DNA from: Lachnospiraceae bacterium
Lineage (GTDB): Bacteria > Bacillota > Clostridia > Lachnospirales > Lachnospiraceae
DNA: 64,000 bases
NCBI GenBank assembly: GCA_017938145.1
Contig: JAGBCB010000019.1
Span: forward strand, 1 to 64,000
Direction of reading: 5' to 3'
The notes beneath the pieces are model-generated. The model was given only the letters and a program-made list of their open reading frames with translations, made no database searches and was not told the DNA's origin. Position 1 is the stretch's first letter; each line of letters begins with the position of its first letter. The translations under genes were made by a program, and so were the position numbers. Positions 1-64,000 of the stretch are shown piece after piece.

Positions 1-46
1 ATAATCTTTAAATGTGAGCATGTCTTATTATATCACATAATAAGGC

Positions 47-86
47 AAAAGTGGAGAATGGCTGGTAACCTTCTCCACTTTTTTTC
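47..86 (+). terminator. Intrinsic terminator of a gene left of the window
   Basis: A 12-bp perfect stem (AAAAGTGGAGAA at 47-58, TTCTCCACTTTT at 71-82) is followed by a T run. It would end a plus-strand transcript that enters from outside the window. Confidence 0.75.
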
Positions 87-90
87 TTGA

Positions 91-143
91 AAAGAGGGTA
101 TCCCTCAAGTCAATTCATGACTTTTGGGACACCCTCTTTTTTT
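91..143 (+). terminator. Second hairpin terminator
   Basis: Inverted repeat AAAGAGGGT(a)CCC at 91-104 with GGG(a)CACCCTCTTT at 126-139, then TTT. It sits just behind the first terminator and may act in both directions, since the minus strand also ends in T-rich sequence. Confidence 0.6.
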
Positions 144-146
144 GCG

Positions 147-175
147 CAAAAAAGGCAGGGATTTTAACCCTGCCT
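147..175 (-). terminator. Terminator of the fkbM-family gene
   Basis: Stem AGGCAGGG (153-160) with CCCTGCCT (168-175), followed on the minus strand by TTTTTTG. It begins 8 bp after the stop codon of the minus-strand methyltransferase gene. Confidence 0.8.
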
Positions 176-182
176 ATGTTTA

Positions 183-1082
183 TTATGTTTCCGGCGGAAT
201 AGCATATAAGACGGTTTCATTAATGGAAAAAGAATGATGTCTTGCATACAGCTTATATTCCGGAACAAGAGTGTGTATCCAATTAGGAATTTCTATATAG
301 TCTTTTGTCTTATGATACAAGCAGATGGCAAGCTTCGGTTTGTTGCGGAGAATGGTCTGCTTTGCTCCCTTCAGCGCTTCCAGTTCGGAGCCTTCCACAT
401 CCATTTTTATGAAGGTTGCGTCCTTACATTCGGGTACATCGTCAATAGCCCGTACAGGTACGGAAACGGTATTTGCGGCACCTGCAGATATAGAGGAGCC
501 TTTACCGGCTTCTGCATTAAACTGCAGGGTGGTGGATTCTTTGTACACGCCGGCACAGATGGCAGTAATATTTTTTCCTGCCCCTCGTTTCACCAGTTTT
601 TTATGGAATTCTTCCACCGGTTCAAAACAGACAATGCTTTGGTAGTTTCCTCCGGTTGCCTTAATAAAATCTTTCATAGTGTCGCCGTCAAAGGCTCCAC
701 AGTCAATAAAGACTTCCTTATCGGTCAGCGGAACAATATCTTTTACAAAGTACTGGTCATGCTTGGAAAATAAAGGAACATCCTTCGGGTTATGGGACAT
801 TCTGTATTTGATAACGGAAAAGTAAACTTCTCTGGAAAAATCATCGGCAAAAAGGGAAGCAATTTCTGCCGTTTTCTTTTGGTGCTCTGCAAAATACTTT
901 TGAGCATACAGCATACTTTTGGTTGGATTTTTACGGTCCTGGGCGTAAATAATTTTTGTAAAACAGTCGTTGACTCCCATGGCTTTTAAAACGTTAATAA
1001 AACCATCGCCGATAACAGTTCCGCGAATGTGGTTTTGAGTAAACAGACGGAGCTTTTTTATAGTTGAAGTAATGGTGCTCAC
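183..1082 (-). CDS. FkbM family SAM-dependent methyltransferase
   Basis: Predicted S-adenosylmethionine-dependent methyltransferase of the FkbM family, whose members usually methylate hydroxyl groups of sugars or related small molecules. The FkbM core occupies roughly residues 120-270: FIDCGAFDGDT (about 125-135) is the SAM-binding loop, FEPVEEF ends the next strand, and IKMDVEGSELEALKG is the family signature further on. The length of 299 aa includes about 110 residues of alpha-helical N-terminus. The gene is divergent from the Pel-type operon and separated from it by 233 bp, with its own terminator. It may modify that polysaccharide, but nothing in the sequence proves the substrate. Family call is firm, role is inference. 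Confidence 0.85.
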   Translation of the reverse strand: MSTITSTIKKLRLFTQNHIRGTVIGDGFINVLKAMGVNDCFTKIIYAQDRKNPTKSMLYAQKYFAEHQKKTAEIASLFADDFSREVYFSVIKYRMSHNPKDVPLFSKHDQYFVKDIVPLTDKEVFIDCGAFDGDTMKDFIKATGGNYQSIVCFEPVEEFHKKLVKRGAGKNITAICAGVYKESTTLQFNAEAGKGSSISAGAANTVSVPVRAIDDVPECKDATFIKMDVEGSELEALKGAKQTILRNKPKLAICLYHKTKDYIEIPNWIHTLVPEYKLYARHHSFSINETVLYAIPPET

Positions 1083-1254
1083 GGTTGGACTCCTTAAACT
1101 TGCAATTTTATTTTGAATGACAGAATGCGGTCATCAAGGAAGAGTTTACCACAGATAGGTGAAAAAATCAAAATATGAATGCTTTTTTGGTAAAAGTGAC
1201 TAAAAAACGTGTTTTTATGAACAAAACCTTTACGCTTTACCATAAAAAAGTGCT

Positions 1255-1282
1255 TTGGAAAATGAGCAAACTATGCTATAAT
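1255..1282 (+). promoter_or_regulatory. Candidate promoter of the pqqD-pel operon
   Basis: TTGGAA at 1255-1260, a 16-bp spacer and TATAAT at 1277-1282 lie 34 bp before the pqqD start. An imperfect inverted repeat GGTAAAAG (1189-1196) / CTTTACC (1235-1241) lies just upstream and could be an operator. I found no recognisable cyclic-di-GMP riboswitch in the 1083-1315 gap. Confidence 0.5.
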
Positions 1283-1315
1283 ATAATTGCATATTATACA
1301 CAATAGGGGAAAACT

Positions 1316-1603
1316 ATGCCAAAGACAAATTGTTTACAATCAAAATATCAACTAAGATATGCTGCAGGTCGGTATTGGTTATTAAATATGGCACAGAAGG
1401 GAGTGCCATATCATGCACCTATAGCACTTAATTCTGTTGGGGCAGAAATCTGGACAAGACTGGCTGACAACATGGAAATATCACAGATTGCAAAAGATTT
1501 ATCTGCATGGTATAACATCTCAGAAGATGAGGCGCTGGATGATGTCCGGGAGTTTTTGGCACAGTTAGAAAAACAAGGCATAGTAATCGGAGAAAAGAAT
1601 TAA
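1316..1603 (+). CDS. PqqD-like peptide-binding protein, first gene of the Pel operon
   Basis: 95-aa protein with the PqqD fold pattern: a basic aromatic start (YQLRYAAGRYWLL), the LNSVGAEIW segment near residues 41-49, and a C-terminal helix DVREFLAQLEKQGIV. PqqD proteins bind leader peptides of ribosomally made modified peptides and present them to enzymes. ATG at 1316 has AGGGG 7 bases upstream. The stop codon overlaps the next start (TAATG), so it is translationally coupled to the pelD-like gene. PqqD is not part of characterised Pel loci as I know them. The peptides with a shared leader 20 kb downstream are obvious candidate clients, but that is inference. Confidence 0.85.
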   Translation: MPKTNCLQSKYQLRYAAGRYWLLNMAQKGVPYHAPIALNSVGAEIWTRLADNMEISQIAKDLSAWYNISEDEALDDVREFLAQLEKQGIVIGEKN

Positions 1604-3795
1604 TGAATATACTGTTAGTTGGTGGCGCAGGAAGCCTGATTAATAATTTAATAATAAAATTAAATAAAGAGGGACATCGTGTTTATCTCCTGACAGGTAG
1701 TAAAACCAGACAAGGAGCCTATCAAAAGGTATTTGAGCGATACAATTTTTGTTATGACAGTCCGTGCTTGAATGAGGTTTTTGAAAGTGTCAGTCCGGAA
1801 CTGGTTATTTATATGGGTGCTTTTGATACAAATTTTGTTTGGACAGAAAAAACGGAGGAAAAAGAAGCTACCCGTTATGTCGGTAGTATGGCAAACTTAT
1901 TGATGGCTTATGCACGAAGAGGCCATAGTTCATTTGTTTATCTGTCATCCCATGAGGTGTTTTCCGGGGAATATTATAAAAACATTGAAGAAAATGAGCC
2001 ACTGACTCCGGAAGGGCATCGAAGTATGGCACTGGCTCTGGCGGAAAACATGTGCAACCATTACAGAAACTATATGGAAAAAGATGTGACCATTCTTAGG
2101 TTGGATCATTTGTACAGTATTCCGAAGAGAAAGAAGAATATTGATAATATTTGTGCGGCACTTTGTCTGGAAGCAATTCAGAAACGTTCCATGACAATTA
2201 CAGAAGGCAATATTTTTTCTATGATTTATGAATCGGATGCGGTGGAATTTATTTATAGATTGATTTCGTCGAAGCAGAGGAATAGTCCGGTTTACAATAT
2301 TTCTTCTTCTGTAGCTATTTCTGAACTGGATTTGGCCAAGCGTATTTCTTCAGCTGTAATTAAAGACAGTGAAGAAATAGCAATAGAAGTGCGTCCGCTA
2401 CATGGATATCGCAGGGTTTTATCAAACCGTTTATATGAAAGTGAATTCGGAAATCCGTATTGCTGTGATATAAACGTCATTATAGAAAAAATAGTTGACC
2501 GTATAAAAAAGAAGAGCGGTTCTTTCTTTAGGGATGAAAAAGAAGGAAAACCGTTATGGAAGCGGATGATTGAAAAATTAGGTTGGTTTTTTAAATCAGC
2601 AATTCCCTACATAGAAAACATTTTATGTTTTCTGCTTGCACATTTCCTGGACGGATATTTTGTGGCAGGAAATTTAGATATGCGGGTAGATTTTTTCCTG
2701 ATTTATGTACTGTTGTTTGCTATATTTTACGGACAGCAGCAGGCGTTATTTTCTGCAGTGTTATCCATTGTCAGCTATGGTATGTCCTGCATCTCTACAG
2801 AAAACGGCTTTGAACTGGTGGTTCATTCCGATACCTATGTCTGGATTGCCCAATTGTTTGTGTTTAGTCTTGTAGTCGGTGCCATGCGGGATAAGCTGTC
2901 AGATATACAAAAAGAAAATGAAGAAGAAAAGGACTATCTGTCCGAACAGTTAACGGATATTCAGGATATTCATACCAGTAATGTACGCGTTAAGGATGCA
3001 CTGGAAACACAGATTGTAAATCAGAGTGACAGTGTAGGAAAAATATACAGCATTACGTCTGCCTTGGATCAGTATAGCTCGGAAGAAGTATTGTTCTATG
3101 CTGCTGAGATTTTAGCAAAACTGATGAAAACAAAAGAAGTAGCCATTTATACGGTTTCCAATGCGGATTATGCACGACTGTTTTCCTATACTTCGCAGCA
3201 GGGTAAAATGATGGGTAACTCTATCAAGTACTCTGAAATGGGAGAACTGTACGACTGCATAAAAGAGGGAAAAGTATATATCAACCGTCAGATGGACGAA
3301 CGTTATCCGCTGATGGCAAATGCCATTTTTGAAAATGACAAAATGGAAATGATTCTTTTTGTCTGGGGATTATCCTGGGATCAGATGACTTTGGGACAGG
3401 CAAACCAGCTGTCCATTATCAGCTCGCTGATTCAAAACGCAGTTCTTCGTGCGGACCGCTATATGGAAGCATTGGAAGAAAAGCGTTATGTAGAAGGTTC
3501 GGGCATGTTGGTGTCGGATGCATTTATTACATTAACCAAGGCGCATATGTCCGCCAGCGATAAAGGCCTTACAGAGTGTACGCTGCTTAAAGTGGTTACC
3601 TACACGGAAGACAGAATGGCAGATGGAAAGCTGCTGGCTTCAAAACTCCGACTGAGCGACTATGTAGGAATTATGCCGGACGGATATTTGTATGTGCTGC
3701 TTTCTAATACCAATAGGGAAGATGCAGAACATGTAATACGGCGTTTCGCAGAGCTTGGATACGAAACTGAAGTGCAGGAGGAAAAATTAGCATGA
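1603..3795 (+). CDS. pelD: PelD-like cyclic-di-GMP receptor fused to a degenerate SDR/epimerase domain
   Basis: 730-aa fusion. Residues 1-300 are an NAD-dependent epimerase-type Rossmann domain (LLVGGAGSLI at 4-13, YLSSHEVF at 113-120), but the catalytic Tyr-x3-Lys is missing: the region PEGHRSMALA (136-145) has neither residue. Residues about 325-430 hold four hydrophobic segments, 430-480 look coiled, about 490-625 match a GAF domain, and 640-725 a degenerate GGDEF domain. There the I-site RLSD (683-686) is kept while GGDEF is replaced by PDGYL (692-696). This is the layout of PelD, the inner-membrane cyclic-di-GMP receptor that activates Pel synthesis, plus an extra N-terminal domain. It overlaps pelE by 4 bp. 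PelD identity is strong; the role of the SDR part is unknown. Confidence 0.85.
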   Translation: MNILLVGGAGSLINNLIIKLNKEGHRVYLLTGSKTRQGAYQKVFERYNFCYDSPCLNEVFESVSPELVIYMGAFDTNFVWTEKTEEKEATRYVGSMANLLMAYARRGHSSFVYLSSHEVFSGEYYKNIEENEPLTPEGHRSMALALAENMCNHYRNYMEKDVTILRLDHLYSIPKRKKNIDNICAALCLEAIQKRSMTITEGNIFSMIYESDAVEFIYRLISSKQRNSPVYNISSSVAISELDLAKRISSAVIKDSEEIAIEVRPLHGYRRVLSNRLYESEFGNPYCCDINVIIEKIVDRIKKKSGSFFRDEKEGKPLWKRMIEKLGWFFKSAIPYIENILCFLLAHFLDGYFVAGNLDMRVDFFLIYVLLFAIFYGQQQALFSAVLSIVSYGMSCISTENGFELVVHSDTYVWIAQLFVFSLVVGAMRDKLSDIQKENEEEKDYLSEQLTDIQDIHTSNVRVKDALETQIVNQSDSVGKIYSITSALDQYSSEEVLFYAAEILAKLMKTKEVAIYTVSNADYARLFSYTSQQGKMMGNSIKYSEMGELYDCIKEGKVYINRQMDERYPLMANAIFENDKMEMILFVWGLSWDQMTLGQANQLSIISSLIQNAVLRADRYMEALEEKRYVEGSGMLVSDAFITLTKAHMSASDKGLTECTLLKVVTYTEDRMADGKLLASKLRLSDYVGIMPDGYLYVLLSNTNREDAEHVIRRFAELGYETEVQEEKLA

Positions 3796-4706
3796 CGATA
3801 TCATTAATTATCCTTCTGGTGGTATTGGGCATTAATTTCATATGTGTTCTTGGATACTGGCTGTGGAATCTTCCGTCACCTAAGCGGTCAGACAAGAAAT
3901 CGGTATGGATTTGCGGTATAATCATGCTTCTTTGCCCTGTTATCGGAATTTGTTTTTTTAGTATAGCTCATTTGTGGTATCGCGCATTTTTCTTTGAACC
4001 GGTAGATTTGGATGGTGTCATTTTCAGTAAGGAGCGTGTAAGAACTTATATACGTGCCGATGAAGAAAATGAAAGAAATATGGTTCCTTTGGAAGAAGCC
4101 ATTGAAATTGAAGACACCGAAAACTTAAGAAATCTGATGATGAATATAGTAAAAGGCGATATCACTCATTCCTTAGCCAGTATTGCATTGGCATTAAACA
4201 GTGAGGATACAGAAACTGCCCATTATGCGGCGTCCGTATTGCAGGATGCGATTAATGATTTTCGAAATAATGTGCACAGAGAGCATAAAAAAATCAAAGA
4301 AAGACGACCGGATATGGCAGTCAGTGCCGCAAGGTTAATCGACAGTTTAGATCAGGTACTGGTGCAGCATGTTCTTACGGATGTCGAGCAAAAGGATTAT
4401 GTGGCAATTCTTGACGATGTATGCGAAGAGCTTTACGAAGTGGAAACGGAGCGTATGACCAGCAGTCAGTTTGAAGCTGTAACTTTACGCCTTTTAGAAA
4501 TTAAAGATTATGAAAAGTGCCAAAAGTGGTGTGAAAGAGCGGTATACCGCTTCCCGAATACTTTGGCAACTTATACCTGCCAGTTGAAGTATTTTTTCAG
4601 CAGCGGGCAGAAAGAACGCTTTTTTGAAGTTCTGGAGGAATTAAAGAAGTCCTCCATTGTTATTGACAGTGAAACGTTGGAATTGATTCGTGCATTCCGG
4701 CAATAA
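3792..4706 (+). CDS. pelE: PelE-like membrane protein with TPR-type helices
   Basis: 304 aa. Two N-terminal transmembrane segments (residues about 3-24 and 38-62) are followed by a helical cytosolic domain with TPR-like pairs, for instance EDTETAHYAASVLQDAIND and KDYEKCQKWCERAVYRFPN. PelE in characterised loci is a two-TM plus TPR protein that works next to PelD in the synthase complex. The gene overlaps the pelD end by ATGA and is followed after 12 bp by the DUF2194 gene. Assignment rests on topology and position between PelD and PelF rather than on a catalytic motif. Confidence 0.8.
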   Translation: MTISLIILLVVLGINFICVLGYWLWNLPSPKRSDKKSVWICGIIMLLCPVIGICFFSIAHLWYRAFFFEPVDLDGVIFSKERVRTYIRADEENERNMVPLEEAIEIEDTENLRNLMMNIVKGDITHSLASIALALNSEDTETAHYAASVLQDAINDFRNNVHREHKKIKERRPDMAVSAARLIDSLDQVLVQHVLTDVEQKDYVAILDDVCEELYEVETERMTSSQFEAVTLRLLEIKDYEKCQKWCERAVYRFPNTLATYTCQLKYFFSSGQKERFFEVLEELKKSSIVIDSETLELIRAFRQ

Positions 4707-4718
4707 AGGAGACATAGG

Positions 4719-6521
4719 ATGATTTCCCGCAGAAATTACTTTCGGATACTTATACTGATATTTGTACTGGGCACCATATTTATATTTACTATGTATGCCA
4801 GGGAAAAGGGCAGCATTTATGATGTAAATATGTTTGTGGTGGAAGAAGATTTGCTTCCCTCCGGAGAAAACCGCTGGGTTGTTTCCGGAGAAGAAGAGAA
4901 GGTTTTGTTCTTCGGCGGACAAAACAAGGCAATGCAAAATACAATTGAACAGTGGTGTACTTATACAAAGCGGGAATTTATTCAAAAAGATACGTTGCAG
5001 GAGTATTCCGTGGAGCAGGACGGCATTCCGGCATTTATTTTACTGGATGCCAAGCACTTGGATCTCGGAAAAAACGGAGCGGAACTGCTTCCGCTAACAG
5101 AACCGGGGGTTCCGGTAATTTTCTGCTCGTTGCCTGAAACCGAAACAATATTATATTCCCCGAACCTTAGGGAAATTCTTGGCATAAAGGAAGTAAAAGA
5201 CGGGGTAACACAAATAAAAGGAGTACGGTTGTTTGATGGCTTCTTCCTGGGAGGTGCCGCAGACTATGAGGCCTCAGATGAAGAAGAGGCCAAAGAACGC
5301 CAGGACTTTACCTTGACGGTTCCTTGGTTTTTGACTGCAAGCAAAACTAAGGTGTATATGGTTGGTATTAAGGACAAGTCAGAGGCTAAGGAAGAGGAAT
5401 TTCCGTGCTTGCTTTGGCGCAACAGTTATAAAAATACAAAGGTATTTGCTGTGTGCGGAGATTATATGGATTCTCTTGCAGGCCTTGGTATTTTGAATGC
5501 TTTTGTATATGAGGTAAGACCTTACGATATTTATCCGGTTGTAAATGCGCAAAATGTCATTATAAACAATTTCCCGAATTTATCTTCCGAAAACGAAGGG
5601 ACACTTCAGGAAATTTATAGCAGAGAACCGGAGATGGTATATCAAGGCATTATGTGGCCGAGTTTATCCGCTATGGCAAAAACCAGTGGTATCCGTATGA
5701 CTTGTCTGCTTAAGCCGCAGTATGACTATACGGATGCAAACTTTCCTAAAAAGGATGAGGTTCCGTTCTATTTGCAGCAATTCCGTGGAGTGTTTGCGGA
5801 AGCAGGCCGGTCGCTGACCCATAGCCGTGAAACCGGATTTGGAGAAATGCTGGAGCAGGATAATATCTTTTTTGACTCCATGAACAGCCGTTATCGTTAT
5901 CAGGTTGTTTATGCAGAAAACAACGATTTGGAAAAAGTAAAGCAGGAGACAAAAGAAGAAGGCAGTCTTTCCAAATTGGCGACGGTCAGCAGCACATATG
6001 AGGCGGAAGAACCGCTGCTTTCCTATTTGACCGATAAGGTAACGCTGCAAAGGATAACCGGTGATGCAAAAGAGCATACCTTTAAAGATAATTTTGATTT
6101 ACGGGGAGTCCAGACAGCACTGTTGTATTCCAATGTGCTGATGGATTTACATGATGCGTCCTGGCCACAGGAAGAAGAACATCAGTGGCAGCTTTTGTAT
6201 GATAAAATGTCCAGTAATATTTACAGCTATTGGAGAAACAATCAATTGGAAAAGACCACGTTATCGGAAAGTGATTATCGTGCCAGAGTATTTTTAAATT
6301 TAGGATATTCTCATGAACGTACCGGTAATAAGATAGTTCTCTTTGCGGAAAATGCTTCGGAAGAAGCCTGGTTTATTCTTCGTACCCATGACGAAAAAAT
6401 AACGGCACTGACCGGTGGTGCTTATAAGCAGCTGGAAAAGAACGTTTATTTAATTACAGCTCGAAAAAATGTAGTAGAAATTACTTTAGAACCGTTAAGC
6501 CTGAAGGAGTTGGAAGAATGA
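4719..6521 (+). CDS. DUF2194-type extracytoplasmic protein of the Pel operon
   Basis: 600 aa with one N-terminal membrane anchor (residues 8-27, after RRN). The rest is predicted outside the membrane. It matches what I know of DUF2194 proteins, which sit between PelE and PelF in Firmicutes. Its place corresponds to PelA, the Pel deacetylase/hydrolase, but I cannot point to a zinc-binding NodB triad. A functional replacement of PelA is inference. ATG at 4719 has AAAGGAG upstream. The stop codon overlaps the pelF start by 4 bp. Confidence 0.65.
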   Translation: MISRRNYFRILILIFVLGTIFIFTMYAREKGSIYDVNMFVVEEDLLPSGENRWVVSGEEEKVLFFGGQNKAMQNTIEQWCTYTKREFIQKDTLQEYSVEQDGIPAFILLDAKHLDLGKNGAELLPLTEPGVPVIFCSLPETETILYSPNLREILGIKEVKDGVTQIKGVRLFDGFFLGGAADYEASDEEEAKERQDFTLTVPWFLTASKTKVYMVGIKDKSEAKEEEFPCLLWRNSYKNTKVFAVCGDYMDSLAGLGILNAFVYEVRPYDIYPVVNAQNVIINNFPNLSSENEGTLQEIYSREPEMVYQGIMWPSLSAMAKTSGIRMTCLLKPQYDYTDANFPKKDEVPFYLQQFRGVFAEAGRSLTHSRETGFGEMLEQDNIFFDSMNSRYRYQVVYAENNDLEKVKQETKEEGSLSKLATVSSTYEAEEPLLSYLTDKVTLQRITGDAKEHTFKDNFDLRGVQTALLYSNVLMDLHDASWPQEEEHQWQLLYDKMSSNIYSYWRNNQLEKTTLSESDYRARVFLNLGYSHERTGNKIVLFAENASEEAWFILRTHDEKITALTGGAYKQLEKNVYLITARKNVVEITLEPLSLKELEE

Positions 6522-7987
6522 AGATTTGTTTAGTGGCGGAGGGATGCTACCCTTATGTGGTGGGTGGTGTATCCGGGTGGATCCAAAGCATGATTAAATC
6601 CTTTCCTAACGTAGAATTTATTATACTGGCAATCGTGGCAAACCGCTCCCAACGGGGAAAGTTTGTGTATGATCTTCCGGATAATGTTACAGAGGTATAT
6701 GAGGCTTATCTGGATGATTTTGACTGGGAGCGGAAGCAACGGAGAGAAAAGGGAAAAATACAATTAAACGAAAAGCAGCATAAGGCACTTCGTAGTATTA
6801 TTTTAAATCAGGAAATTGATTGGGATACGTTATTTGACATGTTTCAGAGCGAAAAAATGTCTATTGACGATTTGCTGATGGGTCCGGACTTCTTTAACAT
6901 TGTCAGAGAATCTTATAATGCGAAATATTCACAGATGGTATTTTCCGATTTTTTATGGACAGTCCGTTCTATTTATCTGCCGTTATTTTTGATATTGCAA
7001 ACCAAGATTCCGAAGGCCGATATTTACCATTGTGTTGCTACCGGTTATGCGGGTGTATTGGGCAGCATGGCTAAAAAATATTACGGATGCGGACTGATGA
7101 TTTCCGAACACGGAATTTATACCAGAGAAAGAGAAGAAGAGCTGTTAAAGGCTACCTGGGTTGGCGGTGTATATAAAAATATCTGGATTGAGCAGTTCAG
7201 GAAAATGTCTAAGCTGGCTTATGACCGTGCAGACGTGGTTACCTGTTTATTTGGTCATGCCAAGGAACTGCAAATAGGGCTCGGATGTCCGGAAGATAAA
7301 ATACGTATTACTCCAAACGGTATTGATGCAGGTCGTCTGGATGATTTACCGCAGAAACTTCCGTCGGATGAATTTATCAATATTGGTGCAATACTCAGAG
7401 TTACCCCAATTAAGGATGTAAAAACCATGATTCGTGCCTTTGGCTTTGCAAAGCAGAAGGTGGATAAGATACGGTTATGGATTATGGGACCCTGCGACGA
7501 AGATAAAGAATATGCGCAGGAGTGTCTGGACTTAGTAGAGCAGATGGGAATCTCCGGAATATTTTTTACCGGCAGGGTAGACATCAGGGAGTATCTCGGA
7601 AGAATGGACTTTACAATACTTACCAGTATCAGTGAGGGTCAGCCTCTGACTATTTTGGAAAGCTATGCCGCACATAAGCCGGTCATTGCTACCGATGTGG
7701 GAAACTGCAGAGGTCTGATTTACGGTGAAGAGGATGACTGCGGAACAGCAGGAATTTTAACCCATATTATGAATGTTACGGAAATATCCAATGCGATTGT
7801 AGAACTTGCTACTTCACCTTCCAAACGTCAGGAAATGGGTGAATGCGGATATAACCGGGTAATGAAAGGGTATCAGATTCATCAGATGAAGCAAACCTAT
7901 CTGGAACTTTATCAGAAAGTGGGAGCACAATATAATTGTACTTGGCCGGAGGAGCCGTTTGATATACGAAAGCATAGGGAGAAATAA
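6518..7987 (+). CDS. pelF: PelF, GT4 glycosyltransferase of Pel synthesis
   Basis: 489 aa, the usual PelF length. It opens with the PelF hallmark KICLVAEGCYPYVVGGVSGW (residues 2-21), the donor/acceptor loop of this GT4 branch. Later segments are ISEHGIYTREREEEL, TPNGID, LTSISEGQPLTILES (the E-x7-E nucleotide-sugar region) and KPVIATDVGNCRGLI. PelF polymerises UDP-sugar-derived residues in the cytosol for export by the PelDEG complex. It overlaps the previous gene by 4 bp and is followed by pelG after 2 bp. Confidence 0.93.
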   Translation: MKICLVAEGCYPYVVGGVSGWIQSMIKSFPNVEFIILAIVANRSQRGKFVYDLPDNVTEVYEAYLDDFDWERKQRREKGKIQLNEKQHKALRSIILNQEIDWDTLFDMFQSEKMSIDDLLMGPDFFNIVRESYNAKYSQMVFSDFLWTVRSIYLPLFLILQTKIPKADIYHCVATGYAGVLGSMAKKYYGCGLMISEHGIYTREREEELLKATWVGGVYKNIWIEQFRKMSKLAYDRADVVTCLFGHAKELQIGLGCPEDKIRITPNGIDAGRLDDLPQKLPSDEFINIGAILRVTPIKDVKTMIRAFGFAKQKVDKIRLWIMGPCDEDKEYAQECLDLVEQMGISGIFFTGRVDIREYLGRMDFTILTSISEGQPLTILESYAAHKPVIATDVGNCRGLIYGEEDDCGTAGILTHIMNVTEISNAIVELATSPSKRQEMGECGYNRVMKGYQIHQMKQTYLELYQKVGAQYNCTWPEEPFDIRKHREK

Positions 7988-7989
7988 GC

Positions 7990-9489
7990 ATGGCAGGAAT
8001 TGGTGTCAGATTAAACCGAATATACAATAAAAAAACAATTCTTACAACATTGATTGGTGCCGGATACAGTACGGTTATTACGGTGTTACCTATGTTTGTA
8101 GTTATTGTCGCAATTATGCTGATGGACGCTTTGCTTGGAGCATCAAAGCTGGGATACGCGTCCCGGGAATTGTATTCGGGAACTGTATTATACATATTTA
8201 TTTTTGCGTTAATTACAGCTGCTCCTTTTAATGCGGTATTGTCCAGATATATGTCGGACATAATTTACAATGAAACCTATGACGATATTCTGCCCTGCTA
8301 TTATGTGGGTTTGCTGCTGAATCTGATTTTCAGCTGTTTGTTAGGTATTCCGTTTTGTGTATGGGAGTATCTTAAGGGCGGTGTCAGCTTAAGATTCATA
8401 TTTGCCGGTTATTGCGGCTATGTAATCGTGGTTATTGTATTCTATACCATGATGTACCTGTCTATCTGTAAAGCATATACAAAAATCGCAGGATTTTTCA
8501 TCATCGGCATGGTAATTACAATTTTGAGTTCTATTGTATTTGTTTACTTTTTCCGTTGGAGCACGCCTATTTCTATGCTGACAGCTCTGGATATCGGTTT
8601 TTGTATGATAGCCAGTTTGGAATGGGCTCAGATAAAGAGTTATTTCCGACGCAGCAGCAAACGTTATAAACAGGTGTTTCAATTTATGGGGAAATACTGG
8701 CAGCTGATTTTTACAAACTTTTTCTATATGCTCGGGCTGTATGTTCATAACTTTGTTTTCTGGAACACAGACCTTCGTATGGAAGTGGCAGGTACTTTTG
8801 TAAGTGCACCTGCTTATGATATGGCCTCCTGTCTGGCGATGATTACAAATATCTCAGCAAGCATTTTGTTTATTTCCCGGGTGGAAATGAATTTTAACGA
8901 AAGATATAAAGGATATTCCGAAGCAGTTATCGGTGGTCGTGGAATGGACATTGATAATGCAAAACGCAGAATGTTTCATCAGCTTTCTGCGGAACTTATC
9001 AATTTAGTCCGAATGCAGTTTGTTATTTCCATCATTATCTTTTTCCTGTTTATGATTTTTCTTCCGAACTTTGGTTTTGATGGATTGATTATGCAGATTT
9101 ATCCGGCCCTGGCGGTAGGATATTTTATATGGTTTATATTGAATGCCGCAGTTATTTTCCAGTACTATTACAGTGACTTGAACGGAGCATTGCTTTCTTC
9201 TATCGGCATGCTGATTGGAACGGCAGCAGGTGCTGTAGTGGCCAGCAGGCTGCAGCCGATGTGGTACGGACTGGGATTGGTATTTGGTACACTAATCGGA
9301 TTTTCGATTGCATATGCCAGACTTCGTTCCATTGAAAAACATTTGGATGTACATATTTTCTGTAACGGCAACATTATGAAAAAAGGAAGCGGCCGATGTC
9401 CTTCCAATAAAGTGTTTGACCGTTATGCTGTACTGAAAGAGCAGGAAAGAGTAGCAAAAAAGAAGAAAAGGAAGGTAAAACACGTATGA
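7990..9489 (+). CDS. pelG: PelG, MOP-superfamily Pel exporter
   Basis: 499-aa polytopic protein with about 12 hydrophobic segments, starting with the PelG-type sequence AGIGVRLNRIY before the first membrane helix. PelG belongs to the MOP flippase superfamily and forms the inner-membrane channel with PelD and PelE. Its C-terminus ends in a very basic tail (KKKKRKVKHV). It directly follows pelF and overlaps the next gene by 4 bp. No PelB or PelC (outer-membrane parts) are present, as expected for a Gram-positive cell. Confidence 0.92.
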   Translation: MAGIGVRLNRIYNKKTILTTLIGAGYSTVITVLPMFVVIVAIMLMDALLGASKLGYASRELYSGTVLYIFIFALITAAPFNAVLSRYMSDIIYNETYDDILPCYYVGLLLNLIFSCLLGIPFCVWEYLKGGVSLRFIFAGYCGYVIVVIVFYTMMYLSICKAYTKIAGFFIIGMVITILSSIVFVYFFRWSTPISMLTALDIGFCMIASLEWAQIKSYFRRSSKRYKQVFQFMGKYWQLIFTNFFYMLGLYVHNFVFWNTDLRMEVAGTFVSAPAYDMASCLAMITNISASILFISRVEMNFNERYKGYSEAVIGGRGMDIDNAKRRMFHQLSAELINLVRMQFVISIIIFFLFMIFLPNFGFDGLIMQIYPALAVGYFIWFILNAAVIFQYYYSDLNGALLSSIGMLIGTAAGAVVASRLQPMWYGLGLVFGTLIGFSIAYARLRSIEKHLDVHIFCNGNIMKKGSGRCPSNKVFDRYAVLKEQERVAKKKKRKVKHV

Positions 9490-9878
9490 CAACGGGAGCT
9501 CTTTTAAGAGTCTTTATGATTATTATAGGTATAATGCTGTTGGGGGCTACAGTTTCTTCCCTGGCAAAACGCAAAATGACGGAAAATGTTTGTCTTGCCT
9601 GGGGAGTTGTATCTGTGGTTTTCATCCTGGCAGGAATTCTTCTGCACCCATATGGTATCAGCCAATATATAAGTGTTACCGGTTTGGTGTTAATCATGAT
9701 TATCGGTGTAGTGGTTTTACAGGGCACCTTTGTTATCAGTGCAAAGATATCGGAACTGGCCAGAAAAAACCATGAATTGGCGTTGCAAGTGTCGATGCTG
9801 AATTATGAAAACCGTGACATACTGGCCCGTGTGGAAAAACTGGAAGCAGAAAAGCAGGAAGAGAAACAGATAGGATAA
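9486..9878 (+). CDS. DUF2304 small membrane protein
   Basis: 130 aa with three or four hydrophobic segments in the first 85 residues and a charged, coiled-coil-like C-terminus (LARKNHELALQVSMLNYE, then RVEKLEAEKQEEKQ). This is the usual form of DUF2304 proteins, which are almost always next to a GT2 glycosyltransferase, as here (GT2 two genes downstream). They are thought to help GT2 enzymes act on lipid-linked sugars at the membrane. The function itself is not established. Confidence 0.8.
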   Translation: MTTGALLRVFMIIIGIMLLGATVSSLAKRKMTENVCLAWGVVSVVFILAGILLHPYGISQYISVTGLVLIMIIGVVVLQGTFVISAKISELARKNHELALQVSMLNYENRDILARVEKLEAEKQEEKQIG

Positions 9879-9882
9879 TACA

Positions 9883-11088
9883 ATGAAAAAGATTCTTTTT
9901 GTAATAAACACCATGGGCAGGGCAGGAGCTGAAATGGCATTGTTGGAGCTTTTGCGTTGTCTTGTAAAATACGATGGTTTGGAACTTTCTCTTTTTGTGC
10001 TAACGGGGCAGGGAGAAATGATATCCCAGGTGCCGGAAGAGGTTAAGCTTCTTAATAAAAATTTTGATGAATGTTCTGTTTTGCTGCCAGAAGGCAAGCG
10101 GCATTTGATGAAAACCTCTGCGAAGGCGCTGTTCAAAAACGGAACGGTGTTCCGCCTGTTTCCATATCTTGTAAAGCAGTTTTTGGATATGGTAAAATGT
10201 AAGAGGATTCAGCCGGACAAGCTTTTATGGAGAGTTCTGTCCGATAGTGCGGTACGTTTTGAGGACGAATTTGATTTGGCTGTTGCCTATATTGAAGGCG
10301 GCTCTGCCTATTATGTGGCTGACCATGTAAGAGCAAAGAAAAAAGCGGCTTTTTTTCATGTAGATTATTCTATGGCAGGGTATACCCGCAGCATGGATAA
10401 AGAGTGCTATATAAAATATGATAAAACTTTTATGGTGTCTGATGAGGTCAAAGAAGCTTTTTTATCGATGTATCCGGAATGTACTTCCAAAACGGAGGTA
10501 TTTCATAATCTGATAGACCAAAATCGTATTTTGAGTATGGCAGAGGAACCGGGAGGTTTTTCTGATGAATATCAAGGAATTCGTATTTTAACGGTTGGAC
10601 GTCTGACAAGGCAGAAAGACTTTGTGCAGTCTGTTCGGGCAATGAAGTTTTTAAAGGAAAAAGGGGTTAATGCCCGATGGTATATTCTCGGAGACGGGGA
10701 ACAACGTTCTGTACTGGATTCTCTGATCCGGCAATTGGGATTGACGGAAGATTTTATCTTGTTAGGGATGACGGAAAATCCTTATAATTATATAAAACAG
10801 TCAGACATATATGTGCATGCTACCAGGTATGAGGGAAAGAGTATCGCCATTCAGGAAGCTCAAGTGTTGGGAAAACCAATTTTGGTTTCCGATTGCAGCG
10901 GTAACCGGGAACAGGTTATTAACGGTGTGGACGGGTTACTCTGTGAATTAACACCGGAGGCAATTGCAGAGGGTGTAAAACAACTGATAGAAAATGAAGC
11001 TTTGCGTGAGCAGTACGGTAAAATGGCTGCAAAAAAGCATATGACAGAACATAAAGAAACAGAAAAACTATTATCGTTATTAAGATAA
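9883..11088 (+). CDS. GT4 family glycosyltransferase
   Basis: 401 aa, two Rossmann lobes. The N-terminus KKILFVINTMGRAGAEMALL is typical of GT4 enzymes (residues 2-21). The C-terminal lobe has ILTVGRLTRQKDF, LGDGEQRSVLDSL, ATRYEGKSIAIQEAQ (E-x7-E type) and GNREQVINGVDGLL. Retaining transfer of a sugar from a nucleotide donor in the cytosol is expected; acceptor unknown. It starts 4 bp after the DUF2304 gene and is therefore part of the same transcript. Confidence 0.88.
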   Translation: MKKILFVINTMGRAGAEMALLELLRCLVKYDGLELSLFVLTGQGEMISQVPEEVKLLNKNFDECSVLLPEGKRHLMKTSAKALFKNGTVFRLFPYLVKQFLDMVKCKRIQPDKLLWRVLSDSAVRFEDEFDLAVAYIEGGSAYYVADHVRAKKKAAFFHVDYSMAGYTRSMDKECYIKYDKTFMVSDEVKEAFLSMYPECTSKTEVFHNLIDQNRILSMAEEPGGFSDEYQGIRILTVGRLTRQKDFVQSVRAMKFLKEKGVNARWYILGDGEQRSVLDSLIRQLGLTEDFILLGMTENPYNYIKQSDIYVHATRYEGKSIAIQEAQVLGKPILVSDCSGNREQVINGVDGLLCELTPEAIAEGVKQLIENEALREQYGKMAAKKHMTEHKETEKLLSLLR

Positions 11089-11108
11089 GCATAGCAGGGG
11101 GAACTACT

Positions 11109-11894
11109 ATGGATGGCAAAAGAAAAAAAGAAGTACTTATCATTATTCCGGCTTACAATGAAGGGAAAACAATTGGGGAACTGATGGACAAATTGAATCA
11201 GCCGGAAATTGCAGAATTAGCAGATGTTCTGGTACTAAACGATGCATCCAAAGATAACACGGCAGAAGTGGTACGGGCGCACGGACATGAGGTAGTCACC
11301 CATGTATATAATTTGGGTTATGGCAGCGGCTTGCAGCTTGGCTACAAATTTGCATATCGAAGAGGCTATCAATATGTAATTCAAATGGATGCAGACGGCC
11401 AACATGATGTGAGTAATGTGTTAACTCTGTATGAGCGCTTGATTACAAAAGATGAAAACGGAAAAACACCGGACATTGTCCTTGGTTCCCGCTTTTTGCC
11501 GGGCAGTGTTTCGTTCCCGGTTTCAGCAATGAAAAAAGTGGCATTCGTTTTGTTCCGGGCGCTAATCAGACTGGGAACCGGAAAAAAGATTATGGACCCA
11601 ACGACAGGATTACAGGGCATTAGCCGGAGAGCTTTTTGTTTTTATTCCGGATATAATAATTTTGATGACCGGTATCCGGATGCCAATATGATTATGCAGA
11701 TGTTGTTGCTTGGCTTTTCGGTGGAGGAAATACCGGCGGTTATGTATGCCAGAACGGAAGGTGTCAGCATGCATTCCGGATTAAAACCGATTATTTATAT
11801 GTTCCGAATGATGTTTTCTATTATAGCAGTGTGGCTTAGGGTAAAGTACTATAAGATGGATATGGAGGAGGGTAATGAAAAAATTACTGTTTAA
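11109..11894 (+). CDS. GT2 family glycosyltransferase (dolichol-phosphate mannosyltransferase-like)
   Basis: 261 aa with an A-fold GT2 domain: LIIIPAYNEGKTIGEL (11-26), VLNDASKDNT, YNLGYGSGLQLGYKFA and the metal-binding IQMDADGQHD. This branch (DPM1/GtrB-like) usually loads a sugar onto polyprenyl phosphate, and it travels with DUF2304 proteins, as here. There is no C-terminal pair of transmembrane helices, so the DUF2304 protein may supply membrane contact (inference). The end overlaps the following gene by 20 bp. Confidence 0.88.
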   Translation: MDGKRKKEVLIIIPAYNEGKTIGELMDKLNQPEIAELADVLVLNDASKDNTAEVVRAHGHEVVTHVYNLGYGSGLQLGYKFAYRRGYQYVIQMDADGQHDVSNVLTLYERLITKDENGKTPDIVLGSRFLPGSVSFPVSAMKKVAFVLFRALIRLGTGKKIMDPTTGLQGISRRAFCFYSGYNNFDDRYPDANMIMQMLLLGFSVEEIPAVMYARTEGVSMHSGLKPIIYMFRMMFSIIAVWLRVKYYKMDMEEGNEKITV

Positions 11895-13212
11895 GTTCCT
11901 TAAACCTAGAATCAGCTGGAGATTTTATAAGGGTGCCCTGATTGAAACAGCAGATATTTCAGGAAATCCAGCCAAAGGCTGGTATCAGATTTATCCGTTT
12001 TTTGTGGAGGAAGAACCGGACTTTAATGCTATTTACCCGTGTGAAGAAAGTACGGACACTTTGGTACTTGTTATATTAAATATCGGTGCATATAAGGAAA
12101 AACTGCTGGATGTGCAGGCAATGCAGAATATTCGCAGTATACTGTCTTATTTTAAACGGTATGCAGTTGATATTATTTTACGTGTTACTTATGACCACGA
12201 AGGAAAGGCACTGGAAAGAGAGCCGTTTTTCTTTAAGCAGGTAGTGGCGCATATGGAACAGCTGACACCGGTAATAAAAGAATTTTCCGATGTGGTGTTT
12301 GTGGTGCAGGGAATGCTGATTGGCAATTGGGGCGAAATGCATACCTCCAGATTTATTGCGCCGGATAAAATAAAACTGCTTTGGGGCATGATGCAAACGG
12401 AATTTCAGGGAAGACCTTATCTGGCGGTGAGAAAACCGTCTACTTGGAGAATGCTGCATCCGGAATGCTGCGGCAAAGAGGAATTCGGCACCGATACCAC
12501 AGGGCTTTTTGATGATGCTATTTTTGGCTCGGAAACCCATCTTGGAACCTTTGGTGTTGAGTCCGGGGAAAATGCAGGCTGGGATGGCATATGGAACCGG
12601 GAGGAAGAACTGGCATTTGAAGAAAAGCTTTGTAAAACTGTTCCTCAGGGCGGAGAAGTAGTGTGCGGCGATACTTATTTGACGGATTTTACACCGGAAA
12701 CAACGGTGGAAGTATTGAAAAAAATGCATATTACTTATTTAAACAAGGATTATGATGAACGAATTTTAAATCAATGGAAGCAATGGACCTGGAACGGTGA
12801 CGGACCGTGGAAGGGAGAAAGCTTTTTTGATTATGTGGGTGGCCATCTGGGATACCGGTATGTTGTAAGAGACGTATCTATTAAATTGGAAAAGGACCCG
12901 CCGGAAGCAAAAGCTGAATTTATAGTCAGTATTTCGGTAGAAAATATCGGTTTTGCTAATTGTTATAACCGTCTGGTTGTTTTACTGGAAGGACAGGTAG
13001 AGGATGAAGTATTGTTTTCTGTCCGTTTAGATTGCAACGGTAAGGACTGGGAGCCAAATAAAATTTGTGTTCTTACAGAAAGAATTCCGGCGAGAGCCTG
13101 CGAATTGTACTTAAATGTAAGGCGCAAAAAGGACGGAAAGCGGATTTATTTTGCTAATCAGTATGATGATGACGGTCGTATTCCGCTTGGCAGGATAAGA
13201 ATTGAAGAATAG
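11875..13212 (+). CDS. DUF4832/DUF4874 protein, copy 1
   Basis: 445 aa, no clear transmembrane segment. It has a barrel-like N-terminal part with GWYQIYPF near residue 36, VVQGMLIGNWGEMHTSRF and IWNREEELAFEEKLC, then a beta-rich C-terminal part (DUF4832). The family resembles glycoside hydrolase-like barrels, but its activity is not known to me. A paralogue lies two genes downstream with the same motifs in the same order. ATG at 11875 lies inside the end of the GT2 gene, with GGAGGG upstream. Confidence 0.75.
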   Translation: MKKLLFKFLKPRISWRFYKGALIETADISGNPAKGWYQIYPFFVEEEPDFNAIYPCEESTDTLVLVILNIGAYKEKLLDVQAMQNIRSILSYFKRYAVDIILRVTYDHEGKALEREPFFFKQVVAHMEQLTPVIKEFSDVVFVVQGMLIGNWGEMHTSRFIAPDKIKLLWGMMQTEFQGRPYLAVRKPSTWRMLHPECCGKEEFGTDTTGLFDDAIFGSETHLGTFGVESGENAGWDGIWNREEELAFEEKLCKTVPQGGEVVCGDTYLTDFTPETTVEVLKKMHITYLNKDYDERILNQWKQWTWNGDGPWKGESFFDYVGGHLGYRYVVRDVSIKLEKDPPEAKAEFIVSISVENIGFANCYNRLVVLLEGQVEDEVLFSVRLDCNGKDWEPNKICVLTERIPARACELYLNVRRKKDGKRIYFANQYDDDGRIPLGRIRIEE

Positions 13213-13244
13213 TTACTAACATTAAAAGGCATAAGAGGTGTAAC

Positions 13245-15680
13245 ATGGAAAATACGTTTTATTGGATAATGGAATACGGAAAAGTATTACTAAGTTACGG
13301 ACTTCTTATGTTTGTTTGGCCGTTAACTGTATTCCGCGGGTTTTTAAAGGGCAGGGGAGCAACTTTTAAGTTTAGCTTTTGTGTGACCGTGCAGGTAGTG
13401 ATTATCAATACAGCGGTTTTAATGCTTGGACTGCTGCAGATTCTGAATGCCTGGACCATGAGGATTTTGTTTTACGGTATATTCTTTTATTCCATCCGGG
13501 AGTGGTTTAAAGTCACAACGGAAAGAAAAAATAAGTTTAAGTATCTGGTAAACGGCAGTTTCGGATTTAAAAATTTTGTACATCTGGAAGTTAGAAAGTA
13601 TGTGAGGAAACTGGAAGAACTGCTGAAGCCTGTTTGGCTGCAATATAAACGGAATTGGCAGGAGTATACATTATTGGTGCTGATAATAGTGTACGGAATG
13701 ATTTATTTTTCCTGGGGAGCCTTCCAGAATACTTCTTATGGGTTTGGTGATATGTATGTCCACCATGCATGGACTTACGGATTGACCCAGGGAAAAATAT
13801 TTTCTGCCGGAGTATATCCGGAAGCGATGCATTGTGTGATTTATAGTATTCATACTTTGCTGGGAGTAAAACTGTTCAGTTGCTATTTGTTTATGGCAGG
13901 GATTCATATTTCGATTATCCTGGTGGCGGCATATTGTTTCCTGAAAGAGATTTTCCGATGGAGATTTTGTGCAATCTTTGTGCTGGCAGTATTTTTGGTA
14001 TTGGATGTTTCCTGCGTGGACGAAGTATTCAGCATGTCCCGTTTGCAGTGGACATTGCCTCAGGAATATGGTTTTCATACCATGTATCTGTGTGCGCTTT
14101 ATTTGATGAAATATTTGTTGAGCGAGAAAACAACAAAGCTCAAAAAACGGGAGTTAGAGCAATGTGTGGATGAAAATCTGCTTATTTTTGTTTTTTCCTT
14201 GGCAGCCTCTATTGCAATACACTTTTATGTTACAATAATGGCATTTTTCTTATGTGCAGCAGTTGCTGTATGTCTGTGGAAAAGAATATTTACGAAAAAA
14301 CATTTTTTGCCGTTAGTGGCAGGTGTTATGGTTGGCGTGGTAGTAGCTGCTGCTCCGATGCTTGGTGCATTGGCGTCCGGAATACCGTTCCAAGGTTCTA
14401 TTGGATGGGCAATGAACGTAATTAACGGTACGGATACCGGTGAGGGACGAACTCATGCAATCCAGGCAGGAAATAAGACAGAGGAGCCTATTGGCTCGCA
14501 GAATCAGCTGGAGAATCCGGGGCTCGGTTCTCAGACGCAGGATATAACCGATTCCAATGATTTGCAACAAGAACCGGAAGAAGTAAACCGTTCGTTTATT
14601 TCAATTGTGCAAAAATCTTGGGAATCAGTAAAGAAAGCGGTAGTAAAAATTTATAATCTTGCAAAAGAAAAAATGCAGGGGGTTTACAAATACGGATATG
14701 AGATGCTTTATACCAAAGCCCGTGCTCTTTGGATTGTAGGAGTTACCTGTCTTGTTGCTGTGATTTGTGTATTATATAATTTATATTATGCATATAGAGA
14801 GATAAGGGATTATTCTACAGATAACAGAAAGATGGAGTATTCCCGGGGATATCCGATGATTCTTCTGGCAACCCTGTTCTACATGATTATTTATGCAGGA
14901 CCGTATATCAAGCTTCCGGAGTTGATAGCCGGTTCCAGATTATGTTCTACGGAGCATTTGTTACTGATTGCGCTTTTTATTATTCTGCTTGATATGGGGT
15001 ATACTGTACTGGAAAAATGTCTGGATGAAAGGTTTTTGAAACATACAGTGGGAGTTGTTACTGTTGCGCTGGTGGCGGGGGTATATGTATCGGGATGCTA
15101 TCATGGATATTTATACTATGAGCTGACAAGATATAATGCTGCAGTTTCGGTAACAAATGATGTGATTGAAACATTACCGGAGAATACATATACAATCGTT
15201 TCTACAACGGACGAAATATATCAGGTAATACAGGACGGACGGCATGAAGAACTGCATACCTTTATAAAGAACCAGAGGAAAGAGACTTATACTCTTCCGA
15301 CGGAGTACATATTTTTCTTTGTAGAAAAACAGCCTATCCGTTATGCACACAGTCACTTCTTTTCCGGACCGGAATGGTTGGCAAAGAACAAGTATGAGAA
15401 CTTTTATACTGGCCATTCCATCAGCGTGGGTGAGAATATAGACCATTCTGAAATTTCTCCGGAGGCAGCAAAGCAGACGATAGGGTATTTAGGAAAGCCG
15501 GCACAGGCATATTCTGTTTTGGCGAACCGGACCATTTTGGAATCCCAAATGTACGAATGGTGTGCGGCATTTGAAGAAGCCTATCCGAATGAAATGAAAA
15601 TATACTATGAGGACGAAGCTTTTGTGTGTTATTATGTACAGCAGAATGTACAGAGATTATATGAGTTGGGGTTAAAGTAA
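13245..15680 (+). CDS. Large polytopic membrane protein, GT-C or polymerase-like
   Basis: 811 aa with about 12 hydrophobic segments and a long polar insert around residues 400-480 rich in Gln, Glu and Asn. The last 150 residues are soluble, probably outside the membrane. Topology and position between two DUF4832 genes suggest a GT-C glycosyltransferase or a Wzy-like polymerase, but I recognise no catalytic motif. It starts 32 bp after the previous gene, with GAGGTG upstream, and the next gene begins 2 bp after its stop. Confidence 0.6.
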   Translation: MENTFYWIMEYGKVLLSYGLLMFVWPLTVFRGFLKGRGATFKFSFCVTVQVVIINTAVLMLGLLQILNAWTMRILFYGIFFYSIREWFKVTTERKNKFKYLVNGSFGFKNFVHLEVRKYVRKLEELLKPVWLQYKRNWQEYTLLVLIIVYGMIYFSWGAFQNTSYGFGDMYVHHAWTYGLTQGKIFSAGVYPEAMHCVIYSIHTLLGVKLFSCYLFMAGIHISIILVAAYCFLKEIFRWRFCAIFVLAVFLVLDVSCVDEVFSMSRLQWTLPQEYGFHTMYLCALYLMKYLLSEKTTKLKKRELEQCVDENLLIFVFSLAASIAIHFYVTIMAFFLCAAVAVCLWKRIFTKKHFLPLVAGVMVGVVVAAAPMLGALASGIPFQGSIGWAMNVINGTDTGEGRTHAIQAGNKTEEPIGSQNQLENPGLGSQTQDITDSNDLQQEPEEVNRSFISIVQKSWESVKKAVVKIYNLAKEKMQGVYKYGYEMLYTKARALWIVGVTCLVAVICVLYNLYYAYREIRDYSTDNRKMEYSRGYPMILLATLFYMIIYAGPYIKLPELIAGSRLCSTEHLLLIALFIILLDMGYTVLEKCLDERFLKHTVGVVTVALVAGVYVSGCYHGYLYYELTRYNAAVSVTNDVIETLPENTYTIVSTTDEIYQVIQDGRHEELHTFIKNQRKETYTLPTEYIFFFVEKQPIRYAHSHFFSGPEWLAKNKYENFYTGHSISVGENIDHSEISPEAAKQTIGYLGKPAQAYSVLANRTILESQMYEWCAAFEEAYPNEMKIYYEDEAFVCYYVQQNVQRLYELGLK

Positions 15681-15682
15681 GA

Positions 15683-17221
15683 ATGAAATATGTGACAGGT
15701 TCTTTTGTTAAGTATATGGTTGTAATTACTTTGTGCTTAATCTGGCCGGTGAGAATCTTTGGTACGATGAGAGAAATGAAACTTAGTTTTCCTCGTATAG
15801 TGAGCATTACTACAGAGAATTTTGAAGAAACGAATCGTCAGCTGAATAATCCGTATTGTGGTTTTTATTTGATGTACGGTTTTGTTCCCGACGATTATGT
15901 TCAAAATTTTGAAGAATTGGCTGTAGAAAAACTGGAAAAAGACCGGCACGAGCTGGCAATGATACAAATCAATCTCAGGAATTATGCAGAACGTCCGTTG
16001 TCAGAAACGGCACTAAAAAATATAGAAGATATTTTTGTCGGGCTGGAAACAGTGGGAAAGCAATATATTGTACGCTTCATGTATGACTGGGACGGAAAGA
16101 ATCTGGAAACAGAACCGCAGGAGGCTGAAATTATTTATGAGCATATGCGGCAGTTACAGGATACCTTAAAATCACACTCCGACTGCATTTATATTTTGCA
16201 GGGTTTGTTCATTGGAAACTGGGGAGAATTAAACGGCACCAGGCATTTAGATGAAATGCAGCGTTTGGCTCTTCAATTGGCAGCGGTTACAGGAGAAAAC
16301 ACTTATCTTGCTGTTCGTATGCCTGTCCAGTGGAGAAGGATTACGGGAGTTGCAGAGTTGACAACGGAGGCCCGCCTACGTTCTTCCATGGTCCGGCGTC
16401 TGAGCCTTTTTAATGATGGTATTATGGGAAATGAGGGCGATTTTGGAACTTATGGTGTACATAGTAAGACAGAGACAGGAAGCTTCGGTCTGTGGAACAG
16501 AGAGGAAGAATTGTCTTTTCAGGAAGAACTGTGTTGCTATGTTCCAAACGGCGGAGAAGTAATCGTTGATAATCCTTGGAATGATTTTGAAAACGCAAAA
16601 GAAACCCTGAAACAGATGCATATTTCTTATTTGAATCTTGATTATGACCAAAATGTATTGAATAAGTGGGCAAAAAGTACGGTGACAGAATCCGGATGTT
16701 TTTTTGGTATGGACGGTTTAAGCTATGTGGAGCGTCATTTGGGATACCGTATGCTTATTAAAAACGTTTCCATGAGAAGAAACTATTGGTCGGATAAATT
16801 AAGTATTAATATTAATTTGCAAAATGTAGGCTTTGCACCGATTTATAAGAAGCAGGATGTGAGTATTTCCATCCGAAATAAAGTTACTCAAGAGGTAACT
16901 GTTTATCCGGTAGATGCGGATGTGAGACAACTGGCGGGGGGCACAGGTGCGGATGAGGTACTACTTGTAAACAAATCAGTTTCACTGAAAAACTTCCGGG
17001 CGGGAGAATATGAGGTTTATTTCTCAGTGTTTGACAAGGACAGTAACAGATACATTGAATTTTCCAATGAGCAGATAATGCAGGAGTATGGGTACAAAAT
17101 CGGGGAATTTTCCATTGCGGATTCCATAAGCTTAAAGGATGTAATGGCCGGGTTAACTACGAATCCAAAGGATGAGGACGGTGTTACGGGAGGAGACTAT
17201 GACACATCACGAGGAAATTGA
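15683..17221 (+). CDS. DUF4832/DUF4874 protein, copy 2, membrane-anchored
   Basis: 512 aa. It begins with a hydrophobic signal-anchor-like stretch (about residues 9-25), unlike copy 1. It then repeats the copy 1 pattern: GFYLMYGFV, VRFMYDWDGKNLETEP, LQGLFIGNWGELNGTR, LWNREEELSFQEELC and a beta-rich C-terminal half. The pair therefore looks like an ancient duplication with one cytosolic and one exported member. Activity is unknown; a carbohydrate-active barrel is plausible. The last 23 bp overlap the Stealth gene. Confidence 0.75.
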   Translation: MKYVTGSFVKYMVVITLCLIWPVRIFGTMREMKLSFPRIVSITTENFEETNRQLNNPYCGFYLMYGFVPDDYVQNFEELAVEKLEKDRHELAMIQINLRNYAERPLSETALKNIEDIFVGLETVGKQYIVRFMYDWDGKNLETEPQEAEIIYEHMRQLQDTLKSHSDCIYILQGLFIGNWGELNGTRHLDEMQRLALQLAAVTGENTYLAVRMPVQWRRITGVAELTTEARLRSSMVRRLSLFNDGIMGNEGDFGTYGVHSKTETGSFGLWNREEELSFQEELCCYVPNGGEVIVDNPWNDFENAKETLKQMHISYLNLDYDQNVLNKWAKSTVTESGCFFGMDGLSYVERHLGYRMLIKNVSMRRNYWSDKLSININLQNVGFAPIYKKQDVSISIRNKVTQEVTVYPVDADVRQLAGGTGADEVLLVNKSVSLKNFRAGEYEVYFSVFDKDSNRYIEFSNEQIMQEYGYKIGEFSIADSISLKDVMAGLTTNPKDEDGVTGGDYDTSRGN

Positions 17222-18227
17222 TTTTGTCATCACCTGGGTGGATGGCAACGACAAGGCATGGCGGAATGAAAAAGCAAAATACAATCCGGAAGCAGGTACG
17301 GATGATGATGATGTCCGTTACCGCGATTGGGAGTTGTTAAAGTATTGGTTCCGGGGTGTGGAAAAATTTGCACCATGGGTAAGAAAGATACATTTTATTA
17401 CCTGGGGACATGTGCCGGAATGGCTGGATACAAGCAATCCCAAACTTCATATTGTAAGACATGAGGATTATATTCCGAAGGAGTATCTTCCGGTGTTTAA
17501 TTCCAACGTGTTGGAACTTTATATGCACAAAATTGAAGGGCTATCGGAGCATTTTGTTTATTTTAATGATGACTTTTATTTGGTTGATAAGATAATGCCG
17601 GAAGTTTTTTTTAAGAGTGGAAAACCATGTGATATGTTAGCTTTTCAGCCTGTGGTAGCCAATCCTAAAAATCCGGTCATGTCGCATTTGTACCTTAACA
17701 ATTCATTGGTACTTTGTAAGTATTTTAATAAAAGAGAGAATGTGAAACAGCATCCGGGAAATTATTTTAAACCGGGCTATCCGTCATTATATTTCTTTTA
17801 TAACATGCTGGAAATGGCGTTTCCACTGTATACCGGGTTCTTTACGGTGCATGGCCCGTCTCCTTATCTGAAAGAGACCTTTCAGGAAATTTGGGAAAAA
17901 GAAGAGGCTATGCTAAAGAACGTATCCACCCACCGGTTCCGCAGTAATGACGATGTAACGCCTTATTTATTCCGGGAATGGCAGAAGCTTTCCAATAACT
18001 TTGTGCCAACCAATGTGTTAAAGTATTTCCGTTATTTTAACATTGATAACGAAAACAAAAAATTATTACAGACAATAGAGAAGCAGAAGAAAAAAATTAT
18101 CTGCATCAACGACGGAGACATCGGTGCAGATTTTGAACACGTAAAACAGAAAGTGCAACAGGCATTTTCCAAGATTCTTCCGGAGGTATCCTCTTTTGAA
18201 CGAACAGCAGGCAGCGCAACTGAATAG
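17199..18227 (+). CDS. Stealth family sugar-phosphate transferase
   Basis: About 342 aa from ATG at 17199, chosen because GGGAGGAG sits 4-11 bases before it. It carries the Stealth conserved regions: CR1 IDFVITWVDGNDKAW near the start, CR2 RYRDWELLKYWFRG through EHFVYFNDDFYL, and CR3/CR4 around FFTVHGPSPYLKETF and HRFRSNDDVTPY. Stealth enzymes transfer hexose-1-phosphate groups to make phosphodiester-linked polysaccharides. Its presence suggests that the operon adds a sugar-phosphate polymer or decoration beyond plain Pel (inference). Confidence 0.9.
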   Translation: MTHHEEIDFVITWVDGNDKAWRNEKAKYNPEAGTDDDDVRYRDWELLKYWFRGVEKFAPWVRKIHFITWGHVPEWLDTSNPKLHIVRHEDYIPKEYLPVFNSNVLELYMHKIEGLSEHFVYFNDDFYLVDKIMPEVFFKSGKPCDMLAFQPVVANPKNPVMSHLYLNNSLVLCKYFNKRENVKQHPGNYFKPGYPSLYFFYNMLEMAFPLYTGFFTVHGPSPYLKETFQEIWEKEEAMLKNVSTHRFRSNDDVTPYLFREWQKLSNNFVPTNVLKYFRYFNIDNENKKLLQTIEKQKKKIICINDGDIGADFEHVKQKVQQAFSKILPEVSSFERTAGSATE

Positions 18228-20967
18228 AGAAGAAAAAAGCCGTACGGAATACTCAGCAAGAAACACTACAGTGGCTATGATAGCAAGAGTGATTGCCATC
18301 CTGCTTGGCTTTTGTACCCGAGTAGTGTTTACGCATACGTTGAGTGAAGAGTATGTTGGTATTAATGGTCTGTTTACCGATATTTTGAACGTGCTTGCGT
18401 TGTCAGAACTTGGTATCGGAACCGCAATTACGTATGCTTTGTACAAGCCGGTTGCAGAAAAGGATATCGAAAAACAGAAAGCCCTGATGCAGTTATACAA
18501 AAAGCTTTATCGCATTGTGGCGGCGGTTGTCCTGGCAGCAGGTTTATTAATTGTGCCGTTTTTGGATGTTCTGATTAAAAACCGGACGCAGGTAGAGCAT
18601 ATCACTCTGCTGTATCTGATGTATCTGGCAAATTCCGTGATTTCTTATCTGATGATTTATAAGAAAACCCTGATTGATGCACATCAGTTAAGCTATATCG
18701 GAGTGGTGTATCATACTATTTTCTTAATTTTGCAAAATGTTTTGCAGATGATAGTACTGGTAACCACAAAGAATTTTGTGTTGTTTCTAACTTTGCTGTT
18801 GGTTTGTACCCTGCTCAATAATATAGCGTTATCCTGCAGGGCAAACCGCATGTACCCTTATTTGAAGGACAAGCAGGTTGCACCGCTTACAAAAACCGAG
18901 AAGAAGGAAATCTCCCAAAATGTCCGGGCTATGCTCATGCATAAGGTAGGCGATGTGGTAGTCAATAATACCGATAATCTGCTGTTGTCTTCCTTAGTGG
19001 GAATTGTCAGTGTGGGTATCTACTCCAATTACTTTTTGATTATCGGTTCAGTGCGACAGGTACTGAACCAGGCATTCCAGGGGATTACCGCAAGTGTCGG
19101 AAACCTTGGCGTAGAAGAGAGTAACGCAAAGGTAAAAAGAGTTTTTGAAGCTTCATTTTTCATTGGTCAGTGGATGTTTGGATTTGCTGCCATATGCCTT
19201 TATGAGCTTCTCACCCCTTTTGTCGGAATGAGTTTTGGACAGCAGTATATTTTCAGCGCAGAAATTACATTGGTGCTGTGCCTGAATTTCTATTTTACGG
19301 GGATGAGGCAGGCTACCTTGGTTTTCAGGGATTCTCTTGGTCTGTTTTGGTATGACCGCTTTAAGTCTTTAGCGGAAGCAATTATAAATCTGGTGGTTTC
19401 TGTGGTGTTAGGATACTATCACGGAGTCATCGGAATATTTATCGGGACCTTGTGCAGTACACTTGCAACGTCCTTTTGGGTAGAACCGTATATGTTGTAT
19501 AAGCACCGGTTAAAAGCACCGGTAAAGGAGTACTTTTTCAAGTACTTTGGATATTCAATAATAACCGGTTTAACCTGGTGGCTGACCGATATCTTATGCA
19601 GACAATTTACCGGTGGGGTATTCCGTCAATTTGTATTGCGGATGCTTTGCTGTATTTTAGTGCCGAATCTTATTTTCTTACTTGTGTACTGCAGGAGTAA
19701 GGCATTTGTTTATGTAATAAAGAAATTAAAAAAGCTTTGGAAAAAGAAAAAAGCAGGTACTGAGGCGGAGACGGAAGGAGTAGCCTTTTCGAAGGAAGAA
19801 CAGAACCTTTTTGCTATGTTACGTAACAGTCTTCTGGGGAAAGCAGATGCCTTAGAAGCACTGACAGATGCAGAATGGAAAAATATGCTTCGGATTGCCA
19901 AAATGCACGGTGTTCGACCTACCTTATATTCTGAAGCATGTGAAAAAGAGCTTTTGCCGGAAGCTTTACGGGCAGAGGTTCAAAGTGCCGCAAACCAGAC
20001 AGTACTTCAACAATACCGGTTGTTGTTTTTGAGTAGTTATTTAACAAAATTGTTAGCTGAGCAAAATATTGCTTCTGCAATTTTAAAGGGAGTAACCATT
20101 GGTGCTTATTATCCGGTACCGGAGCTTCGTAAGTCGGGAGATGTGGACCTGCTTCTTATGAATCCTGAGGAACTGGAAAGAGTAAAACAGATTTTTTTAC
20201 AGGCCGGACTGCGAATCAAAGAAGAGCAGGCCGCATTACATCATGTGAGTTTTTCAACGTCGGAAGGAATCGAAGTTGAACTTCATACCATGCTGGCAGA
20301 ACCCTTTGACAATGAAAAAACCAATCAGATGCTGCAGAAACTTCTGGCAGAACTGAAAGGACAGGTTGTCACAGAACCGGTTATGGGATTGGAACTTCCG
20401 GTACTGCCGGGGGCCTATTATGCGTTCGAATTACTGATTCATATGCTGCAGCATTTCCTGCGTTCCGGATTTGGTCTCCGCTTGTTGTGCGACTGGGTGA
20501 TGTTTTGGCAAAAACCTTTGCCACCGGATGAGCATCAGAAGTATTTGGAACTGGTGGAACAAATGGGTCTGAAGGGTTTTTCAGATATGGTAACCCTAGC
20601 CTGCATCCGCTTCCTGGGTTTGCAGGAAGCTTTGGTAGAGTGGATGGATTTATCCGGAGAGTATCAGATAGAAGCCTTTATGCGGGAGATTTTGGACGCT
20701 GAGGAATTTGGTAAGTCTAACAATAACCGCATGGTAGTCTTACGTGGTACCGGATTTTCGGATTATGTAAGGGAATTTCATCATCAGATGCGTTTGAATT
20801 ATCCAAAGGCCGGCAGATGCTTTGTTTTCTGGCCGTTTTTGTGGGTTGCAACTTTGGTGCGGTTTATGAGGAATAATAAGAATTTTAGAAAGACTGCCAC
20901 CTGGGATATTTTAAAAGAAGCAAGCCGTAGAAGCAGAATAATGAAGGAAATAAGGTTGTTTAAATAA
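18196..20967 (+). CDS. Wzx-type flippase fused to an NTP_transf_5 nucleotidyltransferase
   Basis: 923-aa single reading frame. Residues 1-510 are a MOP-superfamily oligosaccharide flippase with about 12-14 hydrophobic segments, starting after NTTVAMIARVIAILLG. A basic linker (KKLKKLWKKKKAG) leads into residues about 530-920, an NTP_transf_5 (PF14907-type) domain with LKGVTIGAYYPVPELRKSGD and the DxD motif GDVDLLL at 648-654. Such nucleotidyltransferases are usually stand-alone and occur in lasso and other RiPP clusters with HprK-like and PqqD proteins. The start is TTG at 18196 with GGAGGT nine bases upstream. The fusion is unusual and ties the polysaccharide genes to the RiPP-like genes. Confidence 0.85.
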   Translation: MNEQQAAQLNREEKSRTEYSARNTTVAMIARVIAILLGFCTRVVFTHTLSEEYVGINGLFTDILNVLALSELGIGTAITYALYKPVAEKDIEKQKALMQLYKKLYRIVAAVVLAAGLLIVPFLDVLIKNRTQVEHITLLYLMYLANSVISYLMIYKKTLIDAHQLSYIGVVYHTIFLILQNVLQMIVLVTTKNFVLFLTLLLVCTLLNNIALSCRANRMYPYLKDKQVAPLTKTEKKEISQNVRAMLMHKVGDVVVNNTDNLLLSSLVGIVSVGIYSNYFLIIGSVRQVLNQAFQGITASVGNLGVEESNAKVKRVFEASFFIGQWMFGFAAICLYELLTPFVGMSFGQQYIFSAEITLVLCLNFYFTGMRQATLVFRDSLGLFWYDRFKSLAEAIINLVVSVVLGYYHGVIGIFIGTLCSTLATSFWVEPYMLYKHRLKAPVKEYFFKYFGYSIITGLTWWLTDILCRQFTGGVFRQFVLRMLCCILVPNLIFLLVYCRSKAFVYVIKKLKKLWKKKKAGTEAETEGVAFSKEEQNLFAMLRNSLLGKADALEALTDAEWKNMLRIAKMHGVRPTLYSEACEKELLPEALRAEVQSAANQTVLQQYRLLFLSSYLTKLLAEQNIASAILKGVTIGAYYPVPELRKSGDVDLLLMNPEELERVKQIFLQAGLRIKEEQAALHHVSFSTSEGIEVELHTMLAEPFDNEKTNQMLQKLLAELKGQVVTEPVMGLELPVLPGAYYAFELLIHMLQHFLRSGFGLRLLCDWVMFWQKPLPPDEHQKYLELVEQMGLKGFSDMVTLACIRFLGLQEALVEWMDLSGEYQIEAFMREILDAEEFGKSNNNRMVVLRGTGFSDYVREFHHQMRLNYPKAGRCFVFWPFLWVATLVRFMRNNKNFRKTATWDILKEASRRSRIMKEIRLFK

Positions 20968-21002
20968 CCTCAACAAAAATTTTCGAAAATTCCTAAAAAG
21001 GC

Positions 21003-21031
21003 TTTACAAAATCGACATAATATGCTAAACT
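21003..21031 (+). promoter_or_regulatory. Candidate upstream promoter P1
   Basis: TTTACA at 21003-21008, 17-bp spacer, TAAACT at 21026-21031. It lies in the gap between the flippase fusion and the first leader-peptide gene and would give a transcript with a roughly 135-nt leader. Confidence 0.45.
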
Positions 21032-21099
21032 TGCGGAGTACTTTATCGTGATAAAGGAATAGAGCGACAGCGGGTATTAGCAGAACAAGGCAGAATTGC

Positions 21100-21128
21100 T
21101 TTACATAACAGGAAAAAAGTGCTATAAT
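21100..21128 (+). promoter_or_regulatory. Strong promoter P2 of the first leader-peptide gene
   Basis: TTTACA at 21100-21105, exactly 17 bp, TATAAT at 21123-21128, 48 bp before the ATG at 21176. The gene therefore has its own strong promoter and is not simply the tail of the Pel operon. Confidence 0.75.
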
Positions 21129-21175
21129 TTGAAGTGTAAAGACGTGCTTTTTTCATAAGAAAGGGGAATGATAAT

Positions 21176-21571
21176 ATGAAGAATTATGAAAAGCCGGTGG
21201 TAATGGTAAACGAAGGATTAGCAGAAGGTGTGTATGCAGCGAGTGGTAGTGTTCGTGCTATAGGAGATGATGGTTGTTGGCAGGTTGATGTTTCTTTTAC
21301 AGCGCATGCAGATCATTGTGAAGTTCAGATTGCATGTGTGCATCCAAATCCAAATCCTACACATGCATCTTCTATTACTGTAGAAATTGTGTTTAATAAG
21401 TCTGTAATGTATAACGATAAAGAAGTTGGCAGTGTCTTAACATTGGTTGGTGGACCAGGCACATCAAATTCTAATGAGAATGTAACATGGAATATTCAAG
21501 TATATGCGGCAGATGGAAATAACGCAGGTGTATCGATTGTCAGCGCTACATATGATTGTGCAGGATTATAA
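21176..21571 (+). CDS. Leader-bearing small protein 1 (RiPP-like precursor)
   Basis: 131 aa. The N-terminus has KNYEKPVV (2-9), seven residues, then EGVYAASG (17-24). The same leader with identical spacing occurs in the minus-strand gene at 23466-23831, although the rest of the two proteins is unrelated. After the leader comes a beta-rich, Asn/Ser/Val-rich region with four Cys. There is no Sec-type hydrophobic core, so export by the adjacent ABC transporter is likely (inference). V-Y-A fits the -3/-1 rule of signal-peptidase-like enzymes. ATG has AAGGGG upstream. The function of the mature part is unknown. Confidence 0.8.
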   Translation: MKNYEKPVVMVNEGLAEGVYAASGSVRAIGDDGCWQVDVSFTAHADHCEVQIACVHPNPNPTHASSITVEIVFNKSVMYNDKEVGSVLTLVGGPGTSNSNENVTWNIQVYAADGNNAGVSIVSATYDCAGL

Positions 21572-21581
21572 TTGAATTATT

Positions 21582-21617
21582 AAAAGGCACTATCTGATAG
21601 AGATAGTGCCTTTTGTA
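21582..21617 (+). terminator. Hairpin between precursor 1 and the ABC exporter
   Basis: Perfect 14-bp stem AAAAGGCACTATCT (21582-21595) / AGATAGTGCCTTTT (21601-21614). It lies between the precursor stop and the exporter start. Leaky termination here would make much more precursor mRNA than exporter mRNA, a common arrangement in peptide export operons. Confidence 0.7.
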
Positions 21618-21631
21618 GTAAGAGGAATCTC

Positions 21632-23398
21632 ATGAAACAACGAATTCAATTTTATCTCAACCGAATAAAAGAAGGCCGTCTTCAGGAAATGTGGCTGCAG
21701 ACTAAATGGATCTATTCCTATGCCCGTCACTATTGGAAGGCAATGATTTTCTATACTGCCTTGGGTATGGTGGGCACGGTGGTCAGTCTGCTTTCCAGTC
21801 TGGTATCCCGTGACCTGGTAGATATTATTACCGGACATCAAACCGGTAAGGTGGTGGAAACCTTTGCCATTATGATTGGGTTACAGATAGGCACCATGGT
21901 AATGAATCAGGTTTCTAATTATTTTTCCGGTTACATCAGCATGAAGGTGGATGCGGAAATCAAGTCCGACATTTTTTCTAAGATTCTGGTAACGGACTGG
22001 GAATCCTTAACCGGCTATCATACCGGAGATTTGCTGACCCGTTGGGGAAGTGATGCATCTGCTATTTCTTCCGGCGTGTTGAATTTTGTACCAAATCTGA
22101 TTATCACGGTATTCCGCTTTATCAGTGCATTGGTAGTAATGGCGTACCATGATGTTTCCTTTGTGATTTTTGCGTTTCTTGGAATGCCGGTCAGCCTGAT
22201 TATGTCCAAGACTTTGATGAACCGCATGGTAAACAACAATAAGCGAAGTGCGGCCATGGGGGCAAAAATGTCCGGTTTTAATCAGGAGGCATTTTCCAAC
22301 ATTCAGACGATTAAGGCTTTCGATTTAACCGGTGCGTATACCGGAAAATTGAAAAAGCTTCAAAAGGAATATATCGATATGCGTCTCGAATTCCAGCGTA
22401 TGTCCATGGGAACGAGTTTTATTTTATCTTTGGTAAGTATGCTGGTATCTTATTCCGCATATGCCTGGGGCATATACCGGGTGTGGAGCGGTGCCATTAC
22501 TTACGGCTCCATGACCATGTTTTTAGGGCTTTCCGGCACCTTAACCGGAAGTGTACATAACTTGACATCGCTGATTCCGTCCATTATCAGCCTGACTACT
22601 TCGGCAGGCCGTCTTATGGACATTGTGGAGATGCCGCGGGAAGATTACAGCAATAAAGATGATGTGAAATCGTTTTGGGAACAGAACAAGCAGAAGGGTA
22701 TCAGCCTGCAGGTAAATGAGGTGGATTATGCCTATAAAACAGGAACCAAAGTTTTTGAAGGAGCGTCTCTGGAAGTAAATCCGGGCGAAATTGTTGCCTT
22801 GGTTGGTCCGTCCGGCGAGGGAAAAACCACCATGCTCCGTTTGATTCTTTCCTTAATTGCGGGGCAGTCCGGCGAAGCTCATTTAAGAGGTAATTTGAAC
22901 AACGAAAGCGTGGACTTAACGCCGTCTACCCGATTCCTGTTTTCTTACGTACCACAGGGAAATACCATGTTTTCAGGTACGATTGCGGAGAACATGCGTA
23001 ATATAAAGGAAGATGCTACCGATGAAGAAATCCAAAAGGCGTTGGAACTTGCCTGTGCATGGGAGTTTGTCAGCAAGCTGCCGGATGGTATTCACAGCAA
23101 GGTGCAGGAGAGAGGCGGCGGCTTTTCCGAAGGCCAGGCCCAGCGTCTGTCCATTGCCCGTGCCCTGCTTCGGGATACGCCGATTCTGCTTTTGGATGAG
23201 GCAACCTCCGCCCTCGATGTGGCAACCGAACGCAAGGTGCTGAAAAACATCATGAGTGATGATAATCCGAGAACCTGTATCGTAACAACCCACAGACCTA
23301 CTGTGCTCAGTGCGTGCACCAGAGTGTATGCAATTCGGGACAGGCGCTGCGAGGTGCTGAATGAGCAGGAGATAGAGGAGTTGGTAAGAGGATTTTGA
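21632..23398 (+). CDS. ABC exporter (TM-NBD half transporter, no peptidase domain)
   Basis: 588 aa: six-helix transmembrane domain about residues 25-340, then an ATPase domain with Walker A GPSGEGKTT, signature FSEGQAQRLS and Walker B ILLLDEATSALD. It forms a homodimeric exporter of the peptide/lipid class. There is no N-terminal C39 peptidase domain, so any leader removal needs another enzyme; the S24/S26 peptidase at 25277 is the local candidate. It is directly downstream of leader-peptide gene 1 with only the hairpin between. Exporter assignment is firm, cargo is inference. Confidence 0.88.
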   Translation: MKQRIQFYLNRIKEGRLQEMWLQTKWIYSYARHYWKAMIFYTALGMVGTVVSLLSSLVSRDLVDIITGHQTGKVVETFAIMIGLQIGTMVMNQVSNYFSGYISMKVDAEIKSDIFSKILVTDWESLTGYHTGDLLTRWGSDASAISSGVLNFVPNLIITVFRFISALVVMAYHDVSFVIFAFLGMPVSLIMSKTLMNRMVNNNKRSAAMGAKMSGFNQEAFSNIQTIKAFDLTGAYTGKLKKLQKEYIDMRLEFQRMSMGTSFILSLVSMLVSYSAYAWGIYRVWSGAITYGSMTMFLGLSGTLTGSVHNLTSLIPSIISLTTSAGRLMDIVEMPREDYSNKDDVKSFWEQNKQKGISLQVNEVDYAYKTGTKVFEGASLEVNPGEIVALVGPSGEGKTTMLRLILSLIAGQSGEAHLRGNLNNESVDLTPSTRFLFSYVPQGNTMFSGTIAENMRNIKEDATDEEIQKALELACAWEFVSKLPDGIHSKVQERGGGFSEGQAQRLSIARALLRDTPILLLDEATSALDVATERKVLKNIMSDDNPRTCIVTTHRPTVLSACTRVYAIRDRRCEVLNEQEIEELVRGF

Positions 23399-23418
23399 TA
23401 AAATGAATTAATTAAGTA

Positions 23419-23451
23419 AGGGACTGCTGATTCTTATGAACAGCAGTCCCT
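23419..23451. terminator. Convergent hairpin
   Basis: Perfect 11-bp stem AGGGACTGCTG / CAGCAGTCCCT between the plus-strand exporter and the minus-strand leader-peptide gene. It has few T residues on either side, so termination efficiency is uncertain. Confidence 0.55.
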
Positions 23452-23465
23452 GATTGGATAAAAGA

Positions 23466-23831
23466 TTACCAAAGATTTGTATTTGTCACAGTGGCGTTTG
23501 CTTCATAACCCTCTCGTTCCCAACGAGGCAGGTTAGTTGCTGTTTCATAAGATCCAGCTTGATTAGCATTATCATAATCAGCGTTCTTTTCAAAAGAACA
23601 ATGATTATACGGAATATTATCGACTCCAACACCACGCCATTGTGGACATCCGGTGCAACCATAATACTCTATGTAGGTAGTAGCAGTTGTGTTTGACTCT
23701 CTAAAACCGGGCATGGCATTACTGTGGCAAAGAGGATAATAAGGATTATTTGGATTTCCACTTCCCGCATAAACACCTTCACAGCAACCACAAGTTAATT
23801 CTACTACAGGTTTTTCATAGTTCTTTTTCAT
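23466..23831 (-). CDS. Leader-bearing small protein 2 (Cys/Asn/Tyr-rich RiPP-like precursor)
   Basis: 121 aa from ATG at 23831, chosen over the GTG one codon earlier because GGGGG lies at good distance. Leader: KNYEKPVV (3-10), seven residues including C-G-C-C, then EGVYAGSG (18-25), with the same spacing as precursor 1 although the DNA uses different codons. The remainder is rich in Asn, Tyr, Gly and Pro and has four Cys (for example YYGCTGCPQW), quite unlike precursor 1. No Sec signal peptide. A short core-type product, disulfide-rich or modified, is plausible; activity unknown. Confidence 0.75.
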   Translation of the reverse strand: MKKNYEKPVVELTCGCCEGVYAGSGNPNNPYYPLCHSNAMPGFRESNTTATTYIEYYGCTGCPQWRGVGVDNIPYNHCSFEKNADYDNANQAGSYETATNLPRWEREGYEANATVTNTNLW

Positions 23832-23878
23832 CACAATTTATCCCCCTTTATAAGATAAACTTACTATGTAGTACACTT

Positions 23879-23907
23879 ATTTTACAATATAAGAACATAT
23901 GTGTAAA
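23879..23907 (-). promoter_or_regulatory. Promoter of leader-peptide gene 2
   Basis: On the minus strand: TTTACA (23907-23902), exactly 17 bp, TAAAAT (23884-23879). It uses the same -35 as the promoter of precursor 1. Confidence 0.7.
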
Positions 23908-23925
23908 GGAAAAAAGAAAAAAAGC

Positions 23926-25152
23926 CTAAAATTCTTTTGCAATTCTTTCCCTCATTACCACCGCCGCACTCTTTTCTTTCGTGCAAAACAGCTTACATAC
24001 CAAAATATCTTCTGTGATGTTTTCCACAACCTCTAAATTTTTCTCCCACTGTTCTTTGGTCCAGGAAGGGGAAATCAGACGCTGGGAAACCAGGAGCTGC
24101 TTTTGGTCGGCAGTAATTTCTTCGGTGTAGTCGGTGGTGCCGCGGTTGACCAGGATGATGCCGCCCAGAGGATAGGTTCCGGTATCGTAGATACCAGAAG
24201 TGCCGCACCAAGGAATGCCATGGACCACGGGAGTGCCGTCTTCCATAGCAAGGAGGTTGAGGTCACCGTTAATAACCGGAGTGTTAAACTGTTCTTTCCA
24301 AAGGTTGGTATGGGTGGACTTACCCATGCCGGAGTGACCGGAAAAAAGCCAAAGCTTGTCCTTGTACAGGATGCTGGCGGAATGCAGGGCTGCCATACCG
24401 TGCTTTTGTGCGAGGTATAAGAAAACCAGCCGCAGGGCATGGAAAAAAGCGTAGTGGAAGTCAGAGTTGTAAGGCGGCAGACTGTAGCAGTGGGCAGTGT
24501 GACCGTCCTTACTAAGGTGTATTTCCAAATGCTTTTTTGCCATTGGAAAGTGCAGGAGATAGTAATTTTCCTGTTCTATGATATTTAGTTCTGCATTATG
24601 CAGAAGTACCCGACCGGGAGGAGCTTCAGCAGGCAATTCGGAATGCAGGACAATGGTTTGGTTATCTTTAACTTGTGTTGCTTCAGCGTTTTCTGTTAGG
24701 AAATCTGAAAATTCCGACGGGAAGGCTTCGGCAGGACCGGAGTAAGTAAGCAGGATACCGCCTATAATAATCTGCTTTTGACAGACATTGGTGTCTATAA
24801 TGCCCGAAGTATCTTTTACGGACTTTTCACGGGAAGTTCCCAGCTTAGTAACGGCATAGCCGGAAGCCGGTGTTTCTGTTTCTACAAGGATACCGTAGTT
24901 TTTTAACTGGTTCACAAATTTGGAAATTTCTTCTTTGAATTCCGGCAGTTCTTCTTCGGAAACCTCGTAGTAGGCAGAACTTTCGGCAATTATTTCATCC
25001 ATGGAAAGCTCCTTGGCAAGCAGATTCCACAAATACACACCGGTGGCGTTGGTTTTTAAGCCCCGTTGATGGTCTGCTATCATCTGTCCATAAGGGAGAA
25101 GATAGGGAACGCCTGCGATTTCTTTTAAAATAAAACTGCTGTTTTGCTTCAT
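23926..25152 (-). CDS. PqqD domain fused to HPr-kinase-like ATPase
   Basis: 408 aa from ATG at 25152 (AAAGGAG upstream on the minus strand); an earlier in-frame ATG at 25230 lacks a ribosome site. Residues 1-95 are PqqD-like (GVPYLLPYGQMIADHQRGLK, then GVYLWNLL and a helix ending NYGILVE). Residues about 235-400 are HPr kinase-like, with a P-loop SGHSGMGKST (271-280) followed by NGDLNLLAMEDG and HGIPWCGTSG. HprK homologues in RiPP clusters phosphorylate or activate precursor peptides. The fused PqqD would bring the leader peptide to the kinase (inference). It is transcribed divergently from the peptidase gene. Confidence 0.85.
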   Translation of the reverse strand: MKQNSSFILKEIAGVPYLLPYGQMIADHQRGLKTNATGVYLWNLLAKELSMDEIIAESSAYYEVSEEELPEFKEEISKFVNQLKNYGILVETETPASGYAVTKLGTSREKSVKDTSGIIDTNVCQKQIIIGGILLTYSGPAEAFPSEFSDFLTENAEATQVKDNQTIVLHSELPAEAPPGRVLLHNAELNIIEQENYYLLHFPMAKKHLEIHLSKDGHTAHCYSLPPYNSDFHYAFFHALRLVFLYLAQKHGMAALHSASILYKDKLWLFSGHSGMGKSTHTNLWKEQFNTPVINGDLNLLAMEDGTPVVHGIPWCGTSGIYDTGTYPLGGIILVNRGTTDYTEEITADQKQLLVSQRLISPSWTKEQWEKNLEVVENITEDILVCKLFCTKEKSAAVVMRERIAKEF

Positions 25153-25182
25153 GGTCGGTCCGCTCCTTTTTTCATTAAAGAT

Positions 25183-25215
25183 AGTATAGCATTTTTCCGG
25201 AAAAAAAGCTATACT
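25183..25215. promoter_or_regulatory. Palindromic divergent promoter/operator
   Basis: AGTATAGC (25183-25190) and GCTATACT (25208-25215) are exact inverted repeats around the palindromic centre TTTTTCCGGAAAAA. Each arm contains a TATACT -10 element for one direction, so the minus-strand PqqD-HprK gene and the plus-strand peptidase gene start from one symmetric element. Clear -35 boxes are missing, which suggests activator dependence (inference). Confidence 0.55.
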
Positions 25216-25276
25216 GTACATAGAGAACAAAACAAGGCCGTTATGAGGCTGTTTTGTAACGGGAGAGGAACGTGGA

Positions 25277-25738
25277 ATGGAATACCATCAGGATATCGAA
25301 CAATTATTGCAGGAAGGCCGTAATTTAAAAATTAAGCCGCAAGGGTATAGTATGTACCCTGTTTTGGTTCCGGGCAGGGATGAGGCTTTTATTGAGCCTC
25401 TGAACGGCAGAAAATTAAAGCGTGGGGACGTGGTGCTCTACCGAAGAGACAAAAATGTGGAAAACGGCGGCATACTGGTATTACACCGAATCTGGAAAAT
25501 AAAGCCCGAAGGCATCTATCTGGTAGGTGATAACCAGAAAGAAATCGAAGGACCTTTACGCCCGGACCAGATGAAGGGCATCATGGCAGCCATGATGCGG
25601 AAGGGAAAATATATTCCGGTAACCGAGCCGATGTACCGTGTCTTAACCGGTATATGGCTGTGGATGCGACCGGTACGGCCGGTTGTTTCAAAGACCGTAG
25701 CTTTTGTTAAAAAGAAGATTATTACCGGGAAAAGGTAA
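25277..25738 (+). CDS. S24/S26 family peptidase with Ser-His dyad
   Basis: 153 aa. KPQGYSMYPVLVPG contains the nucleophile Ser25 (S-M-x-P box of signal peptidases). KRGDVVLYRR and GGILVLHRIWKI follow, with His70 at the position of the general base in S26B (SipW/SEC11-like) enzymes. Unlike normal signal peptidases there is no N-terminal membrane anchor; only a weak hydrophobic stretch (about 118-130) near the basic C-terminus. Such S24/S26 proteins co-occur with PqqD, HprK-like and nucleotidyltransferase genes. Processing of the EGVYA-x-SG leaders is the proposed job (inference). Confidence 0.8.
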   Translation: MEYHQDIEQLLQEGRNLKIKPQGYSMYPVLVPGRDEAFIEPLNGRKLKRGDVVLYRRDKNVENGGILVLHRIWKIKPEGIYLVGDNQKEIEGPLRPDQMKGIMAAMMRKGKYIPVTEPMYRVLTGIWLWMRPVRPVVSKTVAFVKKKIITGKR

Positions 25739-25767
25739 AACAGATTATGGGAAAGTCGTTCTCTCCC

Positions 25768-25796
25768 TTGAATTTTTCTACAAAAAGTAGTATACT
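25768..25796 (+). promoter_or_regulatory. Promoter of the Mrp-type gene
   Basis: TTGAAT at 25768-25773, 17-bp spacer, TATACT at 25791-25796, about 60 bp before the ATG at 25856, which has AAAGGCAGG upstream. Confidence 0.6.
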
Positions 25797-25855
25797 GAAA
25801 TTTGTGCAAATCATCAGGCATTACGTCTGTAAAATAGAAAGGCAGGTAAAAAAGT

Positions 25856-27169
25856 ATGAGTGAAGAATTAAAGTATGAGCAGGAGGGTTCCTGTTCCGGA
25901 AATTGCGGTAGCTGCGGTTCCGATTGCAGTTCCAGAAAGCCGGACAAGAGCTCCTTTTTAGAGCCAATGAATGAGTACAGCAAGGTAAAGCGCGTTATCG
26001 GCGTTGTCAGCGGTAAGGGTGGCGTAGGTAAGTCCTTCGTAACTTCTTATCTGTCTGTTTTAATGAACCGTAAGGGTTACAACACCGCAATTTTAGATGC
26101 GGACGTAACCGGTCCTTCCATTCCAAAGGCTTTCGGCGTAAAGGGCATGGTTCAGGCAAATGAAATGGGTATTATTCCTGCACTTAGTAAAAACGGTGTA
26201 GAAATGATTTCCGTAAACCTGTTATTAGATGCAGAGGATACTCCTGTAATTTGGAGAGGCCCTGTAATTGCAGGTACCGTTAAGCAGTTCTGGAGCCAGG
26301 TGCTTTGGGGCGATGTAGATTATATGTTTGTAGATATGCCTCCTGGAACCGGTGATGTTCCTCTTACCGTATTCCAGTCTCTGCCACTGGATGGCATCAT
26401 CATTGTAACCAGTCCACAGGAACTGGTTTCCATGATTGTTTCCAAGGCAGTAAACATGGCAAAGATGATGGATATTCCGGTACTTGGTTTAGTAGAAAAC
26501 TACAGCTACATCCAGTGCGGTAACTGCGGCGAAAAGATTTCCGTATTCGGCAAGAGCCACATTGATGAAATCTCCGCTAAGTTTAATCTTCCGGTACTGG
26601 CAAAGCTTCCGTTAGATTCCAAGATTGCAGAGGCAATTGATGCCGGTGCGGTAGAAGAATTGTACGGCGATTGGATGGAAGAAGCTGCAGCAATCTTAGA
26701 GAATGTTCTTTCCTTAGATGATGCTGATGCTCCTGCTGCAAAGAATGTAAAGATTGCAGTAACAACCGATGAAAATAAAAACGTATACGGCCACTTCGGC
26801 AGTGCTACCTTATTTACCGTTTACACCTTAGAAGATGGCAAGCTGGTAGAAAAGAAGGAGCTTGCAAATGCAGGCGACGGTCACACCAATACCGTAGAAA
26901 ATCTGGTAAAAGAAGGTGTATCCGTAGTAATCTGCGGCGGTATCGGCGGTCCGGCTATGCAGGGCTTATTAAATAAGGGCATCCTGGTTATTCCTGGAGC
27001 AACAGGCGATATTGATGTTGCCGTAGCAAGCTACTTAGACGGTTCCTTAACAGCAAACAATGCACCAACCTGCAATCATCACGACCATGAGGATGGCGAT
27101 TGCACTTGTGCAGAGCATCACGACCATGAAGAAGGCGGCTGCCATTGCGGTGGCGGATGCTGTCATTAA
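25856..27169 (+). CDS. mrp: Mrp/NBP35 iron-sulfur carrier ATPase fused to a NifX-like domain
   Basis: 437 aa in four parts. The N-terminus is Cys-rich (CSGNCGSCGSDCSS, 13-26) as in NBP35 proteins. An Mrp P-loop ATPase follows, about 40-285, with the deviant Walker A SGKGGVGKS and the CxxC motif QCGNCGEK. About 295-410 is a NifB/NifX (dinitrogenase Fe-Mo cofactor) domain with TTDENKNVYGHFGSA. The tail is His/Cys-rich (ending CHCGGGCCH). Mrp proteins bind and transfer 4Fe-4S clusters; the fused cofactor domain and metal-binding tail point to metal-cluster handling. There is no nitrogenase gene nearby, so a general Fe-S or metal role is more likely. Confidence 0.88.
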   Translation: MSEELKYEQEGSCSGNCGSCGSDCSSRKPDKSSFLEPMNEYSKVKRVIGVVSGKGGVGKSFVTSYLSVLMNRKGYNTAILDADVTGPSIPKAFGVKGMVQANEMGIIPALSKNGVEMISVNLLLDAEDTPVIWRGPVIAGTVKQFWSQVLWGDVDYMFVDMPPGTGDVPLTVFQSLPLDGIIIVTSPQELVSMIVSKAVNMAKMMDIPVLGLVENYSYIQCGNCGEKISVFGKSHIDEISAKFNLPVLAKLPLDSKIAEAIDAGAVEELYGDWMEEAAAILENVLSLDDADAPAAKNVKIAVTTDENKNVYGHFGSATLFTVYTLEDGKLVEKKELANAGDGHTNTVENLVKEGVSVVICGGIGGPAMQGLLNKGILVIPGATGDIDVAVASYLDGSLTANNAPTCNHHDHEDGDCTCAEHHDHEEGGCHCGGGCCH

Positions 27170-27199
27170 TTCAAAAAGTAGATAAAGACTGAAGTGTAT

Positions 27200-27232
27200 A
27201 CCCGCCCGGAGTGCAGTTGCATGCGGGCGGGT
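27200..27232 (+). terminator. GC-rich hairpin after the Mrp-type gene
   Basis: Nine-bp stem ACCCGCCCG / CGGGCGGGT followed by AATTTATAATA, not a clean T run. It could be a weak terminator or a processing hairpin. Confidence 0.5.
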
Positions 27233-27277
27233 AATTTATAATATAGGATTGCGCTTCAAGAAAGTGAGGAGAATATA

Positions 27278-28147
27278 ATGGCAAGGGTATTGGAAAACGA
27301 AAGATTATTAATTGAAGTAGAAGAACGTGGCAGTCAGCTGGTGCGCATTTATGATAAAAAGAACGACAGAGAGGTTCTTTGGAATGCAGATCCCGCCTTC
27401 TGGCCAAAGCATTCTCCGCTGTTATTCCCGATGATTGGTGCATCTTATGAGAAGAAATACCGTGTAAACGGCAAGGAATACGATATGCCAAACCATGGTT
27501 TTGCCTGGACTTCCGATTTCACGTTTGTGGATGTCGAAGACGGTCTGGCAGCAGAGCTGGCTTCCTCTGCAGAATCCAAAGAAAAGTATCCTTACGATTT
27601 TAAAGTAACCGTAGGGCATAAGTTAGACGGTAACAAGATTATTGTTTCCTGGAAGGTGGAAAATACCGGAGCAGATGAAATGCTCTATAGCATCGGTGCT
27701 CATCCTGCATTTATGATGCCGGAGGGAAAGAAGACCAGCGATATGTATTTGGCATTTCCGGGAAAGAGCGACTTGCCTTTTTACCGCATTGCAAAGAGTG
27801 GATGTGCTTTAAAGGACGATGTAAAAACACTTCCTTTAGATGCAGATTCCTGCGTGAAAATCACAGAAGATTTCTGGAACGAGGATGTTTATATTTTTGA
27901 CCATCAGGAACTTGACGAGGTTGCATTATATCACGAGGACAAAACACCATATGTCATCATTCATAGCGAAGGTTTTCCGTACTTTGGCGTATGGACTAAG
28001 CCGAATGCACCTTTTGTGTGCCTGGAGCCTTGGCAGGGACGCTGTGATGTAGATGGATACACCGGTGAATTAAAGGATAAGGATGGAATCCGCAAGCTGG
28101 AAGCAGGAAAAGCAGAAGAGTTTTCTTATGTTATTGAGATTGAGTAA
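27278..28147 (+). CDS. Aldose 1-epimerase family protein (LacX-like)
   Basis: 289 aa, beta-sandwich mutarotase family. Visible family features are SPLLFPMIGA, the catalytic region MPNHGFAW, the second His segment YSIGAHPAFMMP, and the late CLEPWQG that holds the acidic base. The enzyme interconverts alpha and beta anomers of hexoses; the exact sugar cannot be told. ATG at 27278 has AGTGAGGAG upstream. Monocistronic between two hairpins. Confidence 0.88.
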   Translation: MARVLENERLLIEVEERGSQLVRIYDKKNDREVLWNADPAFWPKHSPLLFPMIGASYEKKYRVNGKEYDMPNHGFAWTSDFTFVDVEDGLAAELASSAESKEKYPYDFKVTVGHKLDGNKIIVSWKVENTGADEMLYSIGAHPAFMMPEGKKTSDMYLAFPGKSDLPFYRIAKSGCALKDDVKTLPLDADSCVKITEDFWNEDVYIFDHQELDEVALYHEDKTPYVIIHSEGFPYFGVWTKPNAPFVCLEPWQGRCDVDGYTGELKDKDGIRKLEAGKAEEFSYVIEIE

Positions 28148-28148
28148 T

Positions 28149-28199
28149 AAAAAAATCTTCAGAAATGGCGAAAACAAGCCGTTTCTGAAGATTTTTTCT
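28149..28199 (+). terminator. Strong terminator of the aldose epimerase gene
   Basis: Long stem AAAAAATCTTCAGAAA with TTTCTGAAGATTTTTT, starting right after the stop codon, with T runs at the 3' side. Confidence 0.9.
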
Positions 28200-28220
28200 T
28201 GTGTCACAGTAAAAATAAAC

Positions 28221-28475
28221 CACCTGCGCTGCAGGTCAATGTCATAGCTTAATGACATTGGGATGAATGGGGACGGAGAAATCAGTAAAAACTGTGAAAC
28301 CATGTGGTTCAAATGATCTGGATGTGTTTGACAGTTTTTTACTGCCTATTTATCCGTATGGCGGTTTGGAGTGCTATGAAAAAGTCATAGCACTTGTCCA
28401 GGTCGGGCACAAAAACGGGGTATTAGGGTACTCTCCAACAAGATTGCATTTTGTTTTGACAAAATGCGTATCTTG
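28221..28475. other. Hairpin-dense noncoding stretch at the edge of the accessory island
   Basis: The 498-bp gap before the restriction-modification genes has no convincing gene. It contains several perfect or near-perfect inverted repeats: ACCTGC/GCAGGT (28221-28235), AATGTCAT/ATGACATT (28239-28260), CAGTAAAAACTGT/ACAGTTTTTTACTG (28283-28344) enclosing AACCA/TGGTT, TGCTATGA/TCATAGCA (28372-28392), and CAAGAT-GCATTTTGT/ACAAAATGC-ATCTTG (28439-28475). Such density suggests a structured RNA or the remnant of a small mobile element. A reading frame at 28267-28515 crosses the hairpins and looks spurious. Confidence 0.5.
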
Positions 28476-28645
28476 CGATGTACAGGAGGAGGGGCAGGGA
28501 TTGTCAAGGGGATGATTGTAAAATAGCCGAGTGGGAAAGAAAGAGAATGATATGATGAATAAACAATAAATAAATGTACACAAAAATCTTTATTATTAAA
28601 GACTTTTGTGATAGAATAAAGAAAAACGAAATGGAGATAAATGTT

Positions 28646-30748
28646 ATGTCAGAGCAAACTATACAAGATGGTTTATATTCAATACCAGTAAAATTAGATA
28701 AGTTTATTTGTAGAAGTCTTGGCGCAACAACTATAAAAGATTTAGTCAAAAGTAAAGAAATCTCGGGACTTTCGCTAAAAGAGTGTGAAGGAATAAAAGC
28801 TAATAAACCAGATGTGTTGGTTCTTAACAATGACAAACAAATAGTTATTTTTATAGAGATGAAAGAACCTAATAAGTTAAAGACAGAACAACAAAGACGC
28901 ATTGCAAAATATCAGGAATTGAGTGTTGCTCGTAAGACGAAAGCTAAAATATATATGCTTTCAGACGGGGAAGATTTTATGTGGATTAATCCAATTACTG
29001 GTGAATTGATAGTAGATGAGAATGATGTGCCAGTAAGTAGAAAGATTAATCCTAAAGAGTTATCTGTGGAAGAAAACAAAGAGTTGGCGGAGTTTATTGA
29101 TGATGTTTGTTATTGCATAAATGATATGAATAACAAAATAGTTCCTAAAGAGTATGTTGATCCAACGCCGTTGGCGCAAAGGACAGCAAGGATTTTACAA
29201 AATATGTCTTTGTCATCTGCGAAAAATTCTCTTTATACTTTTGTGGAAATTTTTACGTTTAAGTTTTTGTCAGATATAGGTGTGTTAAAAGGGATTTACT
29301 CTTTTAATGGCATTTGCCAAATATATAAGGAACAAGGTGCAAAAGATGCATTTCAGCAGTATTTAACAACTGTAAGAAAGAAACTGCTAGAACTATTTCC
29401 TGCAAATCCAGAGGATGGAACCACTATAATTAATGGTCGTATTTTTCATACCGAGGTTGATGATATAGGGAATCCTATTATCCATGAAAGCGCTGCTGAT
29501 TGTTTTGGTAAATTGCTTGATTGCTTTCAAGAATATGAGAAAGAAAGTGGAAGATTTCTTTATATTAACAAAGATTTTAAATCTAAGCTTTTTGAGACTT
29601 TCATGAAGAACAGTACAGAGAAAGATGGAATGGGACAGTTTTTTACTCCGCTGAAAGTAGTGCATGAAATGGTGCGCATGGTGGATGTAAAAGAAGGAAT
29701 GAGAATATGTGATCCTGCATGTGGTGTTGGAAAATTTCTGTTAGAGGCAGCGGCAAAAGTGCAGGCACCGTTTTATTTTGAGAATGGAAAGTTGAAATCG
29801 AAAATAGATTTAGTTGGTATGGAAAAGAAAATGGAGGATAATACATTTGATTTAACTACAATACTTGCTAAATCTAATATTTTGATACATTATTCGGATT
29901 TGTTTAAAAATAATTGTGACTCGACGGACAAAATACAGACATTATCGGAAGAACTACTTAATAAGGTGATTAAGTCGAGTCATACAACTCTAGGTACTTT
30001 AGAACATTTATACTTAAACCAATATGATTTGATATTGGCTAACCCGCCATACTATCAAAGCGGTGCTATAAGTGAAGCTAGTAAGTCTGTAAAGATTAAA
30101 AATTCAGATAAGAAAGCGTATACAACAGGAGGAAGAGGGATAGAAGCCCTTTTCACTGAATGGATTATAAAATCCTTAAAGGAAGGTGGAACTGCAAACG
30201 TAATTTTACCGGACGGCATATTTACTAACATTGGTAATGATAAATTGAAACAAATGATATTGGAGAATTGTTATATAGACAGTATTATATCATTGCCTGT
30301 GGGAACATTTTTTAATACGCCTAAAAAGACATTTATATTAACTATACATAAGAAAACCGAAACAGAGAGAGGGATGGTACAACCATATCCTATTTTCGCT
30401 TATTTGTGTAGCAGTATTGGGGAAACCTTGGACACATATCGTTTTGATATTGATAGCAATGATTTGCATGATGCAGTGGATTTATATAATTTGTATCGGA
30501 CAAATAGAAATAATTTGATTGCAATATCGGCGGTAAAAGATGATCCAAGGGCAAAACTATTAGATATTAATACATTTGAAGCTTGTGAAAATTGGAATAT
30601 AGAGTTGCGTTGGTCTGATGAAGAAAAAATCGAACTTGGAATTAAGAAGAAAGATACGGTTATGTCATTGGATGAGTTTAGTGGATATATTTCAGAGTTG
30701 ATGAATGACATTAAGGGATATCAGGAGGCTGTTGAATGTCTGAAATAG
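28646..30748 (+). CDS. BcgI-like restriction-modification subunit (nuclease + N6-adenine methylase)
   Basis: About 700 aa from ATG at 28646, preferred over ATG 28631 because GGAG lies nine bases before it. N-terminal PD-(D/E)XK nuclease pattern: KPDVLVLNN followed by IFIEMKEP (residues about 50-72). The gamma-class N6-adenine methyltransferase has motif I DPACGVGKFLLEA and motif IV LANPPYY. Fusion of cutting and methylation with a separate specificity subunit is the type IIG/IIB BcgI plan. The last 13 bp overlap the specificity gene. The segment is visibly richer in A and T than its neighbours, consistent with horizontal acquisition. Confidence 0.85.
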   Translation: MSEQTIQDGLYSIPVKLDKFICRSLGATTIKDLVKSKEISGLSLKECEGIKANKPDVLVLNNDKQIVIFIEMKEPNKLKTEQQRRIAKYQELSVARKTKAKIYMLSDGEDFMWINPITGELIVDENDVPVSRKINPKELSVEENKELAEFIDDVCYCINDMNNKIVPKEYVDPTPLAQRTARILQNMSLSSAKNSLYTFVEIFTFKFLSDIGVLKGIYSFNGICQIYKEQGAKDAFQQYLTTVRKKLLELFPANPEDGTTIINGRIFHTEVDDIGNPIIHESAADCFGKLLDCFQEYEKESGRFLYINKDFKSKLFETFMKNSTEKDGMGQFFTPLKVVHEMVRMVDVKEGMRICDPACGVGKFLLEAAAKVQAPFYFENGKLKSKIDLVGMEKKMEDNTFDLTTILAKSNILIHYSDLFKNNCDSTDKIQTLSEELLNKVIKSSHTTLGTLEHLYLNQYDLILANPPYYQSGAISEASKSVKIKNSDKKAYTTGGRGIEALFTEWIIKSLKEGGTANVILPDGIFTNIGNDKLKQMILENCYIDSIISLPVGTFFNTPKKTFILTIHKKTETERGMVQPYPIFAYLCSSIGETLDTYRFDIDSNDLHDAVDLYNLYRTNRNNLIAISAVKDDPRAKLLDINTFEACENWNIELRWSDEEKIELGIKKKDTVMSLDEFSGYISELMNDIKGYQEAVECLK

Positions 30749-31854
30749 AATATAAAAGCATAGCTTTAGAAGAAATATTTGATTTTGATGTAACTTCTAA
30801 TGGAAGTATATTGACAAAAACTTTTGTGCAAAAGAATAAAGGGAATATTCCGGTTTATGGTTCCACAATGATAGAGAATGAAGTGTCTTATGATTATATT
30901 AAGGACAATGTGGAAGGGATAAAATATTTTGATGATTGTTTGACTATAAATCGTAATGGGTCCGCAGGTTATCTTTTTTATAGGAAAGGCCGCTTTTGCA
31001 TAAATTCCGATGTTACACCGTTAGTTTTATATGATAAATATGAGGGTGAAATAGATTTAAATTATATTAAATGGGTATTAGAGCCAATAACAACGGAAAA
31101 ATTTAGTCATAACAGAAAAGCAGGGAAATCGGTATTAAAACCTATTAAGATTTTAATACCAGTGAATGCGGAAGGAAAATTTGACTTTGAGATGCAAAAA
31201 GAATTAGCTCGGAAGTATCAAATTATAGAAGAACAGAAACAAGTTCTTAGGGAAAAAATAAAAGAGTTAGAAAAAATAGCTGTTGTTTTACCAAGGCATC
31301 AAAATGTAAAGTGGGCATATCCAAGGATTACAGATTTGTTTTGTCCGCAGGGTGGAAATTCTGAGTATACAAAAAAATGGGCGTCTGAAAATATGGGGGA
31401 TATTCCCTTGTATTCTGGTGCAACATCGGGGGTGTATGCTAGTGTTAATAGAGCCGATTATGATGGAGAATTTTTGACTTGGGTGAAAGATGGACTTGCA
31501 GGTTATATAATGTATCATAGAGAAAAATTCTGTATTACTTGTCACAGAGGTGTGCTTATTCCAACGGATAAGTGTATAAATATTGATTTGAGATATATAA
31601 AGTATGTGCTGGAGCCGATTTTTAGATCAAAGAAAAAAGGGAGAGAGGGTGATTTTGGAAAAAATGAATATACATCTTTAAGTCCTAGTGATATTAAGTC
31701 AATGAAGGAAGTGATTCCTATTCCTATGAAGGAAGATGGGACGTATGATATTGATAAACAAAAGGAGTTTGCAGATAAGTACGAACAGATTGGCGAAATA
31801 AAGCAAATGCTCATTAATAGGATTACAGAGTTGATAGAGGTTGCGGTTATATAG
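30736..31854 (+). CDS. Specificity subunit with two target-recognition domains
   Basis: 372 aa, HsdS/BcgI-B type. Two halves repeat the same layout: GNIPVYGSTM ... NRNGSAGYLFYRKGRFCIN, then a helix around IIEEQKQVLREKIKELEK; and GDIPLYSGAT ... VKDGLAGYIMYHREKFCIT, then a helix EQIGEIKQMLINRITELIE. Each half is a target recognition domain plus spacer helix, so a bipartite recognition sequence is expected. It overlaps the preceding methylase-nuclease gene and is followed after 11 bp by a small ribbon-helix-helix gene. Confidence 0.88.
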   Translation: MSEIEYKSIALEEIFDFDVTSNGSILTKTFVQKNKGNIPVYGSTMIENEVSYDYIKDNVEGIKYFDDCLTINRNGSAGYLFYRKGRFCINSDVTPLVLYDKYEGEIDLNYIKWVLEPITTEKFSHNRKAGKSVLKPIKILIPVNAEGKFDFEMQKELARKYQIIEEQKQVLREKIKELEKIAVVLPRHQNVKWAYPRITDLFCPQGGNSEYTKKWASENMGDIPLYSGATSGVYASVNRADYDGEFLTWVKDGLAGYIMYHREKFCITCHRGVLIPTDKCINIDLRYIKYVLEPIFRSKKKGREGDFGKNEYTSLSPSDIKSMKEVIPIPMKEDGTYDIDKQKEFADKYEQIGEIKQMLINRITELIEVAVI

Positions 31855-31865
31855 GAGAATAAGTC

Positions 31866-32021
31866 ATGGCAAGAGAAAAGAAAGATGGAAAACATATTAA
31901 TTTGTATATTGAAAAAGAAATATTAGAGCAACTAGAAAGGTATTGCGAAAAGGTGGGTCAGACGAAGACTATGGCAATTGAAAGAATTTTGAAACAATAC
32001 CTAGATTTGGTGGGGAATTAG
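31866..32021 (+). CDS. Small ribbon-helix-helix DNA-binding protein
   Basis: 51 aa: a basic N-terminus, the strand INLYIEKEILEQLERY and a helix pair with TKTMAIERILKQYLD. This is the Arc/MetJ-like layout of small antitoxins and controllers of restriction systems. ATG at 31866 follows TAGGAGAATAAGTC, only 11 bp after the specificity gene, so it is probably cotranscribed and may regulate this island (inference). Confidence 0.8.
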   Translation: MAREKKDGKHINLYIEKEILEQLERYCEKVGQTKTMAIERILKQYLDLVGN

Positions 32022-32057
32022 TTAGACGTTAAATCAAGTTAGAAATAAGGTGAAAGC

Positions 32058-33530
32058 ATGGTAGAAAAAGAATTTTTTGGCGAAGATAAAAATATTGAAT
32101 TCAAGAGAGAAATACCAAATAGTCATGAAAAATTTCTTAAGGATATTATTGCATTTTCCAATACTTCCGGTGGTAAAGTGATTATAGGCATTGAGGATAA
32201 AACTAATATTGTATATGGTATTGGTGATCAGAATCCGTTTAAATTATCGGATAATATTTCCAATATGATTTCTGATGCCTGCACACCGCAGATAGATCCG
32301 GATATTACAATGATGACTTTGGAAGGAAAAACTGTGCTTGAAGTAGATGTGGTACCGGGGAAATTCAGACCATATTATTTTGCTAGTAAGGGGAAAGAAA
32401 CTACAAGCTATATCAGAATAAACGGAACCAGCAGACCGGCAGATGCAAGGCGATTGAAGGAATTGGAACTGGAAGGGCAGAATATGTCCTACGATAAGAT
32501 GCTTTGCATTGGGAAGGAGTATGATGAGGGAAAAGCGCTGTTTTTATGTAAGGAGATGAAGCGTATTGCACTGGAAGCTTGTAAATCTGAGGATGAAAAA
32601 GCAGAAGTAAAGGATATGACACTTGAAAAGCTGGAAGATTTTGGAGTGATCAGCAAGACAGGTAAAAAGTTCAGTGTGACAAATGCTTTTGATCTTCTAA
32701 CAGAGAATAAGAATAGAAATGCTAAGGTTCAGTGTGCATTGTTCAAAGGCACTACGAGAGACATTTTTATAGACCAGAAAGAGTTTACGGGACCGATATA
32801 TGAACAGGTAGATGATGCGTATCATTTTATTTTGAGACATATAAATATGGGTGCAGAAATCAATGGTGTATATAGAAGCGAGGAATATGAGTTGCCTACA
32901 AAGGCTATCAGAGAGATGGTTGCAAATGCGGTAGTGCATAGAAGTTATCTTGATGAAGCTTGTGTGCAGGTCTGCATATTTGATGACAGGATTGAAGTGC
33001 TGTCTCCGGGAATGTTATACGGAGGTCTTGATATAGCCACGGTAAAGTTGGGCAAGTCAAGATGCAGGAACGAAGCTATTGCAGAAGCATTTCACTATAT
33101 GCATATTATTGAGTCTTGGGGAACCGGAATTCCAAGGTTATATAACAGGTGTGCTGAATATGGCCTGCAGGAGCCTTTATTTGAAGAATTTGGTGATGGA
33201 ATTAAGGTTACGATGTTTAGAAAAGTAAGCAGAGATGTTAAAAAGGTTGATATGGATGAAGGACAGGGAAACAGAGAATCAGAAAATGAGGAAATAATGC
33301 ATTCATTTGTTTCAATAGGACTGGATGTAAAAGAGTATGTACAACTAATGGAATTTTTATCTTTGCCTCGGACGAGAAAAGAAATACAAGAGTTTTGCGG
33401 GTATAAGTCAAGAGATTATTTTAGAAAGAATATTCTTACGCCATTGATAGAAGCGGGGAAAGTAGATATGACAATACCGGAAAAGCCGCAAAGTTCAAAA
33501 CAGAAGTATGTGAAACATACAAATCGGTAA
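32058..33530 (+). CDS. AlbA_2 (Schlafen-like) ATP-binding regulator
   Basis: 490 aa. N-terminal AlbA_2 domain (residues about 8-130): NIEFKREIP, AFSNTSGGKVIIGIED and YIRINGTSRPAD. Middle GHKL-type ATPase (HATPase_c_4): ELPTKAIREMVANAVVHRSY and IEVLSPGMLYGGL. A C-terminal winged-helix-like segment follows (about 420-480, LPRTRKEIQEFCGYKSRDYF). Proteins of this build are usually annotated as ATP-binding transcriptional regulators; several relatives act in phage defence. Position behind the restriction-modification pair fits either use. AT-rich like the rest of the island. Confidence 0.8.
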   Translation: MVEKEFFGEDKNIEFKREIPNSHEKFLKDIIAFSNTSGGKVIIGIEDKTNIVYGIGDQNPFKLSDNISNMISDACTPQIDPDITMMTLEGKTVLEVDVVPGKFRPYYFASKGKETTSYIRINGTSRPADARRLKELELEGQNMSYDKMLCIGKEYDEGKALFLCKEMKRIALEACKSEDEKAEVKDMTLEKLEDFGVISKTGKKFSVTNAFDLLTENKNRNAKVQCALFKGTTRDIFIDQKEFTGPIYEQVDDAYHFILRHINMGAEINGVYRSEEYELPTKAIREMVANAVVHRSYLDEACVQVCIFDDRIEVLSPGMLYGGLDIATVKLGKSRCRNEAIAEAFHYMHIIESWGTGIPRLYNRCAEYGLQEPLFEEFGDGIKVTMFRKVSRDVKKVDMDEGQGNRESENEEIMHSFVSIGLDVKEYVQLMEFLSLPRTRKEIQEFCGYKSRDYFRKNILTPLIEAGKVDMTIPEKPQSSKQKYVKHTNR

Positions 33531-33556
33531 TGCTATAATATTTGATTTAAGTTTAC

Positions 33557-33606
33557 GGTGCAAGTGTATGCAAGTAGTATGCAAGAGTGTGCAAGTGTAT
33601 GCAAGT
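33557..33606 (+). repeat. Short tandem repeat of the unit GTATGCAA / GTGTGCAA
   Basis: Between the AlbA_2 gene and leuS, variants of an 8-11-bp unit (TGCAAGTGTA, TGCAAGTAGTA, TGCAAGAGTG) follow one another at least five times. A reading frame runs through them but has low-complexity, Cys-rich content and no ribosome site. Confidence 0.6.
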
Positions 33607-34056
33607 GTATTCGGATGTATTGTACAGTAGAATATGTGTTATTATTCTCTAGAACAACAAGCAGTGTGCCGAAGAAGTGCCGAAGACTAAAACATGAGAA
33701 ATTGGATGGAAAGCAGTTACGGGTTTATAATTGGTTTTGGGCGATGATAATATGAGCGAAGTTAATGAAAAAATGAGCGGAGTTTTGAGCGAAGTTATAA
33801 CCCTAAAAGACTTTGATAAAGTAAAGAAATATTAAAAGTGTTGCGGAAGAAAGTAAAAACCTTTTTGCATGTTCGGGGTTATAATATCAATAGGTGCATG
33901 ATACCCAAATGATAACTATAACCTTGGAAACTAAAAATAATTAAGGGAAATAGACAAAAAGACGCTATTTCTGTAAGCAAAGACTTGCTAAAACCGCTGA
34001 AATAAGCTGGCTCGTGAGAGGTTGCTTAATAACCGAAAGTTTTCTTGGTAATATGC
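33607..34056. other. Intergenic stretch without a supported gene
   Basis: A 27-codon frame at 33752-33835 (MSEVNEKMSGVLSEV...) looks like a leftover of the coiled C-terminus of AlbA_2-type proteins, but it is too short to call. A lone TATAAT at 33880-33885 has no good -35. Otherwise I see nothing. Confidence 0.4.
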
Positions 34057-34085
34057 TTGACAAACCGCTTTTAAACAGATAAAAT
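34057..34085 (+). promoter_or_regulatory. Promoter of the leuS leader
   Basis: TTGACA at 34057-34062, 17-bp spacer, TAAAAT at 34080-34085. Transcription would start near 34092, just before the T-box stem I. Confidence 0.75.
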
Positions 34086-34107
34086 AAACTCTAGTTTTAT
34101 ATTTTAA

Positions 34108-34352
34108 AGCAATGACCTGAACCAGTAAGTTTATGGCGCTTTTCAGAGAGTCTGCGGTTGGTGTGAGCAGACAGGCAAAGTTTACCGAACTCATCAGGTG
34201 GCACCGGGGCAGAAGGAGATTTGTTCTTTGTGTAGGTTCCGGCGGGAATTCCCGTTACAGAATGTAAAGTGCCCGGGCAACCGGGAATCAGAGTGGTACC
34301 GCGGTATATACAGTCGCCTCTGGTTGATGAAAGTCAGCCAAAGGCGACTTTT
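34108..34352 (+). promoter_or_regulatory. Leucine T-box riboswitch with terminator
   Basis: The stem I base pairs ACCTGA (from about 34113) with TCAGGT (34194-34199). AGTAA and ACCGAACTC form the two sides of the specifier loop, and the conserved stem I sequence CAGAGAG...GGTTGGTGTGAG follows (34144-34167). The probable specifier codon is CTC (Leu) at 34190-34192. The T-box sequence AGAGTGGTACCGCGG is at 34290-34304. A terminator stem GTCGCCT / AGGCGAC with TTTTT ends near 34352. Uncharged tRNA-Leu would bind and allow read-through into leuS. Confidence 0.92.
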
Positions 34353-34494
34353 TCGCTTCCAAGGAAGCAAAAATGCTCCGCAGGATGCGCACTCGCGCAA
34401 GAGGAAACTTGCCGTAAACGACTGCGCTCGGCGCGAGAGTTCCGCTAGCGCGGAACTCTATAGCGTATAGTAAGAAAAAGAGAGGAAAATTATC
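34353..34494 (+). other. Extra hairpins between T-box terminator and leuS
   Basis: This 140-nt segment contains AGTTCCGC-TAGC-GCGGAACT (34438-34457) and other GC-rich inverted repeats, an unusual amount of structure before a start codon. The leuS ribosome site AGAGAGG follows them. Confidence 0.5.
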
Positions 34495-36918
34495 ATGGCA
34501 AAAACGTACAATCCAAGCGAAATTGAAAAGAAGTGGCAGGAGTACTGGGCTAAGAACGAAACCTTCAAGACTGATGTGTGGGATTTTTCCAAGCCAAAGT
34601 ATTATGCACTTGACATGTTCCCATACCCATCCGGCGTTGGCTTACATGCAGGTCATCCGGAGGGCTACACAGCAACCGATATCATGTCCAGAATGAAGAG
34701 AATGCAGGGCTACAACGTACTGCATCCAATGGGCTACGACTCCTTTGGTCTGCCGGCTGAGCAGTATGCGGTAAGCACCGGTAATCATCCGGACGGCTTC
34801 ACCCAGGAGAATATTGCAACCTTCTCCAAGCAGTTAACCGAGTTGGGCTTCGACTATGACTGGTCTAAGCAGTTAGCAACTTCCGACCCTGGCTTCTATA
34901 AGTGGACCCAGTGGATTTTCAAGCAGTTATATCTGGATGGCTACGCAAAGTACGTAGACATGCCGGTTAACTGGTGTGAAGAACTGGGTACCGTATTATC
35001 CAACGATGAAGTTATCGACGGTAAGTCCGAGCGTGGCGGTTATCCTGTTATCCGTAAGAACATGAAGCAGTGGGTAATTAACCAGCCTGCCTTTGCAGAA
35101 AAACTCTTAGAGGGCTTAAACGAGATTGACTGGCCGGAATCCACCAAGGATATCCAGAGAAACTGGATTGGTAAGTCCGAGGGTGTTGAGGTTGATTTTG
35201 ATATTGTTGGCGGCGGTAAGTTCTCCATCTACACAACCTGTATCGAAACCATCTACGGCATCACCTTCATGGTACTTGCTCCGGACGGACAGATTGTTAA
35301 GGATTTAATGCCAAGAATCGAAAATAAAGAAGAAGTACAGGCTTATATCGATGAAACCTTAAAGAAGAACGATATGGACCGTACCGAATTAAATAAGGGT
35401 AAGACCGGCTGCATCTTAAAGGGTGTATACTGCGTGAATCCGGTAAACGGCAGAGAAGTGCCTCTCTTCATTGGTGACTTCGTATTAGCAAGCTACGGTA
35501 CCGGTGCAGTTATGGCGGTTCCGTCCCACGACCAGAGAGACTTTGAATATGCTATTGCACACAACATCCCAATGATTCAGGTTATTGACGGTGCTGACGT
35601 TAGCGAAAAGGCATTTGAAAAGAAGGAATACCTTGGCAAGGGCTGCAAGCTTATGAATTCCGAAGAATTCACCGGCATGGTAGTGGAAGATGCTAAGGAA
35701 GCAATCACCGTTAAGCTTGAAAAGCAGGGTGTTGCCCGCAGAACCGTAAATTACCACTTCCGTGACTGGATCTTTGCAAGACAGCGTTACTGGGGCGAAC
35801 CGGTGCCGGTGGTTCACGGAGAAGACGGCCAGATTCACGTTCTTCCTGATGAGGAATTACCATTAGTTCTTCCAAAGCTTGACGATTATAAGGGCAAGAA
35901 CGGCAAGGCTCCTCTGGAAAATGCAGCAGAGTGGAAGCAGTACGATGCAAACGGCATCAAGGGTGTAAGAGAAACCTCCACCATGCCTGGTAGTGCCGGT
36001 TCCAGCTGGTATTACATGAGATATATCGATCCTCAGAATGATAAGGAATTTGCTAATCAGGAGCTCTTAAAGCACTGGTTACCGGTTGACTTATATATTG
36101 GTGGTCCGGAGCATGCGGTAGGTCACTTAATGTACTCCCGTATCTGGAACCGTTACCTCTATGACAAGGGCTTATCCCCTGTAAAAGAACCATTCAAGAA
36201 GCTGGTTCACCAGGGTATGATTCTTGGTGCCAACGGTATCAAGATGGGTAAGAGATTCCCTGAATTCGTGGTAAATCCAAGTGACGTTGTACGTGACTTT
36301 GGTGCAGATACCTTAAGACTTTATGAAATGTTCATGGGACCTCTGGAAGTTTCCAAGCCATGGAGCGACAGCGGTGTAGAAGGCGCAAGAAAGTTCATTA
36401 ACCGTGTATGGAACTTTATCACAACAGAAGGTAACATCGTAGAAGAAAATGACGGTGCACTGGATAAGGTTTACCACCAGACCGTAAAGAAGGTTACTTC
36501 CGACTTCGAACAGCTTGGCTTTAATACTGCCATCAGCCAGATGATGATTTTCATGAATGCGGCTTACAAGGCAGGCAAGTGTCCAAAGGCGTATGCAGAG
36601 GGCTTTGTTAAGATGTTCTCCTGTATCTGTCCTCATGTTGGTGAAGAACTGTGGCAGGAATTAGGCCATGATAACACCATCGCTTACGAGGCATGGCCAA
36701 CCTACGACGAAGCAATGCTTGTAGAAAACACCGTAGAAATCGGCGTTCAGGTTAACGGTAAGGTAAGAGGCGTTGTAGAAATCGGCGTGGACGAAGAAAG
36801 CGATTCCGCTCTTGCAAAGGCAAAGGAAGTACCTGGCGTAAAGGCTGCGGTAGAAGGAAAGACTATCGTTAAGGAAATTTACGTAAAGGGTAAGATTATT
36901 AACATTGTAGTAAAATAA
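34495..36918 (+). CDS. leuS: Leucyl-tRNA synthetase
   Basis: 807 aa, class I synthetase that charges tRNA-Leu in the cytosol. The HIGH-type signature MFPYPSGVGLHAGHPEGY is at residues 41-58, the editing (CP1) domain covers roughly 220-410, and the ARQRYWGEPVPV and GSSWYYMRYID segments are present. The KMSKS loop reads KMGKR (within GIKMGKRFPEFV) rather than the textbook sequence, a variant that I recall from other clostridial LeuS. The C-terminal tRNA-binding domain ends in YVKGKIINIVVK. Controlled by the T-box upstream. Confidence 0.97.
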   Translation: MAKTYNPSEIEKKWQEYWAKNETFKTDVWDFSKPKYYALDMFPYPSGVGLHAGHPEGYTATDIMSRMKRMQGYNVLHPMGYDSFGLPAEQYAVSTGNHPDGFTQENIATFSKQLTELGFDYDWSKQLATSDPGFYKWTQWIFKQLYLDGYAKYVDMPVNWCEELGTVLSNDEVIDGKSERGGYPVIRKNMKQWVINQPAFAEKLLEGLNEIDWPESTKDIQRNWIGKSEGVEVDFDIVGGGKFSIYTTCIETIYGITFMVLAPDGQIVKDLMPRIENKEEVQAYIDETLKKNDMDRTELNKGKTGCILKGVYCVNPVNGREVPLFIGDFVLASYGTGAVMAVPSHDQRDFEYAIAHNIPMIQVIDGADVSEKAFEKKEYLGKGCKLMNSEEFTGMVVEDAKEAITVKLEKQGVARRTVNYHFRDWIFARQRYWGEPVPVVHGEDGQIHVLPDEELPLVLPKLDDYKGKNGKAPLENAAEWKQYDANGIKGVRETSTMPGSAGSSWYYMRYIDPQNDKEFANQELLKHWLPVDLYIGGPEHAVGHLMYSRIWNRYLYDKGLSPVKEPFKKLVHQGMILGANGIKMGKRFPEFVVNPSDVVRDFGADTLRLYEMFMGPLEVSKPWSDSGVEGARKFINRVWNFITTEGNIVEENDGALDKVYHQTVKKVTSDFEQLGFNTAISQMMIFMNAAYKAGKCPKAYAEGFVKMFSCICPHVGEELWQELGHDNTIAYEAWPTYDEAMLVENTVEIGVQVNGKVRGVVEIGVDEESDSALAKAKEVPGVKAAVEGKTIVKEIYVKGKIINIVVK

Positions 36919-36919
36919 G

Positions 36920-37104
36920 TGGGTTATCACTAAAAAGTTTTTAGAAAGAATAGTATTCATGTTCGCCTGACTCATCTGACAGATGTTTGTTCAGTACGGA
37001 GCAAATAAAAATATTTATTTGTCCGTTCTGCCCAAACATCCGTCAGCTGAGATGTCGGACATTGAATACTATTCTTTTAAAAACTTATGCTGAGTGATAG
37101 CCCA
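36920..37104. mobile_element. MITE-like 185-bp long palindrome
   Basis: Almost the whole element folds back on itself. The ends are TGGGTTATCACT (36920-36931) and AGTGATAGCCCA (37093-37104), 11 of 12 matching as inverted repeats. Inner blocks GAATAGTATTCA / TGAATACTATTC, GATGTTTG / CAAACATC and ACGG...CAAATAAA / TTTATTTG...CCGT continue the pairing to the centre near 37010. No reading frame inside. It lies 2 bp after the leuS stop and could double as its terminator. Non-autonomous transposon derivative is the best explanation; copies elsewhere would prove it. Confidence 0.65.
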
Positions 37105-37275
37105 ATTTATTTTTACAATGTTAATAACCTTGTTACGGTTTCCGTGACTATCTTTTCGTAAAAAATGCTACATATGTGAATTTAAGCAGACGAGAGCAAG
37201 AAATCGCAATACTTTTAACGGGCAATATTGTATAATCATCTTATGTAGCAATTTGTTGATTAAGGGAGAAACACT

Positions 37276-39192
37276 ATGGGGAAAGAAACAAAAGTGAAAA
37301 AGAAAAAAAGGGGAGCAACCGTTCTTCTCGGGGAGCGGGATGAAGATGGCAAGCTGTTAACGCCGCATACCAAACACGGTTTGTTCAGCAACATGGTTTA
37401 CATATTGAAAAAACTGTGGCAGTACAAGAAAATCTTAGTATTGCTTATGGTGCTTGGCACAATTACCCAGTCGATCATGCGGTACTTGTGGAGCTACATT
37501 GCCAAATATGTGATTGAAATTGTACAGGCTCAGGAAGGACTGGTGAATAAGGACATTGCGCCATTGATAAAGCTTTTAATAGCGGTTGTTGTCATTGAAG
37601 TGGTGTGCGTTGGCGGTGATACCATTATTAACAACCGTATGTGGTTTAATTTTATCAAGGTACGCATGCATATGGTAACGGAGCGTATTGAAAAGGTGCT
37701 TTCCATGGACTATCAGACACTGGAGCAGCCGCATATGTTAGATATGTTCCAAAGGGCGAATCAGGCTACCGGCGGTAATAATAACGGTGTAGAAGGCATG
37801 ATGCGCAACATGTTCCGGTTGGGAGCCCATGTGGTAACCATGGCGGTGAGTGCTACGGCAATCATCGGACTGGACTGGCGATTAATTATTGCCCTGACGG
37901 TGGCAATGCTGACGAACTTTGGTTCTTATTTGTGGTCCGTCAAAAATGATAAGACCGCATACTATGATGTTATGGCACCAAACTGGCGTAAAATGAATTA
38001 CATGGAGCGCTGCACCCAGGACTTTGATTTTGCCAAGGATATCCGTCTGTTTTCCATGAAGAACTGGCTGCTGAAACGTCAGCGTGAGATTTTTGACGAC
38101 CATGAAAAGAAATGGGGAAGAAGCCGCAACTTTTGGCTGCGCCATTCGGTGATTTATACCTGTACCAGTTTGTTTTCCGGTGCGGTTATGTATTGCATTT
38201 TGGTAACGGAAGTGATGCATGAGGGATTATCCATTGCAGATTTCACCCTGTTTTTGGGCCTTTGCGGTGCCTTTTCTGCGGCATTGTCCGATTTTTATGC
38301 CGGAGTGGGCGACATCCAGCGTTGTTCCCTGCAGACCGATGATTTCCGGACCTTTATGGAGTGGCCGATTGAGGAAACCGGTGAATTTGAAGATTTGTCT
38401 GAGGTAGTAAAATCCGGCAAACTAAATTTTGAATTCCGAAATGTAGGATTTCAGTACGAAGGTGCGGAAACCTATGCCTTAAAGAATTTGAATCTTAATT
38501 TCCCTGCAGGACAGCGTCTGGCGGTGGTTGGCTTAAACGGCGCCGGTAAAACAACGTTTATTAAGCTTTTACTGCGTCTTTATGATGTGACGGAGGGTGA
38601 GATTTTATTAAATGGGGTGAACATCAAGAAGTTCCGCAGAAATGAATATTATAAACTGTTTGCTCCGGTATTCCAGAACGTGGAATTGTTTGCTTTTCCG
38701 ATGGCAGAAAATGTTTCCATGCAGAGTCCGGAAAACACCGACAAGGTTCTGGCAAGAACCTGCGTGGATATGGCTGGCATGAAGGAAAAGGTAGACGGTC
38801 TGGAACATGGTATTGATACTGAATTACTCAAGGTAGTCCATGAGGACGGTGTGGATTTATCCGGTGGTGAAAAACAGAAGCTGGCGCTGGCAAGAGCACT
38901 TTACAAAGATGCGCCGGTTATTGTGTTGGATGAACCGACAGCAGCCCTGGATGCTTTGGCAGAATACGAGCTGTACCAGAATTTTGATAAGATGATTCAG
39001 GAAAAATCTGCGGTTTATATTTCCCACCGCTTATCCTCCACCAGATTCTGTGATGTGATTGCCATGTTTGTGGCGGGTGAGATGGTGGAATACGGAACCC
39101 ACGAAGAACTATTGGCAAAGGGCGGTGCCTATGCGGAAATTTTTGAGGTGCAGGCCCAGTACTACGAAAGCGGAGAGGAGGAAGAAGTATGA
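37276..39192 (+). CDS. ABC exporter subunit A of a heterodimer
   Basis: 638 aa: a basic cytosolic N-terminus (about 45 residues, KVKKKKRG), a transmembrane domain about 50-360, and an ATPase domain with Walker A GLNGAGKTTF, signature DLSGGEKQKLALARA and Walker B VIVLDEPTAALD. It overlaps the second subunit by 4 bp (ATGA), so the two probably form one heterodimeric exporter. Substrate cannot be told; lipid, peptide or drug export are all possible. A TATAAT at 37231-37236 may be its -10 box, but no good -35 is visible. Confidence 0.88.
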   Translation: MGKETKVKKKKRGATVLLGERDEDGKLLTPHTKHGLFSNMVYILKKLWQYKKILVLLMVLGTITQSIMRYLWSYIAKYVIEIVQAQEGLVNKDIAPLIKLLIAVVVIEVVCVGGDTIINNRMWFNFIKVRMHMVTERIEKVLSMDYQTLEQPHMLDMFQRANQATGGNNNGVEGMMRNMFRLGAHVVTMAVSATAIIGLDWRLIIALTVAMLTNFGSYLWSVKNDKTAYYDVMAPNWRKMNYMERCTQDFDFAKDIRLFSMKNWLLKRQREIFDDHEKKWGRSRNFWLRHSVIYTCTSLFSGAVMYCILVTEVMHEGLSIADFTLFLGLCGAFSAALSDFYAGVGDIQRCSLQTDDFRTFMEWPIEETGEFEDLSEVVKSGKLNFEFRNVGFQYEGAETYALKNLNLNFPAGQRLAVVGLNGAGKTTFIKLLLRLYDVTEGEILLNGVNIKKFRRNEYYKLFAPVFQNVELFAFPMAENVSMQSPENTDKVLARTCVDMAGMKEKVDGLEHGIDTELLKVVHEDGVDLSGGEKQKLALARALYKDAPVIVLDEPTAALDALAEYELYQNFDKMIQEKSAVYISHRLSSTRFCDVIAMFVAGEMVEYGTHEELLAKGGAYAEIFEVQAQYYESGEEEEV

Positions 39193-40973
39193 AAAAACAA
39201 GAAAACGTAATTTTGAAAATCTACAAATACTTTCTTCCTACGGCTTGGAAACGATATAAAATATATTTCATCGTCCGTTTCCTGAGGCTTGTAATAATGA
39301 CGGTAATGCCATTTGTGAACATCATGATTATGCCTCTTATTGTGGATGAAATGCTGACCACAAGAAGTGCGGAGAAAATTTTTAAGTATGTGGTGTTTAT
39401 TCTTGCTTCCGAATTTGTTTTAAACCTGTTAAACGGAATTTTGGGCAATGTATTGGAGCGTTACACGGTTAAGTTTGAAAACTACTATAAAACCCTGCTC
39501 AGTGCCCGGATTATGGAACTGGACTTCCAGCTTACTGAAGATAAAAAGGCCCTGGACCAGATGGAGCTTGCCAAAAACGGCATGACCTGGTATTCCGGCG
39601 GGTTAAACGGTATTGTGGAACCATTGTTTAACATGGCCTCCGCATTGTTTACTGTGATTGGCGTAGTAATTATTGTTGCTACCCAGGCACCGATATTGAT
39701 TTTGATTACCACCGCCATTTTAGTGCTTTCCGGTCTGATTAACAACAAGCTGAATCAGATTGAACAGAAGCAGTATGCAGAGCTTTCCAAGACAAACCGG
39801 GTATTTGGTTATCTTGGTTGGGAGCTGACCGACTTCCGTTATGGTAAGGATATCCGCATGTATGGGGCAAAGGACATGATGGTAGATAAGTGGAATCACT
39901 TTACCGACATCATGATTGGAAACTGGAAGACTCTTGCAGATAAGCAGCTGCCGTTAAATCTGCTGATGACTGCAACGGATATTATAAGGGACTTCGGCAC
40001 CTATTTTTATCTGGGTTTGTTGGCAATTACCGGAAAAATCACCATTGGTGTTGCTACCCAGATGTTTACGGCAGCGGGAACATTTTACGGTTCCATGAGA
40101 AATCTGGTATGGAATTTCCAGGAACTTAATAAGCGTGCCAATTATGCCAATGAGTATGTAAAGTTTATGGATTATCCGGCAGCGATTCGAAAGGGCGATA
40201 AGCACGTAGCACCAGGCCCTCATACCTTTGAGTTTAAGGATGTTTCCTTTACCTATCCCGGTGCCGATGTGGAGGTTCTACGTAACATCAATCTGACCCT
40301 GACTCCGGGAGAACACCTTTCTGTGGTTGGTTTAAACGGTGCCGGAAAAACCACTCTGGTAAAGCTGCTTTGCCGTTTATACGACCCGACAAAGGGAGTC
40401 ATTCTTATGGATGGTGTGGATATCAAAGAGTATGATTATGAAGAATACATGACCGTATTTGCACCGGTGTTCCAGGACTTCAAACTGTTTGCCTTTACCA
40501 TGAAGGAAAATATTTTGATGGAGAAGTCTGAGGATGAAACGGAGGATGTAACTACTGTTCTGGAGCGTGTTGGTTTGGCAGAAAAATTGTCCACCTTAAG
40601 TAATGGTGCAGACACTGTGGTGTATAAGCATTTTGATAAGGACGGCATTGAACCTTCCGGCGGTGAGCAGCAAAAGCTTGCCATTGCAAGAGCACTTTAT
40701 AAAAACGCGCCGGTGGTTATTTTGGACGAACCGACGGCTGCCCTGGACCCAATGGCAGAGTATGATATTTACCGCCAGTTTGATACCCTGGTGCATGAAA
40801 AGACTGCCATTTATATTTCCCATAGACTGTCCAGCTGTCAGTTCTGCGATAAGATTGCGGTATTCTCCGAGAAGGAATTAAAGGAATACGGCACCCATGC
40901 AGAACTGGTGAACAAGCCGGACGGAGTGTATGCAAAAATGTTTGCGGCACAGGCACAGTACTATGTTGTATAA
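39189..40973 (+). CDS. ABC exporter subunit B of a heterodimer
   Basis: 594 aa: transmembrane domain about 20-320, then an ATPase domain with Walker A GLNGAGKTTLVKLL, signature PSGGEQQKLAIARA (Pro in place of the usual Leu) and Walker B VVILDEPTAALD. Closely related in layout to subunit A and coupled by a 4-bp overlap. A strong terminator follows. The Ser-Gly-Gly-Glu signature is present in both subunits, so both ATP sites may be active. Confidence 0.88.
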   Translation: MKKQENVILKIYKYFLPTAWKRYKIYFIVRFLRLVIMTVMPFVNIMIMPLIVDEMLTTRSAEKIFKYVVFILASEFVLNLLNGILGNVLERYTVKFENYYKTLLSARIMELDFQLTEDKKALDQMELAKNGMTWYSGGLNGIVEPLFNMASALFTVIGVVIIVATQAPILILITTAILVLSGLINNKLNQIEQKQYAELSKTNRVFGYLGWELTDFRYGKDIRMYGAKDMMVDKWNHFTDIMIGNWKTLADKQLPLNLLMTATDIIRDFGTYFYLGLLAITGKITIGVATQMFTAAGTFYGSMRNLVWNFQELNKRANYANEYVKFMDYPAAIRKGDKHVAPGPHTFEFKDVSFTYPGADVEVLRNINLTLTPGEHLSVVGLNGAGKTTLVKLLCRLYDPTKGVILMDGVDIKEYDYEEYMTVFAPVFQDFKLFAFTMKENILMEKSEDETEDVTTVLERVGLAEKLSTLSNGADTVVYKHFDKDGIEPSGGEQQKLAIARALYKNAPVVILDEPTAALDPMAEYDIYRQFDTLVHEKTAIYISHRLSSCQFCDKIAVFSEKELKEYGTHAELVNKPDGVYAKMFAAQAQYYVV

Positions 40974-41031
40974 AAATATGAGTCTCCGGGTACCCGCTCA
41001 CCGCTAACGGTTCCGGAGACTCGTATTTTTA
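40974..41031 (+). terminator. Terminator of the ABC exporter pair
   Basis: Long stem AAAATA(t)GAGTCTCCGG paired with CCGGAGACTC(g)TATTTT, beginning at the stop codon and ending in a T run. Confidence 0.85.
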
Positions 41032-41114
41032 ATGGTACGAGACCTAACCTGTTCTTACTAACTCCGACTAATATTATGAAAGCGTTGTACAAAGCATTCA
41101 AAAAGGAAGAAAAA

Positions 41115-42794
41115 ATGAAAAAATCAGAACTGCTGAAAATAATGAATCAGGAACTGTTAGACAAGCTTTTTGGGTTTTGCTATGCCAGAACGGCAGACAG
41201 CCATGAGGCGGAGGAACTTTGCTCGGACATCATATTTGCTCTTGTGAAATCGGCACAGAAAGAGGGGGAGATTGAAGAAATCTATCCTTTTATCTGGCGG
41301 GTGGCAAGAAATGTGTACGCGGATTTCTCCGAGAAAAAGAGACAAAGAGCAGAACGTTCCTTTGCGGGAAATCCGGAGGATGAGCTTCTTGTGATTGAGG
41401 CTACGGATAGCGTGGAAAGCATACTGGAAGCATCCTTAGAGGAAGAAGAGGATATGTATCAGTTAAAGCGCATTTATCGTCAAATATCTTTCCTTACAAA
41501 GGCGTACCGGGATGTGATGGTTGCTTTTTATCTGGACGGGCTTTCTGTAAAAGACATTGCAGCTATTTACGGGGTGAAGGAAACCACCATTAAGCAGCGG
41601 TTATTTTCAGCAAGAAATCTGATTCGTCAGGAACTGAATGAGAAAGGAACAGGTAAAGGTGAAATGAGTGATAAAGAAAACAAACCCGTGGCGTTTCAAA
41701 AAATAGACTATGTTATTTGGGGTACCGGCATGCCGACTACGGGAGACCCAAGAAATGTATGTACCAGACAGTTGTCTAAACAGGTGGTATGGCTTTGTAA
41801 GAACAAGCCACGTACAGCAAAAGAAATTTCCGAAGAATTAAATCTTCCGATGATGTATGTGGAAGAGGAATTGGATATTCAGACTTGGGGCGAAAATGGT
41901 AGTTACGGGCTGTTAAAAAAGTTGCCGGATGGTCGCTACATCAATAATTTTGTACTGCTCGATACCAAGGAAATGAAGGAGCTGGAAGATGTATATATTA
42001 AACGGGTTCCAACGATTTGCGAAAAAGTGATTGCTTATGTGGAAAAGAATAAAGAAGCATACCTTAGTTTTCCGTACCTGAATCAAAAGGTGGATTTAAA
42101 TCTGGTGCTTTGGCAGCATGTTCATACCATGGATTTGATTTTTAATGGGTTGGTTGAGAATTTGCTGGAGAAGGAATATTTTGCGGATGTGGAATCTGGT
42201 AAGCGGCCATTTACCTGTTTTGGTTACCGGAATGAGCCGGGCAAAAGAACCTGGGGTGGCGGTTTTGACCAATCTTATGGAGAAAACATCTGCGGATATT
42301 CTAAGGTGATTGCAGAAAATCTTTATGTTACCAGATTAAAAGCACATTTCCATTGCGGTGGCGAGGCGATGTTAGATGCAAAGATGCAGCTTGCAATCCG
42401 GGCAGTGAAGGGAATTGCGGTAGCTTCTCTTTCTGAAGAAGAGCAGGAACATGCTGCCAAGGCTATTGCAGAAGGATACCTTTATAGGGAAGGCGATATG
42501 CTGTATACCAAAATTCTGGTTTGCGATTTCGACGACTGGATGAATTTAACTAAGTTAAATGATGGTCTCATTCAGGAATATAAGCCGGAAGTGGAAGCAA
42601 CGGCAGCAGAAATTGCGGCATTGATTAAAAAGTATGTGCCGGAGCATGTTCTGGGAGATTACAAGCGGGCAAACGGTCTGGCAGCAATGCCGATTCTGGA
42701 CAGTTTAATTGATGCACTGATTGACAAGGAATTTATGACTGCACCGGAGAATGGTGTAGGTGCGGAAGGCTGCTGGCTGGCGTTGAAAAAGTAA
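41115..42794 (+). CDS. ECF-type sigma factor with a large C-terminal domain
   Basis: About 559 aa from ATG at 41115 (AAAGGAAG six bases upstream; an in-frame ATG at 41076 lacks a site). Residues 1-185 carry sigma region 2 (LDKLFGFCYARTADSHEAEE, IYPFIWRVARNVYADF) and region 4 (LDGLSVKDIAAIYGVKETTI). The remaining about 370 residues form an unrecognised domain, beginning near DYVIWGTGMPTTGDPRN, with winged-helix-like stretches (KPRTAKEISEELNLP). The added part could be a sensor or an intramolecular anti-sigma element (inference). No anti-sigma gene is adjacent. Confidence 0.8.
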   Translation: MKKSELLKIMNQELLDKLFGFCYARTADSHEAEELCSDIIFALVKSAQKEGEIEEIYPFIWRVARNVYADFSEKKRQRAERSFAGNPEDELLVIEATDSVESILEASLEEEEDMYQLKRIYRQISFLTKAYRDVMVAFYLDGLSVKDIAAIYGVKETTIKQRLFSARNLIRQELNEKGTGKGEMSDKENKPVAFQKIDYVIWGTGMPTTGDPRNVCTRQLSKQVVWLCKNKPRTAKEISEELNLPMMYVEEELDIQTWGENGSYGLLKKLPDGRYINNFVLLDTKEMKELEDVYIKRVPTICEKVIAYVEKNKEAYLSFPYLNQKVDLNLVLWQHVHTMDLIFNGLVENLLEKEYFADVESGKRPFTCFGYRNEPGKRTWGGGFDQSYGENICGYSKVIAENLYVTRLKAHFHCGGEAMLDAKMQLAIRAVKGIAVASLSEEEQEHAAKAIAEGYLYREGDMLYTKILVCDFDDWMNLTKLNDGLIQEYKPEVEATAAEIAALIKKYVPEHVLGDYKRANGLAAMPILDSLIDALIDKEFMTAPENGVGAEGCWLALKK

Positions 42795-42812
42795 AAGTTT
42801 ATATTTAGTTTA

Positions 42813-42842
42813 TTGACAAAATATGTTCAGTATGAGTATAAT
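42813..42842 (+). promoter_or_regulatory. Consensus promoter in front of a repeat RNA
   Basis: TTGACA at 42813-42818, 18-bp spacer, TATAAT at 42837-42842. Transcription would begin near 42849, where a perfect hairpin GAAAATAGT-aat-ACTATTTTC (42849-42869) opens the RNA. Confidence 0.8.
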
Positions 42843-42868
42843 AAAGATGAAAATAGTAATACTATTTT

Positions 42869-43016
42869 CAGGTGAGCTGACACCATAAAAATCTGACAGA
42901 TTAGCCAGTTCATCGGCTGGCAGGTTGGGGAGCAACAGAAAAACTCCACATTTCAGCTGCATTTCATAGGGCAGCAGGTTGGCAGACAACAGAAAAATCA
43001 GCAAATAGTAGAAAGT
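42869..43016 (+). repeat. Three degenerate ~53-nt direct repeats
   Basis: Units 42869-42920, 42921-42974 and 42975-43016 (the last shorter). Strongest agreement is in the first 25 nt of each unit; units 1 and 2 also both end in a CAGTTCAT / GCATTTCAT segment. Confidence 0.7.
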
Positions 43017-43045
43017 AAGGTTGTCCGAAAGGGCAACCTTTTTCT
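43017..43045 (+). terminator. Terminator between repeat RNA and toxin-like gene
   Basis: Ten-bp stem AAGGTTGTCC / GGGCAACCTT with a GAAA tetraloop, followed by TTTTT. Partial read-through would supply the downstream gene. Confidence 0.9.
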
Positions 43046-43062
43046 GTAGGAAGGAGAAGAAT

Positions 43063-43529
43063 ATGTTGAAGTTGGATTCCGTGATTTGAATTTCCTGCAT
43101 TTAACAGGAGTTAAATCACATTTATCAGCCCAATTATTTTACTCAAGTTGCATTGATAAAAAACTTTCTGAAAAGGACTTCGAATTTGATAAACAAGGAA
43201 AAGCACAACAAAAATTGTTAGTATTACCTTACCTTTCAGAGTTGCTATATAATAGTTGTATGATAGGAGAATTCATTAATAGTGGAATTTGTCTTAAAGC
43301 AGATTACTTTGTTGGTAATACAAAAGTAGTATTAAGCCTTGGATTTAAAAATGGTATCGGAACAGATTATCCGGTCACTTTATATAGGGAGGATGTTAGA
43401 AAACTTACGCACCCAACGAATCGGGTTTTGGCAATTTTCAAAAAAGAGTATAATCAAATGAAGTATTCTGGTTGTACATATTTGGCAAAAGGATATAAAG
43501 AATCGGATTTTGATTTAGAGAATAGGTAG
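43063..43529 (+). pseudogene. PBECR4-type small nuclease-like gene with a one-base frameshift near its start
   Basis: ATG at 43063 with AGGAAGGAG upstream stops after eight codons. Inserting one A in the run at 43069-43070 gives a continuous 155-aa frame beginning MLKVGFRDLNFLHLTGV and running to 43529. As it stands, the intact part is readable only from TTG at 43086. The protein resembles what I recall of PBECR4 (Barnase-EndoU-ColicinE5/D-RelE-like) nucleases: FLHLTGVKSHLSAQLFYSSC, KLSEKDFEF, VLSLGFKNG, RVLAIFKKE. Together with the upstream repeat RNA it may be an inactivated RNase toxin. A sequencing error is the alternative. Family call is moderate. Confidence 0.6.
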
Positions 43530-43586
43530 AAAAGTTGTTAAATGAATTAGGGAAACAGTGATTTAAAGGTATAATAATATGAATAT

Positions 43587-43623
43587 GAGAGGCAGTCTGT
43601 AGGTTCAGACTGCCTCTTTTTTA
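43587..43623 (+). terminator. Terminator after the toxin-like gene
   Basis: Stem AGAGGCAGTCTG / CAGACTGCCTCT followed by TTTTTT. Confidence 0.85.
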
Positions 43624-43662
43624 CTCTATTCGAAATGTATTACTAATCTCTATTTTTCTGCG

Positions 43663-44433
43663 TTATTTGAACTTAAACAAAAACGTCAACAGTGCAGGCA
43701 TATGACAGAAACTTCCCTCCAAACGGTACATAAGTTCACCGTTTTCTTCTTTTACGGTGAGTGGCAGTTTATCTAATGCATGCCTTGTTTCTTCTGCAGA
43801 TAAATTTGCATTGGAAGCGATGTTTTCTAAGGTTACATAAAGGTCAAAATCTTCAATGGTTAACTCATAGAGGGCATACATGGTCTTTAAAACATTAAGG
43901 TTAGAAAAACGCTCCATAGTTATAGATAATTCATACAACTGGGAATTGTTTGGCGTCTGAAATGCTTTGCCCAGAGAAAAGAATACGCTGTCAGCCATTC
44001 GTCCGGTGCTGCCTTCCGGTTCGGAGCAGACGGAAAGTCCCCAGGAGGAAATGATGTCGGTGGAGTAGTCCTTTTGCTGCCATGGGATAAATTTTTTGTA
44101 GCCGTCGGTAACGGCAATTTCGTGCAGAAGGGCAGCAAGGCGATAGGTATTTTCAAAGGATTCTTTCTCTGGAAGTGCTGAAAAGTAGTCTTTTATATTT
44201 AAGCAGATGTCGCCTAAACCCTTGGCAGAGCTGCAGCCAAGAAGCTCGTCCACAGAAACCTCAAAAAGTTCTGCGATGGCAGGGAGAAGCTGGATGTCCG
44301 GGCAGCACTGTCCGGATTCCCATTTGGAAACGGACTGGTTGGTAACGCCCAGGGCATTTGCCAACTGTTCCTGGGTAAGACCTTTCTGCTTTCTTAAAAA
44401 TGAGATTTGTTCGTGAAGTTTTATGGTATTCAT
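43663..44433 (-). CDS. XRE family transcriptional regulator
   Basis: 256 aa. N-terminal helix-turn-helix (residues about 10-65): LTQEQLANALGVTNQSVSKW with ESGQCCPDIQLLPAIAELFE, typical of Cro/cI-like repressors in clostridia. The following about 190 residues are helical with no recognised enzyme motif and probably sense a ligand or dimerise. Transcribed alone on the minus strand; target unknown. Confidence 0.85.
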   Translation of the reverse strand: MNTIKLHEQISFLRKQKGLTQEQLANALGVTNQSVSKWESGQCCPDIQLLPAIAELFEVSVDELLGCSSAKGLGDICLNIKDYFSALPEKESFENTYRLAALLHEIAVTDGYKKFIPWQQKDYSTDIISSWGLSVCSEPEGSTGRMADSVFFSLGKAFQTPNNSQLYELSITMERFSNLNVLKTMYALYELTIEDFDLYVTLENIASNANLSAEETRHALDKLPLTVKEENGELMYRLEGSFCHMPALLTFLFKFK

Positions 44434-44540
44434 GTTTGTTTTCCTTTCGTAAAGATACTGCTATATTAGGTTGTGTGTTGTAGCTACACCAATAGTTTAC
44501 GTGGAAAGGATGAAAAAGACAATAACGTATCAGTTTGAGA

Positions 44541-44584
44541 AAAGGAGCACAGTTCCAACTTACGGTTGGAAACACGCTCCTTTG
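44541..44584 (-). terminator. Terminator of the PF13679-type methyltransferase gene
   Basis: On the minus strand AAAGGAGCGTG...TTCCAACC-gtaa-GTTGGAA...GCTCCTTTTC: a two-part stem followed by T residues, 12 bp after the stop codon. Confidence 0.75.
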
Positions 44585-44595
44585 TGGTTTAGTAA

Positions 44596-45759
44596 TTAAT
44601 TCTTTAATAATTTGTACAACGTTGGTTCTGCATGTAGTAGCGTTAACGTCGGCTTTATTTCTTCCAAATTCTTTTGTAACTTTTCCTCGCTTGGCTTCTG
44701 CTTTCTTACGGCCCGGAGGAGAATATTCTTTGGGGTATGTTCCATGTCGATAAACTCTAAAATCTGGGTCTGATAACCTGCCGCTTCCAAAAGATTGCCA
44801 CGGATGGCATCAGTAAACAGGGCGGCGGTACGTTCCTTGATAAGACCGTATTTTAAGAGCGGGGAGAGCTCCTCGTTTTTTATCTGCTTGTTTAATTCAT
44901 GCTGGCAACAAGGCACGCTAAGAATTACGGAAGCGTCCCAACCAATGGCTTTTGCCAGGGCAAAATCGGTGGCGGTATCGCAGGCGTGCAGGGTTACTAC
45001 CATGTCTACCTGATTCATGCCTTCATAATCAGCAATGTCACCGTGAAGGAAGGTAAGTTCGGAATAACCAAGCTTTTCTGCCAGACGGTTACAGTTGGCG
45101 ATAACATCTTTCTTTAAGTCCAGACCGATAATCCGCACATCTCTGCCGTGAAGCACCTTTAAGAAGTGGTAAATTGCAAAGGTAAGGTAGGACTTGCCGC
45201 AGCCAAAATCCAAGATGGTAATGGTGCGGTCAGTCGGGAGAGCAGGAAGAATGTCCTGGACAAATTCCAGAAAGCGGTTAATCTGGCGGAATTTATCGTA
45301 TTTAGCTTTGGTAACGGCACCGTCCTTTGTCATGACGCCAAGCTCTACCAGAAACGGTACGGCGGTTCCTTCGTTTAAAACATAGTTTTTGGTACGGTTA
45401 TGGGACAGGGGAAGTTTTGGCATGGCATCTCCCTTTGCTTTTTTGCGGAGAACAGAAACGGCCCCCTTTTTGCTTACCAGAATCTGTACATCTTCACCCT
45501 GCAGGTGCAGCTGTGCCTGGCGGAACCGGTTTTCAAAATAAGCAGGGAAGAGTTCCCGAAGTTCTGTTAAGGTTACATTTTTATGAAAGGCCTGGGTTTT
45601 GGTAAATTCTTCAATTTGATACTGTACCTTGCCCTTGAGTTCCATCCGGCGGATTTTAATTTTGGTTAAGTTTTCGGTTTTCTCCGGATTGCTGATGGTG
45701 ATGTCCGAAAGAGTATCGGTAATCAGAGATTTTAAGTCCTGCAATGTTTTTGCGTCCAT
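44596..45759 (-). CDS. Class I SAM-dependent methyltransferase (PF13679-like)
   Basis: 387 aa. The first about 170 residues are an accessory domain. The methyltransferase core has motif I ILDFGCGKSYLTFAIYHFL, IIGLDLKKDVI, LHGDIADY, then VVTLHACDTATDFAL and ILSVPCCQHELN. The CDTATD and PCCQHEL signatures are those of the methyltransferase-32 family (relatives of METTL25/GSTCD), suspected to act on RNA, with no firmly known substrate here. ATG at 45759; divergent from the fatty-acid operon with a 280-bp shared control region. Confidence 0.82.
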   Translation of the reverse strand: MDAKTLQDLKSLITDTLSDITISNPEKTENLTKIKIRRMELKGKVQYQIEEFTKTQAFHKNVTLTELRELFPAYFENRFRQAQLHLQGEDVQILVSKKGAVSVLRKKAKGDAMPKLPLSHNRTKNYVLNEGTAVPFLVELGVMTKDGAVTKAKYDKFRQINRFLEFVQDILPALPTDRTITILDFGCGKSYLTFAIYHFLKVLHGRDVRIIGLDLKKDVIANCNRLAEKLGYSELTFLHGDIADYEGMNQVDMVVTLHACDTATDFALAKAIGWDASVILSVPCCQHELNKQIKNEELSPLLKYGLIKERTAALFTDAIRGNLLEAAGYQTQILEFIDMEHTPKNILLRAVRKQKPSEEKLQKNLEEIKPTLTLLHAEPTLYKLLKN

Positions 45760-45911
45760 GTCTATTTGATCCCTCGTTTCTTAAAGTCGTCTTTTACATA
45801 AGGCGTTCTTAGGCGATATCATCATATATCTTGTAGTAGATGTTTCTTACTGTCCACAACATAGTTTATCAGATATTCCGTAAAAAAGATATAATTTTTT
45901 TCAAAAAACGC

Positions 45912-45940
45912 TTGACATAGTTAACAAAGTAAACTATTAT
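45912..45940 (+). promoter_or_regulatory. Promoter of the fatty-acid synthesis operon
   Basis: TTGACA at 45912-45917, exactly 17 bp, TATTAT at 45935-45940. The spacer contains an inverted repeat TAGTT(aacaaagta)AACTA that spans 45918-45936, so a repressor bound there would block polymerase. Confidence 0.8.
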
Positions 45941-45944
45941 ATGC

Positions 45945-45984
45945 TCAGATATTTTAGTTAAAAATATTTAAGTAAAATATCTGA
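45945..45984 (+). promoter_or_regulatory. 40-bp near-perfect palindrome at the fab transcription start
   Basis: Half-sites TCAGATATTTTA (45945-45956) and TAAAATATCTGA (45973-45984) are exact inverted repeats, and 18 of 20 pairs match over the full length. It begins five bases after the -10 box and would cover the start site. The MarR/FabT-like protein encoded in this operon is the natural candidate to bind it (inference). Lacking a T run, it is unlikely to be a terminator. Confidence 0.6.
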
Positions 45985-46039
45985 AACAGTTGTAACAAAA
46001 TTGTAACAATTAAAGGAAAAGAAAAGGAGACTAACAACT

Positions 46040-46267
46040 ATGACATTCGAAAAGGTAAAAGAAATTATTGTTGACACATTAAGCTGTGATGAGGCAAAGG
46101 TTACATTAGGTGCTTCCTTAACAGAAGATTTAGGTGCGGATTCCTTAGACGCTGTAGAGCTTAACATGTCTTTAGAAGAATCGTTTGAGATCAGCATCCC
46201 GGATGAGAAACTTGCTAATTTCAAGACAGTACAGGATATCGTTACATACATCGAGAATAATAAGTAA
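46040..46267 (+). CDS. acpP: Acyl carrier protein
   Basis: 75 aa, acidic, four-helix carrier of growing acyl chains. The phosphopantetheine attachment Ser lies in LGADSLDAVEL (residues 31-41). ATG at 46040 has AAAAGGAG upstream. First gene of the fatty-acid synthesis operon, 13 bp before fabH. Confidence 0.97.
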   Translation: MTFEKVKEIIVDTLSCDEAKVTLGASLTEDLGADSLDAVELNMSLEESFEISIPDEKLANFKTVQDIVTYIENNK

Positions 46268-46280
46268 ATTTGAGGATATT

Positions 46281-47219
46281 ATGGACGCAATACAAATTAT
46301 AGCAACGGGGAAGGCACTTCCGAAGAAGCTGGTCACCAACGATGATATGAGTAAAATTGTGGACACCAGTGATGAGTGGATTTCCACCAGAACCGGTATT
46401 AAGCAAAGATATTTTTGCGACGGGGAACAGAACTGGGAGCTGGCATTCCGGGCAGCGACAGAAGCTTTAAACAAAGGCAACATTGAAAAAGAGCAGATTG
46501 GTGCGGTAATTGTGGGTACCGGTACTCCGGACTACATAATGCCTTCCATGGCTTGTATTTTGCAGGAAGAGTTAGGGCTTCCAAGTGACATTCCGGCCTT
46601 TGATATCAATGCAGCATGTTCCGGTTTTATTTACGCTCTGCGGGTGGCAGGCTCCCTGCTTCAGGACGAAGCCAGACCATATGCATTGGTTATCGGCAGT
46701 GAACAATTGTCCACCAGGGCCGACATGACGGACCGCAGCATTTGTGTGCTTTTTGGTGACGGCGCCGGAGCAGCAATTATTAAACGCAATCCGGAGAAGA
46801 AGTTTTACGGTGTTTGGGGAACGGAAGGAAACCGTGCAGCCCTCGGCTGTCGTGGTCATCTTACCGGAAGCCCATATATTTACATGGACGGTCAGACGGT
46901 ATTCCGATTTGCCACCCAGTATATGACAAATGCCGCAAAGAAGGTGCTGGAGCTGGCGGGCTTCACCATGGATGATATCGACTACGTGCTTTGCCATCAG
47001 GCAAATGAGCGTATTATCGATTATGTCCGCAAACAGTTTAAGGCTCCTGAGGAAAAATTCTTTAAAATCATACAGAAATACGGTAACACCTCGGCAGCAA
47101 GTATTCCGCTTGGTTTAGCAGAAATGGATGAACAGGGCTTGCTGATACCTGGTAAAAAGATTATCATCGTAGGCTTTGACGCAGGCTTTACTTGGGGCAG
47201 TATGTTATTGGAATTTTAA
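46281..47219 (+). CDS. fabH: 3-oxoacyl-ACP synthase III
   Basis: 312 aa from ATG at 46281 (TTGAGGA upstream). FabH condenses acetyl-CoA with malonyl-ACP to start fatty-acid synthesis. The catalytic Cys is in AACSGFIYALRVA, the His in LCHQANERIID and the Asn in KYGNTSAASIPL, giving the Cys-His-Asn triad. Second gene of the operon. Confidence 0.97.
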   Translation: MDAIQIIATGKALPKKLVTNDDMSKIVDTSDEWISTRTGIKQRYFCDGEQNWELAFRAATEALNKGNIEKEQIGAVIVGTGTPDYIMPSMACILQEELGLPSDIPAFDINAACSGFIYALRVAGSLLQDEARPYALVIGSEQLSTRADMTDRSICVLFGDGAGAAIIKRNPEKKFYGVWGTEGNRAALGCRGHLTGSPYIYMDGQTVFRFATQYMTNAAKKVLELAGFTMDDIDYVLCHQANERIIDYVRKQFKAPEEKFFKIIQKYGNTSAASIPLGLAEMDEQGLLIPGKKIIIVGFDAGFTWGSMLLEF

Positions 47220-47239
47220 TGGGAAACAAGGAGAAAAAT

Positions 47240-47281
47240 CCTCTGCCCGCGTAAGCGGGCGGGCATTTCACTCCGTGAAAC
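47240..47281 (+). other. Intra-operon hairpins between fabH and fabK
   Basis: GCCCGC-gtaa-GCGGGC (47246-47261) and TTTCAC-tcc-GTGAAA (47267-47281) lie in the 74-bp gap, directly before the AAGGAGG of fabK. With no T run they look like mRNA processing or stability elements. Confidence 0.5.
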
Positions 47282-47293
47282 AAGGAGGATTAC

Positions 47294-48226
47294 ATGAGAA
47301 TAGACAAAAAGCTGGGAATCCGCTATCCGTTAATTCAGGGCGGTATGGCCAACATTGCCACCGGTGAATTTGCGGCAGCGGTTTCCAACGCAGGTGCTTT
47401 GGGCCTGATCGGTGCGGGCGGATGGACGGCAGAGCAGGTGGAGGAACAAATTGCCATCTGCAAGAAATTAACCAACAAGCCTTTTGGCGTAAACTTAATG
47501 CTGATGAATCCGCAGGCGGCGCAGATTGCAGATTTACTTGCCCATGAAAAGATTGCGGTTATTACTACCGGTGCAGGAAATCCGGCGCCATACATGGCAG
47601 CCTGGAAAGAAAACGGCAGCCTTGTTATGCCGGTTATGACAAGTACTTTAATCGCCAAGCGTTTAGAGGCAGCAGGTGCGGATTATATCATTGCAGAAGG
47701 TACCGAAAGCGGCGGCCATGTGGGTGAAATGACAACCATGGCAATGATTCCGCAGATGGTGGACGCCTTAAACATTCCGGTTATCGCAGCCGGCGGCATT
47801 GCAGACGGCAGACAGGTTCTGGCGGCATTTGCCTTGGGTGCCAGCGGTGTCCAGGTGGGTACCTGCCTTCTTGCAAGCCGTGAGTGTCCGATTCATGACA
47901 ATTATAAAGAGGCTGTGATTAAGGCAAAGGACAATGATACTATCGTTACCGGACGTATTGGCGGCACCCCGGTCCGTATTTTAAAGAACCAGATGGCAAG
48001 GGAATATGTAAAGCGGGAAAAAGAAGGCGCTGACAAAATGGAACTGGAGAACTTTACCCTTGGTTCGCTGCGCAGAGCGGTATTTGACGGAGATACCAAG
48101 ACCGGTTCCTTAATGGCAGGTCAGGTGTCCGGGCAGTTAAAGGAAATACGCAGTTTAGAAGAAATCTTTGCAGACATGTTTGATGGAGCAAAGAAGACCT
48201 ATCATCAGTTAAATGAAAATTTTTAA
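47294..48226 (+). CDS. fabK: Enoyl-ACP reductase II (FMN-dependent)
   Basis: 310 aa, nitronate monooxygenase/FabK fold: GIRYPLIQGGMANIATGEFA near the start, the glycine-rich FMN-binding segments GTESGGHVGEMTT and IPVIAAGGIADGRQV, and GASGVQVGTCLLAS. FabK performs the last reduction of each elongation cycle and replaces FabI in many Firmicutes; it gives natural triclosan tolerance. Strong AAGGAGG ribosome site. Confidence 0.95.
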   Translation: MRIDKKLGIRYPLIQGGMANIATGEFAAAVSNAGALGLIGAGGWTAEQVEEQIAICKKLTNKPFGVNLMLMNPQAAQIADLLAHEKIAVITTGAGNPAPYMAAWKENGSLVMPVMTSTLIAKRLEAAGADYIIAEGTESGGHVGEMTTMAMIPQMVDALNIPVIAAGGIADGRQVLAAFALGASGVQVGTCLLASRECPIHDNYKEAVIKAKDNDTIVTGRIGGTPVRILKNQMAREYVKREKEGADKMELENFTLGSLRRAVFDGDTKTGSLMAGQVSGQLKEIRSLEEIFADMFDGAKKTYHQLNENF

Positions 48227-48286
48227 CTGATATGCGTGCGAAATCCCGTATGGGAGAACAGGAGAATAACAAATAGGAGAATTAAA

Positions 48287-49225
48287 ATGAAATTAGCATT
48301 TTTATTCGCAGGTCAGGGCAGCCAAAAGGCCGGCATGGGCAAGGATTTCTATGAAAACCGTCCGGAATTTGCCAAAATTTTGGATGCCGTAAACCTGGAT
48401 TTTGATATAAAGGATTTAATGTTTAACGGTCCGGAGGAACAGTTGTCACAAACCCGTTATACACAGCCTTGTATGGCAGCCTTTGCTGCCGGAGTGACGG
48501 CGATGCTGACAAAGGAAGGCATTACTCCGGATTATGTAGCGGGGCTGAGCCTTGGCGAATACAGCGCCCTGCACGCTGCAGGCGTGTTTGACGCGAAAAC
48601 TCTGGTGGAACTGGTGGCATTCCGCGGTAAGGCCATGGAAGAGGCTGCTAAGGGGATTGAGTGTAAAATGAGCGCAGTTATGGGAATGGAAAGCGAGGCA
48701 TTGCTGGAAATCTGCGAAAAAGCCTGCACACAGACCGGTAAGTATGTAACCGTATCTAATTTTAACTGTACCGGACAGTATGTTATCTGCGGTGAGGAAG
48801 AAGCAGTGGCTGTAGCGGAAGTACTGGTCAAGGAAGCCGGCGCAAAACGTTCCATGCCGTTAAAGGTAAGCGGCCCGTTCCATACAAAGTTTATGCAGCC
48901 TGCCGGAGCAGCACTGGAGCAGAAATTTAAGGAAATTTCCTTCGGAGAAATGAAGATTCCGGTGATTTTCAATACACTGGCGGATGAGCTTCCTGCAGAT
49001 AAAGCGATAGAAGAATTGTTGGTACAGCAGGTACAAAGCAGCATTTACATGGAGGATACCATAAAGCTTTTAGCGGCAAAGGGTGTAGATACCATTGTGG
49101 AAATCGGTCCGGGCAAGGTACTCAGCGGATTTATTAAGAGAACAGCACCGGAGATGACTTCCTATGCTGTGGAAGATATGGTTAGCTTAGAGGCAACATT
49201 AGATGCATTAAAGGGCAATTACTAA
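48287..49225 (+). CDS. fabD: Malonyl-CoA:ACP transacylase
   Basis: 312 aa from ATG at 48287 (AATAGGAGAATTAAA upstream; an in-frame ATG at 48236 lacks a site). FabD moves malonyl from CoA to ACP. FLFAGQGSQKAGMG opens the protein, the nucleophile Ser is in GLSLGEYSALHAAG, and the catalytic His is in KVSGPFHTKFM. Confidence 0.96.
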   Translation: MKLAFLFAGQGSQKAGMGKDFYENRPEFAKILDAVNLDFDIKDLMFNGPEEQLSQTRYTQPCMAAFAAGVTAMLTKEGITPDYVAGLSLGEYSALHAAGVFDAKTLVELVAFRGKAMEEAAKGIECKMSAVMGMESEALLEICEKACTQTGKYVTVSNFNCTGQYVICGEEEAVAVAEVLVKEAGAKRSMPLKVSGPFHTKFMQPAGAALEQKFKEISFGEMKIPVIFNTLADELPADKAIEELLVQQVQSSIYMEDTIKLLAAKGVDTIVEIGPGKVLSGFIKRTAPEMTSYAVEDMVSLEATLDALKGNY

Positions 49226-49259
49226 TTGGGATAGGCGATAAGCCGAAGGAGAATAACAA

Positions 49260-50003
49260 ATGGATTTAACAGGAAAAGGTGCCCTTGTTACCGGTGCAAG
49301 CCGTGGTATCGGCAGAGCCATTGCGGTGGCTCTTGCAAAGGCCGGTGCGGATGTGGCAATCAATTATGCTGGCAATGAAGAAGCGGCAAAAAAGACGGAA
49401 GAACTCTGTGCTGCTTATGGCGTAAATACCCTGGTTATCAAGGCAGACGTGGCAAATGCAGAGGAATGCAAGACCATGATTGATTGTGTGAAGGAGCACT
49501 TTGGAAAAATTGATATTTTAGTCAACAATGCGGGTATTACAAAAGATAAGTTGATGCTTGGAATGACAGAGGCGGATTTTATGGATGTCATCAACACCAA
49601 CTTGAAGGGTTCTTTCCTTTGCATGCAGATGGTATCCAAGCTGATGATTAAGCAACGGTACGGAAGAATTATTAATTTAAGCAGTGTAGTAGGTCTTCAC
49701 GGAAATGCGGGTCAGGTGAATTATGCGGCAAGTAAAGCCGGTGTTATCGGTATGACCAAGTCAGCGGCAAAGGAACTGGCATCCAGAAATATTACAGTAA
49801 ATGCAGTGGCACCGGGCATGATTGAAACGGATATGACCGCTGTAATTTCGGAAAAGGCAAAGGAAGCGATGCTGGGAAGTATCCCTGCGGCAAGAGCCGG
49901 AAAACCGGAAGAAATTGCGGATGCGGTGGCTTTTCTCGCTTCTGACAGGGCGGCATATATTACCGGACAGGTAATCAGTGTAGACGGAGGTATGGGCATA
50001 TGA
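49260..50003 (+). CDS. fabG: 3-oxoacyl-ACP reductase
   Basis: 247 aa classical short-chain dehydrogenase. NADPH-binding [25 protein letters not shown], active-site Ser in [12 protein letters not shown] and Tyr-x3-Lys in [12 protein letters not shown]. It reduces 3-oxoacyl-ACP. The stop overlaps the fabF start by 4 bp. Confidence 0.97.
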
Positions 50004-51235
50004 GACGAGTAGTGATTACAGGTCTTGGTGCGGTAACACCAATCGGAAATACCGTACAGGAGACCTGGGAAAATGTAAAGGCCGGCAAGTGCGGTATTGA
50101 TAAGATTACCCATTATGATATTACCGACCGTAAGGTGGTGGTAGCCGGTGAAGTAAAGAACTTGGAGTTGGAAAGCTTCATTGATAAGAAAGAGCTCCGT
50201 AAAATGGATAAGTTCACCGCCTTTGGTTTGATTGCAGCCAGGGAAGCAGTGCAGGACGCAGGCATTTCCTTTGAGGCTGATTCTGACCGCTGCGGGGCTA
50301 TTATTTCCAGCGGTATCGGCGGTCTGCAGACCATTGCGGAAGGGCAGGATGCCGGCAGAAGCAAGGGCTTTGACCGGGTTACCCCGTATTTTATTCCGTC
50401 CTGCATCGGAAATATGGCAGCGGGACGAATTGCCATCGAACATGGTCTTCGGGGAATGTGCAGTAATGTGGTAACTGCCTGTGCCAGCGGAACAAATGCG
50501 GTGGGGGACGGTTTCCGTCATATCCGTGACGGATATGCAGAAGTAATGCTCTGCGGCGGTGCGGAAGCAAGTATCACAGAGCTTGGCGTGGGTGCCTTTA
50601 CTTCTCTTGGCGCTTTATCCAGGGCAGAAAATCCGATGAGAGCCTCCATTCCTTTTGACAAGGAGCGCAGCGGTTTTGTTATGGGTGAAGGTGCAGCTGT
50701 GTTGGTTCTGGAGGAATTAGAGCATGCCAAGGCCCGTGGCGCAAAGATTTATGCGGAAGTTATGGGTTATGGTACCAACTGTGATGCTCATCATATTACT
50801 GCTCCGTTAGAAGACGGCAGTGGTGCGGCAAAGTGCATGCAGCTTGCTCTTGCAGACGGAGGCGTAAGGCCGGAGCAGATTCAGTACATCAACGCCCACG
50901 GTACATCTACTCCTTTAAACGACAAGGGAGAAACCAGAGCGGTAAAGCTTGCCTTTGGCGACCACGCAAAGAAACTGATGATGAGTTCCACCAAGTCCAT
51001 GACAGGGCATTTACTGGGGGCAAGCGGTGCAGTGGAGGCTTTGGTAACAGCCCTGGCGGTACAGAATAATTTCGCACCGGCAACTATTAACTATCAGGTG
51101 CCGGATGAAGAATGTGATTTGGATATTGTACCAAACGTTGGAAGAAATGTGGAAATTGAGTATGCAATGTCCAATTCCCTGGGGTTTGGCGGCCATAACG
51201 CAACCATTATTGTAAAGAAATACAAGGAGGATTAG
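50000..51235 (+). CDS. fabF: 3-oxoacyl-ACP synthase II
   Basis: 411 aa condensing enzyme for elongation. Catalytic Cys in [13 protein letters not shown], His in [15 protein letters not shown], and Lys/His in [17 protein letters not shown]. Overlaps fabG by ATGA; fabZ starts one base after its stop. Confidence 0.97.
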
Positions 51236-51236
51236 C

Positions 51237-51662
51237 ATGCAGTTAAATTCCAACGAAATCCAGCAGATTCTGCCACACCGGTATCCGTTTTTATTGGTGG
51301 ATAAAATTGTGGAGCTGGAGCCGGGAAAAACAGCAAAGGGTATCAAGTGTGTTTCTGCCAATGAAATGCAGTTTATGGGGCATTTTCCGCAGATGCACGT
51401 GATGCCGGGAGTACTGATTATTGAAGCATTGGCCCAGACCGGGGCATGTGCCATTCTTTGTGAGGAAGAAAACAAAGGAAGAATCGCCTTTTTTGGCGGC
51501 ATCAAGAACGCCAGATTCCGCAAACAGGTGGTACCGGGAGATGTTTTGGAACTCAGCTGTGAGATTATCTCAAGGCGCGGACCGGTGGGAATCGGAAAGG
51601 CAACAGCCACCGTGGATGGAAAAATTGCGGTTACCGCAGAATTAACCTTTGCAATTCAGTAA
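51237..51662 (+). CDS. fabZ: 3-hydroxyacyl-ACP dehydratase
   Basis: 141 aa hot-dog fold. [13 protein letters not shown] and the catalytic [20 protein letters not shown] (His and Glu) identify it. It removes water from 3-hydroxyacyl-ACP. AAGGAGG lies before the start. In many clostridia accB or accC sits next to it, but here a regulator follows. Confidence 0.96.
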
Positions 51663-51714
51663 AACTAGTTGTAACATAGAAGTATCAAGTACAATTAGAA
51701 AAGGTGGTAAAACT

Positions 51715-52152
51715 ATGATAGAGGAAGCTTTTATTCAGGTGTATACAAAGTTTAAATTACATTTTTACAAATCTTTATTTGAGAAAATCCAGCAGAGGGA
51801 AACTTCCCTGACTACGGTGGAAACTTATTGCATCGAAATTATTCATGCTATGGGCAAGCCAACCATCGGAGAGTTTGCTTCCTTTATTCAGATTTCTTCG
51901 CCGAATGCGGCATATAAGGTGAATTCCCTGATTAAAAAGGGTTATGTGCGTAAGGTGCAGTCCGAAGATGACAAGAGGGAATATCATCTGGAAGTAACAG
52001 ATAAGTATTTTGATTATTATAACATGAACGCAGTGTATGTACGTAAGGTAACCGAACGCATGCGAGAGCGTTTTTCTAAGGAAGAGCTGGAAGTACTTGA
52101 TAAGGTTCTTTCTGTCATGAGCACGGAACTCATGCCGGAGGTTAAAATATAA
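51715..52152 (+). CDS. fabT: MarR family regulator, FabT-like
   Basis: 145 aa from ATG at 51715, preceded by AAAGGTGGTAAAACT. Winged helix-turn-helix: KPTIGEFASFIQISSPNAAY for the helix-turn-helix and VRKVQSEDDKREYHLEVTDK for the wing. Its position inside the fab operon marks it as FabT-like, a repressor that uses long-chain acyl-ACP as co-repressor. FabT is more often at the head of such operons; here it sits between fabZ and accDA. The palindromes at the acpP promoter are its likely sites (inference). Confidence 0.82.
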   Translation: MIEEAFIQVYTKFKLHFYKSLFEKIQQRETSLTTVETYCIEIIHAMGKPTIGEFASFIQISSPNAAYKVNSLIKKGYVRKVQSEDDKREYHLEVTDKYFDYYNMNAVYVRKVTERMRERFSKEELEVLDKVLSVMSTELMPEVKI

Positions 52153-52212
52153 ATACACTGCTCCTCATGCAGGTAAAGTTTTGTTTTGCCTGTGGAAAAT
52201 AAGGAGAATTGT

Positions 52213-53880
52213 ATGACATTATTCAGTAGAAAGCCTGTAACAAAGGATTATACCACCAGAGTGGTAAGAATGCACGGAACCTGCAATGCATGTAAGAAAA
52301 CCTTTGATGGTTCCACCTCTCTGGAAAATTATTATATCTGTCCGGACTGCGGAAAGTATATGACAGTCAGTGCAAAAGCCCGCATCACCATGGTAGTGGA
52401 TGAAGGAACCTTTGAACCTTGGTTTAAAAAGCCGAAGGATGAAAATCCTTTGCATATTGAAGGATATGAAGAAAAACTGGAGGCGGCAAGAAAAAAGAGC
52501 GGTGCTTCCGAAGCAGTAACCATTGGCAAGGCAAAAATTATGGGAGAAACTACCGTTATCGGAGTTTGTGACCCACAGTTTATGATTGGCAGCATGGGCC
52601 ACGAAATGGGAGAGCGTATTACTGCAGCCTTTGAACGGGCTATAGAAGAACGCCTTCCTGTTATTTTATATTGTTGTTCCGGCGGTGCCAGAATGCAGGA
52701 GGCAATTATTTCCCTGATGCAGATGGAAAAAACTGCGGCAGCGGTAAAACGTCATTCCGATGCAGGACTGTTTTACTGTTCCGTGTTAACCGACCCGACC
52801 ATGGGCGGCGTTACTGCAAGCTTTGCAACCTTAGGTGATATTATTTTGGCGGAGCCGGGTGCAAGAGTGGGCTTTGCCGGTCCGAGAGTCATTGAACAGA
52901 CCATCGGACAAAAACTTCCTGCCGGTTTCCAGACATCGGAATTTTTACTGGAACATGGCATGATTGACGGAATTTTGGAACGTCCTTTTGCAAGAGAACA
53001 TTTGGCATATTTGATAAGAGTACATAAGACAGACCGTTCTGTAGCAAAGAAATTTAAAGTAAAGTCTTTGGAACCTATTCCGGACGTGTATGAGGAACAG
53101 ATTTCCGCCTGGGAAAAGGTAAAAATGTGCCGTAACGGTTACCGAGCATCTGCCATGGATTACATTGACCGTGTATTCACTCATTTTTATGAATTACACG
53201 GTGACAGGTGCTTTAGGGATGACAGGGCACTCATCGGTGGTTTGGCTTTATTTGAAGGTATGCCGGTTACGGTATTGGCTGACCTTCGGGGTTCCGGTGT
53301 ACAGGACCGTATGGCAAGAAATTTCGGTATGCCGATGCCGGACGGATACCGTAAGGCAGTCAGACTCATGAAACAGGCAGAAAAGTTTGGCCGTCCGGTG
53401 GTGACCTTTATTAACACCTCCGGTGCATTCTGCGGTGTAGATGCGGAAGAACGGGGACAGGGTGAAGCAATTGCCAGAAGCATTATGGAAATGTCCGGAT
53501 TAAAGGTTCCGGTACTTTGCATTCTCATCGGAGAAGGAGGCAGCGGTGGGGCACTTGCAACAGCGGTAGGCAATGAAGTCTGGATGCTGGAAAACTCCAC
53601 CTACGCTATTTTGTCTCCGGAAGGCTATTCCTCTATTCTTTGGAAAACAGAGCAACGGGCGGAAGAAGCGGCATCCATAATGAAGCTTACAGCCCAGGAA
53701 TTGTACCGTCTTCAGGTAATTGACCGTATTATTCCGGAATACGGCGGTGCTGACAGTGAAACGGCAGACAAGATTTCTGAAGTGATGCAGGCATGTATGA
53801 CAGCCTTTTTTAAGAAGTTCTGTGTGATGGACGGAGTAACTTTGGCAGACAATCGATACACCAGATTTCGAAAATTTTAA
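52213..53880 (+). CDS. accDA: Acetyl-CoA carboxylase carboxyltransferase, fused beta-alpha subunits
   Basis: 555 aa from ATG at 52213 (AAGGAGAATTGT upstream). The N-terminal half is AccD with a four-Cys zinc ribbon (CNACKK near 25, CPDCGKY near 45) and SGGARMQEAIISLMQM. The C-terminal half is AccA: DYIDRVFTHFYELHGDRCFR, GRPVVTFINTSGAFCGVDAE and GEGGSGGALATAVGNEVWML. The fusion carries out the second half-reaction of malonyl-CoA formation. The biotin carrier AccB and carboxylase AccC are not in this operon and must be encoded elsewhere. Confidence 0.95.
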   Translation: MTLFSRKPVTKDYTTRVVRMHGTCNACKKTFDGSTSLENYYICPDCGKYMTVSAKARITMVVDEGTFEPWFKKPKDENPLHIEGYEEKLEAARKKSGASEAVTIGKAKIMGETTVIGVCDPQFMIGSMGHEMGERITAAFERAIEERLPVILYCCSGGARMQEAIISLMQMEKTAAAVKRHSDAGLFYCSVLTDPTMGGVTASFATLGDIILAEPGARVGFAGPRVIEQTIGQKLPAGFQTSEFLLEHGMIDGILERPFAREHLAYLIRVHKTDRSVAKKFKVKSLEPIPDVYEEQISAWEKVKMCRNGYRASAMDYIDRVFTHFYELHGDRCFRDDRALIGGLALFEGMPVTVLADLRGSGVQDRMARNFGMPMPDGYRKAVRLMKQAEKFGRPVVTFINTSGAFCGVDAEERGQGEAIARSIMEMSGLKVPVLCILIGEGGSGGALATAVGNEVWMLENSTYAILSPEGYSSILWKTEQRAEEAASIMKLTAQELYRLQVIDRIIPEYGGADSETADKISEVMQACMTAFFKKFCVMDGVTLADNRYTRFRKF

Positions 53881-53911
53881 GAAATATTAAAAAAATTCTA
53901 AAAAAGATAGG

Positions 53912-53946
53912 AAAATAGTTCCATTGCGGGACTATTTTTTATTTTT
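53912..53946 (+). terminator. Terminator of the fab operon
   Basis: Stem AAAATAGT...ACTATTTT with a GC-containing inner part, followed by a T run. Confidence 0.8.
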
Positions 53947-53949
53947 CTA

Positions 53950-53978
53950 TTGAGAAATTATGACGAATCGTGTAAAAT
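53950..53978 (+). promoter_or_regulatory. Promoter of the nfeD-nfo unit
   Basis: TTGAGA at 53950-53955, 17-bp spacer, TAAAAT at 53973-53978, 65 bp before the NfeD ATG. Confidence 0.65.
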
Positions 53979-54043
53979 AAACAGTGGGTACGTTTATTTT
54001 ATACGTAAGGAGAATATATTTTTTAATACGAGGAGGAAATAAT

Positions 54044-54499
54044 ATGATGCAGTATATTTGGCTTGCTTTTGTTATTCTTTTTGTAGTGGCGGAAGGTATG
54101 ACCGTCGGTCTTGTATCTATTTGGTTTGCAGGAGGTTCGCTTGTAGCGATGCTTTTAGCAATGGCAGGTGCGGGAATCGGTTGGCAGATGCTGGCATTTT
54201 TGATTGTATCTGCAGGGCTTCTTATAGCAACCAGACCGTTGGCAAAAAAATATATTAACAGCAAAAAAGAAAAAACTAATTATAAAAGTGTTATCGGTGA
54301 AGTAGCAAAGGTCACGGCAACCATTGATAATTATAATCAGACCGGTGCTGCCTTTGCAGACGGCAAAGAATGGACGGCCCGTGCTACAGAGGATACCGTT
54401 ATTATTAAAAAGGACACTTTGGTTAAGGTAGTTGCAATAGAAGGCGTAAAGCTTATAGTAGAGCCATATAAGCGTACAGAAGAACAGGCAGCAGAATAA
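54044..54499 (+). CDS. NfeD family membrane protein
   Basis: 151 aa from ATG at 54044 (GAGGAGG upstream). Two or three hydrophobic helices (residues about 3-75) followed by an OB-fold domain, [15 protein letters not shown] through [16 protein letters not shown]. Short NfeD proteins work with SPFH/stomatin-type proteins in membrane quality control; no SPFH gene is adjacent here. Endonuclease IV follows after 25 bp and is likely cotranscribed. Confidence 0.88.
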
Positions 54500-54524
54500 T
54501 CAGTATACACAGAGAGGACAGCGT

Positions 54525-55430
54525 ATGTTAAAAATTGGATCCCATGTGGGAATGAGCGGTAAAGAAATGTTTCTAGGTTCGGTAAAAGAGGCCCTTTCCT
54601 ATGGTGCCAACACCTTTATGGTTTACACCGGCGCACCGCAAAACACCAGAAGAAAAGAAATATCCGAATTAAATATAGAGGCAGGTCTTGCCCTGGCAAG
54701 AGAATACGGTATCAATGAATTTATCATTCATGCACCGTATATCATCAATCTTGGCAATACGGAAAAGGCAGAAACCTTTCAGCTGGCGGTAGAATTTCTG
54801 GCAAAAGAAATCGAACGTTCCGTAGCCATGCAGGCAACCACTATTGTTCTGCATCCGGGTTCCCATGTGGGTGCAGGAGAAGCGGCCGGTATTGCACAAA
54901 TTGTAAAGGGATTAAACGAAGTATTAACCCCGGATATGCCAATCACAGTTGCATTAGAGACTATGGCCGGCAAGGGAAGTGAACTTGGAAAAACCTTTGA
55001 AGAACTGGCTGCTATTTATGACGGTGTGGTTCATAATAATAAATTGAGGGTTTGTTTTGACACCTGTCATACCCATGATGCGGGTTACGATATTATCCAC
55101 GATTTTGACGGGGTTATTGATAAGTTTGACCGCATTCTCGGCAAAGAGCAGATTGCCGTATTCCATATTAACGACAGTAAAAACGCACAGGGCGCTTCAA
55201 AGGACCGTCACGAAAATATCGGTTTCGGCGAAATCGGATTTGACGCATTAAATTATATTGTTCATCACAAGGATTTTACGGAGGTTCCAAAGATTTTAGA
55301 GTCACCGTATGTAACAGAGAATGACAGTGTGGCACAGAAGACTCTGCCGCCATACTTACAGGAAATCCGTATGTTAAAAGAAGGGAAATTCCATGCGGAT
55401 TTAATTACGGAAATCAGGGAACGAAGATAA
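54525..55430 (+). CDS. nfo: Deoxyribonuclease IV (AP endonuclease)
   Basis: 301 aa, TIM-barrel zinc enzyme of base excision repair that cuts the DNA backbone 5' of abasic sites. Metal-binding segments [26 protein letters not shown] and FHINDSKN...[11 protein letters not shown] are all present. The start [10 protein letters not shown] is typical. Length is about 20 residues above E. coli Nfo. Confidence 0.95.
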
Positions 55431-55466
55431 TAAAAGGAATATGTAACAAGGTGCAGGAAGGCGCAA

Positions 55467-56498
55467 ATGAGTTCAAAACAAGGTTATATTCTTGTGGTCG
55501 AGGATGACAAGGAAAGTCGTTTAGAGGCAGAAAAAATATTACAAAAGCAATTTACGGTCAGTCTGGCAGAAAATGCGGAAGAAGCATTAGAGATAATAAA
55601 AAAACGGATTCCGGATGTATTGCTGCTTGAGGCAGATATGCCTGTGGTCAACGGATTTGAATTTATGAAACTGTTGCAGGCAAATGTAGAAATGAGCAGC
55701 GTGCCGGTTATCTTTCTGACAACAGATTATAATCAGAGCGTAGAAGTAAAGGGCTTTGAAGCGGGTGCACAGGATTTTATCAGAAGACCTTTTGTTGCAG
55801 AAATCATGATTCAGCGGGTAAGCCGTGTTTTGGAATTATCCAGACTGCAAAAACATTTGCAGGACGAGGTGTTTCTGCAGACAAAGCGGGCAGAGGAACG
55901 GCGTAAACAGGTAGAGCGCCTTTCTAATCAGATTATTAATGCTCTTGCCGAATCTATTGATGCAAAAGACAGTTATACCAACGGTCATTCCATGCGGGTG
56001 GCGCAGTATTCGGTAAAAATTGCGGAACGTGCGGGGAAGAGTAAAGAGGAGCAGGAACGCATTCACTATATGGGGTTGCTTCATGATATCGGTAAAATCG
56101 GTATTCCGGATTCTATTATTACCAAGAATTCCAGTTTATCCGATAAAGAATACTATGTAACAAGAAAGCATCCGGAAATCGGAGCAGAAATTCTGGCAAA
56201 TATTTCAGAAATACCGGATCTAGGCATCGGAGCCAGATGGCATCATGAGCGATATGACGGTACCGGGTATCCGGACGGGCTAAAAGGTGAGAAAATTCCG
56301 GAAGAGGCTAGAATCATTGCTGTTGCAGATGCATATGATGCTATGGCATCCAAACGAAGCTACAGAGATGTACTTCCACAGCAGGTGGTATACGGAGAAA
56401 TCAAAAAGGGCAAGGGAACCCAGTTTGATCCGGTATTTGCAGATATTATGCTTGTTTTGATGGAAGAAGATACAGCATATACTATGCGGGAAAAGTAG
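55467..56498 (+). CDS. Response regulator with HD-GYP cyclic-di-GMP phosphodiesterase domain
   Basis: 343 aa. Residues 1-125 are a receiver domain (LVVEDDKESRLE), but the phospho-acceptor position, four residues before the MP of LLLEADMPVVNGFEF, is Glu55 instead of Asp, and the conserved Lys is Arg (DFIRRPF). It may therefore be locked in an active-like state (inference). A short coiled linker leads to the HD-GYP domain (about 155-335) with NGHSMRVAQYS, LLHDIGKIGIPD, RWHHERYDGTGYPDGL and ADAYDAMAS; the HD and GYP residues are intact, so cyclic-di-GMP hydrolysis is expected. The next gene encodes GGDEF/EAL domains. Confidence 0.9.
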   Translation: MSSKQGYILVVEDDKESRLEAEKILQKQFTVSLAENAEEALEIIKKRIPDVLLLEADMPVVNGFEFMKLLQANVEMSSVPVIFLTTDYNQSVEVKGFEAGAQDFIRRPFVAEIMIQRVSRVLELSRLQKHLQDEVFLQTKRAEERRKQVERLSNQIINALAESIDAKDSYTNGHSMRVAQYSVKIAERAGKSKEEQERIHYMGLLHDIGKIGIPDSIITKNSSLSDKEYYVTRKHPEIGAEILANISEIPDLGIGARWHHERYDGTGYPDGLKGEKIPEEARIIAVADAYDAMASKRSYRDVLPQQVVYGEIKKGKGTQFDPVFADIMLVLMEEDTAYTMREK

Positions 56499-56507
56499 GT
56501 GGAAACA

Positions 56508-59500
56508 ATGGAGAGAGAATCAGTAGAAAAAATTAATTGGTTGGCAGATTCTATGCTTGACAATTTCCCGGGCTGTATTATGCGAGTTGTGTATACAGAT
56601 GAAGAAATGTGGATGGAATATGTTTCCGAAGGTGTAGAACGTCTCTTTGGCGAAACACCGGAGTTGTATAAAGATAAAATCAACAATCTTGCCCGGGGAC
56701 ATGTGGCAACGGATTCTGCTATCTGGGGCAAGGAATTTGTAGAAGAAGCAGTGCGTACCGGTAAAGGGCTTAGAAGAGAATATCTGGTTAAGTGTAAGGA
56801 TGATGAGGAACGTTGGATTGAGGTAAGAAGTACCATCGTTTCCTGTTCCAACGAACAAATTGTTATGCAGTATGTTGTTCTGGATATTGATGAGCAAAAA
56901 CGTGCGGAAGAGCGGGTAAAAAAGGAGCATGAGCGTCTGGAGGTTGTGGCCGGTTTGTCTGCGGATTCGGATTTTGAATATGATATTGCAGAAGACTGTA
57001 TGCGTTACTACAACCGGAAAGAAATTCTCATAGATTCCCTGCGGTATAAATCTGTCATTGAAAACTATACCGAAAGAATTCTCAGCGGTTCCATTATGGG
57101 AGAATTATTTCATCCGGATGACACAGAAAAAATTTGGAGGTTGTGCGAGGATTTCCGTAACGGTAAACCGGAAATCTATTCCGAAATCAGAAAACAGTAT
57201 GAGGAAGGTAAGTTTACCTGGGTTTCCGTAGAAGCAAAAACCATGCTGGACAAGCAAGGAAAACCATCCCATGTTATCGGAAAAATCAGTAATATTGATG
57301 AGAAGATTAAGCAGGAACAGGAAATAAAGTATCAGATGGAAATAGACCAGCTCACCGGGTTGTACAAAAAGAAGACGGTAGAAAAGCTGATTTCCGAAAA
57401 GCTGGCAGAGGGTGTCGGAGAATCCGCCTACCTGGTGTTAACAGACGTGGATGAATTTAAATCTTTAAATGATACGCTTGGTCATCTGTTTGGTGACGGT
57501 GTGCTCTGTACCTTTGCTAATTCCATGGTTGAAATTTTTCCGGAGGCAATTATCGGCCGTACCGGAGGGGATGAATTTATTGCTTTCTTTGAAGGATTGG
57601 AACAGGCAGATGTATTAGCAAGAATCAACCGGATTAACTGGCGTTTATCCAGAATCCATGCAGGAGATAACGATGAATTAAAAATTTCCGTATCCTTCGG
57701 CTATGTTCAGTGTGAACCCGGAACAGATAACAATCTGGAAGAATTAAAGGATAAAGCAGATGTGGCATTGTGCCATTTGAAACAGAATTCCAAGGGAACT
57801 GCTGCGTTGTATGATAAGTCCATGAAACATCGTCATATTCACAAGGAAAGCCGTGAAGAACAGGCGGTAGCCAATGAAACGGTGCTGCATACAGAAAATG
57901 ACCTTATGTTGTTTGCGCATGAGTTGTTTGATAACCTGAAGGATATCAGGGGGGCGTTGCGTCTCCTTTCGGATGTAATTACACGATTTTATCATTTCCA
58001 GGATATTTTGTTTGTACATAAGCGTAAAAGCGGTAATTACGAAATTATGTATCACTGGGGCGAGAACAACACAGACCAGTTTTATCTCCATCCTTTGAGC
58101 CCTCATGGGGAACCGGACTGGGAAAAGCTTTTATATAAAGATGATGAAACCGAGTATGTGGTTCTTACGGAAGATGACTTTGTCGGAGAAAATGTAAACA
58201 AAGCTAAATCCATGATTTCTTTCCACATTAAGGATACAGAAGATATTGGGTATTGTGTTCTTGTCGACAGATGTGAAAAGAGAAGCTGGCAGGAAGAAAT
58301 CCCAACCTTGTCTAAACTGGCGGATTTTGTAGTAAAGCGGTATTTTATGCAGCTGGAAAAGCAGCGGCAGGAGGAAGAGGCGGAGTACAAGTCTAAATTT
58401 GACCGTTTGACCGGTTTAATGAATTTATCTCACTTTACATCTGTCTGTGAACAGTACATAAAGGCCCATCCACAGCAGAAATTTGCACTGTTGTATTCCG
58501 ACTTTACGAATTTTAAATTTTTTAACGAGACTTATGGATATAATGTAGGTAATAAAATTTTAAAGGAATATGCAGAATTTCTAAAGAAGAACCCTGCAGT
58601 GTTCCAATGCAGAATTACGGCTGACAGCTTTGTTTCTCTGTATGGGATAGAGGATGTTGAAGAAGTCAAGGAAATTTTCTACCGGAGAGGAACAGAATTT
58701 TGCAAAGCAGCTCACCGTTATTATCCAAAGTGTAAACTTGGTTTGGCGGGTGGTATTACTGTAGTAGACCGCAGTTTAGACAGTATTTCCCATAATATTG
58801 ATAATGCCAACACTGCCCGCAAACTTGTAAAGAAAGACGCAACTACAATACAAGTGGAGGTATATACGGCAGAACTTCGTGAGGAGCAGCAAAAGCAGAT
58901 TGAAATACTGTCTCACATGACAGAAGCGTTGGAAAATCATGAGTTCAAAGTATTCTTGCAGCCAAAGATGAATATGTTTACCGACAAGGTAATTGGTGCA
59001 GAGGCTTTGGTGCGCTGGTTTAAGCAGGATGGAACCATGGTATCTCCGGGTGAGTTTATTCCGATTTTTGAAGAGAACGGATTTGTAACCCATCTGGATT
59101 TCGAAATGATGCGCCAGGTATTGGATATGCAGCAAAAGCGGTTAAATGAAGGTAAACCGATCGTAAATATATCGGTTAACTTCTCACGTAAACATCAGGA
59201 AGATAAGGCATATTTGGAGCGACTGGATGAACTGATGGCACAGTATGAGGTTCCTGCCAAGTCTTTAGAAATTGAAATTACAGAATCTGTATTTATGCAG
59301 GATTTAGCACCGCTGATTGATAGTATTTGCCAGTTAAAGAAGAGAGGCTTTTCTGTTTCTATTGATGATTTTGGTGCCGGCTATTCTTCTTTAAACGTTT
59401 TGTCCAAGGTTAAGGCCGATATTGTTAAGTTAGACCGGCAGTTTCTGTTGGATGTGGAAATGGAAAAAGATAATTTTACTTCCGAATTTTTGCAGCTTTT

Positions 59501-59672
59501 AATTAATATGATTGAAAAGCTTGGATTCAGGGTTTTGGCAGAAGGTGTAGAAACTGCAGAGCAGGTAGCACTCTTGAAAAATGCAGGCTGTCGTTTTGCC
59601 CAGGGCTTCTATTATGCACGGCCAATGCCGATTGAAGAATTTTTAGACCGACATGAAATAGAAGAAAACTAA
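56508..59672 (+). CDS. PAS-GGDEF-GGDEF-EAL cyclic-di-GMP enzyme
   Basis: 1054 aa from ATG at 56508 (AGGTGG upstream, 9 bp after the HD-GYP gene). Two PAS-like sensor domains (about 10-130 and 150-275) precede a GGDEF domain with the intact motif GRTGGDEF (GGDEF at 353-357). A GAF-like region (about 440-600) follows, then a second, degenerate GGDEF domain (CRITADSFVSLYG in place of RxGGDEF). The EAL domain is intact, with EAL at 832-834, SIDDFGAGYSSLNV and AEGVETAEQ. Both synthesis and breakdown of cyclic-di-GMP are possible. No transmembrane segments, so it is cytosolic. Confidence 0.92.
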   Translation: MERESVEKINWLADSMLDNFPGCIMRVVYTDEEMWMEYVSEGVERLFGETPELYKDKINNLARGHVATDSAIWGKEFVEEAVRTGKGLRREYLVKCKDDEERWIEVRSTIVSCSNEQIVMQYVVLDIDEQKRAEERVKKEHERLEVVAGLSADSDFEYDIAEDCMRYYNRKEILIDSLRYKSVIENYTERILSGSIMGELFHPDDTEKIWRLCEDFRNGKPEIYSEIRKQYEEGKFTWVSVEAKTMLDKQGKPSHVIGKISNIDEKIKQEQEIKYQMEIDQLTGLYKKKTVEKLISEKLAEGVGESAYLVLTDVDEFKSLNDTLGHLFGDGVLCTFANSMVEIFPEAIIGRTGGDEFIAFFEGLEQADVLARINRINWRLSRIHAGDNDELKISVSFGYVQCEPGTDNNLEELKDKADVALCHLKQNSKGTAALYDKSMKHRHIHKESREEQAVANETVLHTENDLMLFAHELFDNLKDIRGALRLLSDVITRFYHFQDILFVHKRKSGNYEIMYHWGENNTDQFYLHPLSPHGEPDWEKLLYKDDETEYVVLTEDDFVGENVNKAKSMISFHIKDTEDIGYCVLVDRCEKRSWQEEIPTLSKLADFVVKRYFMQLEKQRQEEEAEYKSKFDRLTGLMNLSHFTSVCEQYIKAHPQQKFALLYSDFTNFKFFNETYGYNVGNKILKEYAEFLKKNPAVFQCRITADSFVSLYGIEDVEEVKEIFYRRGTEFCKAAHRYYPKCKLGLAGGITVVDRSLDSISHNIDNANTARKLVKKDATTIQVEVYTAELREEQQKQIEILSHMTEALENHEFKVFLQPKMNMFTDKVIGAEALVRWFKQDGTMVSPGEFIPIFEENGFVTHLDFEMMRQVLDMQQKRLNEGKPIVNISVNFSRKHQEDKAYLERLDELMAQYEVPAKSLEIEITESVFMQDLAPLIDSICQLKKRGFSVSIDDFGAGYSSLNVLSKVKADIVKLDRQFLLDVEMEKDNFTSEFLQLLINMIEKLGFRVLAEGVETAEQVALLKNAGCRFAQGFYYARPMPIEEFLDRHEIEEN

Positions 59673-59675
59673 GAA

Positions 59676-59711
59676 AAAGACCGGAAATGGTATAGTTTCC
59701 GGTCTTTTTTT
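59676..59711 (+). terminator. Terminator of the cyclic-di-GMP gene pair
   Basis: Twelve-bp stem AAAGACCGGAAA / TTTCCGGTCTTT followed by further T residues. Confidence 0.9.
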
Positions 59712-59742
59712 GCATACTAAGGAAAAAACGGAGGATCCAAGT

Positions 59743-60744
59743 ATGCAGAGTATTCGATTTAAAGAAGCTATCCGGGTACGGGCCAATGCATGCACCGGTG
59801 GTGCTATGGAAAAAGAAGGGCCGATAGGCGCCTATCTGGATGAGTATGATGAAACCGGTAAATTCGAAGGAGAGACCTGGGAAGAATCTGAAAGCAGGAT
59901 GCTTAAGAAAACGATAGAATGTGCTATCAAAAAAGCGGGAAAAGAGACGAAGGATATTGATTACTTATTTTGCGGGGATTTGCTCCGTCAGATGACCGCC
60001 AGTTCCTTTGGCGTAAAATCCCTGCAGATCCCTGTGTTTGGAGTGTATGGCGCCTGTTCTACCATGGGTGAGTCATTGGTACTGGCTTCCGTCATGCTGG
60101 AAGCGGGAGGTGCCGATTGTGTAGTGGCAGCTACATCCAGTCATTTTGCAACTGCAGAGAAGGAATTCCGTTTTCCGCTCAGCTACGGAAACCAGAGACC
60201 ACCCTGTGCCACCTGGACTGTAACCGGAAGCGGTGCTGCGGTTTTGGAAAAGGGAAGTAAAGAAAGCGGTATTTATGTTGTGGCGGCTACACCGGGAAAA
60301 ATAGTGGATTACGGTATCACAGATAAGGCAAACATGGGAGCCTGTATGGCACCGGCAGCAGTTTCTACCATCTCTACACATCTTCGGGATTTGGGCCTTT
60401 CCCCGGATTATTACGACAAAATTGTAACAGGAGATTTAGGCGTAGTCGGAAGCGAAATTCTGTTGGATTTATTAAAGGCGGAAGGTTTTGACATTTCTAA
60501 GCAGCATATGGACTGTGGACTTACCATTTATGACCGGAATTTCCAGGATGTACACAGTGGCGGCAGCGGCTGCGGATGTGCGGCAGTAACACTGAATGGT
60601 TATATTGTGCAGAATATGAGGGAAGGTAAGTGGAAAAAAGTCTTGTTTGTGCCTACCGGAGCACTGCTTTCCACTGTAAGCTCCAATGAGGGGGATACAG
60701 TTCCGGGAATTGCCCATGCAGTAGCGTTTGAATGGAGGGAGTAA
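59743..60744 (+). CDS. spoVAD: Stage V sporulation protein AD
   Basis: 333 aa from ATG at 59743 (CGGAGGATCCAAGT upstream). Thiolase-like fold protein of the SpoVA channel, which moves dipicolinic acid into the forespore and out during germination. Family segments include RANACTGGAMEKEGP, YGACSTMGESLVLAS, PPCATWTVTGSGAAVL and HSGGSGCGCAAVTLNGY. Stands directly before spoVAE. The usual upstream partner spoVAC is missing from this place. Confidence 0.94.
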   Translation: MQSIRFKEAIRVRANACTGGAMEKEGPIGAYLDEYDETGKFEGETWEESESRMLKKTIECAIKKAGKETKDIDYLFCGDLLRQMTASSFGVKSLQIPVFGVYGACSTMGESLVLASVMLEAGGADCVVAATSSHFATAEKEFRFPLSYGNQRPPCATWTVTGSGAAVLEKGSKESGIYVVAATPGKIVDYGITDKANMGACMAPAAVSTISTHLRDLGLSPDYYDKIVTGDLGVVGSEILLDLLKAEGFDISKQHMDCGLTIYDRNFQDVHSGGSGCGCAAVTLNGYIVQNMREGKWKKVLFVPTGALLSTVSSNEGDTVPGIAHAVAFEWRE

Positions 60745-60748
60745 AGAT

Positions 60749-61120
60749 ATGATGGATTACTTGATTGCTTTTCTGGCAGGAGGCGGCACCTGTGCCCTGG
60801 TACAAATCCTTATGGACCGTACTAAACTGCAGCCAGGTCATGTTATGGTTTTATTGGTGGTAAGCGGTACCGTGTTAAGCTTTTTAGGATTATACGGTCC
60901 ATGGAAGGAATTTGCCGGCGCCGGCGCCAGTGTACCACTGCTCGGCTTTGGACACACCTTGTTTGATGGCGTAAAAACAGCAGTGCAGGAGGACGGCTTC
61001 CTTGGCATTTTCAAAGGAGGATTTACATCGTCCGCTGTGGGCATTTCCGCAGCTTTAATTTTCGGCTATATTGCCTCTATTATTTTCAAACCACGTATAA
61101 AAACTGCCGGTGAAAGATAG
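60749..61120 (+). CDS. spoVAE: Stage V sporulation protein AE
   Basis: 123 aa from ATG at 60749 (GGAGGG upstream). Membrane protein with about four helices, ALVQILMDRTKLQPGHVMVL in the first half and the family loop GFGHTLFDGVK plus GGFTSSAVGISAAL. SpoVAE works with SpoVAC and SpoVAD in dipicolinate transport. Four bp after spoVAD. Confidence 0.93.
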   Translation: MMDYLIAFLAGGGTCALVQILMDRTKLQPGHVMVLLVVSGTVLSFLGLYGPWKEFAGAGASVPLLGFGHTLFDGVKTAVQEDGFLGIFKGGFTSSAVGISAALIFGYIASIIFKPRIKTAGER

Positions 61121-61141
61121 CCGCACATTTTTTGTACAGAG

Positions 61142-61198
61142 AAAAAAATATACCGCGTCAGCACAGTGGGAACCACGTGCCGAGCGGTATACTTTTTT
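61142..61198. terminator. Convergent bidirectional terminator
   Basis: AAAAAATATACCGC (61143-61156) pairs with GCGGTATACTTTTTT (61184-61198), with an inner GCAC/GTGC stem. It has T runs in both directions between spoVAE and the penicillin-binding protein gene. Confidence 0.85.
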
Positions 61199-61204
61199 CG
61201 ATTT

Positions 61205-64000
61205 TTAGTGTGGTTGAAAATCTCCATTGGAGAATATATCAGTTGGGTCCGGAACAGGAGTCGGAGTAGGACTCGGCATGGCAGGTGCAAATGGATCTGC
61301 CGGAGTTTGCGGGTCAGTTGGAATAACCGGATTAAATGGGTCTACCGGTGCAAACGGATCAAACGGTGTTTCCACAAAAGTATGAATTTCACAATATTCG
61401 GACGGCAGAATATACTTTGTGTCCGAGGTGGTGTATACATATTGTTCTTTTATATTTTCCTGTTCTTTTTTGGTAGGAATGTATCCTTCCGGAACAGGAG
61501 TCGGAGTAGCAGTGGTAGGGTCAAGCTCGGTTGGATAGTAGATAATTGGTTCGTCCTTTACCAAAAGAACCTGTTCCTCCACATTGGTACAGTATTCGGT
61601 AGCCAGATGACCGGTATCCAGACAGATGGTTGCAATAACGTGGCAGTCGCAGTATTCGGTAGGAACAGTACCCTTTGCAAAGTATTCTTCCCTTACGGTG
61701 GAACCGCCTGCGTAAGAGTCACAGACCCCTGCTTTTGCCAGCAATCCGGATTTGGTACATACAGTAGCTGTGACAACAGAATCCGGTATTACAAATTCTT
61801 TATATGCCAGCTGCTTTTCTTTGTGGATAGCTTCCATTACATCACGCCAGATATAGTTCTGGGTAGGGTTTTCAATTTCGAAGTTATTGTCAAAGCCCAT
61901 CCAGATGGAGCAGGTGTAGTATGGAGTATATGCACAGAACCAACGGTCAATGCTGTTGGTGGTGGTACCGGTTTTACCTGCGATTGGCATTTTATATTCC
62001 AGAAAGTTTGGCTGTGTTGTGGAACCAAGGCCCCGGACAATGGTGTCCTGCATAGCGCTGGTGAGCAGATATGCGGTGGAGGTCTTCATAACCTGACGGG
62101 ATGTGGTCTCTTTTTTAAGAATTACGTTTCCGCTGTGGTCTAATACTTTGGTGTAATAGTATGGCTCGTTATAAACGCCTGCATTGGCAATGGAAGCAAA
62201 GGCTGCGGTCATTTCAATATTGGAAACACCGTGGGTTAAGCCGCCCAGTGCCAGAGGAAGACCGATATCGGAGTAAACTGCACCATCGGCATCAACCTGA
62301 TAGTCCACCAGAGTGGTAAAGCCTAATTTCTTTAAATAATCGAAACCAATTTGCGGTGTGACCTTCTGCATGGTTTTTACCGCAACAATATTCATGGAAT
62401 AGGAGATACCGCGGCGGATAGTATTTAACCCCATAAAAGGAGGGTTTTTTGTATACCAGTTCTTTACTTCTTTTGTGGTGCCCGGATAGAAGAATGGGGA
62501 ATCGTCAAAAGGAGTAGCTAAAGTCATGCCGCCGGTATCAAGTGCCGGAAGGAATGCTGCCAGTACCTTATAGGTAGAGCCTACCTGACGGATGGTGGAG
62601 GTAGCACGGTTTAAAGTACGGTTACCTGTTTTTTCACCACGACCACCAACCAATGCCACAACCTCACCGGTGTACTGATTCATAATGGAAAGCGAAATCT
62701 GTGGCTGCAGTGTTGGTGTAATCCGCTCGCCGAGGATAGTATCGCCTTCGGCGACATGGGCAGCACGGAATTCGTCAATACATTCCGTAATGTAATCCAA
62801 ATCGGTACATAACAGGTTATATACACCCTTAGTAATGCGGACTACAATATCCTTTTTATTTTTAAAGGAGTTATGATATTTTATGAAATCCGCCAACTGG
62901 TAGTGGATAGTTTCTCCGTTTGCTTTTAACACGGAAAGGGCATAGGATACATCGTAATAGGAGCCCTCGCCGATTTTTGGATAGCTGTCTGGATTTGTGG
63001 TAACCCTGTCGCAAATTTCCTGAATCTGACGGTCCTGGGTGGTGTACACGCGTAAACCGCCGGTGTAAATCAGGGAAGAAGCCTGGGAAGCACTGTAACC
63101 GAGCTCTGTCTGTAAATCTTCCATGAGCTGGTTGATAACTTCGTCGGTGAAATAGCTGTAGTAGGAAACCTCAGAGGTTTCTTCGATATGGGAGGCGATA
63201 CGCATATATACGGATTCGGTATCGTCTAATGCGGTCTGGTATTCTTCGTCGGTAATGAGTTCCAGTTTGTGCATCATCCAAAGAACCGTATCACGGCGGT
63301 CCAGATTGTCTTCCGGATAAGTGAGCGGGTTCATTTTGGTTGGAGATTTTGGAAGACAGGCAAGTACGGCTGCCTCGGAAATAGTAAGCTGGTCAACGTT
63401 TTTACCGAAGTAGGTGCGGGATGCCATCTGGATACCGTAAGCACCCTGACCAAGGTTAATGGTGTTTAAGTAATATTCCAAAATAGTTTCTTTGCTTAAG
63501 GTGTTTTCAAGCTGAATGGCAAGGTACTGCTCCTGAATTTTACGGATGGCTTTATCGAAGTCACGTTCTTCGTCACCGCCGCTAAACACCTGATTCTTTA
63601 ACAACTGCTGGGTAATGGTACTGGCACCGCTTTCCAATTGTCCTGCGGAAAGCATTTCTACTGCGGCACGGAAAATACTTCGTACGTCGATACCGTCATG
63701 CTCCCAGAAACGCTCGTCTTCGATAGCGATAAAGGCGTCCTGAACATGCTTTGGAATTTCGTCGATGGTAACGTATTCACGGTTACCGCCGGCACCAACC
63801 AGAGTCTGGGCAAGGGTGCCGTCCGCATAGTAGAATTTTGTGGTATATCCCGTAGGTACCATATTGATATTGCTGATGTCGGGTGCAGAAGAGATGAGAC
63901 CCTCCAGGGTACCGAAAGCGGCCATAACTCCCACAATGCAAAAGAATACGATAAATACCAGAAACAAACGGTATGCTGAAACTTTTACTTTGGTGGAAAG
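61205..64000 (-). CDS. Class A penicillin-binding protein (5' end outside the window)
   Basis: At least 931 codons; the frame stays open to the window edge, so the start and part of the N-terminus are missing. A membrane anchor (LFLVFIVFFCIVGVMAAFG) is followed by a GT51 glycosyltransferase domain (IEDERFWEHDGIDVRS, GASTITQQLLKNQ). The transpeptidase domain has the nucleophile in QVGSTYKVL (SxxK), SYSMN (SxN) and AGKTGTT (KTG). The C-terminal about 100 residues are Pro/Thr-rich with TPTPVP blocks and DPFAP/DPFNP repeats, a likely wall-spanning tail. It polymerises and cross-links peptidoglycan outside the membrane. Confidence 0.93.
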   Translation of the reverse strand, partial: LSTKVKVSAYRLFLVFIVFFCIVGVMAAFGTLEGLISSAPDISNINMVPTGYTTKFYYADGTLAQTLVGAGGNREYVTIDEIPKHVQDAFIAIEDERFWEHDGIDVRSIFRAAVEMLSAGQLESGASTITQQLLKNQVFSGGDEERDFDKAIRKIQEQYLAIQLENTLSKETILEYYLNTINLGQGAYGIQMASRTYFGKNVDQLTISEAAVLACLPKSPTKMNPLTYPEDNLDRRDTVLWMMHKLELITDEEYQTALDDTESVYMRIASHIEETSEVSYYSYFTDEVINQLMEDLQTELGYSASQASSLIYTGGLRVYTTQDRQIQEICDRVTTNPDSYPKIGEGSYYDVSYALSVLKANGETIHYQLADFIKYHNSFKNKKDIVVRITKGVYNLLCTDLDYITECIDEFRAAHVAEGDTILGERITPTLQPQISLSIMNQYTGEVVALVGGRGEKTGNRTLNRATSTIRQVGSTYKVLAAFLPALDTGGMTLATPFDDSPFFYPGTTKEVKNWYTKNPPFMGLNTIRRGISYSMNIVAVKTMQKVTPQIGFDYLKKLGFTTLVDYQVDADGAVYSDIGLPLALGGLTHGVSNIEMTAAFASIANAGVYNEPYYYTKVLDHSGNVILKKETTSRQVMKTSTAYLLTSAMQDTIVRGLGSTTQPNFLEYKMPIAGKTGTTTNSIDRWFCAYTPYYTCSIWMGFDNNFEIENPTQNYIWRDVMEAIHKEKQLAYKEFVIPDSVVTATVCTKSGLLAKAGVCDSYAGGSTVREEYFAKGTVPTEYCDCHVIATICLDTGHLATEYCTNVEEQVLLVKDEPIIYYPTELDPTTATPTPVPEGYIPTKKEQENIKEQYVYTTSDTKYILPSEYCEIHTFVETPFDPFAPVDPFNPVIPTDPQTPADPFAPAMPSPTPTPVPDPTDIFSNGDFQPH
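61248..61509 (-). repeat. Direct repeat coding for Pro-Thr blocks in the penicillin-binding protein tail
   Basis: An identical 22-bp sequence occurs at 61248-61269 and 61488-61509, both coding for PTPTPVP-type blocks. It marks internal expansion of the low-complexity tail. Confidence 0.7.

Follow-up and report, generated by a model that had tools for sequence, protein, structure and literature searches.

The locus at positions 42813 to 43529 of the window, the 64,000-nucleotide stretch of a Lachnospiraceae contig (JAGBCB010000019.1) analysed here, raises the question of whether a repeated RNA lying ahead of a nuclease-like gene forms a type III-like toxin-antitoxin system built on a new kind of toxin, as a preliminary description had proposed. 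In the ToxIN and CptIN loci described in PMC5086642 and PMC4627078, one promoter is followed by a structured RNA with pseudoknots and A-rich cut sites, by an intrinsic terminator and by the toxin gene. What stood of the proposal is a conserved, covarying RNA linked to a PBECR4 gene; what did not is a working gene in the window itself. We consider it likely that the locus belongs to a large family of RNA-antitoxin (type III-like) systems and has decayed.

In order, the locus contains a promoter that matches the consensus in full, a structured RNA, an intrinsic terminator and what remains of a PBECR4 gene (Table 1). As judged from sequence layout, RNA gene, terminator and toxin gene thus share one operon in the manner of type III loci, and the promoter, the terminator and the gene order reported earlier were all recovered. 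Only this promoter, among three promoter-like sites, matches the consensus in full; at the loose threshold of the scan, shuffled sequences averaged 4.3 sites. A strict terminator script was positive upstream of 25 of 39 PBECR4 genes and of 8 of 85 control ORFs, the controls being ATG frames of 200 aa or more, taken without curation. Imperfect stems are visible by eye in several of the 14 PBECR4 leaders that the script missed.

Table 1. Features of the locus in window coordinates
Feature	Position	Strand	Evidence or partner
Sigma-70-type promoter, TTGACA-18-TATAAT	42813..42842	+	12/12 consensus matches
Class A RNA core	42869..43006	+	matched by model R1 (1-137), which has the window among its rows
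Hairpin 1, GGTG-AGCTGA-CACC	42871..42884	+	loop 42876-42880 pairs with P3 at 42998-43002
Segment P1 (TCTG), 3' of A-run 42887-42891	42892..42895	+	pairs with loop 3 (42983-42986)
Variable-loop hairpin, unit 2 (GCCAG/CTGGC)	42904..42921	+	helix 4, 74% of cells paired
Hairpin 2, GTTG-GGGAG-CAAC	42924..42936	+	loop 42929-42932 pairs with P2
Segment P2 (CTCC), 3' of A-run	42944..42947	+	pairs with loop 2
Variable-loop hairpin, unit 3 (GCTGC/GCAGC)	42956..42975	+	helix 7, 81.5% of cells paired
Hairpin 3, GTTG-GCAGA-CAAC	42978..42990	+	loop 42983-42986 pairs with P1
Segment P3 (TCAGC)	42998..43002	+	pairs with loop 1, closing the RNA
Intrinsic terminator, separating RNA from gene	43017..43040	+	sequence scan
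PBECR4 gene remnant, open frame minus N-terminal ~35-40 codons	43050..43529	+	PF18813 match, comparison with intact homologues

The open frame behind the terminator matches PF18813 (E 1.2e-30; profile positions 39-187 of 188) with a score of 107.8 bits against a gathering cut-off of 27, which bears out the earlier assignment to a PBECR4-like protein. The complete, frameshifted gene of 155 codons that accompanied this assignment did not hold up. No ATG lies ahead of the conserved core, and the ATG that follows the ribosome site, at 43063, starts a frame of just 8 codons. Lacking some 35-40 N-terminal residues that are present in intact homologues, the window copy is, by sequence comparison, a truncated relic of a toxin gene beside an intact RNA. 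The copy from the same genus (L010, genome G001) is also broken, being split over two frames. Four intact homologues cover nearly the full PF18813 profile. Searches of PADLOC, and of NCBIfam at its cut-off, returned no hit for four homologues.

Comparison with known toxins was performed at the level of profiles and of predicted structure. Alignment with hhalign against nine ToxN proteins of the same bacterial family gave probabilities of 0.3-0.4%, with no indication of homology to ToxN. CptN was compared solely through a PDB sequence search with a 29-sequence profile, which yielded no CptN hit and no relevant chain at E up to 5; the chain library presumably includes both ToxN and CptN. An AlphaFold model built from 16 sequences was weak (mean pLDDT 67.1; 55 of 201 residues scored under 50), and a Foldseek search with it gave a best E-value of 1.4, with nothing below 1; the Pfam name is therefore the basis for assigning the BECR fold. 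One histidine, H52 in the numbering of L012, is invariant among 29 aligned proteins and may be catalytic. The window's genome also encodes a ToxN-family protein at another site (G000:C66, L133; PF13958, E 2.6e-43). The PBECR nucleases, including PBECR4, are a predicted RNase family (Iyer et al. 2017, PMC5512222) to which the window gene belongs. Their setting in that paper is one of phages, mobile elements and polyvalent proteins, whereas the genes described here are linked to an RNA; the terms 'RNA antitoxin' and 'noncoding' are absent from its main text.

The RNA had been described as three degenerate repeats whose hairpin arms change together from GGTG/CACC to GTTG/CAAC. This co-change and the A-runs are indeed present, and three hairpin units begin at 42871, 42924 and 42978, with spacings of 53 and 54, but they do not form a simple array. 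In this RNA, which we call class A, loop 1 pairs with P3 at the 3' end, loop 2 with P2 and loop 3 with P1, so that pairing runs across units. By contrast, ToxI and CptI are described as self-contained pseudoknots (PMC4627078), and class A units 2 and 3 comprise two kinds of hairpin each, unlike ToxIN and CptIN arrays. The tandem array of near-identical repeats that serves as a mark of type III systems is absent from the window RNA: Tandem Repeats Finder reported no array there, which makes the repeats degenerate, and two units 54 apart are 76% alike over 38 nt with differing loop sequences. An Rfam scan of the window RNA returned no family at the gathering score, drum (RF02958) included. Elsewhere in the window, at 34103-34324, a T-box leader (RF00230) scored 119.6 bits.

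To evaluate the pairing scheme, we used alignment A4, comprising 31 class A RNAs (30 distinct sequences, the window among them). These were collected by hairpin pattern, and the conservation of the GTTG/CAAC stem is therefore partly a product of selection; the loop partners lay outside it. L010 (contig end), L058 (deviating RNA), L068 (by-eye reading only) and duplicate fetches were left out; from A6, L136 and L139 were excluded (wrong frame or odd end), leaving 9 of 11. Over the 30 distinct rows, from which the structure had itself been read, the 13 pseudoknot pairs form in 390 of 390 cells, and 11 of them change on both sides, with 51 such cells in all. Loop partners slid out of register pair in 26-42% of cells. 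On four of five measures none of 500 shuffles was as high as the observed value; on the fifth, the count of pair types, 215 of 500 were. The full structure of 35 pairs is formed in 92.7% of cells, with both-side changes at 25 pairs, and the A-runs are conserved in A4. Covariation thus supports pseudoknots in this RNA, a feature of type III antitoxin RNAs. Taken alone, the window RNA folds with a z of -3.2 (2 of 200 shuffles as good) and its minimum-energy structure contains the loop 1-P3 and loop 2-P2 helices. In the single-sequence loop-pairing test, 12 of 60 shuffles scored as high as the window RNA, which is not significant, so it is the alignments that carry the loop-pairing claim. Visual inspection also showed loci without an intact toxin whose RNA has two units (L120, L125) or, through duplication of one unit, four (L117).

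A search of genome_contigs identified 19 relatives, mostly in Lachnospiraceae and including Eisenbergiella tayi, and the association of gene and upstream RNA was found in all of them (19/19, the L010 copy being cut by the contig end). Additional genomes provided further copies. Two phage records match, Erysipelothrix phage phi1605 and Streptococcus phage Javan100; the RNA plan is kept in phi1605, which is one of the A4 rows, and also, as judged by eye, in Javan100. The annotated start of Javan100_0011 (L068, 2276-3046) falls inside the apparent leader RNA, and the gene probably starts later. Neither the viral_contigs scan nor the plasmid collection contained a relative. Sampling of the window's bacterial family yielded 75 PBECR4 rows in 57 of 299 genomes, and sampling across the phylum found the family rare, in 4 of 398. 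PF18813 also matches in the Lactococcus lactis control genome. Two further PBECR4 genes are present in the window's own genome. The one in G000:C39 (L002, L066) has a class A RNA upstream; the one in G000:C25 (L003, L065) has a different leader, whose first and last loops match distal segments by eye, a pairing unsupported by the single-sequence test.

The coupling was then considered from both sides. PBECR4 genes were scored as intact when the profile match started at 12 or earlier and ended at 150 or later, in a frame of at least 180 without a stop. This rule retained 40 of the 75 rows, and a class A or drum RNA lies upstream of 30 of these 40. The other 10 match neither RNA model; by eye, their leaders resemble one another and contain terminator-like hairpins. 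Single-sequence loop-pairing tests on 14 unmodelled leaders were mostly not significant: 0 and 2 of 60 shuffles were as high for L156 and L064, 4 of 60 for L150 and for L031, and 6 to 60 of 60 for the remaining ten. The leaders L155 and L156 have two short units in which, by eye, the loop pairs with the segment after its own A-run, the arrangement closest to a classical tandem pseudoknot array (shuffles as high: L156 0/60, L155 12/60).

Starting from the RNA, a search with model R1 returned 37 class A rows in 30 genomes. PBECR4 or a remnant of it follows in 20 of them, 13 being rows of A4 and 7 not, and none was detected in the other 17. Reading 14 of these 17 revealed toxin remnants in 4 and none in 10. 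The nearest genes of 10 class A loci vary, the only ones shared being a glutamate-dehydrogenase-like gene (twice) and ThsB-TIR (twice), so that RNA plus gene looks like the unit. An antitoxin would be expected to persist at loci that have a broken toxin or none, and the RNA does so both here and elsewhere. At L102, where the loop pairs of a class A RNA look intact by eye, the next gene is acetyltransferase-like and takes the place of PBECR4. A Thoeris-like TIR protein (PF08937) is encoded just upstream of the RNA in L018 and L019 (2000-2560).

A second RNA, drum (Rfam RF02958), was found upstream of other PBECR4 genes, in 7 of 18 scanned loci. It was reportedly first presented in a 2017 paper, and the open-licence portion of the PMC literature covered here states no function for it. 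The 299 genomes of the family contain 33 drum rows, 29 of them over the cut-off, and in 22 of these 29 PBECR4 or a remnant lies 14-142 nt downstream on the same strand. The remaining matches are one at a contig end and six lone loci, which were read: L077 has an apparent PBECR4 C-terminal remnant, and the other five show no remnant among frames of at least 60 aa. Like the class A RNA, drum sits upstream of a PBECR4 branch, sister to that of the window, and has hairpin loops whose partners are distal segments lying behind A-rich stretches; it differs in sequence and fold, and the window RNA does not match its model. In drum, too, loop pairing is backed by covariation, over 26 aligned rows. A loop pairs with the segment that follows hairpin 2 in 93.6% of cells, with changes on both sides at 6 of 6 pairs, and the inner loop pairs with the terminal segment in 78.9%, with such changes at 5 of 6. 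In a quick tree of 29 toxin proteins, 26 of them labelled (14 class A, 12 drum) and 3 carrying neither label, the RNA type changes once, a count that 0 of 500 shuffles reached. The drum rows do not form one clade in this tree, and a one-clade topology is not rejected (p-AU 0.162). We lean towards the view that this orphan RNA is the antitoxin of one PBECR4 branch, as part of a new class of PBECR4 RNA antitoxins with an interlocked plan.

Several other readings of the RNA were weighed. It could be a cis-acting attenuator or riboswitch that sets readthrough into PBECR4 and has no action on the protein, and the terminator between RNA and gene agrees with such a role. There is also a precedent in C. 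difficile, where the AbiF leader RNA RCd22 binds its abortive-infection toxin and represses in cis as well (PMC12373285). However, by eye the conserved core stops short of the terminator and terminator sequences differ among loci, and the RNAs survive at loci whose gene is gone or broken, which makes a purely cis-acting RNA unlikely. The AbiF locus resembles the present ones in having a leader RNA with a terminator upstream of an abortive-infection toxin; it differs in its toxin, AbiF being a HEPN protein, and in its RF03085 motif, which, like every other Rfam family, finds no match at the gathering score in the window RNA. AbiF-like systems have also been proposed as ancestors of Cas13 (PMC12373285), and together with the tight coupling and the structured RNA this would fit a guide or activator, PBECR4 and RNA being an active RNA-targeting effector. 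In all 30 distinct class A rows, though, the loops of the hairpins are already occupied by internal pairing, which argues against a free guide, and the RNA is retained where the toxin has been lost; we regard this reading as improbable.

An ordinary member of the ToxIN, CptIN or TenpIN families would share with this locus the A-rich sites and the succession of elements from promoter through RNA and terminator to gene. Yet Pfam assigns the protein to PBECR4 and not to ToxN, and the hhalign comparison with ToxN and the PDB sequence search described above point the same way, leaving this reading very improbable. That degenerate repeats, unseen by Tandem Repeats Finder, lie by chance beside an unrelated pseudogene is refuted by conservation and covariation over 31 loci and retains next to no probability.

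The antitoxin reading is therefore the one we prefer. Weighing against it are the many class A RNAs with no PBECR4 detected (17 of 37 rows), most of those read lacking any remnant, and the 10 of 40 intact PBECR4 genes that fit neither RNA model. By comparison across loci, the RNA is conserved, contains pseudoknots, is linked to PBECR4, follows the toxin branch in its type and is kept beside a broken toxin. By analogy with ToxIN, CptIN and AbiF/RCd22 (PMC5086642, PMC4627078, PMC12373285), it most likely binds and blocks the nuclease. In the mechanism that we propose, one promoter would produce the multi-pseudoknot RNA, and the terminator would let only some transcripts pass into the PBECR4 gene; by limiting readthrough, it would leave the RNA in excess. 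The RNA would then bind the PBECR4 protein, probably an RNase, and keep it from acting; cleavage of the RNA at the conserved A-runs may come first. Known type III toxins cut at A-rich sites (PMC5086642), which makes such cutting of class A RNA plausible; pairing of loops across units would equally suit one uncut RNA. We infer the toxicity and RNase activity of PBECR4, its binding and neutralisation by the RNA, the cutting at A-runs and any role of PBECR4/RNA pairs in phage defence. The window copy would represent a locus in which the toxin gene has lost its N-terminus and the RNA has stayed intact.

Together, PBECR4 and its leader RNAs, drum included, may well constitute an unrecognised class of RNA-antitoxin systems, set apart from ToxIN and CptIN by a toxin unrelated to ToxN at the level of sequence profiles and by loops locked onto other units. 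If so, RNA-antitoxin systems would gain a toxin family with no ToxN likeness at the profile level, common in the window's own bacterial family (57/299 genomes), rare in the phylum sample (4/398) and present in two phage records. The interlocked loop pairing would be an RNA antitoxin plan worth solving, and the link to PBECR4 gives the previously unexplained drum RNA a testable role.
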